This document shows positions 1 to 64,000 of a stretch of 64,000 nucleotides of DNA, one piece after another (the stretch's first letter is position 1; each line of letters starts with the position of its first letter). Position numbers and translations under genes: made by a program. The notes beneath the pieces are model-generated. The model was given only the letters and a program-made list of their open reading frames with translations. It had not been told where the DNA came from and did not search any database. This DNA comes from Scleroderma bovista. Taxonomy: Eukaryota; Basidiomycota; Agaricomycetes; Boletales; Sclerodermataceae. The stretch covers positions 283,803-347,802 of the forward strand of contig JAYMGJ010000216.1 of NCBI GenBank assembly GCA_037178675.1. Reading direction: 5' to 3'.

Positions 1-366
1 ATGGCAGTATTCGAGAAGTCGTGGAAGCCAAACATGGATGTATGCAACTGCTCTTCGTTTTTCGGGGTTGATGGCTGACGTCAACCGTCTGTTCAGCGTG
101 AGGAAGCGATCAGACTTGTTACTGACGCTATCGCTGCTGGTATCTTCAACGATCTGGGGTCTGGTTCCAACATCGACGCGTGCGTGATCACGGAGACGCA
201 AACTGAAATGTTGCGCAACTTTATCAAGCCAAACGAGCGCGTCCATAAGGAACTAAATTACAAGTTTAGACACGGAACAACTGATATCAAGAGCGAGTAT
301 ATCCGAAGTTTGGTGGTCACTGAGGAAGTGACTCCCATTGTGGGCGAAGCAATGGATGTAAGTTAG
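1..366 (+). CDS. PUP1: 20S proteasome beta subunit (beta-2/PSMB7 type), 3' end
   Basis: C-terminal part of the trypsin-like beta-2 subunit of the 20S proteasome core; the gene begins before the window. The first exon (1-39) reads MAVFEKSWKPNMD, and the second (97-366) starts REEAIRLVTDAIAAGIFNDL and continues to the GSGSNID and ACVIT stretch that is typical of PSMB7/Pup1. The intron at 40-96 has a GT donor and an AG acceptor and is phase 0. The protein ends with the beta-2 C-terminal arm (EEVTPIVGEAMDVS), which in the family wraps around the neighbouring beta-3 subunit. The catalytic N-terminal threonine lies outside the window. The gene is convergent with the phosphatase at 507-2511, leaving about 140 bp between the stop codons. 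Family identification is by recognition of the sequence; the exact exon start upstream cannot be seen. Confidence 0.9.
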
Positions 367-506
367 ATGCCTTGTAGACACAGCATAAAGGAGTAATGAT
401 TGCCATATCTTCTACGATGAGCTTACATATGGGCATGCAAAAGGGATGAAGGGATGTGGTACAAATGCAAAGTTTGCGACTGCTCCAAAGCAAAATATTG
501 TAACGC

Positions 507-2511
507 TTATGTCAAAGGAAACATACTCCGGACAAGGTCCGGCGCTGGAGAGATGACTGCTACCAATACAGAGATGTCTACCAGTTGATATTAGCATGAT
601 GCAGATAGCAGCATGGGTGCATTCTCTTACCATCTATTTTTCCGCCCTTGAAGGTCTTCCCTTGTTCCCTTGCTCGGCGAGCAAACGGAACTTCGTCCTC
701 CACCTCGCCGTCATCATCGGTCAGGATCTTACCTTTCCTCTCTGACACACGACGAGCACGCGAGCACAATGCCTCGCTCAGCATTCCAGCGAGCGTTCGG
801 CGGCCAAGTAGTCCGCCTGCTCCGCGCTCGCTGTTTTTCAAGAACGACCGCTTGAACCGCACCACCTCGTCCAGCACCTCCGAATCCCAGAGATTATCGC
901 TGAGCCCATCGCTAGCAAGAATGAGGATGTCGTCTGCTTGCACAGGGAGTTCAAAAATCTGAGCGTCGCGTGGACGGGCTGACGAACGGGGACCCAGTTG
1001 CACGGGGGTGTTGAATGCCCACCACATCTCCTCGCTGCGCCATGCGATCCGTTCGTCACGCACGAGCATGCCCATGCAGTCGCCCAGGTGGGCGATCTTG
1101 AGCACTGCATCGTACATGGTTGTTGGCGCCGGTGCGGCGAAAAGCATCGGTTGTGGCGGAGGTACCGCACGAGAAGTAGTGTGCGGTGAATGCTGCAATA
1201 TAGCAACGAGTGCCGTCGATGATCCTGTCATGAGAGGGACTGTTCTTGGGGGGGATGGTGACGGGACTTCCGGGGGATGGAAACCCGGTTGCTGCTCGGG
1301 AGGACTGGATTCGGCATCATCGACAACATCATCTTCAGGAATGGTTGCCAGCGAAGCCGAGCCAGCTTCTGTTAGTGGTGGAGTCGGAGAAGTCTCCGCA
1401 TGCTCCGCGACGACGTGAGCCTTGAGCGTGTTCTCGTATGCACGCTCGAGAATCATAAGGATATCCAATCCGTCCTCGAGTTCCTCAAGTGAGTCCTCCA
1501 GCTCCTCATTGAGCTGATCAACGTCAGCGTTCCATGGCCACGAATCATTCAGGGCTGTGCTTCCGGCACGCAAGGGGGAGACACTGCGGACCGGCGAGGT
1601 ATCTCTACGGCGAGAAGCGGTTGATTCTACAGTGTGCGCCTCTGCTGAGCAATGGTGCATAAGCCGGCGAGCAAACAATGCACTGGGTGAAGGGTCCTCT
1701 AAGGCATGCTTCGATGAGGTCGGGTCTAGGTGGGCTATCAATGGATATGCCACAAATGCAAGAATAGATGTATGAAAAACACACCTCTGGCTCGTGACCA
1801 CCCGCCAACACCATCGGCAACGCCCATGGCGTTCTCGCGGACAAAGTAGGCGTCTTCGCCCACTTGAACAGCGAGGTTGAGGTCCTCTGTGGGCGGGCCC
1901 CTTGAGTGGAAGAGTGTAGCATTGCTGTACTTGTCCATGCCAGACTTGGCGTGCTTGTTTGCCCGCTTTGGTATGCCATATGCACCGACATCCAAATGAT
2001 AACGCATGCGGGGACGCTTGGTGTGTTTGTGTGAGTCCGAGTGGTCTGATACTTGGACATTGTAAAATGGGAGCGGAGCAAAGGAAGAGTACGGGAAGAA
2101 GCTCGCGGTCTGGTGTGCGACGGGGATGTGTGGTGGAGATGTGTTTGTCTGGGGAGATGTCAGAGCGAGAGAGAACGGAGGTTGCCCGGATGTTTGGCCA
2201 TGTCCGTGTGGTGAACTTTGTGAGTGTTGGCTGGTGGACCCTTCGCCTTCTGCCTTGGTGGGAAGGCGGGAAGTGGAGAGGTGTGGGTTGCCTGGCCGAG
2301 AACTGGGGGGTGGCGGAGACGGGGAATCGAAGAATGGGTGTGGGCCTGAGGAGGAGCTGGCTGTGTAGAGCGAGCGTGTGGATGGAGCAGAGTTTGAACG
2401 AACTCTGGATATCGAGGACGTCGGTGAGGAAGGGGGATGTGGTACAACGCGGGGTAAGGCGGTATAGAAGCGCTTTTGGATAGTCTTCATCGTTGGACCT
2501 GGTGCGCTCAT
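507..2511 (-). CDS. PTC7: PP2C-family protein phosphatase, PTC7-like
   Basis: Predicted Mn/Mg-dependent Ser/Thr phosphatase of the PTC7/PPTC7 type, which in yeast acts in mitochondria. Exons are 2511-1785, 1734-631 and 577-507, with introns of 50 and 53 nt; they sum to 634 codons. Exon 1 has a basic, Ser/Pro-rich N terminus (MKTIQKRFYTALPRVV follows the first Met), compatible with a mitochondrial targeting sequence. Its end carries the metal-binding motif GEDAYFV...GVADGVGGW. Exon 2 has HLGDCMGMLVRD and the ILASDGLSDNLWD metal site. The last exon restores DDISVLVAVIS, the conserved PP2C C-terminal strand. A long acidic, proline-rich insert (roughly residues 300-420) separates the two halves of the domain and is not part of the usual family core. 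The start could also be the in-frame Met at 2490. Confidence 0.88.
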
Positions 2512-2787
2512 GTCGTGCTATGCATGCATGCGCAGCTGCGGAGGACAACGACAATCGAGTGTTCGACGCTGTGGTCGACGACGATGGCAGTAAAGAAAAA
2601 GTGTGAAAGAGCCACAGCCTCGGCTTCCGCAAGTGTCCGATTTGTTGACTACGATAAGATTACTTGCACAGTCCCATGACCACGCCCGTCACCGTCGACC
2701 CTGCAGTGGCCATGCCAGCTTGTCAAGGCGCAACGTGCTCGCTGCCAGTGGAGAACTTTGCATTATCACCACTACTGAACATCGAAC

Positions 2788-5307
2788 ATGGGTTTATTGG
2801 ATAGGGTAAAGACAAGGCTTGCAAGCCTACAGGTCGCATTCGTCCCCCCAGCACTTCCCCAGATGCAACTCGGCCCTGAAGATAGCACCGAAAACCCGCT
2901 GATGGTAAGGCGTTCGCAGGTAGGGCGTTCAAACACTGAAGCCGATCCGGACACGTCAGATCCAGTTCTTCACTTGGGGAGCTAGGCATCCGGAGATGAG
3001 TTGGTGGGATCACTTCGCAGATGAATGTCCACGTTTGGCGGAACTTGGCATCACCCAAGCTTGGCTGCCCCCGCCAAACAAGGCAATGGCAAAGGTCATT
3101 CGTTTCTCTAGTCGTTCGCTTTGTCCCCTGACTCATCGCAAAGGATGGCAATGGTTATGATGCCTACGATTTGGTACGTTGACAAAGATGAAATAGTAGT
3201 ACCTACTACCGACGCAATTTACACCAGTGGGATCTAGGAGAATTCGACCAGAAGGGCGCCGTCGCAACTAAATGGGGAACGAAGGATCAGTTGACAAGGG
3301 CTTGTTCAATCGCAAGGCAACACGGAGTTGGCCCAGTAATCACAGCCGTATTGAATGTCAGAGATCTTGAACGATCTATCCTGATTCCGCATCCTTACTC
3401 TGTTACGAACAGCAAAAGCTTGGCGCGGACGGGTCAGAACGATTCATGGCAGTCCGTGTCGACCCAAGGAATCGACTGCGTGAGATTGAGAAAGAGAAGG
3501 AAATCAGTGTACGTGCTTTTTTCGAGTGCCCATATGTTCCCATATCACGTTGTACTCACAGGGATGGACTGTATTCAATTTTCCTGGAAGACAAGGAAAG
3601 GTACTATCATCTTGATTTCGCAGTCATTTATCTCACATTTTCTGGAACAGTATAGCAAGATGAAATGGACCCAAGAACACTTCACAGGTCAGCTGTGTTG
3701 TCCCTTCGTCAGCTCCATCATGTTGACACCGAGCCCCTTTCAGGAGTTGATTGGGACGACATCACTAAAATCAGCGGCGTCTACCGCATCACTTCCGAGG
3801 GTCACCAAGGTTGGTCACAGCATGTTTCCAAAGAACTGGGCAATTATGATTATCTTTTTGGAATCGACGTCTGTATTCCCTCGAATTCCTCTGTATTATC
3901 TAATACAACTTGATTGTACCAGATTGATCATAGACATCCAATGGTTCGAGAGGATCTATTCTCTTGGAGTCCTTGGATCCTGGATGTAAGCCATTGTTTT
4001 GGTTTGTCTTCGGCGTCCTAATGACCTTTTGGCCAGCAAACATATGCGACCGGGTTTAGGATAGACGCCGTCAAGCACATAGATCAATTATTTCTCCTTG
4101 AATTTGTTGGGGTCCAGCTTTCTCTGGTGTCGCTGTCGCTGACCTTTCCTCAGATCAAAAGAAGCCGCAGGACGCCAAAAAGGGTGAAACTATTTTGCGT
4201 GGCTGAATGTTGGCACGGCGAGTAAGACAATGTTGTCGCCTAAATGATCAGCATTGAACTGATGTTGATCAGCTCTCGGCGACTGCTACCTTACATCAAA
4301 GCATTTCAAGGACAAGTGAGGTTATCCTTGTTTTTCTGTTATGTCACCCATGGTCACCCAACTAGACTGCGTTCTTCGATGTACCACTTCACCACAAATT
4401 CCGCAATGCAAACAAAGCAGGGTCCTCGTATGACCTCCGGCGTATTTTTGACGATACTCTTGTCGCTGTTAGACCAGGTGATGCTGTCACCTTTGTCGAC
4501 AATCACGAGTGAGTTAGAAAGTACCCTTTTTCGCTGATAGGCTCATTGTTTTTCGCAGCACTGTGAGTGTGCACTTCTTAAATGCTCCTCAGCTTTTTGA
4601 CGAGCGGCGGGATAGCAAATTGGGCAATCCATGGAGAGCTGGGTCAGCACTCCGCAATGCATGCGCGCGTCACCCTGATTTCAATTAGGTGGACAAAAAT
4701 TTCAAACCTCAAGCTTATGCCCTTATCTTATTACGACCGGATGGTTTTCCGTAAGCAAAACTCCACTTGTGCGACCAACAAGTAAAGGTGAATTACTTGA
4801 ATCCAGATGTGTCTTCTACGGCGACCTGTACCCAAACCAGGAATGCTATGATCACGATACCGCCGTCACACTCCGGAAGTTGGTGTTAGCGCGGAAGCGG
4901 TTTGCTTATGGGCCATTGGTGGATTATTTCGAGCACAAGAATTGCATCGGGTTCATCAGGTGCGGGACCCAACAACATCCAGGATGTGCTGTGGTAATCA
5001 GCAACGATCCTTCCAAGTGCGTCCTTTGATTTTTCCTGCGTGTCCGTGCCCTTTACTCACTTGTTACGATAGGACATCCAAATCTAGTATCCGCATGTAC
5101 GTGGGCGTGGTCAGTGTATCTATCGCTTCCATAATGGTTTATGTTTTCTTATATCCCATCCTTTGGTGCTCTCAGGCAGCAGCAGGGGCAACATATTGCA
5201 GCTTCCTTGACACGTTCAAGGAATTAAGCATCGACAGCAAGGGCTATGGTGTTTTCCCTGTTCAACCTAACTCAGTGGATGTTTGGGTGGATGTCAAATG
5301 TGTCTAG
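2788..5307 (+). CDS. Intracellular alpha-amylase, glycoside hydrolase family 13
   Basis: Predicted alpha-1,4-glucan hydrolase of the cytoplasmic GH13 type (no signal peptide). My model has 19 exons: 2788-2904, 2960-3094, 3144-3173, 3228-3356, 3413-3508, 3562-3600, 3651-3687, 3744-3868, 3923-3985, 4037-4105, 4154-4221, 4273-4315, 4366-4508, 4559-4562, 4616-4642, 4689-4750, 4807-5016, 5073-5109, 5176-5307. They total 522 codons with no internal stop. The three catalytic acids are visible: nucleophile Asp in GFRIDAVKH, acid/base Glu in FCVAECW, and the third Asp in FVDNHDT. That last motif is made only by joining the 4-nt exon at 4559-4562. Conserved region I reads TAVLNQ rather than the usual DAVLNH, so Asp and His at that site are replaced; activity may be altered. 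The last domain is the usual C-terminal beta-sandwich. Upstream start choice is the first Met giving GLLDRVKTRL. Confidence 0.85.
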
Positions 5308-5595
5308 GCCCTTGATCAGTGTTTCAGTGGGCATGTATAATAGTATGTACAGTATGATCCAGGCACATTAAGCATGTTCATGTATATTTAAGTGTCTATA
5401 CACCATTGGGTGGGGAATGTGTTGTTAAGGTGTGCTTTGAGGTTGTTGGTGGTAGATTCCAATGTGAGATTAAACTGGCCTGGCCAGCCTTGTTGTGTGA
5501 ATCAGTGATGGTTGTAGCAAAAACTATATGATCTAAGCAGGCACTGCACATAGCACATGATCATTTAGGTTGGAAATAACTTGCTACTGACAACA
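5308..5595. other. Short intergenic stretch, amylase 3' end to GTPase A 3' end
   Basis: AT-rich spacer between two convergent genes. It should hold the two 3' untranslated regions. I see no additional coding or RNA gene. Confidence 0.5.
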
Positions 5596-8500
5596 CTATT
5601 TGCTGGATTTGAGTAATTTCTTTGCTGGAGTTTGCCAATCAGATAATGAAATCATGACATTTGAACTGTTTACTCACACATGCGAGAATTCAAGATAATA
5701 CCCATGATTGCCTGCTGTAGTTTGACTTTGTTGTTTTCATGGGCTTGAATAGCCTTCCTCAAAGCCTTGCAGACTGCAGCTTGAGTTCCAGAACTTTGAT
5801 ACTCCTTGACAGCAGATGCAAAAACACCAATTGGATCTTCTTCATTTGACTCCAAATAGAAATATGAGTATTCCAGAATAAGAATACAGGCTGCAGAATG
5901 TTTCAGAGAGATACACAGGAAGGAAGACATCACCTTACCAACACCATGGGCTATCAGTTTATGAACAGGAGAGGCCATGGGACCATCAGACATCAATGGC
6001 AAATTAACATCATCATGGATGGTATATGGTTTCTGATGTTCCATGAAAATGAATGGTTAGATGCACCATGATAAAATTTTCAACCCACAATCTAAGAATT
6101 GTCTGATGTGTTATGTTAGAACTTGTAGGCTCTCATAACATACCAAGTTCTGTAAAAGATGTTACTAAGAGTCCATGAACATTTTGCAGAGATTATTCAC
6201 TTACTTTCTAAGAATTTGGAAATAAATAAAAAATTAAGTAATAGTCAAGAAGATACAAAGTGCCACTAACATCCTGAAGAAAGCATATGTATTAATAAAG
6301 AATGCAGATGGAGCTTTAGCTATACCAACTTACTTGCTATTCAAGTGATATTGAAGTATTGCATGAGAACATGAGAAGAAGTCCATCTCAATATATGGTC
6401 ACTAACCCCCTATAAAGTGAACAAGAAGAAAACAGAGTGAGAAAATTTCAGAGTAGTTGGCATCAAACACTTACATGCTGTTGGGCCATAATTCAAGTAA
6501 AATGAAGATATTGAGTAGAGAAGTTTGGTATGAACCACTCACAGCCTATGAGGTCAACACAATCAATGTAAATAAAAACAGTGAAAAGTGTCCCAGTTAG
6601 ATCTGGTGATGTCACTTACATACTGTCAAAAAAAGTCAGATTGGAAAAGAAGTCAGTGAAATGTGATCTGACTACACCTGTGAACTACTCACATGCTGTT
6701 ATTCCAAGAGTGGAAGTTGATGCAATGAAAAGAGGTCAAACTCCACAGTGTTAAACTACTCACTTGCTGTCAAGCAAATTGGATGAAAATGGGGTGAAGT
6801 CAGTAAGAAAGAGATTCAGGCTCCTTTGGCATGAAGAAACTCACCCACTGGTTGAGACAATAGGATCAGGGTAAAGGTGAAGATAAGCTAGTAGACTGGG
6901 TATGAAATACTAGCTCACCCACTGCCAAGACAATAAGATCCAGATGCTAGTGATGTCCCAGTTTTATCTGGAGTGAAACAGACTCACATACTGTCAAGCA
7001 TATAGAATACCAATGAATGCAGAAACAATAAAAAAGGTTGCAGGCACAGCTGATGTCAACTACTCACAAACTGGGTCAGGGAATTAACAAGAGATTTAGC
7101 TACACTTGGAATGAATTCACTTACAGCCTGTCAAGAACAGAAATGACAATGATGGGAAAAGATCCAGTAACACTTTGCATGAGATCACCCACATACTATC
7201 AAACCCATGGATCAGAGTCAATGAGAAGAAACTTAAATGAAATCACTTACAGACTGTTATAGAACCAGGGTTGGAGTGAGAATACTGAGAAGAGGTGTAG
7301 TTATGAAATCACCCACCCCCTAACAACCCAATACACAGGTAAAATTAGGATAGAGAAAGGAGGCCCAGTTGCACAAAGCCACTCACAGGCTGTCAAGCCA
7401 TTAATTCAGAGGGATGTTTATCTCTAATTCTCAAGAAACTAGTACTCACACGCTACAAAAGCAAACAAGACCAGGCATGAGTGGAGAGAATGAGTAACCT
7501 ACATTTTTGTACATGTCATGAAATGACTCACATGCTAACAACAAGACCAGAATAGCCATGCAGATGGTGGGATACTAAGATTTAGTTACACCTGGCATCA
7601 TGATACCACTTACACGCTGGGAATGCAGCAAAGTCAGATGAGATATTCAGGGGCATCTAGGATGAAATTGCTCACATTCTGTTGAGCCAATAGGACCAGT
7701 GTGTGAATCAAAACAATGAAAAGGAACATGGCATAAATCACTCACATACTATCAGCCAAAAGGATCAAGTAGATAAAGTACAATGAGAAGTTATTCAATT
7801 GAACTTAGTACCAAATCACTCACTCCCTATCATGATGCCAATATCACCAGAGCAGAAAGTGAGAAAATACTCTCAGAAATAGAGAATCACTCACTTGCTA
7901 TCAAGTATATAGGATCAGAATTCTGTGAGAAACTACATATAACATCAAATCACTCACATGCTGTTGAGTGAATACAAAATTAATACAGGAGTAGAAATTT
8001 ATTCACATGCATGAGATTATTCCACTTCTGGTCAGTTATTTTGCAAATGAAAGAGAACATTAAATCTGACCTGCAAGAATGGCATCCACCAAAATATCTC
8101 ATTCTCTAGTCCTTGTTTGTCATAATCTTTTTCTTTGTGCAGTAATGGTATCAGTTCTCTGAAAAAAATGTTAACAAGATGATCTTGTATAAAGATTAAC
8201 TTACTTTTCAACAGCATACTCAATGTTGAGTTCAAGATTGGTCTGTTGGGTTGATATAAGAAGCCTCTGCAGTTCTGTATCATCAAGAGCACTTGTTGTC
8301 CACCTTATGAGCAGGTCACAATTTGCACCATCTTTGTTCATATCTGTATTGAGATCAAGTTAATTGGCACATGAAAAAGATACAAGATGCTTACCAGCCA
8401 GTGATATGCAACCCTTGGGAGGGTAATTGAACTCATGCAGCTGCTCCATAATTCTTTCTTTATGATGGGTTAACATCTCTTTTGCAAGGTCTCCTGCCTT

Positions 8501-9245
8501 CAACTTTGCCTCTTTCATTGTCAAACCTTCATCAATCAGTTGTCCAATTGCAGGAGACTCCAGGGAATCTGCCTTTGTCAACACCACAATCACAGGCACT
8601 AAATTATATCTAAGCTTTGCTTGATATAAAAATGACAAAACCTACCAGAGCCTGTATTACATTCATTGAAGAACTTCTCCTCTGCAGCCAATATAGTCCT
8701 CGCAAAATCTGTCATTGGAATGCAAAACCTAGGTCATAAGCTCATCAATTATTGACCATAAGTTGGTTAGATGATCCTACCAGATAGCATGGATCCTTTT
8801 TTCCAAATGTATCGTGGTTGCTCGATCAGTGACAAAACTTTTCACTACCTCCATTTCATTCTCGGAGCCAGCTTCAAATCCTCTTGAATCGTGAAAGACG
8901 AAAGTTCGGTTGCTCTGAAAGATCAACTCATCCTCGATATTGTGGTATCCCCTCTGGGAATGACTAATACAGTTAATGTCACGAAGTGGCATTTCCGGCT
9001 CACCTCAATGGACCCTTGGACCACTACAGGATTGATCTGACCATTGCGACCCATGAATAATTAACGAGTAGTAGTATGGTTGTACGAGGTACCTTTTCCC
9101 CCGTAGCATGAAAGACTTCAGGAAGCTCCGTAGTGTTACAGACCCTCTGGAGGATAGTAGTTTTTCCTGCATTTGATCGACCCATAACGAGGACCCGGAA
9201 ACCGCCCACACGAGTAAAGTGTTCTTTGACTTTCGCGGGATCCAT
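5596..9245 (-). CDS. P-loop GTPase paralogue A with 28-microexon array
   Basis: Predicted GTP-binding protein of the fungal TRAFAC-like G-domain group. Motifs: G1 GRSNAGKT after MDPAKVKEHF, G3 DSRGFE, G4 VVLTKAD. Exons from the recognised Met: 9245-9093, 9036-9004, 8953-8781, 8728-8646, 8598-8395, 8343-8205, 8158-8071, then 28 microexons (see 6033-8070), then 6032-5939, 5890-5678, 5624-5596. This gives 432 codons. Exon lengths match paralogue B (22554-26179) one for one except the final exon, which is 3 nt shorter. The C-terminal half after the array (KPYTIHDD... to SKKLLKSSK) has no domain I recognise. A further N-terminal exon is likely: 9500-9250 encodes a MAQFGKFLSSLHLRKK-like peptide also seen in B, but I could not fix its splice sites. 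Cellular role unknown. Confidence 0.85.
6033..8070 (-). other. Array A: 28 consecutive microexons (27 x 3 nt, 1 x 6 nt) separated by 52-79 nt introns
   Basis: Read on the minus strand the region repeats (T/C)AG-NNN-GT(G/A)AGT. Microexons (plus coordinates, first to last in the transcript): 7958-7960, 7895-7897, 7824-7826, 7746-7748, 7676-7678, 7614-7616, 7532-7534, 7450-7452, 7387-7389, 7317-7319, 7251-7253, 7193-7195, 7125-7127, 7068-7070, 6988-6990, 6919-6921, 6845-6847, 6764-6766, 6693-6695, 6620-6622, 6543-6545, 6475-6477, 6407-6409, 6334-6336, 6271-6273, 6205-6207, 6144-6149, 6089-6091. Exons 1-14 encode HQGYNRHRPGSYAF; exons 15-28 encode YWWQHYAHGQDKNLI. The flanking exons end after CAG (8071) and start at AAA (6032), both phase 0, so the frame runs through. 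The first intron (7961-8070) is 110 nt. No microexon is a stop codon. Introns resemble each other (GTGAGTGATTTCATGCC-like start, TTGACAG or TTGATAG-like end). Confidence 0.88.
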
Positions 9246-10184
9246 GTGGAACGCAGCCGCATCCGATGGGACGGCTACTATATAGCTAATGTTACAGTTT
9301 CCACCGTAAAATCGTCGTAAGCGATGACGCACCAGAGTCACGATCCGACGACTTCTTCCTCAAATGCAACGAAGATAGAAACTTGCCGAATTGAGCCATG
9401 CAATGAAATACTGGGGCAGCGCCAGAGTTCTTGAGGGTGAGCTGAGTTACAGAGTAGCACTGTCGCGGCAGGTGGTGGTACAGAACCAGGATGAAATTAT
9501 GGAATCGCCCATTATCACGAGTTGATCCTATCATGGAATCAACAGAGCCTGCCAAGAAAAGGCACATCGAAATACTGGTTTCTAATCCGACTCATCCCAA
9601 AAAGGGGAGTCTGTCAGCACAACATCAAGGTTTGACATGACTCCGGAAACCTGTGTTGCAACTTTTGGTTATCTCGGGTGTAGGGCTCAATGCTGACATA
9701 CCGACAACATGCTCCTGGGCAGGTAAAGGCCTTGTGGACATCTTGGAAGGCGAGAAACGTAAACTAAATCACGAATCGGTACCGATCATGCTCCCAACGG
9801 TCGGACTCCAGTAAAGCGAGCATGCACTTGTTCAAGCAGAAGCAGCTTCCGCGCTAGTCGAAGCAGCGTTACTTAACACATGCACATCTGAAGAAAGAAA
9901 CCGGACGAGACGTTCCTAAATCGTATGGCTTATCTTGCAGTGGATTTGTGCGGCGCCTCTCGAGCAACGTTGACGATGTAATCGCATGTCGCTTGCATCC
10001 GGACAATGCATAATTAATGAACACTGGGGCTCCGATGGATCCCAGAATGAGGAAGTTGTGCTTGATGAAAAGTAGACCCGTTTCGATTTTTCACAGTACA
10101 TACCACACGCTAAAGCCAATCGTGGTTTTTATAAGATGCAATCGGCAAAGCATGGATACCTAGGAAAGCGCATAATCGACTCGT
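9246..10184. other. Intergenic, 5' region of GTPase A and 3' side of RPS10
   Basis: The part nearest the GTPase (9250-9567) matches the 5' region of paralogue B and probably holds an unplaced first coding exon plus promoter. From about 9600 to 10184 I see no gene. Confidence 0.5.
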
Positions 10185-10740
10185 CTACTCTCTTGGAGCA
10201 CCCCGACCAACGCCAGCAAAACTCGGCCTGTAGTCGCCAGGGGCACCTCCCTCCTTCCTCCGGTAGTCATCCCGGTCTCCACGGGGAGCACGGTATGTGC
10301 CCTCGCCTCCACCTTGGCGCACAACAGCGGGGCGCGGAGGACGGGCGGCCCGTTTGTGGGTCGCGGGCACGATTTCGGTTGGAAGATGTAACCTTTGATT
10401 CGTATGAGAGCTGGAGAAAGACGAAATCCGTCAAAACAGACCCACCACTCTCTTAGATAGTCGACACCCTCTGACGTGAGGATGTAGTAGTAGTATTGCC
10501 AGGAGAATTGGGTCTTAACCAAACCCTTGGAGGTCAGGCTCTGCATGGCCTTGATGACCTCGAGGTTGGGAACGTCGAGATCCTCGTGCTTGGGTGCATT
10601 GTAATCTTTTTTGGCGACAAGGACGCCCTCTGTAGAAGCCCGATTAGATTTGGATGCAACCGCAGTAGACTGCATGTGCATTACACACCCTTGAAGAGGT
10701 TTTCGTAGATGACATGCCGGTTCTTCTTTGAAATGATCAT
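10185..10740 (-). CDS. RPS10: 40S ribosomal protein eS10
   Basis: Component of the small ribosomal subunit, near the mRNA entry side. Exons are 10740-10689 ([17 protein letters not shown]), 10629-10446 and 10392-10185, with introns of 59 and 53 nt, giving 147 residues, the normal length. The second exon has the eS10 core ([18 protein letters not shown], then [20 protein letters not shown]) and the splice restores [14 protein letters not shown]. The C terminus is the usual Arg/Gly-rich tail ([15 protein letters not shown]). The gene is divergent from ARP4, with about 300 bp (10741-11044) of shared upstream DNA. Confidence 0.95.
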
Positions 10741-11044
10741 GCTGGGCGAAGTTTTATGGCGGGACTAGCGAATCAATGTCAGGTCAACATCCAATCGCCA
10801 AGAACAGCATCCAGCCCTGGTGAGCCCATCCAGCAGCACCAAGTGCATCAGACGGTACCCAAGCCAGGATCAGCAACTCACCACGGGTTGAGAGGCGCGA
10901 CAGCCTTGAAATTGCCTTGAATCTGAGCTCGACGACGAGGTTCAGTGGACTTGGCGGGTGTCACTGAAGTGCGGGTCACGTGACATTCAATCCCCTTATG
11001 AGCTTGATCGACGCGACGAGCAGCGCGCGTCAACGCAGCCAACG
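10741..11044. promoter_or_regulatory. Shared upstream region of divergent RPS10 and ARP4
   Basis: About 300 bp between two divergent start codons, so both promoters and 5' untranslated regions must fit here, and 5' introns are possible. I could not identify specific factor sites with confidence. Confidence 0.4.
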
Positions 11045-12763
11045 ATGGTGAACTATGGTGGAGGTAAGGTCCAAGCACCGATTGTGTATTTCTGACCAAC
11101 TTTTGAATCCACACAGACGAAGTGTCCGCCCTTGTGGTCGACATAGGCACATCGTCTGTCCGTGCAGGCTATGCAGGGGACGATACTCCCAAAGCCGTCA
11201 TATCCTCGTACTACGGATACAAATCAACGGCGGGCGATTCAGATGCAAAACTATACCTGGGTCAAAATGGGCCCTCCAATTGGAGAGACAACATGGAGAT
11301 CGGTAATCCGATGCGCGACGGTCTCAGTCAGTCCCTCAGCCACATCATGACTCCTTCCTCACCCCCTTCCTAGTATTCGATTTCAACCCCATCCCCGCCT
11401 TGATATCTCATGCAGTATCGGAAGTCATGCATGCCAACGCATCCGAACATCCCGTTCTCGTGACCGAACCCGCCTGGAACACAACAGCCAATCGAGAACG
11501 AATGGCCGAGATCATGTTCGAGGAATTCCAAGTCCCCGCGTTTTATATAGCCAATACAGGCGTCTTGAACGCGTATGGAGCTACCGTCTTTCTTCTTACA
11601 CTCCCTCAATTCTATTTCTAGGTTTGCTGCAGGAAAAGGTTCCGCCCTGGTCATTGATGTAGGGCACTCTATGGCGAGCATCACCCCCGTTGTCGACGGT
11701 TTCGTACTAAGAAAAGGTAAATAAGTTTGGCTACTCGTGAGATGATGCAAACCGTTGTAGGTCTTGTGTGTTCTGCCCTGCCAAAGCTCGTGCACGCGCA
11801 CGCAAAGCATGTCCTCACAAGTCCGACTCAGCAACGTGCGGGGATAGATTTGTACCCACACCAGCTAATTGCATCCAAAGCAGTACTTTCCTCTCCCTTT
11901 TCTTTCCTTATTTTACGCTGAGTGACAGCTCGTAACCACAGCCCGTGGAGCCGTCCGCACCACCGCTCTTCACCCTACGCGAAGATCGACTAGCTGGCAC
12001 GACCGAAAGCTGGAAGGCATGGTATGAAGCAAGGGAAGTAGACGAATGGATCCAAAGCGTGGCTGGTGTTCTGGATCAAGGGTGGAATGAACAGTATGTG
12101 GATTAGCTCTTTCCAGACACACCCACTCAGCCCCTTATTACCAGAGTTGTTGCTGCACGACCACCCCGTCAGTACGAATTTCCAACGGGCTTCAACACCT
12201 ACTTTGGCCCTGAGCGCTTCCAAGTTGGCGAGGAATTCTTCTATCACTCTCCTCAACTTGTTGTACGCAGACAAAGCATTTACCACCCACTGCTTCTCAT
12301 AACCGAGGTATAGGCGCAAAATCCCAATCTGCCCAAGAATATACCGGCATTACTATCAGAGTCTCTGCGCGCATGCGATCCGGATTTGCGCCAGGTCCTG
12401 ATGGGCAACGTGGTTCTTACGGGCGGAGGCAGTCTTTTTGCAGGATTCGCCGACAGACTGGACAACGAACTTTCACGCAACTTCTCTCATGTGGGGATGG
12501 TTTCATCGATTTACATGTAGGTGAATCTTGTTGACACATCATCTGGCAGGTCAAAATTCACGCTCCTGGGAATCCAATCGAGCGCAAGTATGGGGGATGG
12601 CTGGGAGGAAGCATTCTCGCAAGCTTGGGCACTTTCCATCAGCTGTGGATTAGCAAAGAGGAATGGCAGGTGTGTCACCTGGCTATTTTCCAGTGTCAAC
12701 AATATATTTACTATTCTCTTCCAGGAGCACGGCAAACCTATTGTAGGCCAGCGATGTAAATAA
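11045..12763 (+). CDS. ARP4: Actin-related protein 4 (chromatin remodelling subunit)
   Basis: Nuclear actin-related protein; in yeast Arp4 is a subunit of NuA4, SWR1 and INO80. Exons: 11045-11063, 11117-11326, 11374-11572, 11622-11716, 11761-11882, 11942-12093, 12145-12262, 12314-12490, 12550-12669, 12725-12763, totalling 417 codons. Actin-fold landmarks are present: [19 protein letters not shown] (phosphate loop 1), [17 protein letters not shown] (phosphate loop 2), and [19 protein letters not shown] (adenosine site), followed by [23 protein letters not shown]. The C terminus [11 protein letters not shown] is Arp4-like. An apparent TAG at 12311 lies inside a normal 51-nt intron (12263-12313), so it does not break the gene. 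About 190 bp separate its stop from that of the convergent demethylase gene. Confidence 0.93.
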
Positions 12764-12953
12764 ACCTGTCCTGCCGTACCCACATACCGCAGCCTACGGC
12801 ATCGGAGTAGCATTCTGTGCTTGTCAGTACAAGCCGTTGATCCAGGCATGGGAAGTAGAATAAGATTACGGCTCGCATACAATACAGGAGGGGCGCCAAG
12901 TGTTCTTTTCCAAAATACTTGCAATTTAATCCAATAACTCCAAAGCATTCCCA

Positions 12954-15900
12954 TTATGAAGGCAAGTGAGGTGTAGGCGGAATTCCCACGGTTGGCTCTC
13001 GCGGAGACACTGGCGTCGGAGTAGGCCCCGACGGTACTGTAAAGTCTGGATTAGTCTTTGGTCCAGCGTATGGCTGTTGCCACCGGAATGAGCGATACGT
13101 GCCATGCACAGTATTACTACTACTACTGGGTAAAGGTTGATGCACCGGTGTGACGGTAGGGAAATACCCCGGGTACGCGGTGGTGTAGGACGTCGGATGG
13201 TACATATGTTGGGGAGCCTGATACATGGGATATGACCATGCTCCAGTATATGCATTCTGGGGATGTGGTGAAAGATGACTTGGAAGGTAGACAGGTGGAG
13301 CAGCTGTAGTTAAAGAGGTCGACGGAGTCGAAGAACTTGTGACGGGCGGAGGAGGAGGGTAAGGGGCGTGGGTTGTTGGAGGGATTGGCTGAGGTGTCGC
13401 TATAATACGGTTATCAGGATTGGCGATCTCGCAACGAAACCTAACACTCACGCTGGGATAGTGGTGCGGGCTCTGATGGTTTTTGCACGACGGACTGGCC
13501 ATCACTTGAACCAAAGAGGACACTACCCCATTTGAATTCACGCTTGATACCCCGGTCCCAAAGGACCTCGACTGATTTGGTTTCCTCGATGATACGCACC
13601 AACGATACTTCAAAGACACCAGCACTAACGCGGATCTTGATCCGAGACATGGGTGGTAGCGCCACCAGTTCGTTTCGAATCTTGTCTTGCTTATTCGCCT
13701 TCTTGGCAGCTGCGATGGCCTGTCGCATGCATGTCAGATCGCATTCAAAGTTCACCAACGACTTGGCCACGAACCGGGTTATGCTGCGCGCACAGGACCT
13801 GCACCTCGTTCTTTTTGATAATCTTCAGTACTTGTGGCTCGGACGGAGCCGAGGGAAGAGTTGGGTGGCTAGCGTTCATCGGTATTGTGGAGTCGGGGAA
13901 TACGGATGCGGGAGGCTGAATGTCCACGAGTACTACTTCCTTCTCCATTTCTCTCAACACGGAGTAGGCAACACCATTTGCGCCTTCCCTGGCACACGAC
14001 ACATGGAACGACTTGGCACACTTGCCCTTGGTGCACTGTATAGGTGCTCCATGTGCTTTTGGTCGCCCTTTACTGCACGCCGAGCATTTCTAGAATTACA
14101 ACGGCAGTGAAGTCATTGCAACCCGTTGTTAGAACTCACTCACTAAATTCCACCTGTCTTTTACAATGGCATCCACTCCAAATACTCGCCGTTCCCTGAT
14201 AACAACTCCATCTGAACTTGATAGAACATCTAATTCGTCCACCCAAGTTTCCGGTACCACTTTTGCGCACTCCTCGTGTGCCATCCATGCATCGACGTTG
14301 AAGAGAGTGGCCAATGAATCTGGCAGCTCCCTCCTGCCAATGGGTGGGTCCTGGACACGCAACAAGCCCTCTCTCGAAGTCGAGACGCAAAGGCAACATG
14401 GAAAATCGTCAGGCTCTGCGGGCTTCGGTGGGAGTTTGAGAGTGAGAGAAACTTTAGTTGTGGATGCAGTTGATGAAATTTTTGGTCGCTTCTGCTTGGG
14501 TTCGCCTGGGAGGCCCTCGGGTTTGCGCTTCTTCGGCTCGTTGACAGGAGGTGGGTTGAGTCGTTCTGCCTCTCGATCTCTCAGTAATTGGTCGACATCG
14601 ATACGAACACTAAAATAACTGATCAGCGCACTCTACGGGGACAGGGGAAACCCTTCTTGCCTGTCACTGACGCATTTGCACACCTGTGCTTTCCGCCCCA
14701 GTTCCAACCAGCTGTCCAATGCAAAGTTGACACTCTCAGCACAATTGAACCCGAGGTTGAAACCAGCGTGGTACCCGCGAGGATAGGTTATCACAAACTC
14801 CCGTTCGCGCTGAACGAGGAAATTTGGTTTGCAGGATGACTGGGCGAGAAGGGTGGGGGATGCAAGGAAAGACTTGTGTCGCAAGAATTGGGGACATTGT
14901 GAGGTATCCTGTGGGAAATATCCTAGAACCATGTTTATAAGACATCATGAACGGAAAAAACCACGGCACCTTTCATTGTAGACTCCAAGGCACCAGAACG
15001 ACCTTGTGGAACTGCATACCAGAACTTTGGGGCGCCAAAGTGTATGAAATTGATGCTGAAAAGATCCATGTCTTCGACGTGCCATGCAAATGTTGCCCTC
15101 CACATTCCAAAGTAAAGATACGGGGTGTTGACACCGGGAAGGCCCTTACAGGAGGCGGGTAGGATGCGGGAGAGGAGGGAAGGAAGGTGAGCAACGTTCC
15201 ATATCTTGGTTTCGTCAGTGTACAGTGAGCCTAGACAGTAATAAAGCTGATGCCCCGACAAAAATCAACACACAAACCTTGCATATCTGCACCATACCAC
15301 GCAGGCTTGCCCAAACCACAGTTCCTCCAGTATTGACGCTCGAGTTTTTGACAAAACTCGACAGAGTAGTCGTCGTTGGTTGTATTAAAGGGTAGCCAGT
15401 CCTTGCGAGGATTGAAAACCTCTATGTAAGCCTTGTCTTTAGAAGCGCGTTCGACAAGTGATGCTTCACGGGCTTCGCGGGTCTGTGAGACGCGTTTACC
15501 CTTGGGCTTTGGTTTCCCTTGCGAATCATGGGAAACCGTTTGAGGGTTGGGACAGGTAGCAACCTGACCATCCTCATCGAGATCTACATCTTGGTCGTCA
15601 ACAGCGGGATCCAAGACCTGCACGGACAGTGTGTCTGTCTGTGTCTGAAGATTGGGTGTCCGAGGATTTCCAACACTGGGAGGTGGTGACATGGGCTCGT
15701 CGATGGGTGTATTCGAAGAGGGCTCGTCCTTAGTGAGTGAGGCACCACGAACATCGGGTTCGGCGGATTCTATCTTGCTATTTTCAGCTCTTGTGCGACG
15801 TTTATTTGATGAATTATTGTCTATTCGAGCACCCCTTGCATGAAGACCGACGTCTTCTACTCCTGGTGCACGAAACTCATCCTTGTTGCACAACTCCGCC

Positions 15901-16385
15901 CACTCGCGTACACTCATGACCTTTCGCTTTTCTACGTTTTCCTGCCTGAAGAGACCGCCTCTTCCGAGCATGTGCTGTTCGATTGGGGATCTTATCTTGA
16001 CGTCGAGTAGTTGATCTTTGATAGGTGGAAGTGTATCGACCCTGTGCATACACGAAAATGACTGTGGGCAGACACGGGGAGGAAAAGAGGGTACAAACCA
16101 TTCCTTTGGTGGGATGACCTTGACTATGCCGCTCCGCGTGCCCCAGCACTCGATTCTGGACATGTACAGTTCGAAGTCGGCAAACTCGTCCATAGTTGGT
16201 TTGAAAACGGGAATGCCACGGTGCGCCAAGGGATCATCCGCTGGATCGAGCCATGGGCGGGCGTCTGAGTTGGGTGAGGGTGGAAGCTGCGATTCGTCTG
16301 CGCCGAAGAAGTGGTCTGGTTGGATGGGCAGAAGGGGTGTCGCAGATCGCGACGGAGTGAGCGAAGGTGTCCGACTCGCTAACAT
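12954..16385 (-). CDS. JmjN/JmjC histone lysine demethylase, KDM4/Rph1-like
   Basis: Predicted Fe(II)/2-oxoglutarate-dependent histone demethylase. Exons: 16385-16099, 16041-15278, 15230-14970, 14922-14661, 14609-14144, 14089-13775, 13719-13452, 13399-12954, totalling 1023 codons. JmjN is in exon 1 (FKPTMDEFADFELYMSRIE). JmjC spans exons 2-4, with iron ligands His and Glu in FAWHVEDMDLFSINF and the distal His in RGYHAGFNLGFNCAES. Two positions that are His and Thr in human KDM4A are Leu and Val here. Exons 5-7 carry a Cys/His-rich extended PHD-like segment (CCLCV..., CSACSKGRPK..., HVSCAREG...CAQHNP). The C-terminal exon is Pro/Ser/Tyr-rich and probably disordered. Intron 4 (14660-14610) has a GC donor. 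It is divergent from ornithine carbamoyltransferase (about 290 bp apart). Confidence 0.9.
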
Positions 16386-16674
16386 TGTTCCACGACGGGA
16401 GCGACGGGGATGAGAGTGCAGCTGCTGGCTGGCGTCGCTGTTGTCGTCGCTGTCCTCGTCGTCGTCGAGTCTATCGAGCTCGCCATTGACCCCTCCAATT
16501 GCTTATTGCTTATGTCAGTCGACCCCTCTGCTATGGGTGCCATCTTCTGAAGGCAGACGCGAGGTAGCTAGGATTTTTGGTGAGCAGCCTCAGTTGTTGT
16601 GTCGAATCGACGTGACTGACAGGGCACTTCAACTCTTTCCTCGTCCAGACTTTACCTCGTCGTCGCACTGAACG

Positions 16675-17880
16675 ATGGCACCCGTTCCCCATCTCATGAC
16701 TCTGGCTGACCTCACAGCCCCCCAGATCATGCGCCTCGTTAGCCATGCTCACTACCTTAAGCATGTCTCCATGCCCTGGCTTGCTCCCCAGTCTTCCTCA
16801 AAATACCCGCCTCGACTGCGCATGCCCTCGCAGTCGCTGTTTGGCAAGTCGATCGCACTGCTCTTCTCGAAGCGTAGCACGCGCACTCGCTTCTCCGCCG
16901 AAACATCTGCACTTCTCTTGGGTGGTCGCGCCATCTTCCTCGGTCGCGAAGACATCCAGCTCGGTGTCAACGAGTCTGCTCGCGACAGCGCACGCGTCAT
17001 TGGCGGAATGTGCCAGGGCATATTTGCTCGCGTAGGGGAACACGAGGAAATCGAGGAGCTTGCTCGCTACTCTCCCGTTCCCGTCCTCAATGCCCTCTCC
17101 ACTCTCTGGCACCCCACCCAGACCCTCGCTGAACTACTCACCCTCCACGAACATGCCCACCTCTTCGAACCAACCCTTGCAACTCCCCCTCCCACCAACA
17201 ATCCTCTTCCCACCTTACGTCCTCTCACAATTGCGTACATCGGCGACTCGACCAATGTCCTCCACGACATGCTCGTTACCTACCCCCGTCTCGGTCACAA
17301 AATGCGCGTCGCTTCTCCTTCACAGCCCGCTTACCAGTGCCCTAAACCAGTATGGGAGCGCGTTACTCAGCTTGGATGTGACAAATCCATCTGGTGGGGC
17401 AGCGACCCAAAGGAAGCTGTCAAAGGCGCAGATGTTGTCGTCACAGACACTTGGTATGAAATGCGTATATTAATTGTGTTTGCACCCCATACTTATGCCA
17501 TGATAGGATCTCCATGGGCCAAGAAGCAGAGAAAGCTCAACGATTGAAAGACTTTGCTGGATACCAGGTTACAGAGGCTCTCTGTCGCGAAGCGAACCCG
17601 AACTGGCAATTCCTCCACTGTCTTCCCCGGAAAAAAGATGAAGTGGATGACGAGGTTTGCGAAACGCTGCTTTTCATATCTCTTGTGCTCATCGTCTACA
17701 AGGTGTTCTATGGACCACGATCACTCGTATTTCCTGAATCGGACAATCGCAAATGGACAATCATGGCTGCTTTCGAGTGAGGACCCCACTCTGCCCTTCC
17801 TCCCACCACTCACGTTGCCTTTCAGCCTGTTGTTTGGGAAATGGGATTTGACTGCTGAAAAGGCAGGGAAAAGGCGCTAA
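16675..17880 (+). CDS. ARG3: Ornithine carbamoyltransferase
   Basis: Catalyses carbamoyl phosphate plus ornithine to citrulline in arginine biosynthesis. Exons: 16675-17453, 17507-17654, 17703-17776, 17826-17880, total 352 codons. Diagnostic motifs: [12 protein letters not shown] (carbamoyl-phosphate loop STRTR), [11 protein letters not shown], and FLHCLPRK (HCLP ornithine-site motif). GEDGSTNVLHD-type SMG/ornithine contacts appear as [12 protein letters not shown] and ISMGQE. Fungal enzymes are often mitochondrial; the Met used here gives [16 protein letters not shown] with no clear presequence, so an unplaced upstream exon (16390-16674 contains a Ser-rich open stretch) is possible. The last exon gives a slightly unusual tail, [15 protein letters not shown]. 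Confidence 0.92.
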
Positions 17881-18012
17881 GGAGAAGGTTGGCGTCCAGT
17901 CTGTTAGCGCGTAGTGTTGTATGTACGTAGTACTGCACGTGGGGCTATCGGAGTGAGTTATGTACACGCGCTCGTTGCTCGGCGATGGTTCAACTTCTTG
18001 TTCGCGTCTTCC

Positions 18013-19175
18013 ATGTCCGACTTGCCAGTGTTACCGTTCGCTGTGGCGGCTCTTCTCGCCGTGAATGGAGCCAGATCTCGCAAACTGTCGCCGTCTGGGG
18101 CTGCCACGGCGTTCGTGGTCGGCTTTCTGGTGTTCGCAGCCCCAGTGCGTGCAATTGGCATAACCTTCGCAGTATTCTACCTCCTAGCGTCGTGGGCCAC
18201 CAAATGTGAGTGTTCATACACGACACCCATGGATAGTGCATATAGACCAAACTGTACAGATGGCAATAAACGTAAAGCACAACTGGAAGAAGGATTCCAA
18301 GACGCCGGGTATCGCAGTGGTTGGCAGGTTCTGTGCAATTCGACAGCCGGGTTCCTCGCCGCCATCTTCTGGAGTGTAACATATACACCCAACGTGCTTC
18401 CGTGGTCCCTTTTTCCATCTTCTCTTGCATTGTCCAAAGGGCCCCTGTATGACGGTACAAGCTGGTGTCCGCTGTCCGCAACCATATCCGACGGCCTCAG
18501 TCGGGCACTTTTGTATGTGGTGCTAGGGTAAGTCTCTGGTAGTCCAAGTCATCAACGACCTGCATTCAATGTTCCTACAGTAAGTTCGCCTGCTGTCTGG
18601 GTGACACGCTGGCCTCCGAGCTTGGCATACTCTCCCAATCACCACCTATCCTCATCACCACACTGAAACCCGTGCCGCCGGGGACGAACGGTGCGATTTC
18701 ACTGGGTGGTACACTCGCATCGGTTGCGGGTGGATGGATAGTTGGACTGACACTCTTCGCGAGCCTTGTCGTGGAGAACCGTGCCTGTAGAGCCGAATGG
18801 GCGGATATCCTACCCTCTCTGATGTTCTGGGGCACAGTCGCGGGACTTTTTGGGTCGATGGTGCGTCATGAATCATATTCCCTATTGCTATCACCGTAAC
18901 TTAATTTTCGTTGATCAGCTTGACTCCCTCCTCGGAGCCACCCTTCAGCGCACGCGGTACTCTGAGAACAAAAAAAGAATCTTGCAGGACGCGTCTGTTC
19001 CTGGTGCCAAGGATTCGATCAAGGTGGTCAGTGGGTTAAACCTACTGAACAACAACCAGGTGCGTCACTGCGACGTGCTCTGCCATGACTTGACACTCAT
19101 CTTCCGGGGCCTGGGATCTAGGTGAACCTGATTTCTTCGACGGTAACGGCCGTGGTAGTTGCTCTGCTTGCCTAA
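18013..19175 (+). CDS. TMEM19/DUF92 family membrane protein
   Basis: Multi-spanning membrane protein of the TMEM19 (DUF92) family; in plants and bacteria family members are linked to prenyl/phytyl-phosphate metabolism, but the function in fungi is not established. Exons: 18013-18205, 18260-18527, 18581-18860, 18919-19059, 19122-19175, total 312 codons. Hydrophobic segments are evident: LPFAVAALLAVNGA, GITFAVFYLLASWAT, VLCNSTAGFLAAIFWSV, and the region around GGWIVGLTLFASL. The signature KFACCLGDTLASELGIL followed by TLKPVPPGTNGAISLGGT is typical of DUF92. The C terminus is a final hydrophobic helix (LISSTVTAVVVALLA). It lies about 130 bp after the carbamoyltransferase on the same strand; fungal genes here are presumably separate transcripts. 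Confidence 0.88.
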
Positions 19176-19397
19176 GATCAACGATGCGATCGATATATGT
19201 GCCACCATCTCCTCTATTGACGTGTACCACCATTCCCCTTGATCTGGGGTCACTCTGTGGTAGATATCGCCCTACATGTCTAGACGAGTCTAGATTTGAT
19301 TGATGTTCACGTGGATTGGTCCCTGAGTAGGTCAACGAACAGCCGCCTGAACTTGTGAGGTAATCTCTCATCCACTTATTCTCCGCATTGTGTGTAT

Positions 19398-21612
19398 ATG
19401 ATGGACGCGATGAGTGCGGCAGAAGAAGAGCCAGCACCGAAGCGTGACGTCCAGAACCACATCCTCTTCGAGTGTGCTTGGGAGGTCGCCAATAAGGTCG
19501 GCGGAATCCACACCGTTATCTCGACAAAAGCGCCCATCACCGTCGCAGAGTATGGCGAGAGGTACACCCTCATCGGGCCCCTCACGCACAAGTCAGCCAT
19601 GGAAGTAGAGGCGTTCGAACCGGTGGATCCCTTCCTCGTCGCAACCCTCAAGGCGATGCGCGACCATGGCGTCAAGTCCCTGTATGGTCACTGGCTCATT
19701 GAAGGCGCGCCTCAAGTGCTTCTTTTCGACACAGTTGATTCTTCGCATCATCTAGACGAGTGGAAACGGGACCTGTGGAACTTCGCAGGCATCCCTGCCC
19801 CTCCTCATGACGTTGAAACCAATGACGCCATCCTGTTCGGTTACCTTATAGCCTGGTTCTTGGGCGAGGTGGGCGATAATCCTCTTCTCCGACCAACGAT
19901 TCTGTCCGCCTGACTAGTGTCCCGATGGTAGTATGTCTCCAGGCAGCTCAATACTGCTGTCGTCGCTCACTTCCACGAATGGCAGGCAGGTGTCGCCATC
20001 CCCATCTGCAGGAAACGTCGCATCGATGTCACGACCGTGTTCACAACACACGCTACTCTCCTTGGCCGTTACCTCTCCGCTGGCAATGTTGATTTTTATA
20101 GCAATATCCAGTACTTCGACGTTGACCACGAAGCCGGAAAGCGCGGCATATACCATCGATACTGCATCGAGCGTGCATCCGCACACTGTGCGGACGTCTT
20201 TACTACTGTATCTCACATCACGGCCATGGAGGCGCAGTATCTTCTGAAGCGCAAGCCTGACGGTGTCGTGCCAAATGGCCTTAACATCGACAAGTTTCAG
20301 CGGGTGTGCGAGCACCCAAATTTGTACGCATCCGCAAGGGCGAAGATCCACGAGTTTGTCCGTGGGCACTTTTTTGGTCACTACGACTTTAACCCGGAGG
20401 ATGCGATATACGTGAGGCACAGACTCGCCTTCTGTGTTTATATACTGACACGGCGTCTAGATATTCACTGCTGGTCGTTATGAATACCGCAATAAAGGTG
20501 TTGATATGTTCATTGATTCGCTAGCACGTGAGTTTTGTGTTTGGCATGTTGCCTGTACTGACTTGCTTCGCAGGACTCAACCATTGCCTCAGAAAATCAA
20601 GCTCAAAGACAACGGTGGTTGCGTTCATCATCATGCCTGCCCCTACAAACTCATATACAATCGAGGAATTCAAGGGCCAAGCCCTGATTAGGCAGCTCCG
20701 TGACACCATTATTGATATTCAGAAGCATATCGGAGACCACTTGTTGGATTATGCATTGAGATTCCACAGGTGCGGAATGAGCGGATACGATATGATAGAC
20801 TTCTAACATTGCCGCAGCGAAGGCAAGTCGGAGGTGGCACCTTCGGACCTTCTGTCTACCGAGGACCAGGTACTATTAAAGCGACGAATATTCGCTCTCA
20901 AACGTGACTCGCTTCCCCCAGTCGTTACGCACAATATGGTGGATGACGCCAACGACCCAATTCTAAACCAGATCCGTCGGGTGAAGCTATTCAACTCTCG
21001 CGAAGATCGTGTCAAGATCGTTTTTCACCCTGATTTCTTGACCTCCAGCAGTCCAATCCTTGGCCTTGACTATGAAGAGTTTGTCAGAGGCTGTCATCTT
21101 GGTGTGTTCCCGAGTTATTATGAGCCATGGGGATACACTCCCGCGGAGTGTATGGTCGTAAGTGGAACTTCTGTGCTTGTTCTTTGGCTATCGAGTCACA
21201 TAAACATTGACTTGGCCAGATGGGCATACCTTCCATCACCACCAATCTGTCTGGGTTTGGCTGTTTTATGCAAGATACGGTTGATCAGCCCGAGCATGAA
21301 GGCTGCTATATTATCGATCGTCGCAAAAACTCATTCGATGAGTCAGTTAACCAGCTCGCGGGCTACCTAGAAGAGTTCTGCAGCAAAACATGGAGGCAGC
21401 ATGTCGATCAGCGCAATCGAGTGGAACGCCTGAACGCCCTGCTAGACTGGAAGAACTTGGGTATTGAATATGCCAAGTCACGACAGTTGGCATTGAGGCG
21501 GGCGTACCCGAACGCATTCCTTGTTACAGATGGGGAATATGATGAAGAAGTCGATTATTTTATAGTCTCGAAACCTGACGTTTTCCAAGACCCGGACGTT
21601 CGCCCCACTTGA
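19398..21612 (+). CDS. GSY1: Glycogen synthase (GT3)
   Basis: Transfers glucose from UDP-glucose to glycogen. Exons: 19398-19868, 19947-20411, 20461-20527, 20574-20769, 20818-21157, 21220-21612, total 644 codons. GT3 landmarks: [20 protein letters not shown] at the N terminus, [31 protein letters not shown], and the GT-B C-terminal donor site [17 protein letters not shown] followed by [15 protein letters not shown]. The C-terminal tail after the catalytic domain is short ([10 protein letters not shown]), shorter than the phosphorylated regulatory tail of yeast Gsy2. The acceptor of intron 1 is ambiguous by a few bases; the one chosen (AG at 19945-19946) restores [12 protein letters not shown]. 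Together with the amylase, the window has both glycogen synthesis and glucan-hydrolysis genes, though not adjacent. Confidence 0.93.
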
Positions 21613-22553
21613 AGTGATACCAGATCCGTTTGGGTACGTGACATGAAATAGAGCATCTTTTCCGTCTCATGGCAGCATCCTAGCTTGAACATTATAGGTA
21701 TAAATTGATACATCCTCAAGTCAATTTAGTATAAGAGTATGTACCAGTAACTTACCAATTTCATGTGCTGGACAGTTGTAATCCTCGAAACCCTCATAAT
21801 ATTTGCAGGGCTATTGGACCGCCCATCAACGACTTGTATGGATCCCTCACAAGGCTTCCACGAACGCACACCATAGTCGTAGGGTAGGGCATAATTGTAT
21901 TCAATGTCTGGGTGTCCATTGAACTGTCAGCTCGTTTGTTGACAACGCTATATAGTTCTTTTCCCGAGATCGATTCTACTTAGGTATGTCTCTATCAGGC
22001 TGAATTACTTGCATCTGGTAGCACTTATTAGGTTGGATTCACGTCAGCCTTATCAATTGCTATGTTATGTAAATCCGGCTGGAGAGCGATGGCCAGTTGT
22101 CAGCTTATGGCACAGCAGCCCGGCTTGGTATTCAGCGGATAGTACTACTAGTAGCAGCCCTGTAATAGTGCTTGCATCTTGCGAGCCATACTTATAAGCG
22201 GTTCACCTACAAAGCCATTGCTTCCCAGAATTTCCTCAAGAAATCAAAGAATCGGAGCATCGGGTTTCCAAGCTAGCCGGTTATCAATTCTCGGGACCAG
22301 TGTGTGGAACTGCGCGACCATCGGCTCCACTATTTCAACCTTACCGTGCACCACGACGATTTCCAGTGCTTCTACTCATCGTCAGCCCAGTATCACCTCG
22401 CATGGCTGCTCAATTCGCTACCAAGTTGATGTCTTCGTTGCCTTTCAGGAACAAGCCGTCGGATCAAGTTGACTTAAGTGCATTATCACCTGCTTTTAAG
22501 GTGCAAACTGTATTGACCATCGGCGATTCCCTTCAGATGCGGCTGATTTCCGT
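21613..22553. other. Intergenic, glycogen synthase 3' side and GTPase B 5' region
   Basis: The first part should be the GSY 3' region. From about 22390 the DNA resembles the 5' region of GTPase A and encodes a MAAQFATKLMSSLPFRNK-like peptide, probably an unplaced first exon. No other gene is seen. Confidence 0.5.
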
Positions 22554-25500
22554 ATGGATCCTGCCAAAGTCAAAGAGCACTTTGACCGCATTGGCTGTTT
22601 CCGGGTTCTCATCATGGGTAGATCAAATGCAGGGAAAACAACCATCCTTCAGAGGGTTTGCAACACCACGGAGCTTCCTGAGGTCTTCAATGCTAGGGAA
22701 GAAAAGGTACTATCCCATACGATTATAAGGCTACTCATCGAATTACTCATCGATCGCAACGACCAGATTGATGCCGTGGTTGTCCAGGGATCCATTGAAG
22801 TGAGCCAGAAATGCCACCACATGACATTAACTGTACTGATCATTCTCAGGGGGGATGCCACAACATTGAGGATGAACTGGTCTTTCAGAGCAACCGAGGC
22901 TTCGTATTTCACGATTCGAGGGGATTCCAAGCTGGCTCCGAGAGTGAAATGGAAACAGTAAGAAACTTTGTGGCTGATCGAGCAGCAACAATACAGTTGA
23001 AAAAAAGGATCCATGCTGTCTGGTGAGATTATTCAATCAATCTATGAGTGTTTTCTGATGACTGATCATGACACTCATTCCAGGTTTTGCATCCCAATGA
23101 CTGACTATGAAAGGGCCATTATGGCTGCAGAAGAGAAGTTCTTTAATGAATGTAATACAGGCACTGGTAAGTTTTGACATTGCAATCTGTTTCAATACAA
23201 AGCCTTAGACAAGATGTAGTGCCTGTGATTGTGGTATTGACAAAGACAGATTCTTTGGTGTCCCCTGCAATTGGGAGACTAATTGATGAAGGTTTGACAA
23301 TGAAAGAAGCAAAGTTGAAGGCTGGGGACCTGGCAAAAGAGATGCTAAACTATCATCAGGAAAGAATTATGAAAGAGTTGAACAAGTTCAACTACCCTCC
23401 AAAAGGCTGCCTGTCACTGGCCAGTGAGCATGTCTTGTGTATCATTGACTATCAGGCAACTTTGTTTCATTGCAGATATGAACCAGGATGGTGCAGATTG
23501 CAATTCACTCCTAAGGTGTACAACAAGTGCCTTGAATGGTCGAGAACTGCAGAAGCTTCTTATATCAACCCAACAGACCAACCTTATACTCAATATTGAA
23601 TGTGTTGTTGAAAAGTAAGATGGTTGCTATGCAACACTATCTTCAATGATGTGTATGTCTTATAGGGAATTGATGCGATTATTACACAAGGAAATAAATT
23701 ATGACAAAAAAGGACTAGAGAATGAGATATTTTGGTGGATGCCATGCTTGCAGGTCAGATTCAATACTCTCTTTCATTTGTAGATAGTAACTGACAATTC
23801 CCACTAACTGGATTCATTTTATATTCACTCAACAGCATGTGAGTGATTTTATGCTATGGCTTTCTCTCAAGTTGATCCCTTTTATGATTTGACAGCAAGT
23901 GAGTGGCTCTATGTTTATAATAATTTCTTCTAACTTTCTACTCTGTTCCTATTGGCATGACAGGGAGTAAGTGATAGTACTCAATGCCACTAGGTCACTT
24001 ATTATTATCCTTATTTTTGGCATGATAGTATGTGAGTGATTTTATACATATCATGCACAAGTTATGTTCCCTCTCACTGTCTTTATTTCCACACTGGTCC
24101 TGTTCACTCAACAGAATGTGAGTGATTCCATGCTGGGTGCACCCAGACCTCTCATTCACTCTTCTTGACTTTTTAGTGTGTAAGTGGTTTATGCAGGTTT
24201 GACTAAATCTCATCCTACCATCCTCATGATTGTTCTTGGTTTAAAAGCATGTGAGTGGTTTTATGCAGGCACAGATATGTTACTCACTCTCTCCACTCCT
24301 GCCTGGTCTCCCTTGCCTTCACAGCGTGTGAGTAGTTTCTTGAGAAGTGGAGCTGGGGCTTGTCTGACTACAACTCTACTTCATGACAGCCTGTGAGCTG
24401 TTCCATACCTGATTATATTAATTATTATTCTTATTTCATCAAATTATTAGGGAGTAGGTGCTTTTATGTCCACTAGTTTCTACCTTTTCTCAGTATTTCC
24501 ACCCCAACTCTTGCCCTGCAATAGTCTGTGAGTGATTTAAATTTTGGGCACAGATGAGGCTATTTCATTTACTTATAAATGGGTTTGACAGTATGTGGGT
24601 AATCTCATACCAGATGTCAGCATCATCTCATTATTTCAATCCCTTCTCTGGTCATGACATCCTGACAGTCTGTAAGTGATTTCACTCCATTTGTAGCTAA
24701 ATTTCATGGACTTCATAGTTTGTGAGTGATTGATGCTAGATGTACCTGCATCTCTTTCCACTATCTCCACACTGATTTCCATTCTATGTGTTTGACAGTA
24801 TGTGAGTGATTTTATACCCAATACAAAAGGGTTTCCCTTTGCATTAGTATATCTACTCTGATCCTGTTGCTTTGATACTAGTGGGTAAGTTTTATATCAA
24901 ATGTATCTGGGCACTCATTGGACTTGTTACCTTGATAGTGGGTGAGTGATTGCATGTGAGATGAGCCTGAATGTCTGCTTAGTGGATCTACCCCCATTCT
25001 GACCAATTTACTCAACAGAAAGTGAGTAGCCTTCCACTGGGAACCCTTCTGATGACACTCAATTCACTTTGGAATGATAGCATGTGGGTGATTTCACACA
25101 GTGCACTTGAATATTCTGACTATCTTCTCTGTCAATACATGTTCATTTGATAGTATGTAAGTGACATCCAACTAGAATTAGCTTTGTACCACCATATTGA
25201 CTTCATTTTTATTTGACCCAATAGTCTGTGAGTGATTCACACCAACTGCAGTGAAATGCTTTTATTCTCACTTTGTCCTGTTGGCTTAATAGCATGTAAG
25301 TTTTTGATGCCAGGTTCTCTAAATATTTATTGACATTCCTTCCAATCTGATCTCATTTACCTTATAGGGGGTTAGTGACTTCATATCTCCATGAACCATG
25401 TTTTTTACTGCCACAATCCATCACTTTCATAGCAAGTATGTTGATTATAGCTATACAGTTTGTATTAGTTCACAACTCACATAATATTTTAGGATGTCAG

Positions 25501-26179
25501 TGATACTCTTGTGACACCTGAACTATCAGTGCATCACTTATCTGTGTCTCAAAAATCCAAACTTTTAGAAAGTTGGTCATTAAGCTCATTGAAATGCCCA
25601 CGAATTTCATATCATTACTCTTATAGAACCTGGTATGGGACAGATGCCTACATTAAGAAATACATAATGCATCTGGAATTTATTCCTTCTTAGATGGTGA
25701 GGATATGATATTTGTATTCAACTAATGATTCTCATGAAACAACAGAAACCATTTATCATTGTTGATGATGTTCATTTGCCATGGATGTCTGATAGTTCCA
25801 TGGTTTCTCCTATTCATAAATTGATAGCCCATGGCATTGGTAAGGTGATATGTCCCTCCTCTTAGTATTTCCCTAAAAATTATACAGGCTGTATTCTTAT
25901 CCTGGAATATTCCTATTTCTATTTACAGTCAGGTGAACAAGATTCAATCCATGTCTTTGCATCTGCTGTCAAGCAGTATCAAAGTTCTGGCACCCAAGCT
26001 GCCATTTGCAAGGCTTTGAAGAAGGCTATTCAAGTCCATGGGGATAACAAAGATAAACTGCAGCAGGCTATAATTAATATCATCTTGGATTCACGCATGT
26101 GTGAGTAGATAACCTAAATACTATCATTGGCTTACTGGTACTTTCAGCAAAGAAACTCCTCAGACCAATGAGCAAGTAG
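22554..26179 (+). CDS. P-loop GTPase paralogue B with 28-microexon array
   Basis: Paralogue of the gene at 5596-9245, on the opposite strand. Motifs: G1 GRSNAGKT, G3 DSRGFQ, G4 VVLTKTD. Exons: 22554-22706, 22767-22799, 22850-23022, 23084-23166, 23220-23423, 23476-23614, 23666-23753, then 28 microexons (see 23754-25745), then 25746-25839, 25888-26100, 26148-26179. Total 433 codons, no internal stop. The intron before each exon pairs with that in paralogue A, and exon lengths are identical (153, 33, 173, 83, 204, 139, 88, 87 in the array, 94, 213) up to the last. The final splice (26101-26147) bypasses a nearby TAG and gives SKKLLRPMSK, matching A. Function beyond GTP binding is unknown. An additional N-terminal exon upstream of 22554 is likely. 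Confidence 0.85.
23754..25745 (+). other. Array B: 28 consecutive microexons (27 x 3 nt, 1 x 6 nt) separated by 47-83 nt introns
   Basis: Repeated AG-NNN-GT(G/A)AGT pattern between the exon ending CAG (23753) and the exon starting AAA (25746). Microexon start positions: 23836, 23896, 23964, 24029, 24115, 24177, 24248, 24325, 24390, 24451, 24525, 24592, 24669, 24719, 24799, 24882, 24939, 25019, 25081, 25154, 25225, 25293, 25368, 25433, 25493, 25569, 25627 (6 nt), 25694. Exons 1-14 encode HQGYNCHRPGSYSF; exons 15-28 encode YWWKHYSHGQDKNLM. Compared with array A, 80 of 87 exon bases and 24 of 29 residues agree at aligned positions, and two of the seven base changes are synonymous. Donors are mostly GTGAGT/GTAAGT with a few GTCAGT, GTTAGT, GTATGT, GTTGGT. 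Every unit ends in AG. All introns are phase 0. Confidence 0.9.
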
Positions 26180-26699
26180 TGTCATTTACTACATACGTAT
26201 GCATTAATACTGCATCACATAGTACTGCACAATATTCAATCATCTGAAGTGTATTACCTTGTCACTCATCATTCCCAGTGAAAACTGGCTATTACCTGGT
26301 ATGATGTGGTGTGACAAGATGTGACTTATATGGACTTGATGAAAAAAGTCGGATGTGGTCACATTGGATCACACTGGGTTGTACCATGAGACTGACATAG
26401 TATGCTGGGGCATGACCCTGTATTACAATATATCATTTTTTTTTGTATAATCATACCTGCACATATCTGGTCATATCCTGGTGTGCTGCTGTGCATCTTG
26501 TGTAATATGCTCACATATGATATGATATTATGAGGTCACACCCACTCATATTTGGTAATATTCAGTCACTGCTTGCACTGTGCAGATATGCTCATAAATG
26601 ACAGTATATTACATTCTAATATATAGGCATATCTAGCTGGATGGAGGGTATGCATACATGGATGTATATGGGTAATAAAAATGCTTCAGAGAAGCAACA
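26180..26699. other. AT-rich intergenic DNA after GTPase B
   Basis: Contains loosely repeated words such as TGGTCACA and TGTGATG. I see no coding region or RNA gene. Confidence 0.5.
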
Positions 26700-27020
26700 C
26701 AAGCTGTGGTGGTGGCCATGGAACTCATTGTTGTTGTTGTTGTAGTGCATGCATGCATGCTGTGGTGGTGGTCATGGCACTCATTGTCATTGTCACACAT
26801 GTGTGCATGCTGTGGTGGTGACCATGGGACTTGTCATTGTTGTCATTGTTGCACATGCATGCTGTGGTGGTGGGCTATGGCACTCATCATCATCATCATG
26901 TGTGCATGCATGCATGCTGTAGTGGTGTCCAAGGCACTCATTGTCATCATTGTGTGTGTATGCCTGCATACACTGTGTGGTGGTGGTCACACCACAAGTT
27001 GTTGATGTTGGTGTCATGCA
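26700..27020. repeat. Irregular minisatellite, GTGGTGGTCATGGCACTCATTGTC-like units
   Basis: Four to five imperfect units of roughly 60-65 bp. Each combines GTGGTGGT, CATGGCACTCATTGTCAT and GTGCATGCATGC blocks. The open frames across it on both strands are His/Trp/Val low-complexity and are not credible genes. Confidence 0.7.
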
Positions 27021-27309
27021 TGCCATGGGTCATCTCACAATGGCATTGTGTCATTGTCATTGTCACTATCATAATTGTGGTGGTAGCCAGTAGTGGGGTA
27101 GTGGTCAACTAGCCACAGACCTGTAGGGTGAGTCTGGTTGGCAGTACATGTCGATGTCTCGCACCTGTGTCATCATTGTTGTGCATGTCATTAATGGCAG
27201 TGTGGTGGCATGGCAAGGGACTTACAGGAACTGTTTGTGTAACTTTGTTGCAATGAAATGTGCTAACTACCATCATAACTTGGTGTGCTGTTCACAGTGA
27301 CATTAACAT

Positions 27310-27560
27310 TGCAACATTTGTTGCCACAGAATGATGTATTGTTGCAAATGTGTTGCACTGTTTTGTCCCACTGCAATGTCCCATCCCATTGCAATGTTCC
27401 ATCCTGTTGCAATTAATGATTGTCCTGTTGCAATGATTGTCCCTGTTGCAATGTCCTGTCCCACTGCAATGATCACCCCATTGCAATGATCATCCTGCTG
27501 TAATTGTTGTGTCCTGCCCCATTGCAATGTCCTGTCCTGCTGCAATGATCATCCTGCTGC
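27310..27560. repeat. Tandem array of TTGCAATG(A/T)-based short units
   Basis: Ten or more imperfect repeats of a core such as CCTGTTGCAATG or CCCATTGCAATG, about 17-25 bp each. Low-complexity Asn/Thr/Gly/His frames on the minus strand are a by-product. Confidence 0.75.
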
Positions 27561-27936
27561 AAAATGTGGAGATATGCAAAAACATGACATATCACACAAC
27601 ACATAACATCTACTGACCTAGAAATGCTACTAACAGCCTACTAATATCACATAATGCTTATACTCAGCTGTTCCTGACATGCTTAGAGGCACAAATCATT
27701 TGAACCAAGAACATGTTGTTACTGTCCATATACACTGCAGCTTTGCACCTGCAGTACTGATATGATGTAGCATATTTCCACATTTTTCAAACCTTGAATG
27801 ATTGTGCCTCTAAGCATGTCAGGAACAGCTGAGTATAAGCATTATGTGATATTAGTAGGCTGTTGGTAGCATTTCTAGGTCAGTAGATGTTATGTGTTGT
27901 GTGATATGTCATGTTTTTGCATATCTCCGCATTTTG
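27560..27936. repeat. Foldback element: about 146-bp inverted arms, 85-bp spacer
   Basis: The left arm (27560-27705) and right arm (27790-27936) are near-perfect reverse complements. For example, ACATGACATATCACACAACA at 27582 reappears inverted at about 27896-27915. A transcript could form a long hairpin. It could be a MITE or an inverted duplication; I found no clear target-site duplication. Confidence 0.8.
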
Positions 27937-28655
27937 TGGGGTATTTTCCCACGCCTTCTGTATGTTATTGTGTCCTTCCCTCCCCCACATCAAGCGGTAT
28001 TGACTTGAGTAAATTGTAGCCGCTACTGTATGGTATCCCCCAGCTTTTGAGATAGTCATATTGTGCATACCTGATCTGGAGGACCATACAGCACCTATTG
28101 TTATGAAAGTGCTGTTTTCTATGCTGCTCCTCTTGGAGCAGTCAGCTGCTCACTACATTGTATTGGGACTTGGGTATAGCATAGTAATACAACTGGAGAC
28201 CATCCAGTAGGCACCATCCCTCCTAGTAATTGCCTGCCATGGTGATATGTCTGCAAAGGAAAAACATAAAACATCGCACCAGGAGATGGATCCCATGCTG
28301 TGGACTGTAAATATGTTGTATGTACATATATCCCCTGTATGGGGATGTATTTTTTAAGTTGATATGTTGAATGTATCAGAAATGCGAACATTTTTGGTGT
28401 TTTTAAGCCTGCACTACTCTCTGGGGATACAGAGCCCCTTGCACACTTAGATGAGGGTCCAATGATGATCCTATAGGGTAATAAGGGATGCATAATCATT
28501 TTTACAGTACATTTGAACCAGGGATGAAGCACAGAAGGGGAAGAAAAGTACCAGAACAAAGGTGGGAATATTTGAAGTCAACTATTGACCAAATATGGTT
28601 ATGTTTTGGGAGTAGTGGCGCTTGGAGAGCTTATGTAATCAGTGTTGACACTACT
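27937..28655. other. Gene-poor spacer between foldback element and tandem array
   Basis: A minus-strand open frame at 28119-28559 has no recognisable domain and normal amino-acid mix; I do not call it a gene. No RNA gene seen. Confidence 0.4.
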
Positions 28656-28873
28656 GAATTTAGTTAATGAAAACTACACAATGTTGGTAATCAACTCCAA
28701 TACACAAACACTACACTACATTTCCTAATCAATGGTCCGCATTTTTGGTAATCAACACTACACAATAATGGCTAATCAGAAGTCCACACTTTTGGTAATC
28801 AACACTACACAACATTGGGTAATCAACACTACAAATTTTGGGTAGTGCATGACAACAATACTACACAATAATG

Positions 28874-29595
28874 CACTGCAAGCATTTCTCAATGTTTCAT
28901 GACAAAACATTGTAAAAAAATAGAAGAAAGAGATACTCTTTTATTTATAATGTTTTTTAGCAAGAAAAACAAATATCATACAGCATTATTCTTGTCATTT
29001 TTGTGTGAAGATATGATTTGAGATCATTTCTTATGTTGAGACTATAAAAAATTTAACCTTTTTCTTCTGCCTGTCCCTTGGACAACAAATAAAGAAAAAA
29101 CAATGTAACTTTTCTCACAGAAAACATTTTCAATTTTCTGCAGTGAAAAATTGAATCAAAAGATACTCTATTCCACAAGAATAAATGTTTAGGAAATATG
29201 CTATATATTTTTGGTCATAACACTCTAGCCAGCCAATCAGCATCCAGGAACAATCATGTTTCTTGAAGACAAAATTATTGTTTTCTCTCAACATGTTTTT
29301 AACAATAATATGATGTCTTATTTCTAATAAAACATACTGAAATACTTGCTATGAGAAAAGTTACATTGTCTTTTCATTATTTGTTTTGCAAGGAACAGGC
29401 AGAAGAAAAAGGTTAAATCTTTTATGGTCCTAACATAAGAAATGATCTCAAATCATGTCTTGGCAAAAGAAAGACAAAAAAGATTTCATATGATATTTGT
29501 CTTTTTTGTTTAACAAAATTGTAAATAAGAGAGTATCTCTTTCTTCTATTTTTTTACAATGTTTTGTCATGAAACATTGAGAAATGCTTGCAGTG
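28874..29595. mobile_element. Non-autonomous CACTA-like MITE with long terminal inverted repeats
   Basis: A 722-bp element begins CACTGCAAGCATTTCTCAAT and ends with the reverse complement. Inverted arms run about 250 bp (28874-29125 against 29345-29595). It is flanked by ATG on both sides (28871-28873 and 29596-29598), a 3-bp target-site duplication. Removing element and one ATG restores a continuous array unit. CACTG termini and a 3-bp duplication are typical of the CACTA/CMC superfamily. No transposase inside. Confidence 0.8.
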
Positions 29596-30403
29596 ATGGC
29601 TAATCAACAGTCCGCATTTTTGGTAATGAACACTATCACATCAAGACTACACAACATTAGGTAATCAGTACTACACATTTTTGGTAGTACACTACAACAA
29701 CACCACACAATATTGGTTGATCAATAGTCCACATTTTTGGTAATCAGCACTACCACCTCAAGAGTACCCAACATTAGGTAATCAATACTACACATTTTTG
29801 GTAGTACACTACAACAACAACACTACGCAATATTGGCTAATCAATAGTCTGCATTTTTGATAATCAGCACTACTACACCAACAGTACACAACATTAGGTA
29901 ATCCAAACTACACATTTTTGGTAATCAACACTACACAATATTGGCTAATCAATAGTCCACATTTTTGATAATCAACACTACCACACCAACATTACACAAC
30001 ATTAGGTCATCCAAACTACACATTTTTGGTAGTACACTACAATAACTAATCAATACTAGTCCGCATTTTTGATAATCAACACTACTACACCAACAGTACA
30101 CAACATTAGATGATCAATACTACACATTTTTGGTAGTACACTACTATCATTGCATGCCTAATGCATAATTTTGACTATTCATTGAATAACTCCACAACAC
30201 AACAACTTTAAGACCCTGGCTTTCAGCCAGAGGTGCCCAAAGGTCCTATCTACAACTCTGTACAACTCTGGTGCATGAATTTGCAGTGTCATTCAGCAGC
30301 AGCGTGTGAACAAAAAAAGTGCAAAATCAACATGTAATGCACAATTTTGTCACAGCATGTCACACAAGGCATGACAGGCAAGATTAAAGGATAGATGGGC
30401 AGA

Positions 30404-31032
30404 TGTCAAGACCAGTTCTTCACCGATCTGATCTCTACGAGGGGTCCAGGGGTCAGAGGTTGGTCTAGTGGTAAGACTGAGGTGCTACATAGTGTAGTCA
30501 CGTTTCCCGAGTAGTAGGAAGGCCGACTGAGGGTGGTCTGATGGAGTGTCCGAGGGTAAACAGTCAACGACTGAGTACTTGTACAAGGGCAGAGACGGAG
30601 AGCACGAAGAGAGAACAGATAGGAAGTATCTTATTTGATATTCAAACTGAAACTACAACAGACTGAGTGTCTAAGTATTTATACTGAGTAGAACAGAAGA
30701 GGCAGTGTATGGGAAGTTGGGATTCCCAATGAACGACGAGCGCAGTCACGCTGTGCACTGAGTAAGTACAGTGAGTGCAATAACTGGATTACCGATAGGC
30801 ATTGTATTAGTAATGGAATGGGACAGGAACATATAGTAACCGGAAACGAGAAAGGAAACATATTAGGTAATCGTACAGGGAGACAGAATGGACAATGCGC
30901 TCACCAATTGGTGGCAATACAGGACAGATAGAGAGAAATGGAAAAGGGAGTACATACAATAAAACGGATGGCGAATGCGTGGACACGATCAGACAATTGG
31001 GTACAGGGTGATCGGATGTCACGGTCGTGACA
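30404..31032. mobile_element. Solo LTR (TGTCAAGACC...TGACA) with 5-bp TSD GCAGA
   Basis: A 629-bp element starts TGTCAAGACCAG and ends GTCGTGACA. GCAGA occurs at 30399-30403 and 31033-31037. The start resembles the LTRs at 32203-33848 and 39312-40553, so it is probably a related family. Confidence 0.78.
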
Positions 31033-32202
31033 GCAGAGACTAAACTGACATCTAGAGAGTGACTTCCTCTTTTAGTATTGTTGTCACTCCCTCCCAAAGA
31101 TTCTTGAATAACAAGTAAATTTCCGGCCTTTGTATAATAAGTAAAATGTGCAAATCATGGAGGATAGTGTGTTGTAGGTCACCTGAAATTTCTATGGAGA
31201 ATGGGTGGAAGGATCTCTTTAGATCTATGTATCTAGGTCATTTTTGGGTGATAGTTGGACAACTTTTGGTGGCAGGAATGCTACACAATACTGTTCCTTT
31301 TCAAACAAGTATCCAGTCAATGAAATTATGATGTATGTAGTCTAGTTTACTTATTCTGGTGTCAAGAAAATGGGGAGGTGGAGTGCTACCTATCATTATG
31401 CATGGGATGTCCATTATGCACAAGTGGTCACATGATAGTACAACAACTAATCAATAGTCCACATTTTTGATAATCAGTACTATCACACCAACAGTACACA
31501 ACATTAGGTAATCCAAACTACACAATATTGGCTAATCAATGGTCTGCATTTTTAATAATCAACACTACCACACCAACAGTACACAACATTAGGTAATCCA
31601 AGCTACACATGTTTGGTAATCAACACTACACAACATTGGTTGATCAATAGTTCGCATTTTTGGTAATCAACACTACCACATCAATAGTACACAACATTAG
31701 GTAATCAATACTACACATTTCTGGTAGTACACTACAACAACAACACTACATAACATTGGCTAATCAATAGTCCGCATTTTTGGTAATCAGCACTACCACA
31801 CCAACAGTACACAACATTAGGTAATCCAAGCTACACATTTTTGGTAATCAACACTACAACAACAACATTGGCTAATCAATAGTTCGCATTTTTGGTAATC
31901 AGCACTATCACACCAACAGTGCACAACATTAGGTAATCCAAGCTACACATTTTTGGTAATCAACACTACAACAACAACACTACACAACATTGGTTAATCA
32001 ATAGTTTGCATTTTTGATAATCAACACTACCACACCAACAGTACACAATATCAGGTAATCAATACTATACATTTCTGGTAGTACACTACAACAACAACAC
32101 TACACAACATTGGCTAATCAATAGTCCGCATTTTTGGTAATCAGCACTACCACACCAATAGTACACAACATTAGATAATCCAAGCTACACATCTTTGGTA
32201 AT

Positions 32203-33848
32203 TGTCATATCCATACTTTTCCCAGTTGCAACTCTGGTCTAACCCTGGCCCACCTGACCTCTCCTTAGGCATAGATGCAACTCCGGATCTAGTCCGGCCA
32301 TCTCCAGCCCCATAGCTGCACTCCAGCTCAACTCTGGTCACTATGTCCATCTCCACCTCAGGACTAACCCCTGTCTTCCTCTAGACAGATCCACGGTCTA
32401 ACTCCTCCATGTCAGACCTGTACCTACCATTAGTTGCTACTCCGGTTTCAGTCCAGCCACTCCCTTTGTCTGGTCTGTGATCTAGCCCAACTCCGGCTGG
32501 TACATCCAACTCCGGCTCAGGTCTGCTCCTGTTCTGCTCCACTCCCTCTGTCAGGTCCACCAATGGCCTTGGACATGTCCAACTCTGGACCTTCCTCTGG
32601 CTACTCTGCCCTTCCTCCAGCTGTACACTCCCTCCGCTTGTACACTCCCTCCGCTCTTGCACTTCCTCTGCTCATGCACTCCCTCCGCTCGTGCACTTCC
32701 TCCGGTCCCACTTCCTCCAGTCCTGGACATTGCTCCAGACTTAACATTAGTTAAGTCCACCTCTGACCCTTACCTGTCCTCTTCCGACCTAGTTCCCTTT
32801 ATTTCACTGTCCCTGCTTTTTCTCTGTTGTCCCTGTATCTCTAGTTCCCTGTGTCTGCTCCTGCTCCAGATTATTTTCCTGCCCCTGGTTTATTTTCCTG
32901 TCCACTTCTGCTCTGTCCCTTGTCTCGACATTAGGGTGTTTACTTGTCACCGTATATACTCATCCTAGTTCTCATTACTATATAAACTACTATACTCCAG
33001 CCTAGTAGTTTCCTTAGATCAAATCTCGACTAAGATACTCCCCACTCTGTACTACCCACTATGCTCTCCTAATCCATCTGTTCACCTGAACTCTGGCCAA
33101 CTCCGGCCTCCGGCCTCCGTCCTATCTCGTCCCCTTGGTCCTATGTCTGATCCTAGCAAGTCTCCTACTTGCATGAGGGCAAAAGCCACCTCTGTCCCAG
33201 ACTCGATGCTAGACCTCTCAGGACTTATCCCACCTCTGGGATGTCCTTCGCTCCGGACAAGCTGCACTCAACTCTGGACCACTTTCCTGTGGTCTGGACT
33301 TACTTTGCAAAAACCCAGACTTACTCCCTGTGCTTCTCTAGTGCCTGGACTTCGTTCATTTAACCCAGACTTGACCCTCCGCACTAACTAGCACCTACTA
33401 GTGTCTGGACTTACCTCCTCATTAGTTCCCTGCACCTCTGGACTGTAACGGACCATGACTTTTTATCTTATCTAATCTGTGATTAGATAACATCCTAACC
33501 TGGTTACAACCTGTAAGCAGCCTGTATACAACCTGGAACGCTATAGGTAGCCTAGTCCCTTGCCTCATGTATGTCTTCTGGTAGCCATACCTACACCCTT
33601 GATGTCATACCACTACCTACATACATGCTGTAGTCTCATGTATACCTCATGCCTGGTGCATGCTCTGTAGTATATGTACTGGTGAATCCAGCACCCTGGA
33701 GCTCTCCATTTGAGCTCTCTTTGGGTTTATGCTCTAAGACTCGACTTCTATCCCTCCTCAGAGCTTGTGTGATAGTTCCTTGGGCTTGTCCCTTAGGGTT
33801 GTCTCATGGACCTCCTAGTAAGATCATTGAGGAGAACCAGTCTTGACA
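32203..33848 (-). mobile_element. Solo LTR (family as 39312-40553), inverted, carrying a nested solo LTR
   Basis: Reverse orientation of the element at 39312-40553: ends are TGTCATATCC and GTCTTGACA. GTAAT is duplicated at 32198-32202 and 33849-33853. The nested element at 33444-33806 accounts for the extra length. It sits in the satellite array. Confidence 0.82.
33444..33806 (+). mobile_element. Solo LTR, second family (TGTAACGG...GTCTCA), TSD TGGAC
   Basis: A 363-bp element nested in the LTR at 32203-33848. TGGAC flanks it on both sides (33439-33443, 33807-33811). It is related to the solo LTR at 59612-59992: they share ATCTTATCTAATCTGTGATT and CTCTCCATTTGAGCTCTCTT. The structure fits a copia-like LTR but no internal region is available to confirm that. 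Confidence 0.82.
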
Positions 33849-34130
33849 GTAATCAACACTATCACACCAACAGTATACAATATTGCCTAATCAATAGTCC
33901 ACATTTTTGGTAGTCAGCACAGTAATTTAGTTCTGCAATGTTTATCAATTTTTGGTCTCACCCAGTTTTGCAATGGTTGACAACTTTTTTGCTCAACAGG
34001 CCTGACCCAGTTTTGCAATACTTGTCAACTTTTTTTCTCAACAGGTCTGACCCAGTTCTGCAATGTATATACAATGTCAGCCAGTCCCAGTTTTGCAATG
34101 CTTGACAATTTTTTCCTCAAGAGGCCTGAC

Positions 34131-34769
34131 TGTTATGACCATGTCCAACTCTGGATCTTATCCAGTTACTCCAGTCGCATCGCAGCCCTACAGCTCAACT
34201 CTGGTTGCTTGTCATTTACTCTGGTCATGGTCACACAGATAACCTTCTGCTAACTATGACCCTTGGTCTAGCCTGCATCCAGTCCTTACCACACTTGCCC
34301 ATCTACCCTGTCTTGACATGAGTTCTCCGTGTACTTGATATATCTCCTACCTTGTATCATTTTCATTGGACCTAATTTATTTTCATTGGACCTGACTTTA
34401 TTTTCACTGGACCTGATCTAGTCCTAACTCCGGTCATCCCTTGTCTGCTATTAGGTTGTTTACTTGTCATCGTATGTACTCAACCCTAGTTTCTACTTAG
34501 TATAAGTACCCTCTAGTTTACCTTGTACATTTCAGTCTGAAATCAACCATAGTCTCTACTCCAGTTCTTGTCTGTCTCGGTCTCGGTCTCCAACTCCTCT
34601 TGACTGGAACCTATGCAAGGGATCAATGCTCATTATCCTTAGTCGTTGAATCCAAACGGTCACCAACTCCAGCCGGACTAATCCCTTGTCCAGCTCTCTG
34701 CTCTCTTCCTTTGTCCGTTTCCATCCGGACTTGACCGGACCTCTTACCGGAGTAGACCCAGACTTGACA
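34131..34769. mobile_element. Degenerate LTR-like sequence (TGTTATGACC...CTTGACA)
   Basis: Shares composition and words with the 32203-33848 family (CCAACTCTGG, GTTGTTTACTTGTCA followed by CGTATGTACTCA). No matching target-site duplication was found at the ends I chose, so the borders are uncertain. It is preceded by several CCCAGTTTTGCAATG direct repeats (33950-34110). Confidence 0.5.
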
Positions 34770-35216
34770 GTATTTCAGACTCACACTTGTGTGGGTTCAC
34801 TATCCCAATCTCATATGCAAACTAGTTTCTATCCCTTATGACCATGACTATGCATCAGGAAAAAAAAATACTTGGCAATATAGTACTATATAGCCTCTAT
34901 AGCACTCAAAGCTCCATCGACAAGTCCCCAATATAAAGGCAATATAGCACTGTACATGAAATCTATAGTACTCCATAGTGGCCATAGTCTGACATGTAAA
35001 TATATATCCACTGTAGCAAGGCTGCTATGGAGGCTACCAAGACTATATACTGTGATATAGAACCCTCAGCTTCTATCATGCCATTGGAATACTTCCATTG
35101 TCATTTGCTATCACATCAGTATAGCACAACATAGTTTCTATTTCTTAATCAGGCAATATGCAGTACAAAATGCAATATAATTCATTTCATGCTCGACACA
35201 AAGCTAGCTACATTAA
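34770..35216. other. AT-rich spacer before the DUF6532 gene
   Basis: Contains short repeated words (TATAGCACT, CAATATAG). No gene seen. Confidence 0.45.
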
Positions 35217-37067
35217 TCAATCCGACTCGTCCTCTGTCGTCGATCCCTCCTGGTGTTCCTTGATTGCGGCTGCAATAATTTGTGCCGACACCACATTCTG
35301 AGGCGCTGTGGTGAGTGCAGGTGCTCCTGAATGCACACTAGCTAGACAGTCAGTATCTGTAATTAATGCAGACTACATACTCACCGCCTGTCCTCATAAA
35401 TTCTTGCACAAATTCCCTTGAGCATGCCATACTCCTTCATGGCCTTGTCAAAGTCCTGCAGACACTTCAGGTGGGACTCATGTGCAGTACGGTAGTCGTG
35501 GACTGTAAAAGCAGTGTCCGCATGTGTGCCTGTTACCCACTCGTCTATGCAGCACTCGATCTATGCCATGACATCAGCAACAAACAACCCAGCAACAAAC
35601 ATTGCAAATAACACTTACTGCCATCAGCACCAATGCAAGAGCGGGCAGAGGGAACAGTTTGAACCACGTATGGTGCTTGATGCCTTCGTTGTTCTTATTT
35701 GCGAACCACATGGTATTGATGATCTTCTGTATGATTGGTGCCTTGAGAAAGCCACGACGCTCGTCTTGCAGGAGCGCCCTATGCTGTCCACAAAATATCA
35801 GTCGTTACAACCAGCATGCCATGCAGGACACCAAACCTTGAATGTAAAGCTTGCACCCTCTTTAAGTTCTTCTGCTAGGGCGCGATTCTTCTTGATCACC
35901 GATTTAGTTTGGCTGCTGTGGAAATTGAACATGACTTCGACTAGAGGGCGAACCTTGGCCTTGAGCTCACCGCGAACTTGCGAGCCATGGTTGGTGATCT
36001 ATATCAAATCATAATAGTATAATACTGAGATGACTGGTACGGCACTTACGAGTTTGGCGAGCTGGGGTGTCCGCACAAGGTTAACTCCTGTAGTCTGAAG
36101 TGCCTTGGCCCAAGATGCATTCAGAAGAGCCATCTCCTGTGTATGGTCAGGCATCGGACTCTCAGCACACAGGCGTGCCCGATAGTCTCCAATGGCCATG
36201 TTGACAAACTCTTGGGTAATGTCATCATAGTCCCTGGCATGCGGACGACCTTCGTGCTCAGTGAGCTTTTGCGCCTTGACGATGGTTGTCTCTGGACTGT
36301 CCTCTTCGATGGGTTCCCGTCGCCTCTTAGCACGAACATCACTGCTAGTATGCTCAATGAAGAACTTGTTTGCACGATGGATTGATGGTCTCACCGGTTC
36401 GTGGTGTCTGTCACAGTACCTTCGGAGCTTGCGTGTTCAACACGGCGGTTTTTCTTGTGTTGGACAGTTTGTCGTTCCGACAAAGGTTCGTGCATGGTTG
36501 GTCCTGCATCTTCACCGTCCAAGCCAAAGAAGTTTCCCTGTCCTGATGAGAATACTTTTTGACTACAATACTCCATAGTACTTACTTCATAGCTGGGGTC
36601 GGGAATGTTTCCACCCACCACCTTGGGAACTTTGCTCTTGCTGTACGTGAGGGGGCGTTGCCTAGGCACCTCACTAAGCCTAGTAGGAACAGGATGGCTA
36701 CTAAACTGAACATGATATTTTGTCAGTGCGGCACCCAACAAAAATGATGGGATGACCTACATGAGTGCCTTCTTCATCTTCGAGGTCATCTTCTTCGAGT
36801 TCATCGCTGTCTTCTTCATCTTCGTTCTCGCTCCCTTCCTCCATTAAGCAGCGGCGGCAGCGACGTTCATGGTCCTTCTGGGCCTTGGCATCACGGTGTT
36901 GGACCGTCTCTTCTCGTTCATCCACAGCCTGCCTCACTTTTTCCGATGGTCAGCGCACCCGACCACCAGGCACTTTTTTTTTTGAACATTGTCAGTCGCG
37001 ATCTGCGTTGTTGTTTGGCCGGACTAACCTCTATAGTTTTCTTTGTCTGCGTTGCGATAGAGACCAT
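35217..37067 (-). CDS. DUF6532-domain protein, divergent partner of a Plavaka transposase
   Basis: Multi-exon gene of the DUF6532 family, common beside transposons in agaricomycetes; molecular function unknown. Segments recognisable in order on the minus strand: start MVSIATQTKKTIE (37067), an acidic linker around 36750-36900 (Asp/Glu runs), a basic linker near 36440, then ITNHGSQVRGELKAKVRPLV. Next comes LLQDERRGFLKAPIIQKIIN, then HHTWFKLFPLPALALVLMA and IECCIDEWVTGTHADTAFT. The end is SAQIIAAAIKEHQEG with a TGA at 35217. Small introns (about 50 nt) separate them; exact borders of the first two exons are uncertain because of a run of A at 36960-36980. It starts about 350 bp from the oppositely oriented transposase gene, suggesting one two-gene element. 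Confidence 0.72.
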
Positions 37068-37412
37068 TGCTTGAGGCCTGCATGTGATTAGAGCTGGGAG
37101 CGTGTGGCTGGAACAAAGTTTGGGTTGGGTTGGGTTGGGACGATGAATGGCAGGACACAACTTACTTATAGCTGCTGTTTGCGCATGGCTTGTTTGTAGA
37201 TATCAACAAACGTTCATGACACGAATGTGTATCGCGACGTGGTCACGGGATAATCTGAAAAATAAAAAACGGATATTTGTCAACATTGCGTTGACATGAA
37301 GCCCCACCTATTGGTCTGCAGACTGCGTCTGATGGTCCAGTATATTGCAAATTGTCAAAGGGATCAATCAGTGTGATATTGGGAGACAACTGAATGACTG
37401 ACCTACCATACC

Positions 37413-40400
37413 ATGGCCCCCCACCGCTGCAACTATTGCTTGAAACCTATAGCCACAGAGGCTGGGATCAAGCGGCATATAGCGCAGTCGCCTGCATGTC
37501 ATGATCAATGGACGAAGCTCCTTGAACGGATGGAATTGACCGTATTGAAGGATGAAGATGATCAGCTTCCCGAGCACATGAACGACGACGCACCAGGCAA
37601 TCCATACGAGTTGATGAATGAATTTGATGCTATGGATGGTCCAGACAATGCTCTCGATGTTCCAGATGGGCACCTGGTTCACCTGTCTCATGTTGATGTT
37701 GATCCTGGGCCACCTGATCTCAGTGAGCCGCCATCCAAGCGTGCGCGAATGGAGGAGGACAATGGAGACCTACCCCATTGGCCAGCCTCTGGATGCTTCA
37801 CCGAACAATACTCAGGAGTCGCCGCTACAATACTGGGGAAGGAGAAGATGGTCTTCGAGTCTATGGAAGCCGCAGACCTTGAAAAGGGCAGGAGCGAATG
37901 GGCACCTTTCTGCGATGAAGACGAATGGGAACTTGCACAATATTTGATGAAAAACCTTGGGAAAACAAAGATCGATGAGCTTCTGAAGCTATTGCACGTA
38001 AGCGAATAAAGATTGACTCACTGACTCAACACTGAATGCAACCAACTTGTAGATGCGGAAGAGTGGCCTTTCATTCGATAACGCCCACTCCTTCCTCAAG
38101 CGTGTCAATTCTTTATATACCAGCCCAGCTTGGACATGTGAGATGATTGATGTTGAGGGAGACTTGGTGGGTGAGGATGGGGTCGTGAAGCGGGAGACGG
38201 TAGAACTATGGCGAAGGGATCCGGTTGAATGCGTGGAGGAGCTTATTGGGAACCCTGCCTTGCAAGATATGATGGTGTATGTCCCAGAGCGTGCATATAC
38301 AGATGCGAAGGGAGAGAGTCGGATCTATGATGAGATTATGGACCAGTGACTGGTGGTGGGAGACCCAAGTAAGTACTTACCATCGATTCCGAAAGATGTG
38401 AATGCGACTAACGTGATGGTGATGTACAGGGAAAGTTGCCAGAGGGTGCAGTGGTGGCGCCGGTGATCTTGTCGTCTGATAAGACAGCGCTGTCTGTGTT
38501 CAGTGGGGACAAAAAGGCATGGCCCGTATACCTAACCATTGGGAATATCTCGAAGGACGTCAGAAGACAAGTGTCAGCACACACAACGATTCTTATTGGC
38601 TACTTACCTGTGTCCAAACTGGAGTGTTTCCATAAGAAAACATGCTCGGTCGCAGGATATCGTCTATTCCATTATGCGATGTCTTTGCTGTTGCATCCGC
38701 TGGTCGATGCTGGTCAGAAAGGAAGGGCTATGGTGTGCGCTGACGGATTTGTGCAACGAATTCATCTGATTCTGGCTGCATATGTTGCCAACTTTCCTGA
38801 GCAGTGTCTTGTGGGCTGCAACAAGGAGAGCCGTTGCCCTCGCTGTCTTGTGAAAACAAAAAATCGTGGAGACCTTGATGAATGCTCATGCCGCAGTACA
38901 GTTGACACGTTGAAGACCTTGAGGCAGATGCGAAGAAACAAACGATCGAGTAAGTTTGATAAAGAAGGTTTGCACGAAGTCTTCGAACCCTTTTGGAAGG
39001 ACCTTCCCTTCACCGACATCTTCGCCTGCATCACTCCCGATATCCTCCATCAGCTCCATAAGGGTATATTCCACGACCATCTCATGCAGTGGTGCCTAAG
39101 TGTGCTCGGCGAAAAGGAGATGGATACCCGCTTTCAGGCCGTAACTCAATACCCTGGCCTTCGCCACTTCAAGAAAGGGATTTCCGCAGTCTCCCAATGG
39201 ACAGGCAGAGAGCACAAGGAGATGGAGAGGGTTTTTATAGGTCTCCTGTCCGGTGCGGCCGAAGAAACTGTCCTCATAATGGCCCACTCACGTCTTGATT
39301 TCATCTACTACTGTCAAGACCGGTTCTCCTCAACGATCTTACTAGGAGGTCCAGAGGTGCAGGGAACTAATGAGGAGGTAAGTCCAGACACTAGTAGGTG
39401 CTAGTTAGTGCGGAGAGTCAAGTCCGGGTCAAACAAACGAAGTCCGGGCACTAGAGAAGCACAGGGAGTAAGTCCAGGTTTTTGCGGAGTAAGTCCGGAC
39501 CGCGGGAAAGTGGTCCGGAGTTGAGCGCAGCTTGTCCGGAGCGAAGGACATCCCAGAGGTGGGATAAGTCCTGAGAGGTCTAGCGTCGAGTCTGGGACAG
39601 AGGTGGCTTTTGCCCTCGTGCAAGTAGGAGACTTGCTAGGATCGGACATAGGACCAAGGGGACGAGATAGGACGGAGGCCGGAGTTGGCCGGAGTTCAGG
39701 AGTTCAGATGAACAGATGGATTTAGGAGAGCATGGTGGGTAGTACAGAGTGGGGAGTATCTTAGTCGAGATTTGATCTAAGGACTACTAGGCCGGAGTAC
39801 GGTAGTTTATATAGTAATGAAACTAAGGTGAGTATATACGGTGACAAGTAAACACCTTAATGTCGAGACAAGGGATGGAGCAAAAGCAGACAGGAAAATA
39901 AACCAGGTACAAGAAAATAAAGCAGGGACAGGAAAATAAACCGGAGCGGAAGCAGACACGGGGAACTAGAGTTACAGGGACGACGGAGGAAAAGCAGGGA
40001 CAAGGGAACTAGGTCGGAAGAGGACAGGTAAGGGTCAGAGGTGGACTTAACTAATGTTAAGTCCGGACCGATGTCCAGGACCGGAGGAAGTGGGACCGGA
40101 GGAAGTGCACGAGCGGAGGGAGTGCACAGGTGGAGGAAGGGCGGAGTAGCCGGAGGAAGGTCCGGAGTTGGACATGGAAATGTCCTAAGCCTTTGGTGGA
40201 CCTGACAGAGGAAGTGGAGCAGGAGCAGGAGCAGAACTGAGCCGGAGTTGGATGTACCAGCCGGAGTTGGGCTACGTCGCAGACAAGGCTAAGGGAGTGG
40301 CCGGACTGAAACCGGAGTAGCGACTAGTGGTAGGTACAGGTCCAACATGGAGGAGTTAGACCGCGGATCTGTTTGTAGGAAGACAGGGGTTAGTCCTGAG

Positions 40401-40798
40401 GCAGAGATGGACGTAGTGACCGGAGTTGAGCTGGAGTGCAGCTATAGGGCTGGAAATGGCCGGACTAGATCTGGAGTTGCATCTATGCCTAAGGAGAGGT
40501 CAGGCGGGCCATGGTTAGACCGGAGTTGCGACTGGAAAAGTATGGATATGACAACTACGCACAGTTCCAGCAACACACAGACAAGACGCTCACAGCTATG
40601 CAGGACAGCCTTTGCCTCTTCCACACACATAAAGACATCCTCGTGGAGCTCGGAATACACGAACATTTCAGCGTTCCCAAGATTCACTCCCTTGTCCACT
40701 ACGTCTCTTCCATCCGAGCCCTTGGCAGTGCTGATGGATACAACTCAGAATACCCTGAACGGTTACACATCGACTATGCTAAGGACACCTACCGCTGT
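37413..40798 (+). pseudogene. Plavaka-type transposase, disrupted
   Basis: N terminus is a C2H2 zinc finger (HRCNYCLKPIATEAGIKRHI), then an acidic linker; exon 2 starts at 38053 (MRKSGLSFDNAHSFLKRVN). Core motifs of Plavaka transposases follow: VVAPVILSSDKTALSVFSGD, GCNKESRCPRCLV, DITPDILHQLHKG-type segment as ITPDILHQLHKGIFHDHL. Two lesions are visible. Near 38342 the usual TxDWWWETQ segment is out of frame, consistent with a 2-nt loss. At 39311 the frame (LDFIYY) is interrupted by a solo LTR and resumes at 40559 (AQFQQHTDKTLTAMQD to HIDYAKDTYR). It ends at 40795 against a gypsy LTR; the remaining C terminus is not in the window. Plavaka belongs to the CMC DNA-transposon group. Confidence 0.82.
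39312..40553 (+). mobile_element. Solo LTR inserted in the Plavaka transposase, TSD ACTAC
   Basis: A 1242-bp element starts TGTCAAGACCGG and ends GGATATGACA. ACTAC is duplicated at 39307-39311 and 40554-40558. Its inverted relative is at 32203-33848. Excision in silico of element plus one ACTAC rejoins the transposase frame (LDFIYY to AQFQQHTD). Confidence 0.88.
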
Positions 40799-41573
40799 GA
40801 GTCAAAGTGTGGATTTGGGTCGGAGTAATAACCCAAACACAACACCAACAAAGGACTACGAAAAAGTGCGAGTGGTGGTTTACCTCCGCGGTGTCCAGAG
40901 AGGATGTGCTGAGGAGGGGGGAAGGGGATCTACACCAACAGGGTGATGCAGATGGTGATGCAGGATACTCCTGGGGTACAGGAGTAATAGAAGACGAAGG
41001 GGATAGGGGTCTGGACTCTTCCTAAAGCCTAGGAAGTGTCAAAGGGGGGATTGGGTAGACTGAGACTGAAACAGCGATACTACACCTAGAGATTGGTGCA
41101 GCAAAGGGGCAGGGATGCCTCTGATGTCCAGAGGCAAGGAAGATTGACTGGTATGAAGCCTAGACTCCGCTTGAGCCTAGTATAAAGAATAGATCTTGAA
41201 TAACTTGGATAAACTTGACAATATTGAGCCTTTAGACCTTCACTGAAGCCTACAAGGACTCAAAGACTGAAGGGATACTGATTGAGAGAGTCTGAGAGAG
41301 GGATAATTTCGTGCAATTGGGTCTTTTCACTGGGCTGAGCCCAGGGGTTTAAATACATGGGGGGGACACAGCATTAAAGTACAAAAAGAGAAGGGAGTAA
41401 GCAGAATTTGTCAAGGATTGGTAAGGGATTGGTAAGAGCTTTGTAAGGGGTTTGTAAGCGATCAGTAAGCAAGGGATAAGCAGGAATGAGTAAGCATAGG
41501 AAGCATGAATAAGCTGCTGAGTAAAGGAATGAGTAAGCTGCATGACAAGATTGATTGGTAAGGGAGTGAGTCA
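40796..41573 (-). repeat. Gypsy 1 left (3') LTR
   Basis: A 778-bp LTR, nearly identical to 53623-54400. It abuts the Plavaka transposase at 40795. The adjoining 41574-42070 is internal sequence, also shared with 54401-54900. Confidence 0.75.
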
Positions 41574-42207
41574 TCAGCTGAGTAATATACCAAAAATGCG
41601 AAAGGGATAGAGTAATACTGATGACAAGAGAGCATCAGTAAGCAAGGGATGAGTCACTGCACAGCAGAAGGAGTCATTGATGCACAGCCTAAGAAGTTTG
41701 ATGAGGGGCTGTGTACCATCAGGAATTTGATGGGACAACAATGGGGAAGATCTGAGATAAACAGGGGGATTGATCCGAGACAAAACAGCCACAAGAAGGG
41801 TACCAGGGGTCCAGAGGTCTTTTGGGGGGTCAGCATACACTAAGGTATAGTGCATGTGTTCTAGCGCCGCTGAAGCACAACCATGGGCTCCCTTGACGAG
41901 CTCTCTTCTGGGAAAGAATGAGAGAGGGTTCTTCTTCCTAATAGCACTATAAAGTGGGGGAATAACTGTCATGGTGCTGGGGGACGTCGTCTGAAAGTAG
42001 GGAAGCAGATAGAGTATTGAATTCGACGCATCCAGGGAAGTGAGACGAATGACAGAGGAAGATGGACATGGCAAGTATCTGGGAGGAAGGGACCATAGGC
42101 TGAGGGCTCATGGGACACAGAGACGACCAGAGAAGACTTCTCAAGCTTGACAATAGACCTAAGATGACCAAAGTACGTCCTTGACGCAGGACTGACGAGG
42201 AGAACGC

Positions 42208-43814
42208 TGAAAAGATAACAATGTGTTTGGGTGGCTGCTCCCTCAGATGAGGTGCATTCGACCCAGGGACTTCTGGAGGTCTGGCAAGGCTCCCAGGGAC
42301 TAAGGAGACTAAGAAACTAGAGAGTGGAAGGGTGGTTCAGTCACTCCAAGACTGAGCTCAAAGATATACACTGAAGAGAAGGATTTTTTTTGCTTAGTAA
42401 GCTAAGTACAAGCCTACATAGCTAAGGTAAGAGTCCAGTATCAGTACTACCAATCTACACACCCAGAGACAGGACTGTCTCTACACCTCCCAGGCACTTG
42501 AAACACTGACTGTCCCCAGTCAGGCACTCACCAACCACACCAAACCACAACCAAAGACCCACTAAACCTTCCAAAACACCAAACAGTCCATCAAAAACGC
42601 ACAGACTCACATAACCCTGGGAACACGAACACTCCGCACGTCATCAGAGTGGTCCCCAGACCTAAGGACTGCAAGAGGTTGACTAACAAGGATGGGGAAT
42701 GGCAGGAGAAGCAGTCCTGAGGCAGGAGGATAGGAGAGAGCACCTAAAAAAGGCAAAAAGCGGAGGGGGAGGAGGACAAGGGCGAAGAATTGGAGATATC
42801 TCCGGAACGGCTGGGGCGATTGGGGCGATCAAGGTGGCGTTAGAAAGCCATCATCGAGTAGTACTTGGCCCTAGAAGCGATAAGGCACCAGCGCAGAAAC
42901 CGTCGACATAGATGCGGATCATTCTCCCTCCTCTCTGGACTCCAAAATGCGAATATCTCCGGAACGGCAAGGGAAACGCGCGACGTAAAAACGTATACGA
43001 AATCGACGAGATCGAGAGAACTAGAGACTAAAAGGACGAAAGGGCCGGTCGAGAAACAGAGGCAGAATGGACGAATCTCAGAAAGAGGGGGGGAGGAGGA
43101 GAAGCGCAGCATAGCGAGGGAACGGCTGGACGGATGGACGCGGCGTGATAGGATGGTGTTGCCATAGTACAGAGGGGTTAGGACACGAAAGGACGAAGCA
43201 GGACGAGCCTTAGATCCCGAGATATCGACCTATCAGTCCCAAACTCCACCCAAATGCGAAAATGCGAATATCTCCGCAACCGCTGACCCAATCGCGATGA
43301 CCCAGGCACCGTTCGAAAGCCCTCGACGAGTAGATCTTGATTCCAGAAAAGCGAAAGATCCGGCGCAAAGGGGAGCGAGATATGCGCCAAACTCGAGGGG
43401 GGCAGGAGGAGAAGATGCTGAAAACTCAGGGAAAAAGATGGGAAACTGCAAAGGAGTGACTGTGGTTGGTTAAGGAGGATCTAGAAAGAGGATAGGGAGT
43501 GCCAAGACACAGAAATCCCTCGCGGTGGGCTCCAGTTGAAAAGATAACAATGTGTTTGGGTGGCTGCTCCCTCAGATGAGGTGCATTCGACCCAGGGACT
43601 TCTGGAGGTCTGGCAAGGCTCCCAGGGACTAAGGAGACTAAGAAACTAGAGAGTGGAAGGGTGGTTCAGTCACTCCAAGACTGAGCTCAAAGATATACAC
43701 TGAAGAGAAGGATTTTTTTTGCTTAGTAAGCTAAGTACAAGCCTACATAGCTAAGGTAAGAGTCCAGTATCAGTACTACCAATCTACACACCCAGAGACA
43801 GGACTGTCTCTACA
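42208..43814 (-). mobile_element. Short non-autonomous LTR element (TRIM-like) with matching 278-bp LTRs
   Basis: Direct repeats 42208-42485 and 43537-43814 (TGAAAAGATAAC...TCTCTACA) look identical by eye and have equal length. ACGC is duplicated at 42204-42207 and 43815-43818. The internal 1051 bp has no retroviral-type coding region. A TGGAGCCCACCGCGAGGG primer-binding-like site on the minus strand (43517-43534) nearly equals that of gypsy 1, and a CCTCCCAGG (purine-rich on the minus strand) abuts the other LTR. Internal sequence repeats a GAATATCTCCGGAACGGC-like block three times (near 42790, 42950, 43265). Confidence 0.82.
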
Positions 43815-44443
43815 ACGCACTGACCAAGAATGAGAGGGACTGAGGGAGCAGGTGGGAAGATATGTGCCAGGCAGTGCACGGGAACTCTGGGAGAGGCTGT
43901 CCTAAGAGCAGGACATAGTGGAGATCTGCAGCAATAGCGGAGAAATGATCCAGAGAAAATACGGACTCCATAGTGAGCGATGAAGCGAACATCTGGAGTG
44001 CGGGGGGAATATCTCCGTGGGAAATGAACGGATTTGTGTCGGAACTTGACAGGCAGATAGACCACGCTCTAGGCTCTCTGACAGTATAGTCATGTGCCTG
44101 ATAGCTTCAGAAATGATGGAGCTATTCAAAATATCAGAATGCCGGCACTGGGCGCCTAAAAATGACATTTGGGTGCTAAAAATCATTTCTTCTCTTTCTC
44201 CTTCATTTCTCCATCAATTCTTCGGCTTCTTTGATCGTTCTGGTATGGGAGTTGGACTGCAGATGTGTGCATTCCTTTCTCATACCACAATTGACGTTAT
44301 TCCTTCAGTTTCTTCTGCTTCTTGGCGGTTCTCGTGCGATAGATGACTGTCTGCATTGGCATTCATCTCTCGCATCAGGATAGTCGTCTTGTGCAATAGA
44401 TGGCTATGATGAGGGTCCGTTGTGCTTATCCTTCGCATAAGGA

Positions 44444-47400
44444 TCATTCGATATAGGCGTTATCTTCCATGTTCACTGTACCAAACCTGTTTGGTGCGTG
44501 ACAACGCCTAGAGAGGGCATCAGGTCCTTGGTGACGAGCGGCTGGAACATGAATTAGTTTAAAGTCAAATAAGAGTATACCTTCGATCCAGCGATTGATA
44601 GTAGCGTTAGGTTGGAGGTCAGGATCGTTAAGCATACCCTTGATGTACTTTGCATCGACTTCAACATGGAGGTTCTTGACACTGTAAAGAAAGAGATGAT
44701 AGTGACGAAGTGCATGGAATAGACCGTATAACTTGAGTTTGGGCTGACTATAGCGAGATTCGCGTTCATTGATAGGAAGTGAGCCATAACGAGCAGGACG
44801 TTTGCGACCAGACTCATCATACTGGGACAGGATGAATCCGATGGTGATATAGCTGGTGTCGACTGAGAGAATGACAGGGAGATCTGTGGAATAATCGATG
44901 GGATGAAGGGAGGGAGTGGAAGAGACAGCAATCTTCAAGGCATCGAAAGTGTCTTGCTGGGGGGTGTCCCAAACGAAAGGAGTGTCTTTGTGGTAGAGAT
45001 TGATGAGAGGACGAGCGAGAAGGGAATAGTTGGCAATCCAGATGCACACAGTTCCACAGAGACCTAGAAATGAGCGCACATCCTTCGGCATTGCAAGGGG
45101 AGGCCAATCTAAGATCTTCTTGACTTTGCCATGGTCGGGAGAGCGACCATCAGGATGGCATTCTTGACCAAGAATCAAAACATGAGGATGGCAGAGTTGG
45201 GTCTTTGGACCAGAGAACGTTTCACCTGCATGTGCAAAGCAATGCATAATCTGGTGCACATCTACAGCATGTTCCCAAATGAAGCGACGAATCCCTGGGT
45301 TGGCTGGCAGGGTTTCAGTGTTGCCATTGGCATCATTATAGCATGTTTCAGGGCCTTTGATGGGAAGATCGTCGATGAATACATTGGCTACGTGCGGGAT
45401 CTCATCCTGTAAGATGAAACTAGTACAATTCTGGAATTCGGAAGGAGAGTTGGTGTAGCCTTGTGGCATGGCGGTATGTCGTAAGAGACTGAGGGGAGTC
45501 ATGAATGATGTGAGATCTTGACTATCGGGATGCAGTTGGCGGGCATCAAATCTGGAAAAGAGATCAAAGACCGCGTAACATTGCCGACCGGCGAATGGTT
45601 TGACAAAGTCATCCAAAATAGGTGGAACTCTGGCATCTCTGATTGTAACCTTATTGAGAGGTTGCAGATCATGGACAATCTGGATCTTTCCATTCTTCTT
45701 CATAACACAGAACCACTTGGAGTGGTACGACGACTGGGCAGGTTCATAGAGTCCGGCTGTGATCTTGTCTCTAAGCAGCTGGATAACATGTTCACGAATG
45801 CCAGGAGGGATAGGGATGTTGTGGTACTCCTATGGCTCATGGGGCAGGACCAGGATGATGTAAGGGGAGAAGTAGTCTGAGCAAAAATTGCCATGTTCCA
45901 ATTCGTCAAAGGCTAGCGCCGCTTCATTAAGCTTCATGACATGCACAAAAAGTTTTTCTTCTTCTGGCCAGAGGAAGCCATCAGAGTTAAGTTTCATAGA
46001 AGCCAGGCGCTCATTGGGAAGCTTCTTCGTGGGAATGAAGTCAGGTGGCAGGGGAGTGAGTGGAGTGAGTGAGTCGAGGGGATTTTCGGGGAATTGACGA
46101 TGAACGCGGGCATCTTCTGGATAGTGACCGGGAACTGGTTTGACTTTCCGATCCACACGCTTGTAAGCGCCAAGGCACCATTGGCCTAATTCATCGTCAA
46201 GATCTTCAGAGTCTGTAGAAATACAGCGCCTAAAGTACAGTAAATCACAAAAATCATTGAAAGTGAAGAAAGGCTGGGATAAATGTAAGTCAACTGGAGC
46301 GGGGACAGGATGGGGTGAAGAACAACTTGGAACAGCAGGGGTAGGTAAAAGATCAGCATAAAATGAATCAAAATAGGATCGGGATACTTGGGAAGAGTTC
46401 GGTAGTTTTATGACATTCCGGTCAAAGTGAGTATAAAGACCATTGGTAGTACAAAAAGAATCAAAAACATGTGGCACAGTAAGCAAAGGCGTACGTGAGG
46501 GCAAGCATAGTAGTTCAGCGAAATAAATTGACAAGATAGTTGACTTCAGCAGGGCATAAGAGGAGTGAAGAGTCATCCTCGGGAGATGATGGAGTATTGT
46601 CATTAGAGATGACAGCTGGGGATAGAGTAGGATGGGCATCCTGGGTCACCTGATCAACAGCAGCGACAAGAAGTTGCAGTCCAGAGATGGGGAAATCATG
46701 AGTCGATAGGAGAGTAGTCTGCTCTTCTTCTTCCAAAGTGAATACAAGGATAGGGGGAGTAGGATCGGTGGCAGGAGCAGGTACAGAGTTAGCAGAATAT
46801 GATGGAGGAGGATCATCATTACTGGATGAGACAGGGGGCTCTGGAGCTTGAGCAGTAGGTTCTTCAGCATTAGAGTTGTCCATATGAGCATGCAAGTAGA
46901 TCAAAAGGTTAAGCATGGAGCATCTCTCTTCCTCACAAATCTGGGCACAGAGATAGGCAATAGCAGGGTGAAGTGGCTCAACAGCATTGTCACCGACAGC
47001 TTCAATATGCCTGGCAACAACACGGAGAGCTTCATCGAGAGTAGGAGACTGGTTGGCAGGGGCACTGGTAGGAATAGGAGGAGGAGATCCAGGAGAAATA
47101 GGATGCAATGACAGTGGATCAGGGACTGAAGGAGAAGATGTTCCATTGCAAGTGGGCAGTTCAGCAGGAGGCGATGAAGGGGGATCGGGAGCTTCACTGG
47201 TGGCAAGAGGGAAATCTAGATTCATAGTCAAGAAAGGGGGATGGGGATAGAAGCAAGTATAGGCAGTCCCAAATTGCACAACTCTGCCAGTAGGATTGGT
47301 TATAGACTCTTCACTGATGATGTCCATACGAGTATGCAGGATGAGATAATCCTGGTAAGGAGTTCCAAATTTGTCAACACCTTCTTGAGCAGGGAGAGCG

Positions 47401-48989
47401 TAGCAGGTCTCAAAATTGAGGCCTGAGAGAGGTACCAATCGACTAGTAGTCAATAACATTCTGTCAAGGAAGGAGTGACCCTCTTGTTCATGAATCCTGG
47501 CACAGATGCAAGTGATAACAGGGTTTTCTTCAGCAGCTGCAGTATTTCCAGGAGTCTCAATCTGTTCAATGATCCTTTGAAGAGCCTCATTTGCAGAGAA
47601 ATTGGGGTCAGGAGATGGAGGATTATACTTGCGGACCACGGAAGACATGGGAGACGAAGACTGAGAGAGTGGAGGGGATATATGAGCTGGAGAGACGTAG
47701 CACACTGGACCAGGTGGCATTATAGGAGAACCAGGAGGCGAAAACAGTATAGGAAGAACAGTCTCAGATGAGGGGGGATTGGCATCAGGAGCATCAGGAA
47801 AGTCCAGGATATGATCTGAAAGAATGTCCAGAGTTGCAGGATCATGGGGGGATGAATATGGAGCAGCAGATTCTTCTTCCATCTCGCTGTCTGGCTCAAG
47901 AGTAGCCATTAATCCAGTTCCAGAGTGAGTAGCAGCATGCACATCGACAGCACACATCTCCAATGGATGGTTGGAGTCAGCTCCAAAGATGATATAGGTT
48001 CCAGAGTCTCTTTCAACAATGCTAACCGAGTTTCCATGGGCCCAGGGGCGACCAAGGAGGAGATCAAAGCCAGAGTCATTATCAGGGGAGACAAAGAGAT
48101 TGGTCCAGGTCTGAGCAGCTCCACAGAAGAGAGGGACATTCTGAATGAGACCAATGAGCTTGGAGGTACCACCATTGGCATCTCTCATGACCATAGAATG
48201 GGAGGTATCAATAGGCATCTTGATGACAGACTTGGCAATACTGGCTTTGACGACGTTGAGAGTAGAGCCTAAATTGATGATGGCCTTCACTGGTTGGTCA
48301 TTGCAGTGGAGATTGATAGTAATGAGGGGACTAGAAGTGAGACACATATAGGCAGCAGCAGGAGGAGTTCCTTGGACGTGCTTGACGAAGGGGAGAGCCT
48401 GCCTCTTGACCCTAATAAGATCCTGGAGATGCTGGGAAACATCCTTCGATGAGCCAATAGCTTCTCCAACAGACAAAGTGAGAGGGGTAGCAAGAATGCG
48501 ATCCACAATGGACTTGGCACTGGTATTCTGGGAGAGAGGTGAAGACATCGCAGTAGAGGGCTTAGGCTTCTTCTTCTCAGAAGAGTCCACACCAGGGTGC
48601 AAAGATCTGATAGGCAGAGTGTCATCTTGCATGATAGCATCATCATTTGAGCCATCAAAGACATGAGTATGAACATCGATGGGAACTGGCATGGGAATGG
48701 GAGCAGGAGTCGATGGGATGGGCTTAGGTGCAGGAACTGGTGTGAAAGCGGGGGCTTGATTCTCCTTTCCTTTGCCTTTACCATGAGGGGGAATGATGAC
48801 ACCTTCAAAGGCAGCTTTCCTTTTCTCCTTAGTAACTCTAGGAGCACGATTGACAGCAACAACCAGGGGCTCTTCTTCTTCCAGTTCACAGATTCCAGAC
48901 TCCAAGACTTCTTCTTCTTTGGCATGAGTAACAAAGCAGACAGTGCTAGCAGGTCTGGCAGCAGCGGCATGATGCTCATAGGCTTGCAT
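44444..48989 (-). pseudogene. Gypsy 1 pol: protease-like, reverse transcriptase, RNase H
   Basis: Upper part (48989-46515): Ser/Pro-rich linker with a retropepsin-like domain; the expected catalytic D(S/T)G triad reads NLGS, so the catalytic Asp is lost. The flap and ILLGRPW-like end (DLLLGRPWAHG) are present. There is then a frame change near 46520, and the frame continues 46639-45830, where an in-frame TAG (45829 region) replaces an expected Trp in HEP(W)EYHNIP. RT and RNase H follow at 45703-44444: KNGKIQIVHDLQPLNKVT, the catalytic FIDDLPI box, and DTSYITIGFILSQ for RNase H. It ends ARHQGPDALSRRCH, the usual RNase H end. A TGA separates gag and pol in the same frame (PRT stop DETIMQAYEHH). 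Confidence 0.8.
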
Positions 48990-49001
48990 GATAGTCTCAT
49001 C

Positions 49002-50351
49002 TCAAGTCCTGGGGATATACTGGCCATTAGGGAGAGTGACATGATGAGCATCATCCCTAGCAAGTAAGCCTTTGGCAACAAGATCATTGATCTTATCACA
49101 ACCATTTACACCATGGCCCTCAACACCACATCCATAGCAAGTAATGGGAGGGCGAGCAGGAGGACGAGGAGCAGCATCAGGACAAGTAGGAGCAGAGGTG
49201 GCAGGAGTAGATGATTGAGAATTAAGAGCAGGAGGGGAGATAACTCTGCTGGCATCGGGGTCCAGCATGATGGCACGATAGTAGTAAAGCGCATAGTTGG
49301 GATCAGAGAGAGTCATCTGGGACATCTTCTTGATGAGATCTTCCACCTCATCCTGCTTCTGAGCAGTGGTTCCAGCTTTATCCAATCCTTGCAAAGTGGT
49401 CCTAGCATCCAGAGGAGACAAAAGCAGACGAACAGGATCAGACCTGGGGTCAGAGCGGGGAAGAAGAATATTCTCTTTCTCTTCAACACTGAGACATTCC
49501 AAGTACTCAGCATCAAAGCGATCCCTACTAAGGAGTTCTTCGGCAGCCTTGCAGACATCAGAGTAGGAGTAGGGGATAGAGACATCCAAGTCAGGGTCTT
49601 TGAGGATAAGACGAGAGTTGACTTTGAGACGGAAGGAAAGGGGTAGTCCAGCCCAGAAGTAGCAGTTGTAGTCTTCTTTGGTGATCTTTCCCTTGTTCCT
49701 TAACCATCCTCCAATATGGATAAAGTCTCTGTTATAGGCTCTGAAGTCATGGAGGGATAGGATGGGAGCATGCATTGCACCCTTGACAAAGTGCTTCAGG
49801 AGGTCATTCTTGAGCTCATCCCAGTTGGGAACATGGAAGTGAGTCATGCCTTTGATGATCTCTTGGACTCTAGTAGAGCAGTAGCAGAGAATAGAGTCAA
49901 CCTTCTCCTGATCATCGACAGCGTTGTGCAGGGCACAGAGGCGTTCATAGTGGTCTAGGAAGGTCCTAATCTGAGAGTGGTCACCTCTGAAGAGTTCAGG
50001 GGCAGACTTCATCCCAAGAAGAGGGAGAGTAAGGACGGATGGGAGTGTAGTGGGTGCAGACATAGTAACAGTGGGTGGGGAAACAGATGAAGCGGGGATG
50101 GAAACAGAGGCAGTAGAGGCTAGAGTCGACCCAAGAAGGGACTCAGGGGTTGGTATAGATGAGGATGATGATGTGCCAGACAGGGAAGAAGGCACAGAGT
50201 TACTTGAGAGCGATATAGTGGAAATAGGGGGGGTACGAGGAGGAGATGATGGACCAGCAGGTAGAGAGGTCAGGTTGGAGTCAGAGATAGTCAAAGGGGT
50301 TCTTATAGATGAAGAGGGTGAAGTAGGAGACCAGGAGGATGACAGCAACAA
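49002..50351 (-). CDS. Gypsy 1 Gag polyprotein
   Basis: 449-codon frame. Retrotransposon gag domain (PELFRGDHSQIRTFLDHYER, then DPDLDVSIPYSYSDVCKAAE) is preceded by a Ser/Pro-rich N terminus. A single CCHC zinc knuckle, ITCYGCGVEGHGVNGCDKI, lies near the C terminus. The frame ends in LPNGQYIPRT followed by TGA and then pol in the same frame, so a single gag-pol frame was probably ancestral. Particle-forming RNA-binding role in retrotransposition. Confidence 0.8.
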   Translation of the reverse strand: MLLSSSWSPTSPSSSIRTPLTISDSNLTSLPAGPSSPPRTPPISTISLSSNSVPSSLSGTSSSSSIPTPESLLGSTLASTASVSIPASSVSPPTVTMSAPTTLPSVLTLPLLGMKSAPELFRGDHSQIRTFLDHYERLCALHNAVDDQEKVDSILCYCSTRVQEIIKGMTHFHVPNWDELKNDLLKHFVKGAMHAPILSLHDFRAYNRDFIHIGGWLRNKGKITKEDYNCYFWAGLPLSFRLKVNSRLILKDPDLDVSIPYSYSDVCKAAEELLSRDRFDAEYLECLSVEEKENILLPRSDPRSDPVRLLLSPLDARTTLQGLDKAGTTAQKQDEVEDLIKKMSQMTLSDPNYALYYYRAIMLDPDASRVISPPALNSQSSTPATSAPTCPDAAPRPPARPPITCYGCGVEGHGVNGCDKINDLVAKGLLARDDAHHVTLPNGQYIPRT

Positions 50352-50446
50352 AGCAGGGAGGGATCCAAGGAGCAGTAATAGCGATGATGAGGAGGAATAA
50401 GCGCAATCCTATCCAGAAATAACCACCCCTCGTGGTAGGCTCCAGG

Positions 50447-51124
50447 TGTGAGTCAAAGTGTGGATTTGGGTTGGAGTAATAACCCAAACACAACACCAAC
50501 AAAGGACTACGAAAAAGTGTGAGTGGTGGTTTACCTCCACAGTGTCCAGAGAGGATGTGCTGAGGAGGGGGGAAGGAGATCTACACCAACAGGGTGATGC
50601 AGACGATGGTGCAGGATACTCCTGGGGTACAGGAGCAATAGATGATGAAGGGGATAGGGGTCTGGACTCTTCCTAAAGCCTAGGAAGTGTCAAAGGGGGG
50701 ATTGGGTTGACTGAGACTGAAACAGTGATACTACACCTAGAGATTGGTGCAGCAAAGGGGCAGAGATGCCTCTGATGTCCAGAGGCGAGGAAGATTGACT
50801 GGTATGAAGCCTACAAGGACTCAAAGACTAAAGGGATACTGACTGAGAGAGTCTGAGAGAGGGATAATTTCGTGCAATTGGGTCTTTTTCCACTGGGCTG
50901 AGCCCAGGGGTTTAAATACATGGGGGGGCACAGCATTAAAGTACAAAAAGAGAAGGGAGTAAGCAGAATTTGTCAAGGATTGGTAAGAGCTTTGTAAGGG
51001 GTTTGTAAGCAATCAGTAAGCAAGGGATAAGCAGGAATGAGTAAGCATAGGGAGCATGAATAAGCTGCTGAGTAAAGGAATGAGTAAGCTGCATGACAAG
51101 ATTGATTGGTAAGGGAGTGAGTCA
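50447..51124 (-). repeat. Gypsy 1 right (5') LTR
   Basis: A 678-bp LTR with the same ends as 40796-41573 but lacking about 100 bp around the TAGACTCCGCTTGAGCC block. The primer-binding site is on its left. Its right edge adjoins gypsy 2. Confidence 0.75.
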
Positions 51125-53622
51125 GGTCTTGGACCGCCGACTCGGGGAAATCATAGTGGCCATCGACCGGAACACAAGAGAGCTGGCGAAGCTCGGTCGA
51201 AAGGTGGAAGGGGTCGCATGGGAGACGAAGAGGGTGGCCGACACGAAGGATCCGAAGGGCAAGGGCAAGGCGATGCCCGAGGAGAGCGAAGAGCGGGAGG
51301 AGTCGGACAAGATGGACGGGGGATAATTGGGTAGGGACCGAGATTCTTCTTGGAGAGTTTCTTTGATGGTCGGGTAGACCTAAAGTACTTGGCTTTGACA
51401 AATACTTGATCACCAACTTTGAAATCGGGTGCGGGTGATCTTCTGGTGTCAGCAGGGCCTTGGTACCTTTTCTGGGCAGCAGCCATTTCTTCACATAGGT
51501 ACTCATGCAGTGACTCTAAGTCAACTGTGTATTCCCTTGCCCGAGCTGATGAGAGATCGTGCTCGGGGTGCACAGCGAGGTTTGGGTGGTATCCTTTGTT
51601 CGCGAAGAACAGTGATATGCCAGTCGTAGCGCTAGGGGCATTGTTGTATGTGAACTTGGCGAGAGGTAGTAAGTCTGACCAATTGTCCTGCTGATAATTG
51701 CAGTATATCCTGATGTATTGCTCGAGTGTTTGATTAGCTTGCTCGGTCTGTCCGTCACCTTCTGGGTGATAGTCCGAAGTGAAATGTAATTTCATATCTA
51801 AGGCCTTACCAAGTGATCGGAAGAAATGGGAGACGAACTCTGAGCCTCAGTCAGATGTTACGTGCATGGGGATGCCGTGCTTAGCGAAGACGTGGAGTAG
51901 GAAGAGCTGTGCGAGCTCAGGGGAAGTTATTGTGTCGTGAGTCGGGATGAATATGGCTTGCTTTGATAGTCGGTCTATGACTACCAGTATGGCTGTGAAG
52001 CCAGATGAGGATGGGAGTTGCTCGATGAAATCCATCAAGATGGAATTCCAAGGTCAGTCGGGGACCGGTAATTGCTTGAGCATCCCATAGGGTCGGTGAC
52101 GTGGCGTCTTAGCTCGGGCACAGGCCGTGCAGGACTTGATGTAGTCCTTCACGTAGGTACGAATGCCTGGCCATGTGTATTCACGATGAATAAGCTCTAG
52201 AGTGCGGTTCTGACCGAAGTGTCCTGATAGGGGATGGTCATGCTTGTATCTGAGGACACGAAGACGTAGGTCATTGGCCTCAGGGACATACATGCGGCCA
52301 TCGAGACGTAGGTAACCAGTCTCATCGGTTGACCATCGGAGATTAGATGTGTCCGAGAGGTGGACTTTAGCGATGGGATTGGTCAGGAGATTAGCTAGGA
52401 TATCGGCGTGAAGACACTCAACATCCATGAGTGCACTTGCTCTGAGTACTGGAGCATGTAGGTATGTTGCGCGGAGGGAATCGGTGAGCTGTTCAGCCGT
52501 GAACACTGGTTGGAGGTTCTGTGGGTTGACTCGGGCAAAGCCCCTATCCCCCTCTTTGGGGTAGACGTCCCAGCGTCTAGTCAAGGTGTCGGGCTTTGCA
52601 CCAAGTTTACCAGGTTGGAAACAAATGATCAGGTTGAAAGATGAGAGATATTCTGACCATCAGGCTTGCCGACAGGTGAGAACCTTAGAGGTGGAGAAAT
52701 ACTCCAAGTTTTTGTGGTCGGTCATGACGTCAATCGGGAAGGCAGGGCCCTCCAGATAATGACGCCAGGTCTTGAAGGCCTTGAAGATAGCGAGGAGCTC
52801 CTTGTCGTGGGTATCATAATTTAGCTCGGGCGCGGTCAGAGTGCGAGAGTAAAACACAATTGGTTGTATCTCGTCATCTGAACCTGTGATGGATAGGATA
52901 CTGGTGATTGCGTAGTCCGAAGCATCGGTCTCGATGGTTAGTTGGGCGCCTGGTTGGAAGTGGGTGAGGATGGGAGCTGTGGTGAAGGCCTTCTTGAGTT
53001 GGTTGAATGACCATCGGCAGCCATCAGAGAAATCCCAGGGGGCATCTTTCCGTGTCAACCGAGTTAATGGAACCACTATATCAGAGTAATTGAAGATGAA
53101 TTGATGGTAAAAGTTTGCGAAGCCGAGGAAGGACTGAATGTCCTTCACCTTGCAGGGTTCGGGCCCATCACAGATTGTCTTGACTTTGTCTTGCGACATT
53201 GTCAAACCGTCGGGGGAGAGGAAGTACCCAAGGTACTCCACCGAGTCCGAATGTAACTCACACTTTTTGGGTTTGGCATAAAGCTTGTGCTGGCAGAGTC
53301 GCTGAAGCACTTCCCAAACATGTTTAGTATGGTCCTCCATGTTGTCCAAGTAGACTAAGATATCATTGAGGTAGACTATGACGCAGACATCGAGCATGTC
53401 CGTGAAGACCGAGTTGACAAATCGCTGAAAGGCTGCAGGGGCATTGGTGAGACTGAAGGGCATCACCTTCCACTCATACGAGCCATAGTGAGTCCTGAAG
53501 GCAGTTTTCCACTTATCGCCTTCAGCAATGCGAACCAGATGGTAAGCATGTCGAAGATCAATTTTAGTGTAGACCTTTGCCTGACTTGGGGAGTCGAGTA
53601 GGTCGGAGATGAGAGGTAGCGG
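51125..53622 (-). mobile_element. Ty3/gypsy retrotransposon 2, pol fragment with stops
   Basis: Truncated element read right to left: RT (AKVYTKIDLRHAYHLVRIAE, MPFSLTNAPAAFQRFVN, VYLNDILVY in place of the usual YxDD), RNase H (TIETDASDYAITSIL), integrase HHCC zinc finger (H..H in GHFGQNRTLELIHREYTWPG, C..C in SCTACARAK) and core ([34 protein letters not shown]). It is interrupted by at least three TGA codons at sites normally Arg: after TCRQA (52659), after PVPD (52053) and after VTSD (51846). The RT start is cut by the LTR at 53623, and the 3' end by gypsy 1. A different family from gypsy 1. Confidence 0.82.
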
Positions 53623-54900
53623 TGTGAGTCAAAGTGTGGATTTGGGTCGGAGTAATAACCCAAACACAACACCAACAAAGGACTACAAATATATGCGAGT
53701 GGTGGTTTACCTCCGTGGTGTCCAGAGAGGATGTGCTGAGGAGGGGGGAAGGGGATCTACACCAACAGGGTGATGCAGACGATGATGCAGGATACTCCTG
53801 GGGTACAGGAGCAATAGATGATGAAGGGGTCAGGGGTCTGGACTCTTCCTAAAGCCTAGGAAGTGTCAAAGGGGGGATTGGGCTGACAGAGACTGAAGTA
53901 GCGATACTACACCTAGAGGTTGGTGCAGCAAAGGGGCAGGGATGCCTCTGATGTCCAGAGGCAAGGAAGATTGACTGGTATGAAGCCTATACTCCGCTTG
54001 AGCCTAGTATAAAGAATAGATCTTGAATAACTTGGATAAACTTGACAATATTGAGCCTTTAGACCTTCACTGAAGCCTACAAGGACTCAAAGACTGAAGG
54101 GATACTGATTGAGAGAGTCTGAGAGAGGGATAATTTCGTGCAATTGGGTCTTTTCACTGGGCTGAGCCCAGGGGTTTAAATACATGGGGGGGACACAGCA
54201 TTAAAGTACAAAAAGAGAAGGGAGTAAGCAGAATTTGTCAAGGATTGGTAAGGGATTGGTAAGAGCTTTGTAAGGGGTTTGTAAGCAATCAGTAAGCAAG
54301 GGATAAGCAGGAATGAGTAAGCATAGGAAGCATGAATAAGCTGCTGAGTAAAGGAATGAGTAAGCTGCATGACAAGATTGATTGGTAAGGGAGTGAGTCA
54401 TCAGCTGAGTAATATACCAAAAATGCGAAAGGGATAGAGTAATACTGATGACAAGAGAGCATCAGTAAGCAAGGGATGAGTCACTGCACAGCAGAAGGAG
54501 TCATTGATGCACAGCCTAAGAAGTTTGATGAGGGGCTGTGTACCATCAGGAATTTGATGGGACAACAATGGGGAAGATCTGAGATTAATAGGGGGATTGA
54601 TCCGAGACAAAACAGCCACAAGAAGGGTACCAGGGGTCCAGAGGTCTTTTTGGGGGGTCAGCATACACTAAGGTATAGTGCATGTGTTCTAGCGCCACTG
54701 AAGCACAACCATGGGCTCCCTTGACAAGCTCTCTTCTGGGAAAGAATGAGAGAGGGTTCTTCTTCCTAATAGCACTATAAAGTGGGGGCATAACTGTCAT
54801 GGTGCTGGGGGACATCATCTGAAAGTAGGGAAGTGGATAGAGTATTGAATTTGACGCATCCAGGGAAGCGAGACGAACAACAGAGGAAGATGGACATGGC
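53623..54900 (-). mobile_element. Second copy of gypsy 1 LTR plus 500 bp internal sequence
   Basis: LTR 53623-54400 is nearly identical to 40796-41573, and the internal flank 54401-54900 matches 41574-42070. It is inserted in gypsy 2 RT on the left and joins the FunK1 gene on the right, so the other end of this element is missing. No matching target-site duplication. Confidence 0.75.
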
Positions 54901-54903
54901 AAG

Positions 54904-57872
54904 CAAGCCAAAGGGAGAGTGTAGCTGTGAAGGATTCCTGGATCAACCCCCTCCGGAGATATACAGAAGGGATGATCCTAACGATGCTCAACAAGAAACA
55001 CATTGAGGGGGTCCCAACACTCATTCATGAACAGCAAGTCAAGGCAGTCCATCCATCCTCTTGTGCGAACAAGACAACTATGGCCAACAGTTCTACGCAT
55101 ACAATTCATTCTGTGGTAAAGGATCACTCTTACTACCTCCACGTTTTATCGCACATTGTGACTAAGCCCATTGGTGCCATGATCACCGACTTCTCCTGTC
55201 TGGGGGAGCTCTTGGTTGCTTTTCTTGACTATACTATTGGTGAGTACATCCTCTTTTCTGAGCTATGATCGGTTTAGTGATCTGGAGTTAGCACATTTTG
55301 ATGCTCTCAAAGTTGCTGGAATCTTGCATTGTGACATTAGTCTTATGAATCTTATCCTTGCCCTGCGATATGAACCTCGAAGCAATCACCGCAGATTTAT
55401 GAACAAACTCAGCACAGAGCAAAAGCATGCTTTATGTAGGAAGATAGACAACCTTGCATGACGAGGAGTGCTTATGGACTGGGTGTATGCTGTCCCTGTC
55501 TCCTCTCTGTCTGCTCCTGTGGCTGCTGATGATTTGGACTCGTGTCAGCCATCTGCATGCAACATCGAGCCTCCTCCATCTGTGGTCAGTGAACCATTGC
55601 CTGTGGCGAACAGTGTTGGCTCTTCTCCTTCTGATCCATTCATTCCCGCAACATCACCAATCAAACCTGCTGACATCTTGGACACATCTGCTGACTGTGT
55701 ACCCATTGTGGATATAGGCTTGCCTGATTCCATATCTTGTTTAAAACCAGTTTCAAAGCTCGGTGCATCCAATGAGATTGTACTCTCGATGGGTGCTGGT
55801 AAGCTGGATGACGATCCACATCACACTTTCAACGCAAGCCCCCTACATCAGATGGTGGGTTTGATAGATCCCCCGAAGCGATTATTTTGACAAATGAAAC
55901 AGGGCACTTGGTCTTGGATGTCCACAGAGCTTGTCATGGTGGGACTAGGACAGCCTGTTACCCATGCCGCACACCATGACTTGGAGTCCATTTTCTATGT
56001 CCTTCTGGGTATATGTGTTCTCCTGGATGAACCAGGCAAATTCAAGAGTGATGAAGAGGGATGCCTCTTGTCCTTCAACCACCACCTTCCCCTGTGGGAA
56101 AGTCGCCCTCCCAGCCCAAACACCAGTGTTCTGCTTCATCCCCGTGCTCGATCCTCCTCTCTGAGGTGGGTAAGAGATTCCACTCATTCCCCAAGGGCAC
56201 GTTCAAGGCCCGATTTGCCCCCCCCGCCGTTCCACGCTCGGTACTCAACCATGTTGCTTCACATCCGCCTCAGTGGTCCTGGACCACCAAGGCTGGCCCC
56301 AATGCGGGCAAAACCTTCTTGGTTCCCACTGTCCCCACCTCCTGTGGGAAGGACAGCCCCAAGGCGATCCAATGGATCGTCTCCATTTTTCACTCCTTCA
56401 AGTCCCAGCTGGCCCCTCAGGCTCTCGACTCGGCATCAGGTCGGGTTTTGCCTGCCTATGTCAGAGTATACCAAAACAACATGCTGCTGCACTTTCGTGC
56501 CCAGCAGGCTCGCCTTCGGCATGCCCCCCCCAAGTCTCCTCAGCCTCCCCAGCCAGCTGCGCCCCAACCCCCCCCTACCCCCCCTGACCTCGTGGCTGAG
56601 CTCCGTAAGGAAATTGCGGCTCTCCGGCGCGAATTCGACGCCTTCCGTGCCCTGCACAAGGCATCCCTCATCCCCCCCCTCTCTCCACGCACCGCCCCCA
56701 CAGTGGTGCTGACCTACCCCCCCCACTCCCCCTCATCCACCTCTTCCATGTCCATTACGCAGGAGGGCCTTGCCCACCCCGACCATCAATGGCTACAGCC
56801 TGTCCTTGATCAGGCCCACTGCCCCCCCTTCATCCGCCACATCAACTCCTCTATGGTCCCTTACTACCCTTTCGACCTCCCGGAGGACTGCCACCAGGCC
56901 ATCAAAGTCATCTATCAGGCGGACATGCCCCGTTTCGTGGGTTTCGACTCCAACGGTGACCTCTACGTTGCTATACGGGCCCCCCCTGAGGTGATTGTCG
57001 CAGCCGTGGTCGCTCCTCCAGGTGCCCCCCTACCACCTGCCCCTCGCGCTGGAGAGCTCCTACGCTCATAGTATCCCCCCCACCCCCCCTTCTCTGTTTC
57101 CTCTCTCCTCCTCCTCCCCCATCACCTCCTCAGTTACATAGTGCACGCTTTCGGGTAGCTCAGGCTGCCTGGCTTTGCCCGTACCTGATTAGCCGGGTGT
57201 TGTATGGGCATGTGGTCAGAGTCCCTCGTATCTAAGTTGATAGCGGTGTGTCATAGCCAGTAGAGTGCAATATGGGTGGTATCACCCGACGCACTATAAT
57301 AAAAAGAAAAAAAAAAAAAAAGTGATGAAGAACTTTTGCATTTCTTTGACAAATATTTCAACACATTTGAGCTGAGCGTACTTAAAGCTATTACAATCCA
57401 ATCAGATCTTATGTGGCTTCCCATGATGGTAGCCCATGTGTCACCGCATTTCCAGCCTCTGATACCTCTCCTGACCCGCCTCCAAAGGGATGTGATTTTG
57501 CCCATGTATACTGACAAGAAGGGCAGCTTCTGCTGCAAAAACTTGCTCTCACACAAGGTTCTTATTGATGCTACCATTGAAGCACTGCTTACTCTTAGCG
57601 ATGCTGCATGGAAGCCACACAAGGTGTTGGGTACAGAACGTGACAATCATGCTGAACCTGGAGATGAAACCAGTGACAGTGGTGAATCTGAGCAGGGCTT
57701 GGAAGAGGGATGCGAGTGGAGGTCACAAGTGGTCAAAGAAGCAGTTACTTCATCCCTGGCTGCTACTCCAGGTGATTCAGAATTGGAATCACACTCAACA
57801 TCTGTTGCAGGCGACATCTTCAGGGTACCAGTCGACCGCCTTCCACTTTTGCCGAGGTTCACTGCTTGCTGA
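54904..57872 (+). pseudogene. FunK1-type protein kinase, 5'-truncated and interrupted
   Basis: Fungal-specific kinase (FunK1 family). Visible parts: VKDSWINPLRRYTEGMILTM, HVLSHIVTKPIGAMITDFSC, catalytic-loop region GILHCDISLMNLIL (HRDxSxxN in the family, Arg here Cys), a TGA (about 55459) before RGVLMDWVYA (the family has DWD), and the TGTWSWMSTEL activation-segment end. It continues to LESIFYVLLGICVLLDEPG. A retroelement (56058-57320) splits FKSDEE from LLHFFDKYFNTFELSVLK; the frame resumes perfectly after the duplicated target. The N-terminal half is missing at the LTR junction (54900). Several lesions make it non-functional. The C terminus (57600-57872) is acidic and Ser-rich. Confidence 0.82.
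56058..57320 (+). mobile_element. Poly(A)-tailed non-LTR retroelement with a single ORF1-like frame
   Basis: A 1263-bp insertion ends in an A-rich tail (57299-57320) and is flanked by AGTGATGAAGA at 56047-56057 and 57321-57331. These are hallmarks of target-primed reverse transcription. A 336-codon frame (56061-57071) is open and C-rich, with a short coiled-coil stretch (LVAELRKEIAALRREFDAFR) between proline-rich parts. No reverse transcriptase or endonuclease is present. It could be the 5' part of a LINE joined to its own 3' end, or an ORF1-only derivative mobilised in trans. The 3' untranslated part ends GACGCACTATAATAAAAAG. Confidence 0.8.
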
Positions 57873-58282
57873 GCTTCTGGCAGTGTAGGCTTTCTGAGTG
57901 TGGACACATACCTGGAGGCAGTCCGAAGATGAGAGCATGACAATGCACCTGACCAATACTCACACTCTTGGGCAAAATGTGCATGATCTTCACCCAAGGA
58001 CACCGGTCCCACAAACCAAGGTACCCCCTCGCTTCCACCTGGAATGCAAAAGGGCTGGAGCACTGGCACAGTGTTGCTACAGTGGTTGACATGTACTTGT
58101 AAGAAATCAGACCCAATTGTTCATTAACTCATTACACAACATTATGACTTGTTTGTGTTGTCGTACTACACATGTCTAGTTTGTAAAAGTTTGTATAGTT
58201 GGAACACAAGGTGAATTTATATAATATAAATACAATGCCCTTCCGAACCAAGACCCGTCTTCCACCACAACACGATCCAAAT
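57873..58282. other. Spacer between FunK1 and DUF6532 remnants
   Basis: A minus-strand frame (57859-58116) is Cys/Ser/His-rich but shows no domain. Nothing supported. Confidence 0.4.
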
Positions 58283-61240
58283 GCCTCCCAAGCGCAAAAG
58301 TCTCACCGTCAATGACACTGTTACCCTGGCTAATGCCAAAAGGTCAAGGGCTGAGCAAGTTTTTGAACAAAGGTCTGAACATGGTGAGCCATCATGAACT
58401 TTGTGGATACCACTGCAACCTCAATATTCCTGCAGAACCTGCTGCTGGTTCTCATACTGGACCAAGACGTTCATCGCGCGCTGGCAAAGGCAGTGGGGGA
58501 CAGATTCAGCAGCTCCATAACATTGAGCAGATTCAAACGGCAACGCATACCTGACCTGCTGCCCGGAGTCTTGAGATAGCTATGCAGGGACATCGCATCA
58601 ACCCGATGGCTCCCTCTCACCACTCTGAGGATGAGGAAACCGAGAGTCAAATTCCACCATGGCCGGAGGAGCACCAAGCTGTCTCAACTGGTCCCCAATT
58701 GCAGGGCAGGCTTCCTGGTTGAGTGGTAGTTCAACCATCGTTTACACTTTCACCCAGACCTGGTCATGAATTTGGCTTCAAACTCCCTGGTAGCACCACC
58801 CAACCTGTCAAGGTACCATCAGCTCGCCCGGTTCATGCTCTGTGAGTCACTGACGAGTAGTCTCTACAGTAATACCATTCTGATACTACAATCCAATAGG
58901 TCTTCCTCCACCACATCAGCTGTTTTGTCTTCTCACAACTCAGTATTTTCGGGCCCCATGTCTTGTGGAGGCTCTACAGCTCCGACTTCTTGTGCTCCAT
59001 CTGAGTGTGACAATACTGACACAATTTCTCAAGAAGCTCTTGGATGGTGATCATTGCAACTTCGATGTCTCACAGCAGCGGCTGGAAACTCAGAGGCTCC
59101 TCCATGAATACTGCATGTAAATCCTTCTGCTCAACATTCACCTTCCACCTCATCTCTCCAGAGTCAGCATTCAGCCCCTACTCATGATTCCAGCCTTTCG
59201 CCACCACCACATGCTCCTGGAATGCACCGAACTCAGTCATTCTGTCACCTTCCCCAACGTCTTCTGGAGAAGCACAGCATGTTCACATTGAATTTCGAAG
59301 ATGCAGATGTCGATTTTAACGGAAATCCTGTAATTGATGAAGCATCCCCGAGTGGGGATGAACGGTTCACACAGTCAGCTATCTGTGGTCACAGTGAATT
59401 TCGATGTTATGGTTATGACTCAATCCACTTTTTCAACTCATTTATCTTAATTAGATCAAGGAGGCATTGTTCAACAAGGCACCCAGGATAAGTGCTTGGA
59501 CTCTACTGGTATTGCCTCACAGGATGCTTCTGTTCCATACGAGGTGCTAATAATACTTAGGTGACACTGAGGATGTCATTGCTCAACATCGCCAGCGGAA
59601 TCGTGCTCCCCTGTAATGGTCTAACTTTTATCTTATCTAATCTGTGATTAGATGACATCTTATCTTATCATACTGTAGTATCTTATCTAGTGCATCTTAT
59701 CTGTAGAACTGTCTGGACCACAGCCTCGTGCTGTGCATGCTGTACCCCTTGATGTCATTAGCATAGCCCTACCACAGGATGGCAGCTGTGTTCACTGCCT
59801 TGTACAGCATACAGCCTCATGGATAGCCTCGCACAGGACACATGTAGTGTAGTATATATACTGCTGCAATCCAGCACCCAGAGGCTCTCCATTTGAGCTC
59901 TCTTTGGGTCTTTGCTCTAAGACGCTTGCATCCTTTCCTCCTCAGAGTCCTTGTGTGGTAGTTCTTTGGGTTTTGCCCTTAGGGTTGTCTCATCCCCGTC
60001 CCCCCAGCAACATGCAACTTCTTGCGATGCGCAACCAGCAAACTACCCAAAGCTCCCAGGGCTTGCTGCCTGCCAGGGATGAAGATAGTTGTGGTAAACA
60101 ACCTGGACTTTACTGATGAACCTCTGATTTCCCCATCCATGGATGTTGCTCCTTGCCCACATTCAACTTCCCATCAACAAGTCAATATGGGCACCTCTGG
60201 CATCCTATCTAACAATGCAGACCCTTCCCAGCTCCAGTCATATCTGCCCTCAGTCCATGACATCATCAAATGTGCAAAACAGTATTCTCACTGTGACATT
60301 GCCTCCATCAATTCATTCCCACTTCATCCAGATTTCAATGAGAAGGCTGTTGAGTACATTAATGAGGCTATCACTGAATGACATAGCTGAGGCTTACCAG
60401 TCCCTGATGGTAAATTTCTATGCAAATTTAGAACATAACTAATTCAAATTCCCTTCAAAAGGATGGTGGCCTCAATACACAGGTGACATCACAAAGCTTG
60501 TATGTCGTAATATGGTGAGAATCAGTTTTTTAATTGATTGTTTTCTAGCTTTGGGAAGATCTCGGTAACTGGTGGTCCATGCTCAAAAAGAAGGCTCACA
60601 CATATGTTTGTGAGTGTTATGAATGGGATCCTCAAAACCATCGTTCCGTCAACACTGACATCGCCAAAACTCTTCTGGATCATGGGGCTTTCTTGAAAAA
60701 TGACATTGATGAAGAGGTATGTATGTAACCTCACCATTTCATATATCTGACAATTTGATAGGGTCATACTAATAATCTTGCACATCCCACTCTGTCTGGG
60801 CTTATCATCAACTTCTTTTATACTGGTTCCAATGCAGTGGGGAATCTCTTCCCTGAGGTCTTTGGAGATGAAGTACCACATCCTACTGTTGCACTCGCGG
60901 CCACTGCTGTAAATACCATTTTGCATCATCTATGTTTTTGGCTTGCTAAACCATTATTAGATCAAAGTTGCACTCAATGAGATGTTGGCTGAAGGCAAAG
61001 ACATTGCCTTTAAATGAGGTGTTTATTCAGATGTTTATGCCAATATTCTTGGTCTCATGGCGAAGTGTGATACCTCCAATGTCCACTGTATGAAGACCAA
61101 ATCCCTTCGCATCCAATGGACTAAGTTGGGAAGGTGGGTCTTTTATTGTTGCCATGATTGGCAGTGCTCATGTTTCATTAGGAACGGAATGTCATTGGGC
61201 ATGACTGGGTTTGATGTGGATCTTGATTAGGTGGGTGTGC
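58283..61240 (+). pseudogene. Second DUF6532-domain gene, decayed
   Basis: N terminus MPPKRKSLTVNDTVTLANAK and the basic RRSSRAGKGSGGQIQQLHNI segment are typical of these transposon-linked proteins. After a low-complexity Ser/Thr region the domain follows: SVHDIIKCAKQYSHCDIASI, NEKAVEYINEAITE (60022-60381), DLGNWWSMLKKKAHTYVC-like, then GLIINFFYTGSNAVGNLFPE (near 60800-60850) and ANILGLMAKCDTSNVHCMKT near 61030. Lesions: frameshifts or stops after PS (58396) and at 60379, and a TGA at 61014 where AFK(R)GVYSD is expected. A solo LTR sits at 59612-59992. Related to the intact gene at 35217-37067. Confidence 0.7.
59612..59992 (+). mobile_element. Solo LTR (TGTAATGG...GTCTCA), TSD TCCCC
   Basis: A 381-bp element; TCCCC at 59607-59611 and 59993-59997. 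Same family as 33444-33806. Inserted within the decayed DUF6532 gene. Confidence 0.85.
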
Positions 61241-62690
61241 AGCTGCTTATTGACATTGCTATCATACTATCTTGCATAGCAATTATGAATGTTTACATCT
61301 TTATGTTTGGAATGTCCATTTGCTGCATAACTCTCTGTCTGGATTGGTCTGGAACAGTCTGTACAGTGTTCTCCAATGTAATATACCATTAAAAGGTAAC
61401 AACTAGCTAACACTTTCCCAGACAAGGTTGAAGTAGGCTGACCTGGAGCAGGCTGGACAGAGATAGCCAGTTGGGTACCTTGTTGGGAGTAGCTGGGGTT
61501 CCCAGATTTCTGGCCAGTGCTGTCCAGTGCTGTCCAGGGGAGGGCTGGTTTTCTGATGCTTTCATGTACGTTGTGAACTCACAAACCAATAGTGTGATTC
61601 CCCTGCTTGACAAGGGTTCTGTTCAGGATGTAGTGAAGCCACATTAATCTCTGATTGACAACAGAACTTTTCAGTGCAAGTCGCTGGATTATGTAATAAT
61701 TGCAAGCTATTGTCGAGAGAAGACTCATTTGCGTTTCGCTATGTGGTAGGTGTCCTTCAGCCTCTTCCCATTTTCTCTCGGACTCTGCATTCATCGCTCT
61801 CAGGTACCTTCGTGCCCCCTGCGCTGACCCACAATGACGATGACAGCCACCATTTCACTGACCTATGATGCCATGACCAGGACCACCCCACCAGATCAAC
61901 AACGAGCCATGGTGGAACATTGATAATGACGGAACGACCACATCTACATCTGAGGACAGCAACCAGCACTGCCATCATGGAGCTGGGACACAACAACGAC
62001 AACATCACCACCATGACCATGGTGCAGCCAGCGCCACAACAACATTGTGACCATTCTACCAATACCATTGCGATCTCACCACCCTTTACACATGTGTCAA
62101 AGAGACACACTCTTCATCAGCAGTCGACAACGCTGCTGCTGACATTCAACATGGACCCAAGTCTATCATTAGGGTCTGGGGATACATATTGTAAAAATTC
62201 AAACAGGTATGTCTCATTCCTTGGGCATTTGTAGTCCTTTCTGGTCTCTATGCAGGGCACTGCAGACAATGACATGCATGCAGCAACTGTTGCACCAATG
62301 AGTGCAGTGACCACCACCCCACCCCACCACCACCCTCTCATGCTGATTGATGATCACAACAATGATGTGCATGTAGTTAGTAGATATATTGTCCATATGG
62401 CACTGAAACGAAGCACTTCCCACTTCCTAAGGCTTGCCATTCGACTTGTGAGCAAACTGCCGATCCACCCAAATAAAGATCATATGCGAGTATAAAACAT
62501 TGAGTGACATCAAGCAAGGGCAATGCCAGCGCAGACAGCTAATTTTTGAGTACATTGTGACAATTATTTTGTATGTAGAGAATTTACTTTGGTACTGATC
62601 TCCATTGTAACAAATTGAAACTAATCATTGCTGAAAAGGGCCAACAGTTGTTCAACACTAAGCTTCGTAGCTTCAAATGTATTGCCACCC
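61241..62690. other. Gene-poor region with short CA/CAAC-rich repeats
   Basis: Contains repeats such as GGCTGGA/CTGGTCTGGAC around 61330-61560 and CAC/ACC trinucleotide-rich stretches (61850-62060). Short frames on both strands show only low-complexity protein. No gene supported. Confidence 0.45.
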
Positions 62691-64000
62691 AGTGTTGCAT
62701 GGGTGAGCTCACACTTTTTCACTTGAAGCTGCCATTCACAAGAGGATGTTCAAGAGGTGAATACAGGTATGATACAGGACAATACCTTGTGGATACATTC
62801 CTCAATCGTCTTTGGGATAGAGAGCTTGTAAATGGTGACAGGATGTGTCTGCCCAATGTGGTGGACACAGTCGATGGCCTGATCCTAAGGATATGGATTG
62901 AATTTAGACACCTGGTCAGACCAGACAATGAATGCTTACTTCAAGTGCAGGGTTCCACCAGGGGTCAATGATAATGACATGATTTCAGGCTGTGAGATTC
63001 AATCCTACCAGAGGACATGAGATAAGAACCGTTCAGGTGGCTGCCCATATGACTGCAAAGCACTCACCCAATCCCCCAGTTTTGACAGAGATGAGAATGC
63101 ACCGTGTGCCCTTGCTACTCTTGATCTTGTCGAGGCTCTGGTCACGCTGTTCTCTAGACATGGAACCATTGTCTAGGAAGGAATGTTAGTTTGGACATAT
63201 ATCCATGCTGAAGTTATCCTACATCTCATAAACTTGATCTCCTCTGCCTGCAAAGCCTTTCCAATGATATCAAGCATCCCAGTAAACTGGGAGAAGATGA
63301 TTGATTTTTCCATCTTGCCCGAATGACAGTCTATCTCCTGCAAAAGAGTGATGATTTTTCAGATCTTGGTGGAACTGGGTTTCCATCCAACATTGCTGGA
63401 CAAATGGACAAATCATGAGGTCTCTGCATTGAGACTTTTACAATCATCACAGAAACTGTACATATGTTTATGTTTGGAAACAAGACCCCTGAGGGCTGTC
63501 AGAATCAGAAAGAATATGGCAAAACATTGCTAACATACTGGCACAGTCTGCATTTCACTTCATCAAGGTGTATCTCACCAAGCAAAGCAGAAATGCCATT
63601 GAACAATGATTCCAAGGGTCCTTTGGATCCACCCTGGCTATATGTTTCAGATACCAACAAAGGATGATCACAAGCTACAGAGTGATTTTCAGTGGGATGG
63701 ATGACAAACTGGGGGGCAATGGCATATGAAAGTGCACCTTGCCTAAGCCTCAACAGCATAACCATGAGAGACGACCAGTGCCTCTCCATATGTGTGGTGT
63801 GCATGTGCTGCAGGTTGTCAACTCGAGACCCTAGTTAAGTTCTGTGCAAGTGCATCCCAGAATGCACGTTCAGCAGCATCAAACTGACATTCAACAATGG
63901 TCATGAGCTTGGGAGGAAGGGAAAGTACTGGCTGTCCATTCTGGGATAGGTCCTTGGATCTATGAAGCATGATTGCCTTCAAAACCACCTTCGTGGTGTC
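62691..64000 (-). pseudogene. SNF2-family helicase, C-terminal helicase region (extends past the window)
   Basis: Read right to left from the window edge: KVVLKAIMLHRSKDLSQNG, LSLPPKLMTIVECQFDAAER, MVMLLRLRQG, SIIFSQFTGMLDIIGKALQA (motif IV region), DNGSMSREQRDQSLDKIKSS, GTRCILISVKTGGLG (motif V), NHVIIIDPWWNPALE, and DQAIDCVHHIGQTHPVTIYK (motif VI; HRIGQ usual, HHIGQ here). Small introns separate these. A TGA at about 62989 lies in frame just before NHVIIIDPWW (NLTA stop), so this copy may be a pseudogene unless an intron removes it. SNF2 genes of this type use ATP to remodel DNA-protein complexes; some ride with transposons in fungi. N terminus lies outside the window. Confidence 0.72.

Follow-up and report, generated by a model that had tools for sequence, protein, structure and literature searches.

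Analysis of a 64,000-nt stretch of the Scleroderma bovista genome (hereafter, the window; assembly GCA_037178675.1, contig JAYMGJ010000216.1, positions 283,803 to 347,802, forward strand) indicates that a gene for a fungal GTPase (gene B) very probably contains 28 exons of only one or two codons each, which are predicted to be spliced stepwise to give 29 residues that probably form an exposed loop. A preliminary description of this DNA had placed 28 such units between positions 23754 and 25745 (27 of 3 nt and one of 6 nt), separated by introns of 47 to 83 nt that were all GT-AG and all phase 0, and re-parsing recovered the same units and the same properties for 29 of 29 introns. The recurring pattern had been given as AG-NNN-GTRAGT, which holds for 18 of the 29 donors, whereas the other 11 deviate from it (GTGGGT, GTCAGA, GTTAGT, GTATGG, and others). 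The rebuilt gene model, which starts with the ATG at 22554 and ends with the stop at 26179, comprises 1299 nt with a sole, terminal stop, in agreement with the earlier reading of 29 codons without a stop in an uninterrupted gene of 433 codons (a count that includes the stop). A leader exon upstream of this ATG is likely, and several homologs have one. Retention of any of the 29 array introns would shift the frame or meet a stop, which rules out continuous reading through the array. An ATA at 23784 was considered as an additional first microexon but was dropped because it needs a 30-nt intron and has no counterpart in the 28-unit chain of a paralogous gene in the window (gene A). The frame of gene B also stays open if the whole array is skipped, and a shorter isoform that lacks the array is therefore possible.

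Table 1. Positions of the two GTPase genes and their microexon arrays, numbered from the first base of the window.
Feature	Positions	Strand	Remarks
GTPase B, ordinary exons 5' of array	22554-22706, 22767-22799, 22850-23022, 23084-23166, 23220-23423, 23476-23614, 23666-23753	+	291 codons; P-loop GRSNAGKTT; Pfam MMR_HSR1
Array B	23754-25745	+	29 introns (47-83 nt, GT-AG, phase 0) and 28 microexons; peptide HQGYNCHRPGSYSFYWWKHYSHGQDK-NL-M
Array B, starts of 3-nt microexons	23836, 23896, 23964, 24029, 24115, 24177, 24248, 24325, 24390, 24451, 24525, 24592, 24669, 24719, 24799, 24882, 24939, 25019, 25081, 25154, 25225, 25293, 25368, 25433, 25493, 25569, then 25694	+	
Array B, single 6-nt microexon	25627-25632	+	AACCTG; unit 27
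GTPase B, exons 3' of array	25746-25839, 25888-26100, 26148-26179 (stop)	+	
GTPase A, ordinary exons before array	9245-9093, 9036-9004, 8953-8781, 8728-8646, 8598-8395, 8343-8205, 8158-8071	-	
Array A	8070-6033; 28 microexon starts from 7960 down to 6091, the 6-nt one at 6149	-	peptide HQGYNRHRPGSYAFYWWQHYAHGQDK-NL-I
GTPase A, exons after array	6032-5939, 5890-5678, 5624-5596 (stop)	-	

A Pfam scan of a 425-residue gene B model (7 residues short) returned 10 families at E <= 1, with MMR_HSR1 first (residues 17 to 149; 23.7 bits against a curated cut-off of 21.9); neither a NACHT domain nor ankyrin repeats were among these 10 families. GTPases of the MMR_HSR1 type (TRAFAC) carry a P-loop of the form GxxxxGK[ST] and a motif of the [NT]KxD type, and gene B contains GRSNAGKTT and TKTD. 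The G, G, K, and T of the P-loop are invariant across 34 aligned relatives. The first match in a Foldseek search was a bacterial dynamin-like protein, with a low TM-score of 0.26.

Several controls were used to evaluate whether the array grammar could arise by chance. A scan of the array region for AG-N(k)-GTRRGT on the gene strand, with k from 0 to 12, identified sites at k = 3 only, 21 in all; recursive splicing at zero-nt ratchet points was rejected because a spacing of 0 yielded no sites. Chaining of units with splice-site weights recovered 29 units in the real array B region (including the discarded ATA at 23784), compared with no more than 2 in any of 60 tile-strands taken from the remainder of the window or of 300 Markov resamples of the array region. 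At 30 related loci, chosen as described below, the sense strand gave chains of 8 to 21 units and the antisense strand 0 to 1, although the weights were trained on both window arrays, so that the 3 loci containing these arrays do not provide independent scores.

Gene A, located on the minus strand of the window from 9245 down to 5596, comprises 432 codons including the stop. Its array, which the preliminary description had overlooked, matches that of gene B unit by unit, 28 to 28, with the 6-nt exon as unit 27 in both. Microexons of the two genes are identical at 80 of 87 bases, with five non-synonymous and two synonymous changes (dN of 0.073 and dS of 0.143, from few sites), whereas the intron cores are near saturation (identity per alignment column of 0.59 for corresponding and 0.49 for non-corresponding introns). 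The ordinary exons are 82.8% identical, with a dN of 0.104 and a dS of 0.70 before the array and a dN of 0.136 and a dS of 0.449 after it. The three-base exons are thus conserved at least as well as the gene that surrounds them, an observation difficult to account for unless they are translated.

Screening of the genome assembly (51.8 Mb in 850 contigs), which extends beyond what the preliminary description covered, revealed 995 occurrences of the pattern YAG-NNN-GTGAGTGATTT, against 0 for the reversed control. Other spacings in the same context were found 7 times (2 nt), 6 times (4 nt), and twice (6 nt), with reversed controls of 1, 0, and 0, respectively. About 100 of the 995 places were listed, and these are on contigs (C60, C63, C101, and C111) that also bear this GTPase family, as located with the gene B model that is 7 residues short. 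Exons downstream of the array have 43 matching rows in the genome, 4 of them in the window genes and 39 elsewhere, from which the 30 chained loci (3 of them window genes) were taken. All 27 examined loci outside the window pair carry arrays, with chains of at least 8 units, and the longest chain in one sister locus reaches up to 66 units. Many chains terminate in Q-D-x, several of these with a subsequent 6-nt exon for x-L; other chains stopped earlier.

Stop codons are nearly absent from these units. The 995 genome-wide matches include 2 TGA and no TAA or TAG, and the same counts were obtained among 723 units from 31 loci besides genes A and B, where shuffled columns gave an expectation of 81.6 stops (minimum of 64 in 2000 shuffles; the units are not independent). 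These 31 loci comprise 12 arrays fetched by place and 19 loci matched by post-array exons. Loci that repeat genes already counted were skipped (L043, L044, L047, L056, L057, L058, L059, L060, L062, L065, and L068), and L001-L008, L013-L042, and L081-L083 fall outside the counts, while near-identical loci remain within the set. The TGA units are found at three loci (C534 and C694 in the 723-unit set; C534 and C271 in the genome-wide pattern), and exons of 2 or 4 nt are present in some array loci (6, versus 440 of 3 nt in the same context, among fetched loci). Such odd-length exons and TGA units may be skipped units, broken copies, or assembly errors.

Codon choice within the units is restricted. 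None of the 723 array units has C as its third base, versus 81 of 393 ordinary-exon codons of gene B, and 4 of the 995 genome-wide matches end in C. Likewise, glutamine is encoded by CAA and CAG in a ratio of 136:5 in the 723 units versus 6:13 in the ordinary exons of gene B. We infer that the last exon base, together with the splice sites, restricts which codons a unit can hold, with NAG expected to give a second acceptor. This would leave about one codon per amino acid, with Ala, Leu, Arg, and Ser using two or more.

A related sequence, P0018, comprises 453 amino acids encoded on a 2346-nt contig and joins the GTPase to 78 array-like residues. These are followed by VSDFMAGPAGC, which is the translated start of an array intron of the sister gene on C60. 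Its source is labeled 'lgn', which we take to denote an assembly of sequencing reads. P0018 does not derive from a gene in this assembly (its best exon rows are 79-87% identical) and would come from another genome or from an unassembled gene. In genomic form, 78 units of 81 nt each would occupy over 6 kb, so the most natural reading of the contig is a spliced transcript that kept one intron, its RNA origin being judged from the 2346-nt size alone; it may also be a processed copy. A protein search with the array part of P0018 alone matched only P0018, and when the query was the C60 sister protein from its array to the C-terminus, none of 342 candidates matched at E <= 0.01. Collectively, the conservation between paralogs, the near absence of stops, and this transcript-like contig of a relative are how translated codons would behave, in keeping with the proposal in the preliminary description that the array encodes 29 residues.

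Among 120 listed homologs, which were retrieved with the first gene B model (7 residues fewer than the final one), 62 lack the junction motif that precedes the array, suggesting that gene catalogs of this lineage miss the array region. In 20 of the 120, a V-S/G-x string is present just past the junction, many as if the model read into an array intron, but this is a loose motif, and several of the 20 have the appearance of other continuations. For the named Scleroderma records among the 120, coverage of the query does not exceed 68%, and annotation thus provides no support for the array. Peptides at the array position of the Pisolithus-like sequences P0045, P0048, and P0100 were excluded from the proof.

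How might such exons be spliced? A 3-nt exon has no room for U1 and U2AF at the same time, and spliceosomes could not occupy both of its flanking introns simultaneously, which argues for the stepwise removal of adjacent introns, as the preliminary description had suggested. We propose that each short intron (about 50-80 nt) would be recognized by itself, that is, by intron definition, and that neighboring introns would be removed in succession, with every removal lengthening the exon beside the next splice site. This steric argument agrees with that made for the single-nucleotide exon of Arabidopsis APC11, for which the authors argue for stepwise removal of the flanking introns (PMC4674806). 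A single-nucleotide exon is also described in Fusarium CYP621A (PMC12940212). In both of these genes, as in the array, exons far below the size required for exon definition are spliced, but those exons, as far as these sources describe them, are isolated and do not form arrays. The stwintrons of fungi, as outlined in PMC9024468, similarly involve neighboring introns that need consecutive removal; however, the outer intron of a stwintron has a splice element interrupted by an internal intron, whereas every intron of the array possesses a GT and an AG of its own and is set apart from the next by a codon. A stwintron reading was rejected since this is the case for 29 of 29 introns, with neighbors 3 or 6 nt apart.

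Comparison of introns and codons across sister arrays reveals a marked contrast in divergence. The comparison covered 12 arrays and only units of exactly 81 nt (a 78-nt intron plus a codon). In 9 of the 12, introns differ at fewer than 0.1 per site whereas codons differ at 0.50 to 0.68 per site. For example, in the 27-unit array on C127 (86-90 kb), differences amount to 0.001 per intron site versus 0.668 per codon site, and the codon differs in 288 of the 325 unit pairs with identical introns; its partner array on C298 yielded values of 0.007 and 0.684. The other three arrays (C63, C111, and C181) have intron differences of 0.18-0.25 per site (0.249 in C111, versus 0.648 for codons), and the codon contrast is just 2.6- to 3.8-fold. 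Three contig pairs are allele-like, with flank identities of 99.3 and 98.7% (C554/C708), 98.3 and 99.4% (C101/C181), and 97.7 and 96.0% (C127/C298), and may be alleles or recent duplicates; their codon strings are largely different despite the near-identical flanks. C101 and C181 nevertheless agree in the final ten chained units preceding the end (KRECLSKQDA), and strings of codons recur within the single array of C708. Even-rate point mutation cannot produce alike introns together with differing codons. The contrast instead suggests diversifying selection accompanied by recombination that homogenizes introns, or change aimed at codons; in the sister genes, intron similarity would be maintained by recombination, and codon differences by selection or by a process aimed at codons.

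No hypervariability is evident in the window pair, in which the codons of genes A and B are conserved.

With confidence that is evenly balanced, we interpret the arrays as a generator of diversity at the level of single codons, in which recombining, homogenized introns carry codons as interchangeable single-amino-acid cassettes of a hypervariable recognition segment, splice rules pare the usable codons down to about one for each amino acid, and the spliceosome joins up to dozens of consecutive codons. In the main reading, too, the array would serve as a hypervariable segment, plausibly for non-self recognition. Alternative splicing could add variety, as skips of 3 or 6 nt stay in frame; all units of arrays A and B are phase 0, and any skip consequently keeps the frame.

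The preliminary description knew of no gene with tens of adjacent one-codon exons, which is contradicted by the NACHT-ankyrin (nank) superfamily of the truffle Tuber melanosporum. As represented in articles that cite the original work (Iotti et al., 2012, Fungal Biol 116:261; cited in PMC4986451, PMC9815663, PMC3689799, and PMC10197012), these genes contain tens or dozens of alternatively spliced, codon-sized (3-bp) exons. Codon-sized exon arrays are therefore known in kind, as far as these citations describe them. To the extent given there, the two systems are alike in being multigene families of fungal nucleotide-binding proteins with dozens of codon-sized exons, and in that the mini-exons of the truffle, like the array here, are the proposed source of diversity for a variable region. 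A tandem run of many 3-bp exons is likewise present here, with 28 units in each window gene. They differ, on the evidence of those citations, in that the truffle proteins are NLR-type and from an ascomycete, whereas those described here are GTPases with an MMR_HSR1-type G-domain from a basidiomycete. Homogenized introns with differing codons, a C-free codon set, and a recurrent QD-x end are described here, from sequence, for the GTPase arrays.

The leading alternative, which we consider a real contender if somewhat the less favored, is that the array is a combinatorial cassette for alternative splicing, such that each transcript includes a subset of codons and the full 29-residue form is just one product. 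The shared phase of the units and the open frame of the gene with the array left out are compatible with this, as are the alternatively spliced 3-bp exons of Tuber (as cited in the same four articles) and the one array intron retained in P0018; moreover, the odd exons of 2 or 4 nt at some loci would be harmless only when skipped. However, the strong conservation of codons between arrays A and B fits regular inclusion of most units, as do the 78 consecutive array-like residues of P0018.

A different origin of the arrays, in which one mobile, introner-like intron was inserted serially behind every codon of an ancestral uninterrupted exon and codon-plus-intron units were not duplicated, is improbable. 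It would account for the several arrays in which near-identical introns separate differing codons (as in C127), and introner-like elements of fungi, as summarized in PMC4457414, resemble the array introns in that similar introns occur at many places in one genome. Among the places listed here, however, the alike introns are arranged in tandem in a single gene family, each separated from the next by one codon. The strict 81-nt period in phase 0 fits unequal crossing-over of units better than serial insertion, and the codon-string repeats in C708 and the differing peptides of the allele-like pairs also favor unequal crossing-over; an array-free relative with a continuous exon was not seen. The terms basidiomycetes, Boletales, and microexons do not occur in an article on introners (PMC9860276).

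We regard it as very unlikely that the whole array is a single intron of 1992 nt in which the AG-NNN-GT repeats are untranslated relics or a minisatellite. In its favor, skipping keeps the frame and the listed homolog models mostly end before or soon after the junction or omit the array, but it is at odds with the avoidance of stops, the exact 3-nt spacing, the splice-shaped codon choice, the conservation of codons between arrays A and B amid near-saturated introns, and the transcript-like P0018. Both a non-coding minisatellite and one large intron as the sole product were rejected on the basis of stop avoidance and codon conservation. Least credible, and barely so, is that genes A and B are decaying copies with an array structure left over without function: their introns do vary in length, lack the 81-nt period, and approach saturation, but both genes are open over 432-433 codons, dN is well below dS in their ordinary exons, and 28 of 28 units are kept.

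A search of literature that lay mostly outside subscription journals found, within the text it covered, no such arrays in GTPases or in basidiomycetes and no homogenized introns with diversified codons. If the codon-sized exons are spliced as predicted, they show that a spliceosome is able to deal with dozens of consecutive one-codon exons, far beyond ordinary exon definition, and the arrays would represent a natural system for testing the order in which introns are removed. Within the same 81 bases, introns and codons of the sister arrays evolve separately, and the contrast between the two requires strong diversifying selection or a process aimed at codons, which recalls the diversification of immune receptors. 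The array segment of the protein would be able to vary quickly. Finally, the occurrence of the same trait in both a truffle NLR family and the GTPases of a different phylum would point to convergence on an unusual solution.

A paralogous array of 28 microexons was identified within GTPase A, and its microexons correspond one-to-one with those of the reported array in GTPase B. Arrays in related GTPase genes on other contigs of the same genome (sister arrays; loci L009, L010, L011, L012, and L073-L080) comprise 81-nt units, where a unit is one codon-sized exon and its intron. The introns of these sister arrays are mostly homogenised and the codons are unlike, with the longest chain comprising 66 units.

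At the 5' end of GTPase B, an N-terminal leader exon ahead of the ATG at 22554, the start of the gene model, is likely. Several other repeats were observed in the window, including a pair of inverted arms that may mark the two termini of a mobile element.

Coordinates of features in the window
Feature	Position	Strand	Description
Array in GTPase A	7960-6091	minus	28 microexons
Leader exon, GTPase B (predicted; likely)	22402-22500		
Tandem-repeat blocks (two)	29597-30144; 31447-32202		~117-120 nt period
Inverted repeat arms	32198-33443; 39349-40558		~89% identity, 6 kb between
Direct repeats	40790-42075; 53617-54903		1.3 kb, 97% identity
Shorter copies related to direct repeats	50447-51124		

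Units of 2 or 4 nt were few (6 versus 440) and occurred amid regular 81-nt registers at L077 (contig C298), L076, L079, and L011. In the array at L077, a 2-nt unit and a 4-nt unit are separated by a distance of 11 units. Separately, array flanks in C298:42-46 kb and C127:107-130 kb of the same assembly (G000) are near-identical (99.5-100%), whereas the distance from the pre-array to the post-array exon is ~3.3 kb in the former and ~23 kb in the latter. This difference in spacing may reflect an insertion, two separate genes, or a matter of assembly.

Across 31 array loci, none of 723 units had C as the third base of the codon, and array units used approximately one codon per amino acid overall.
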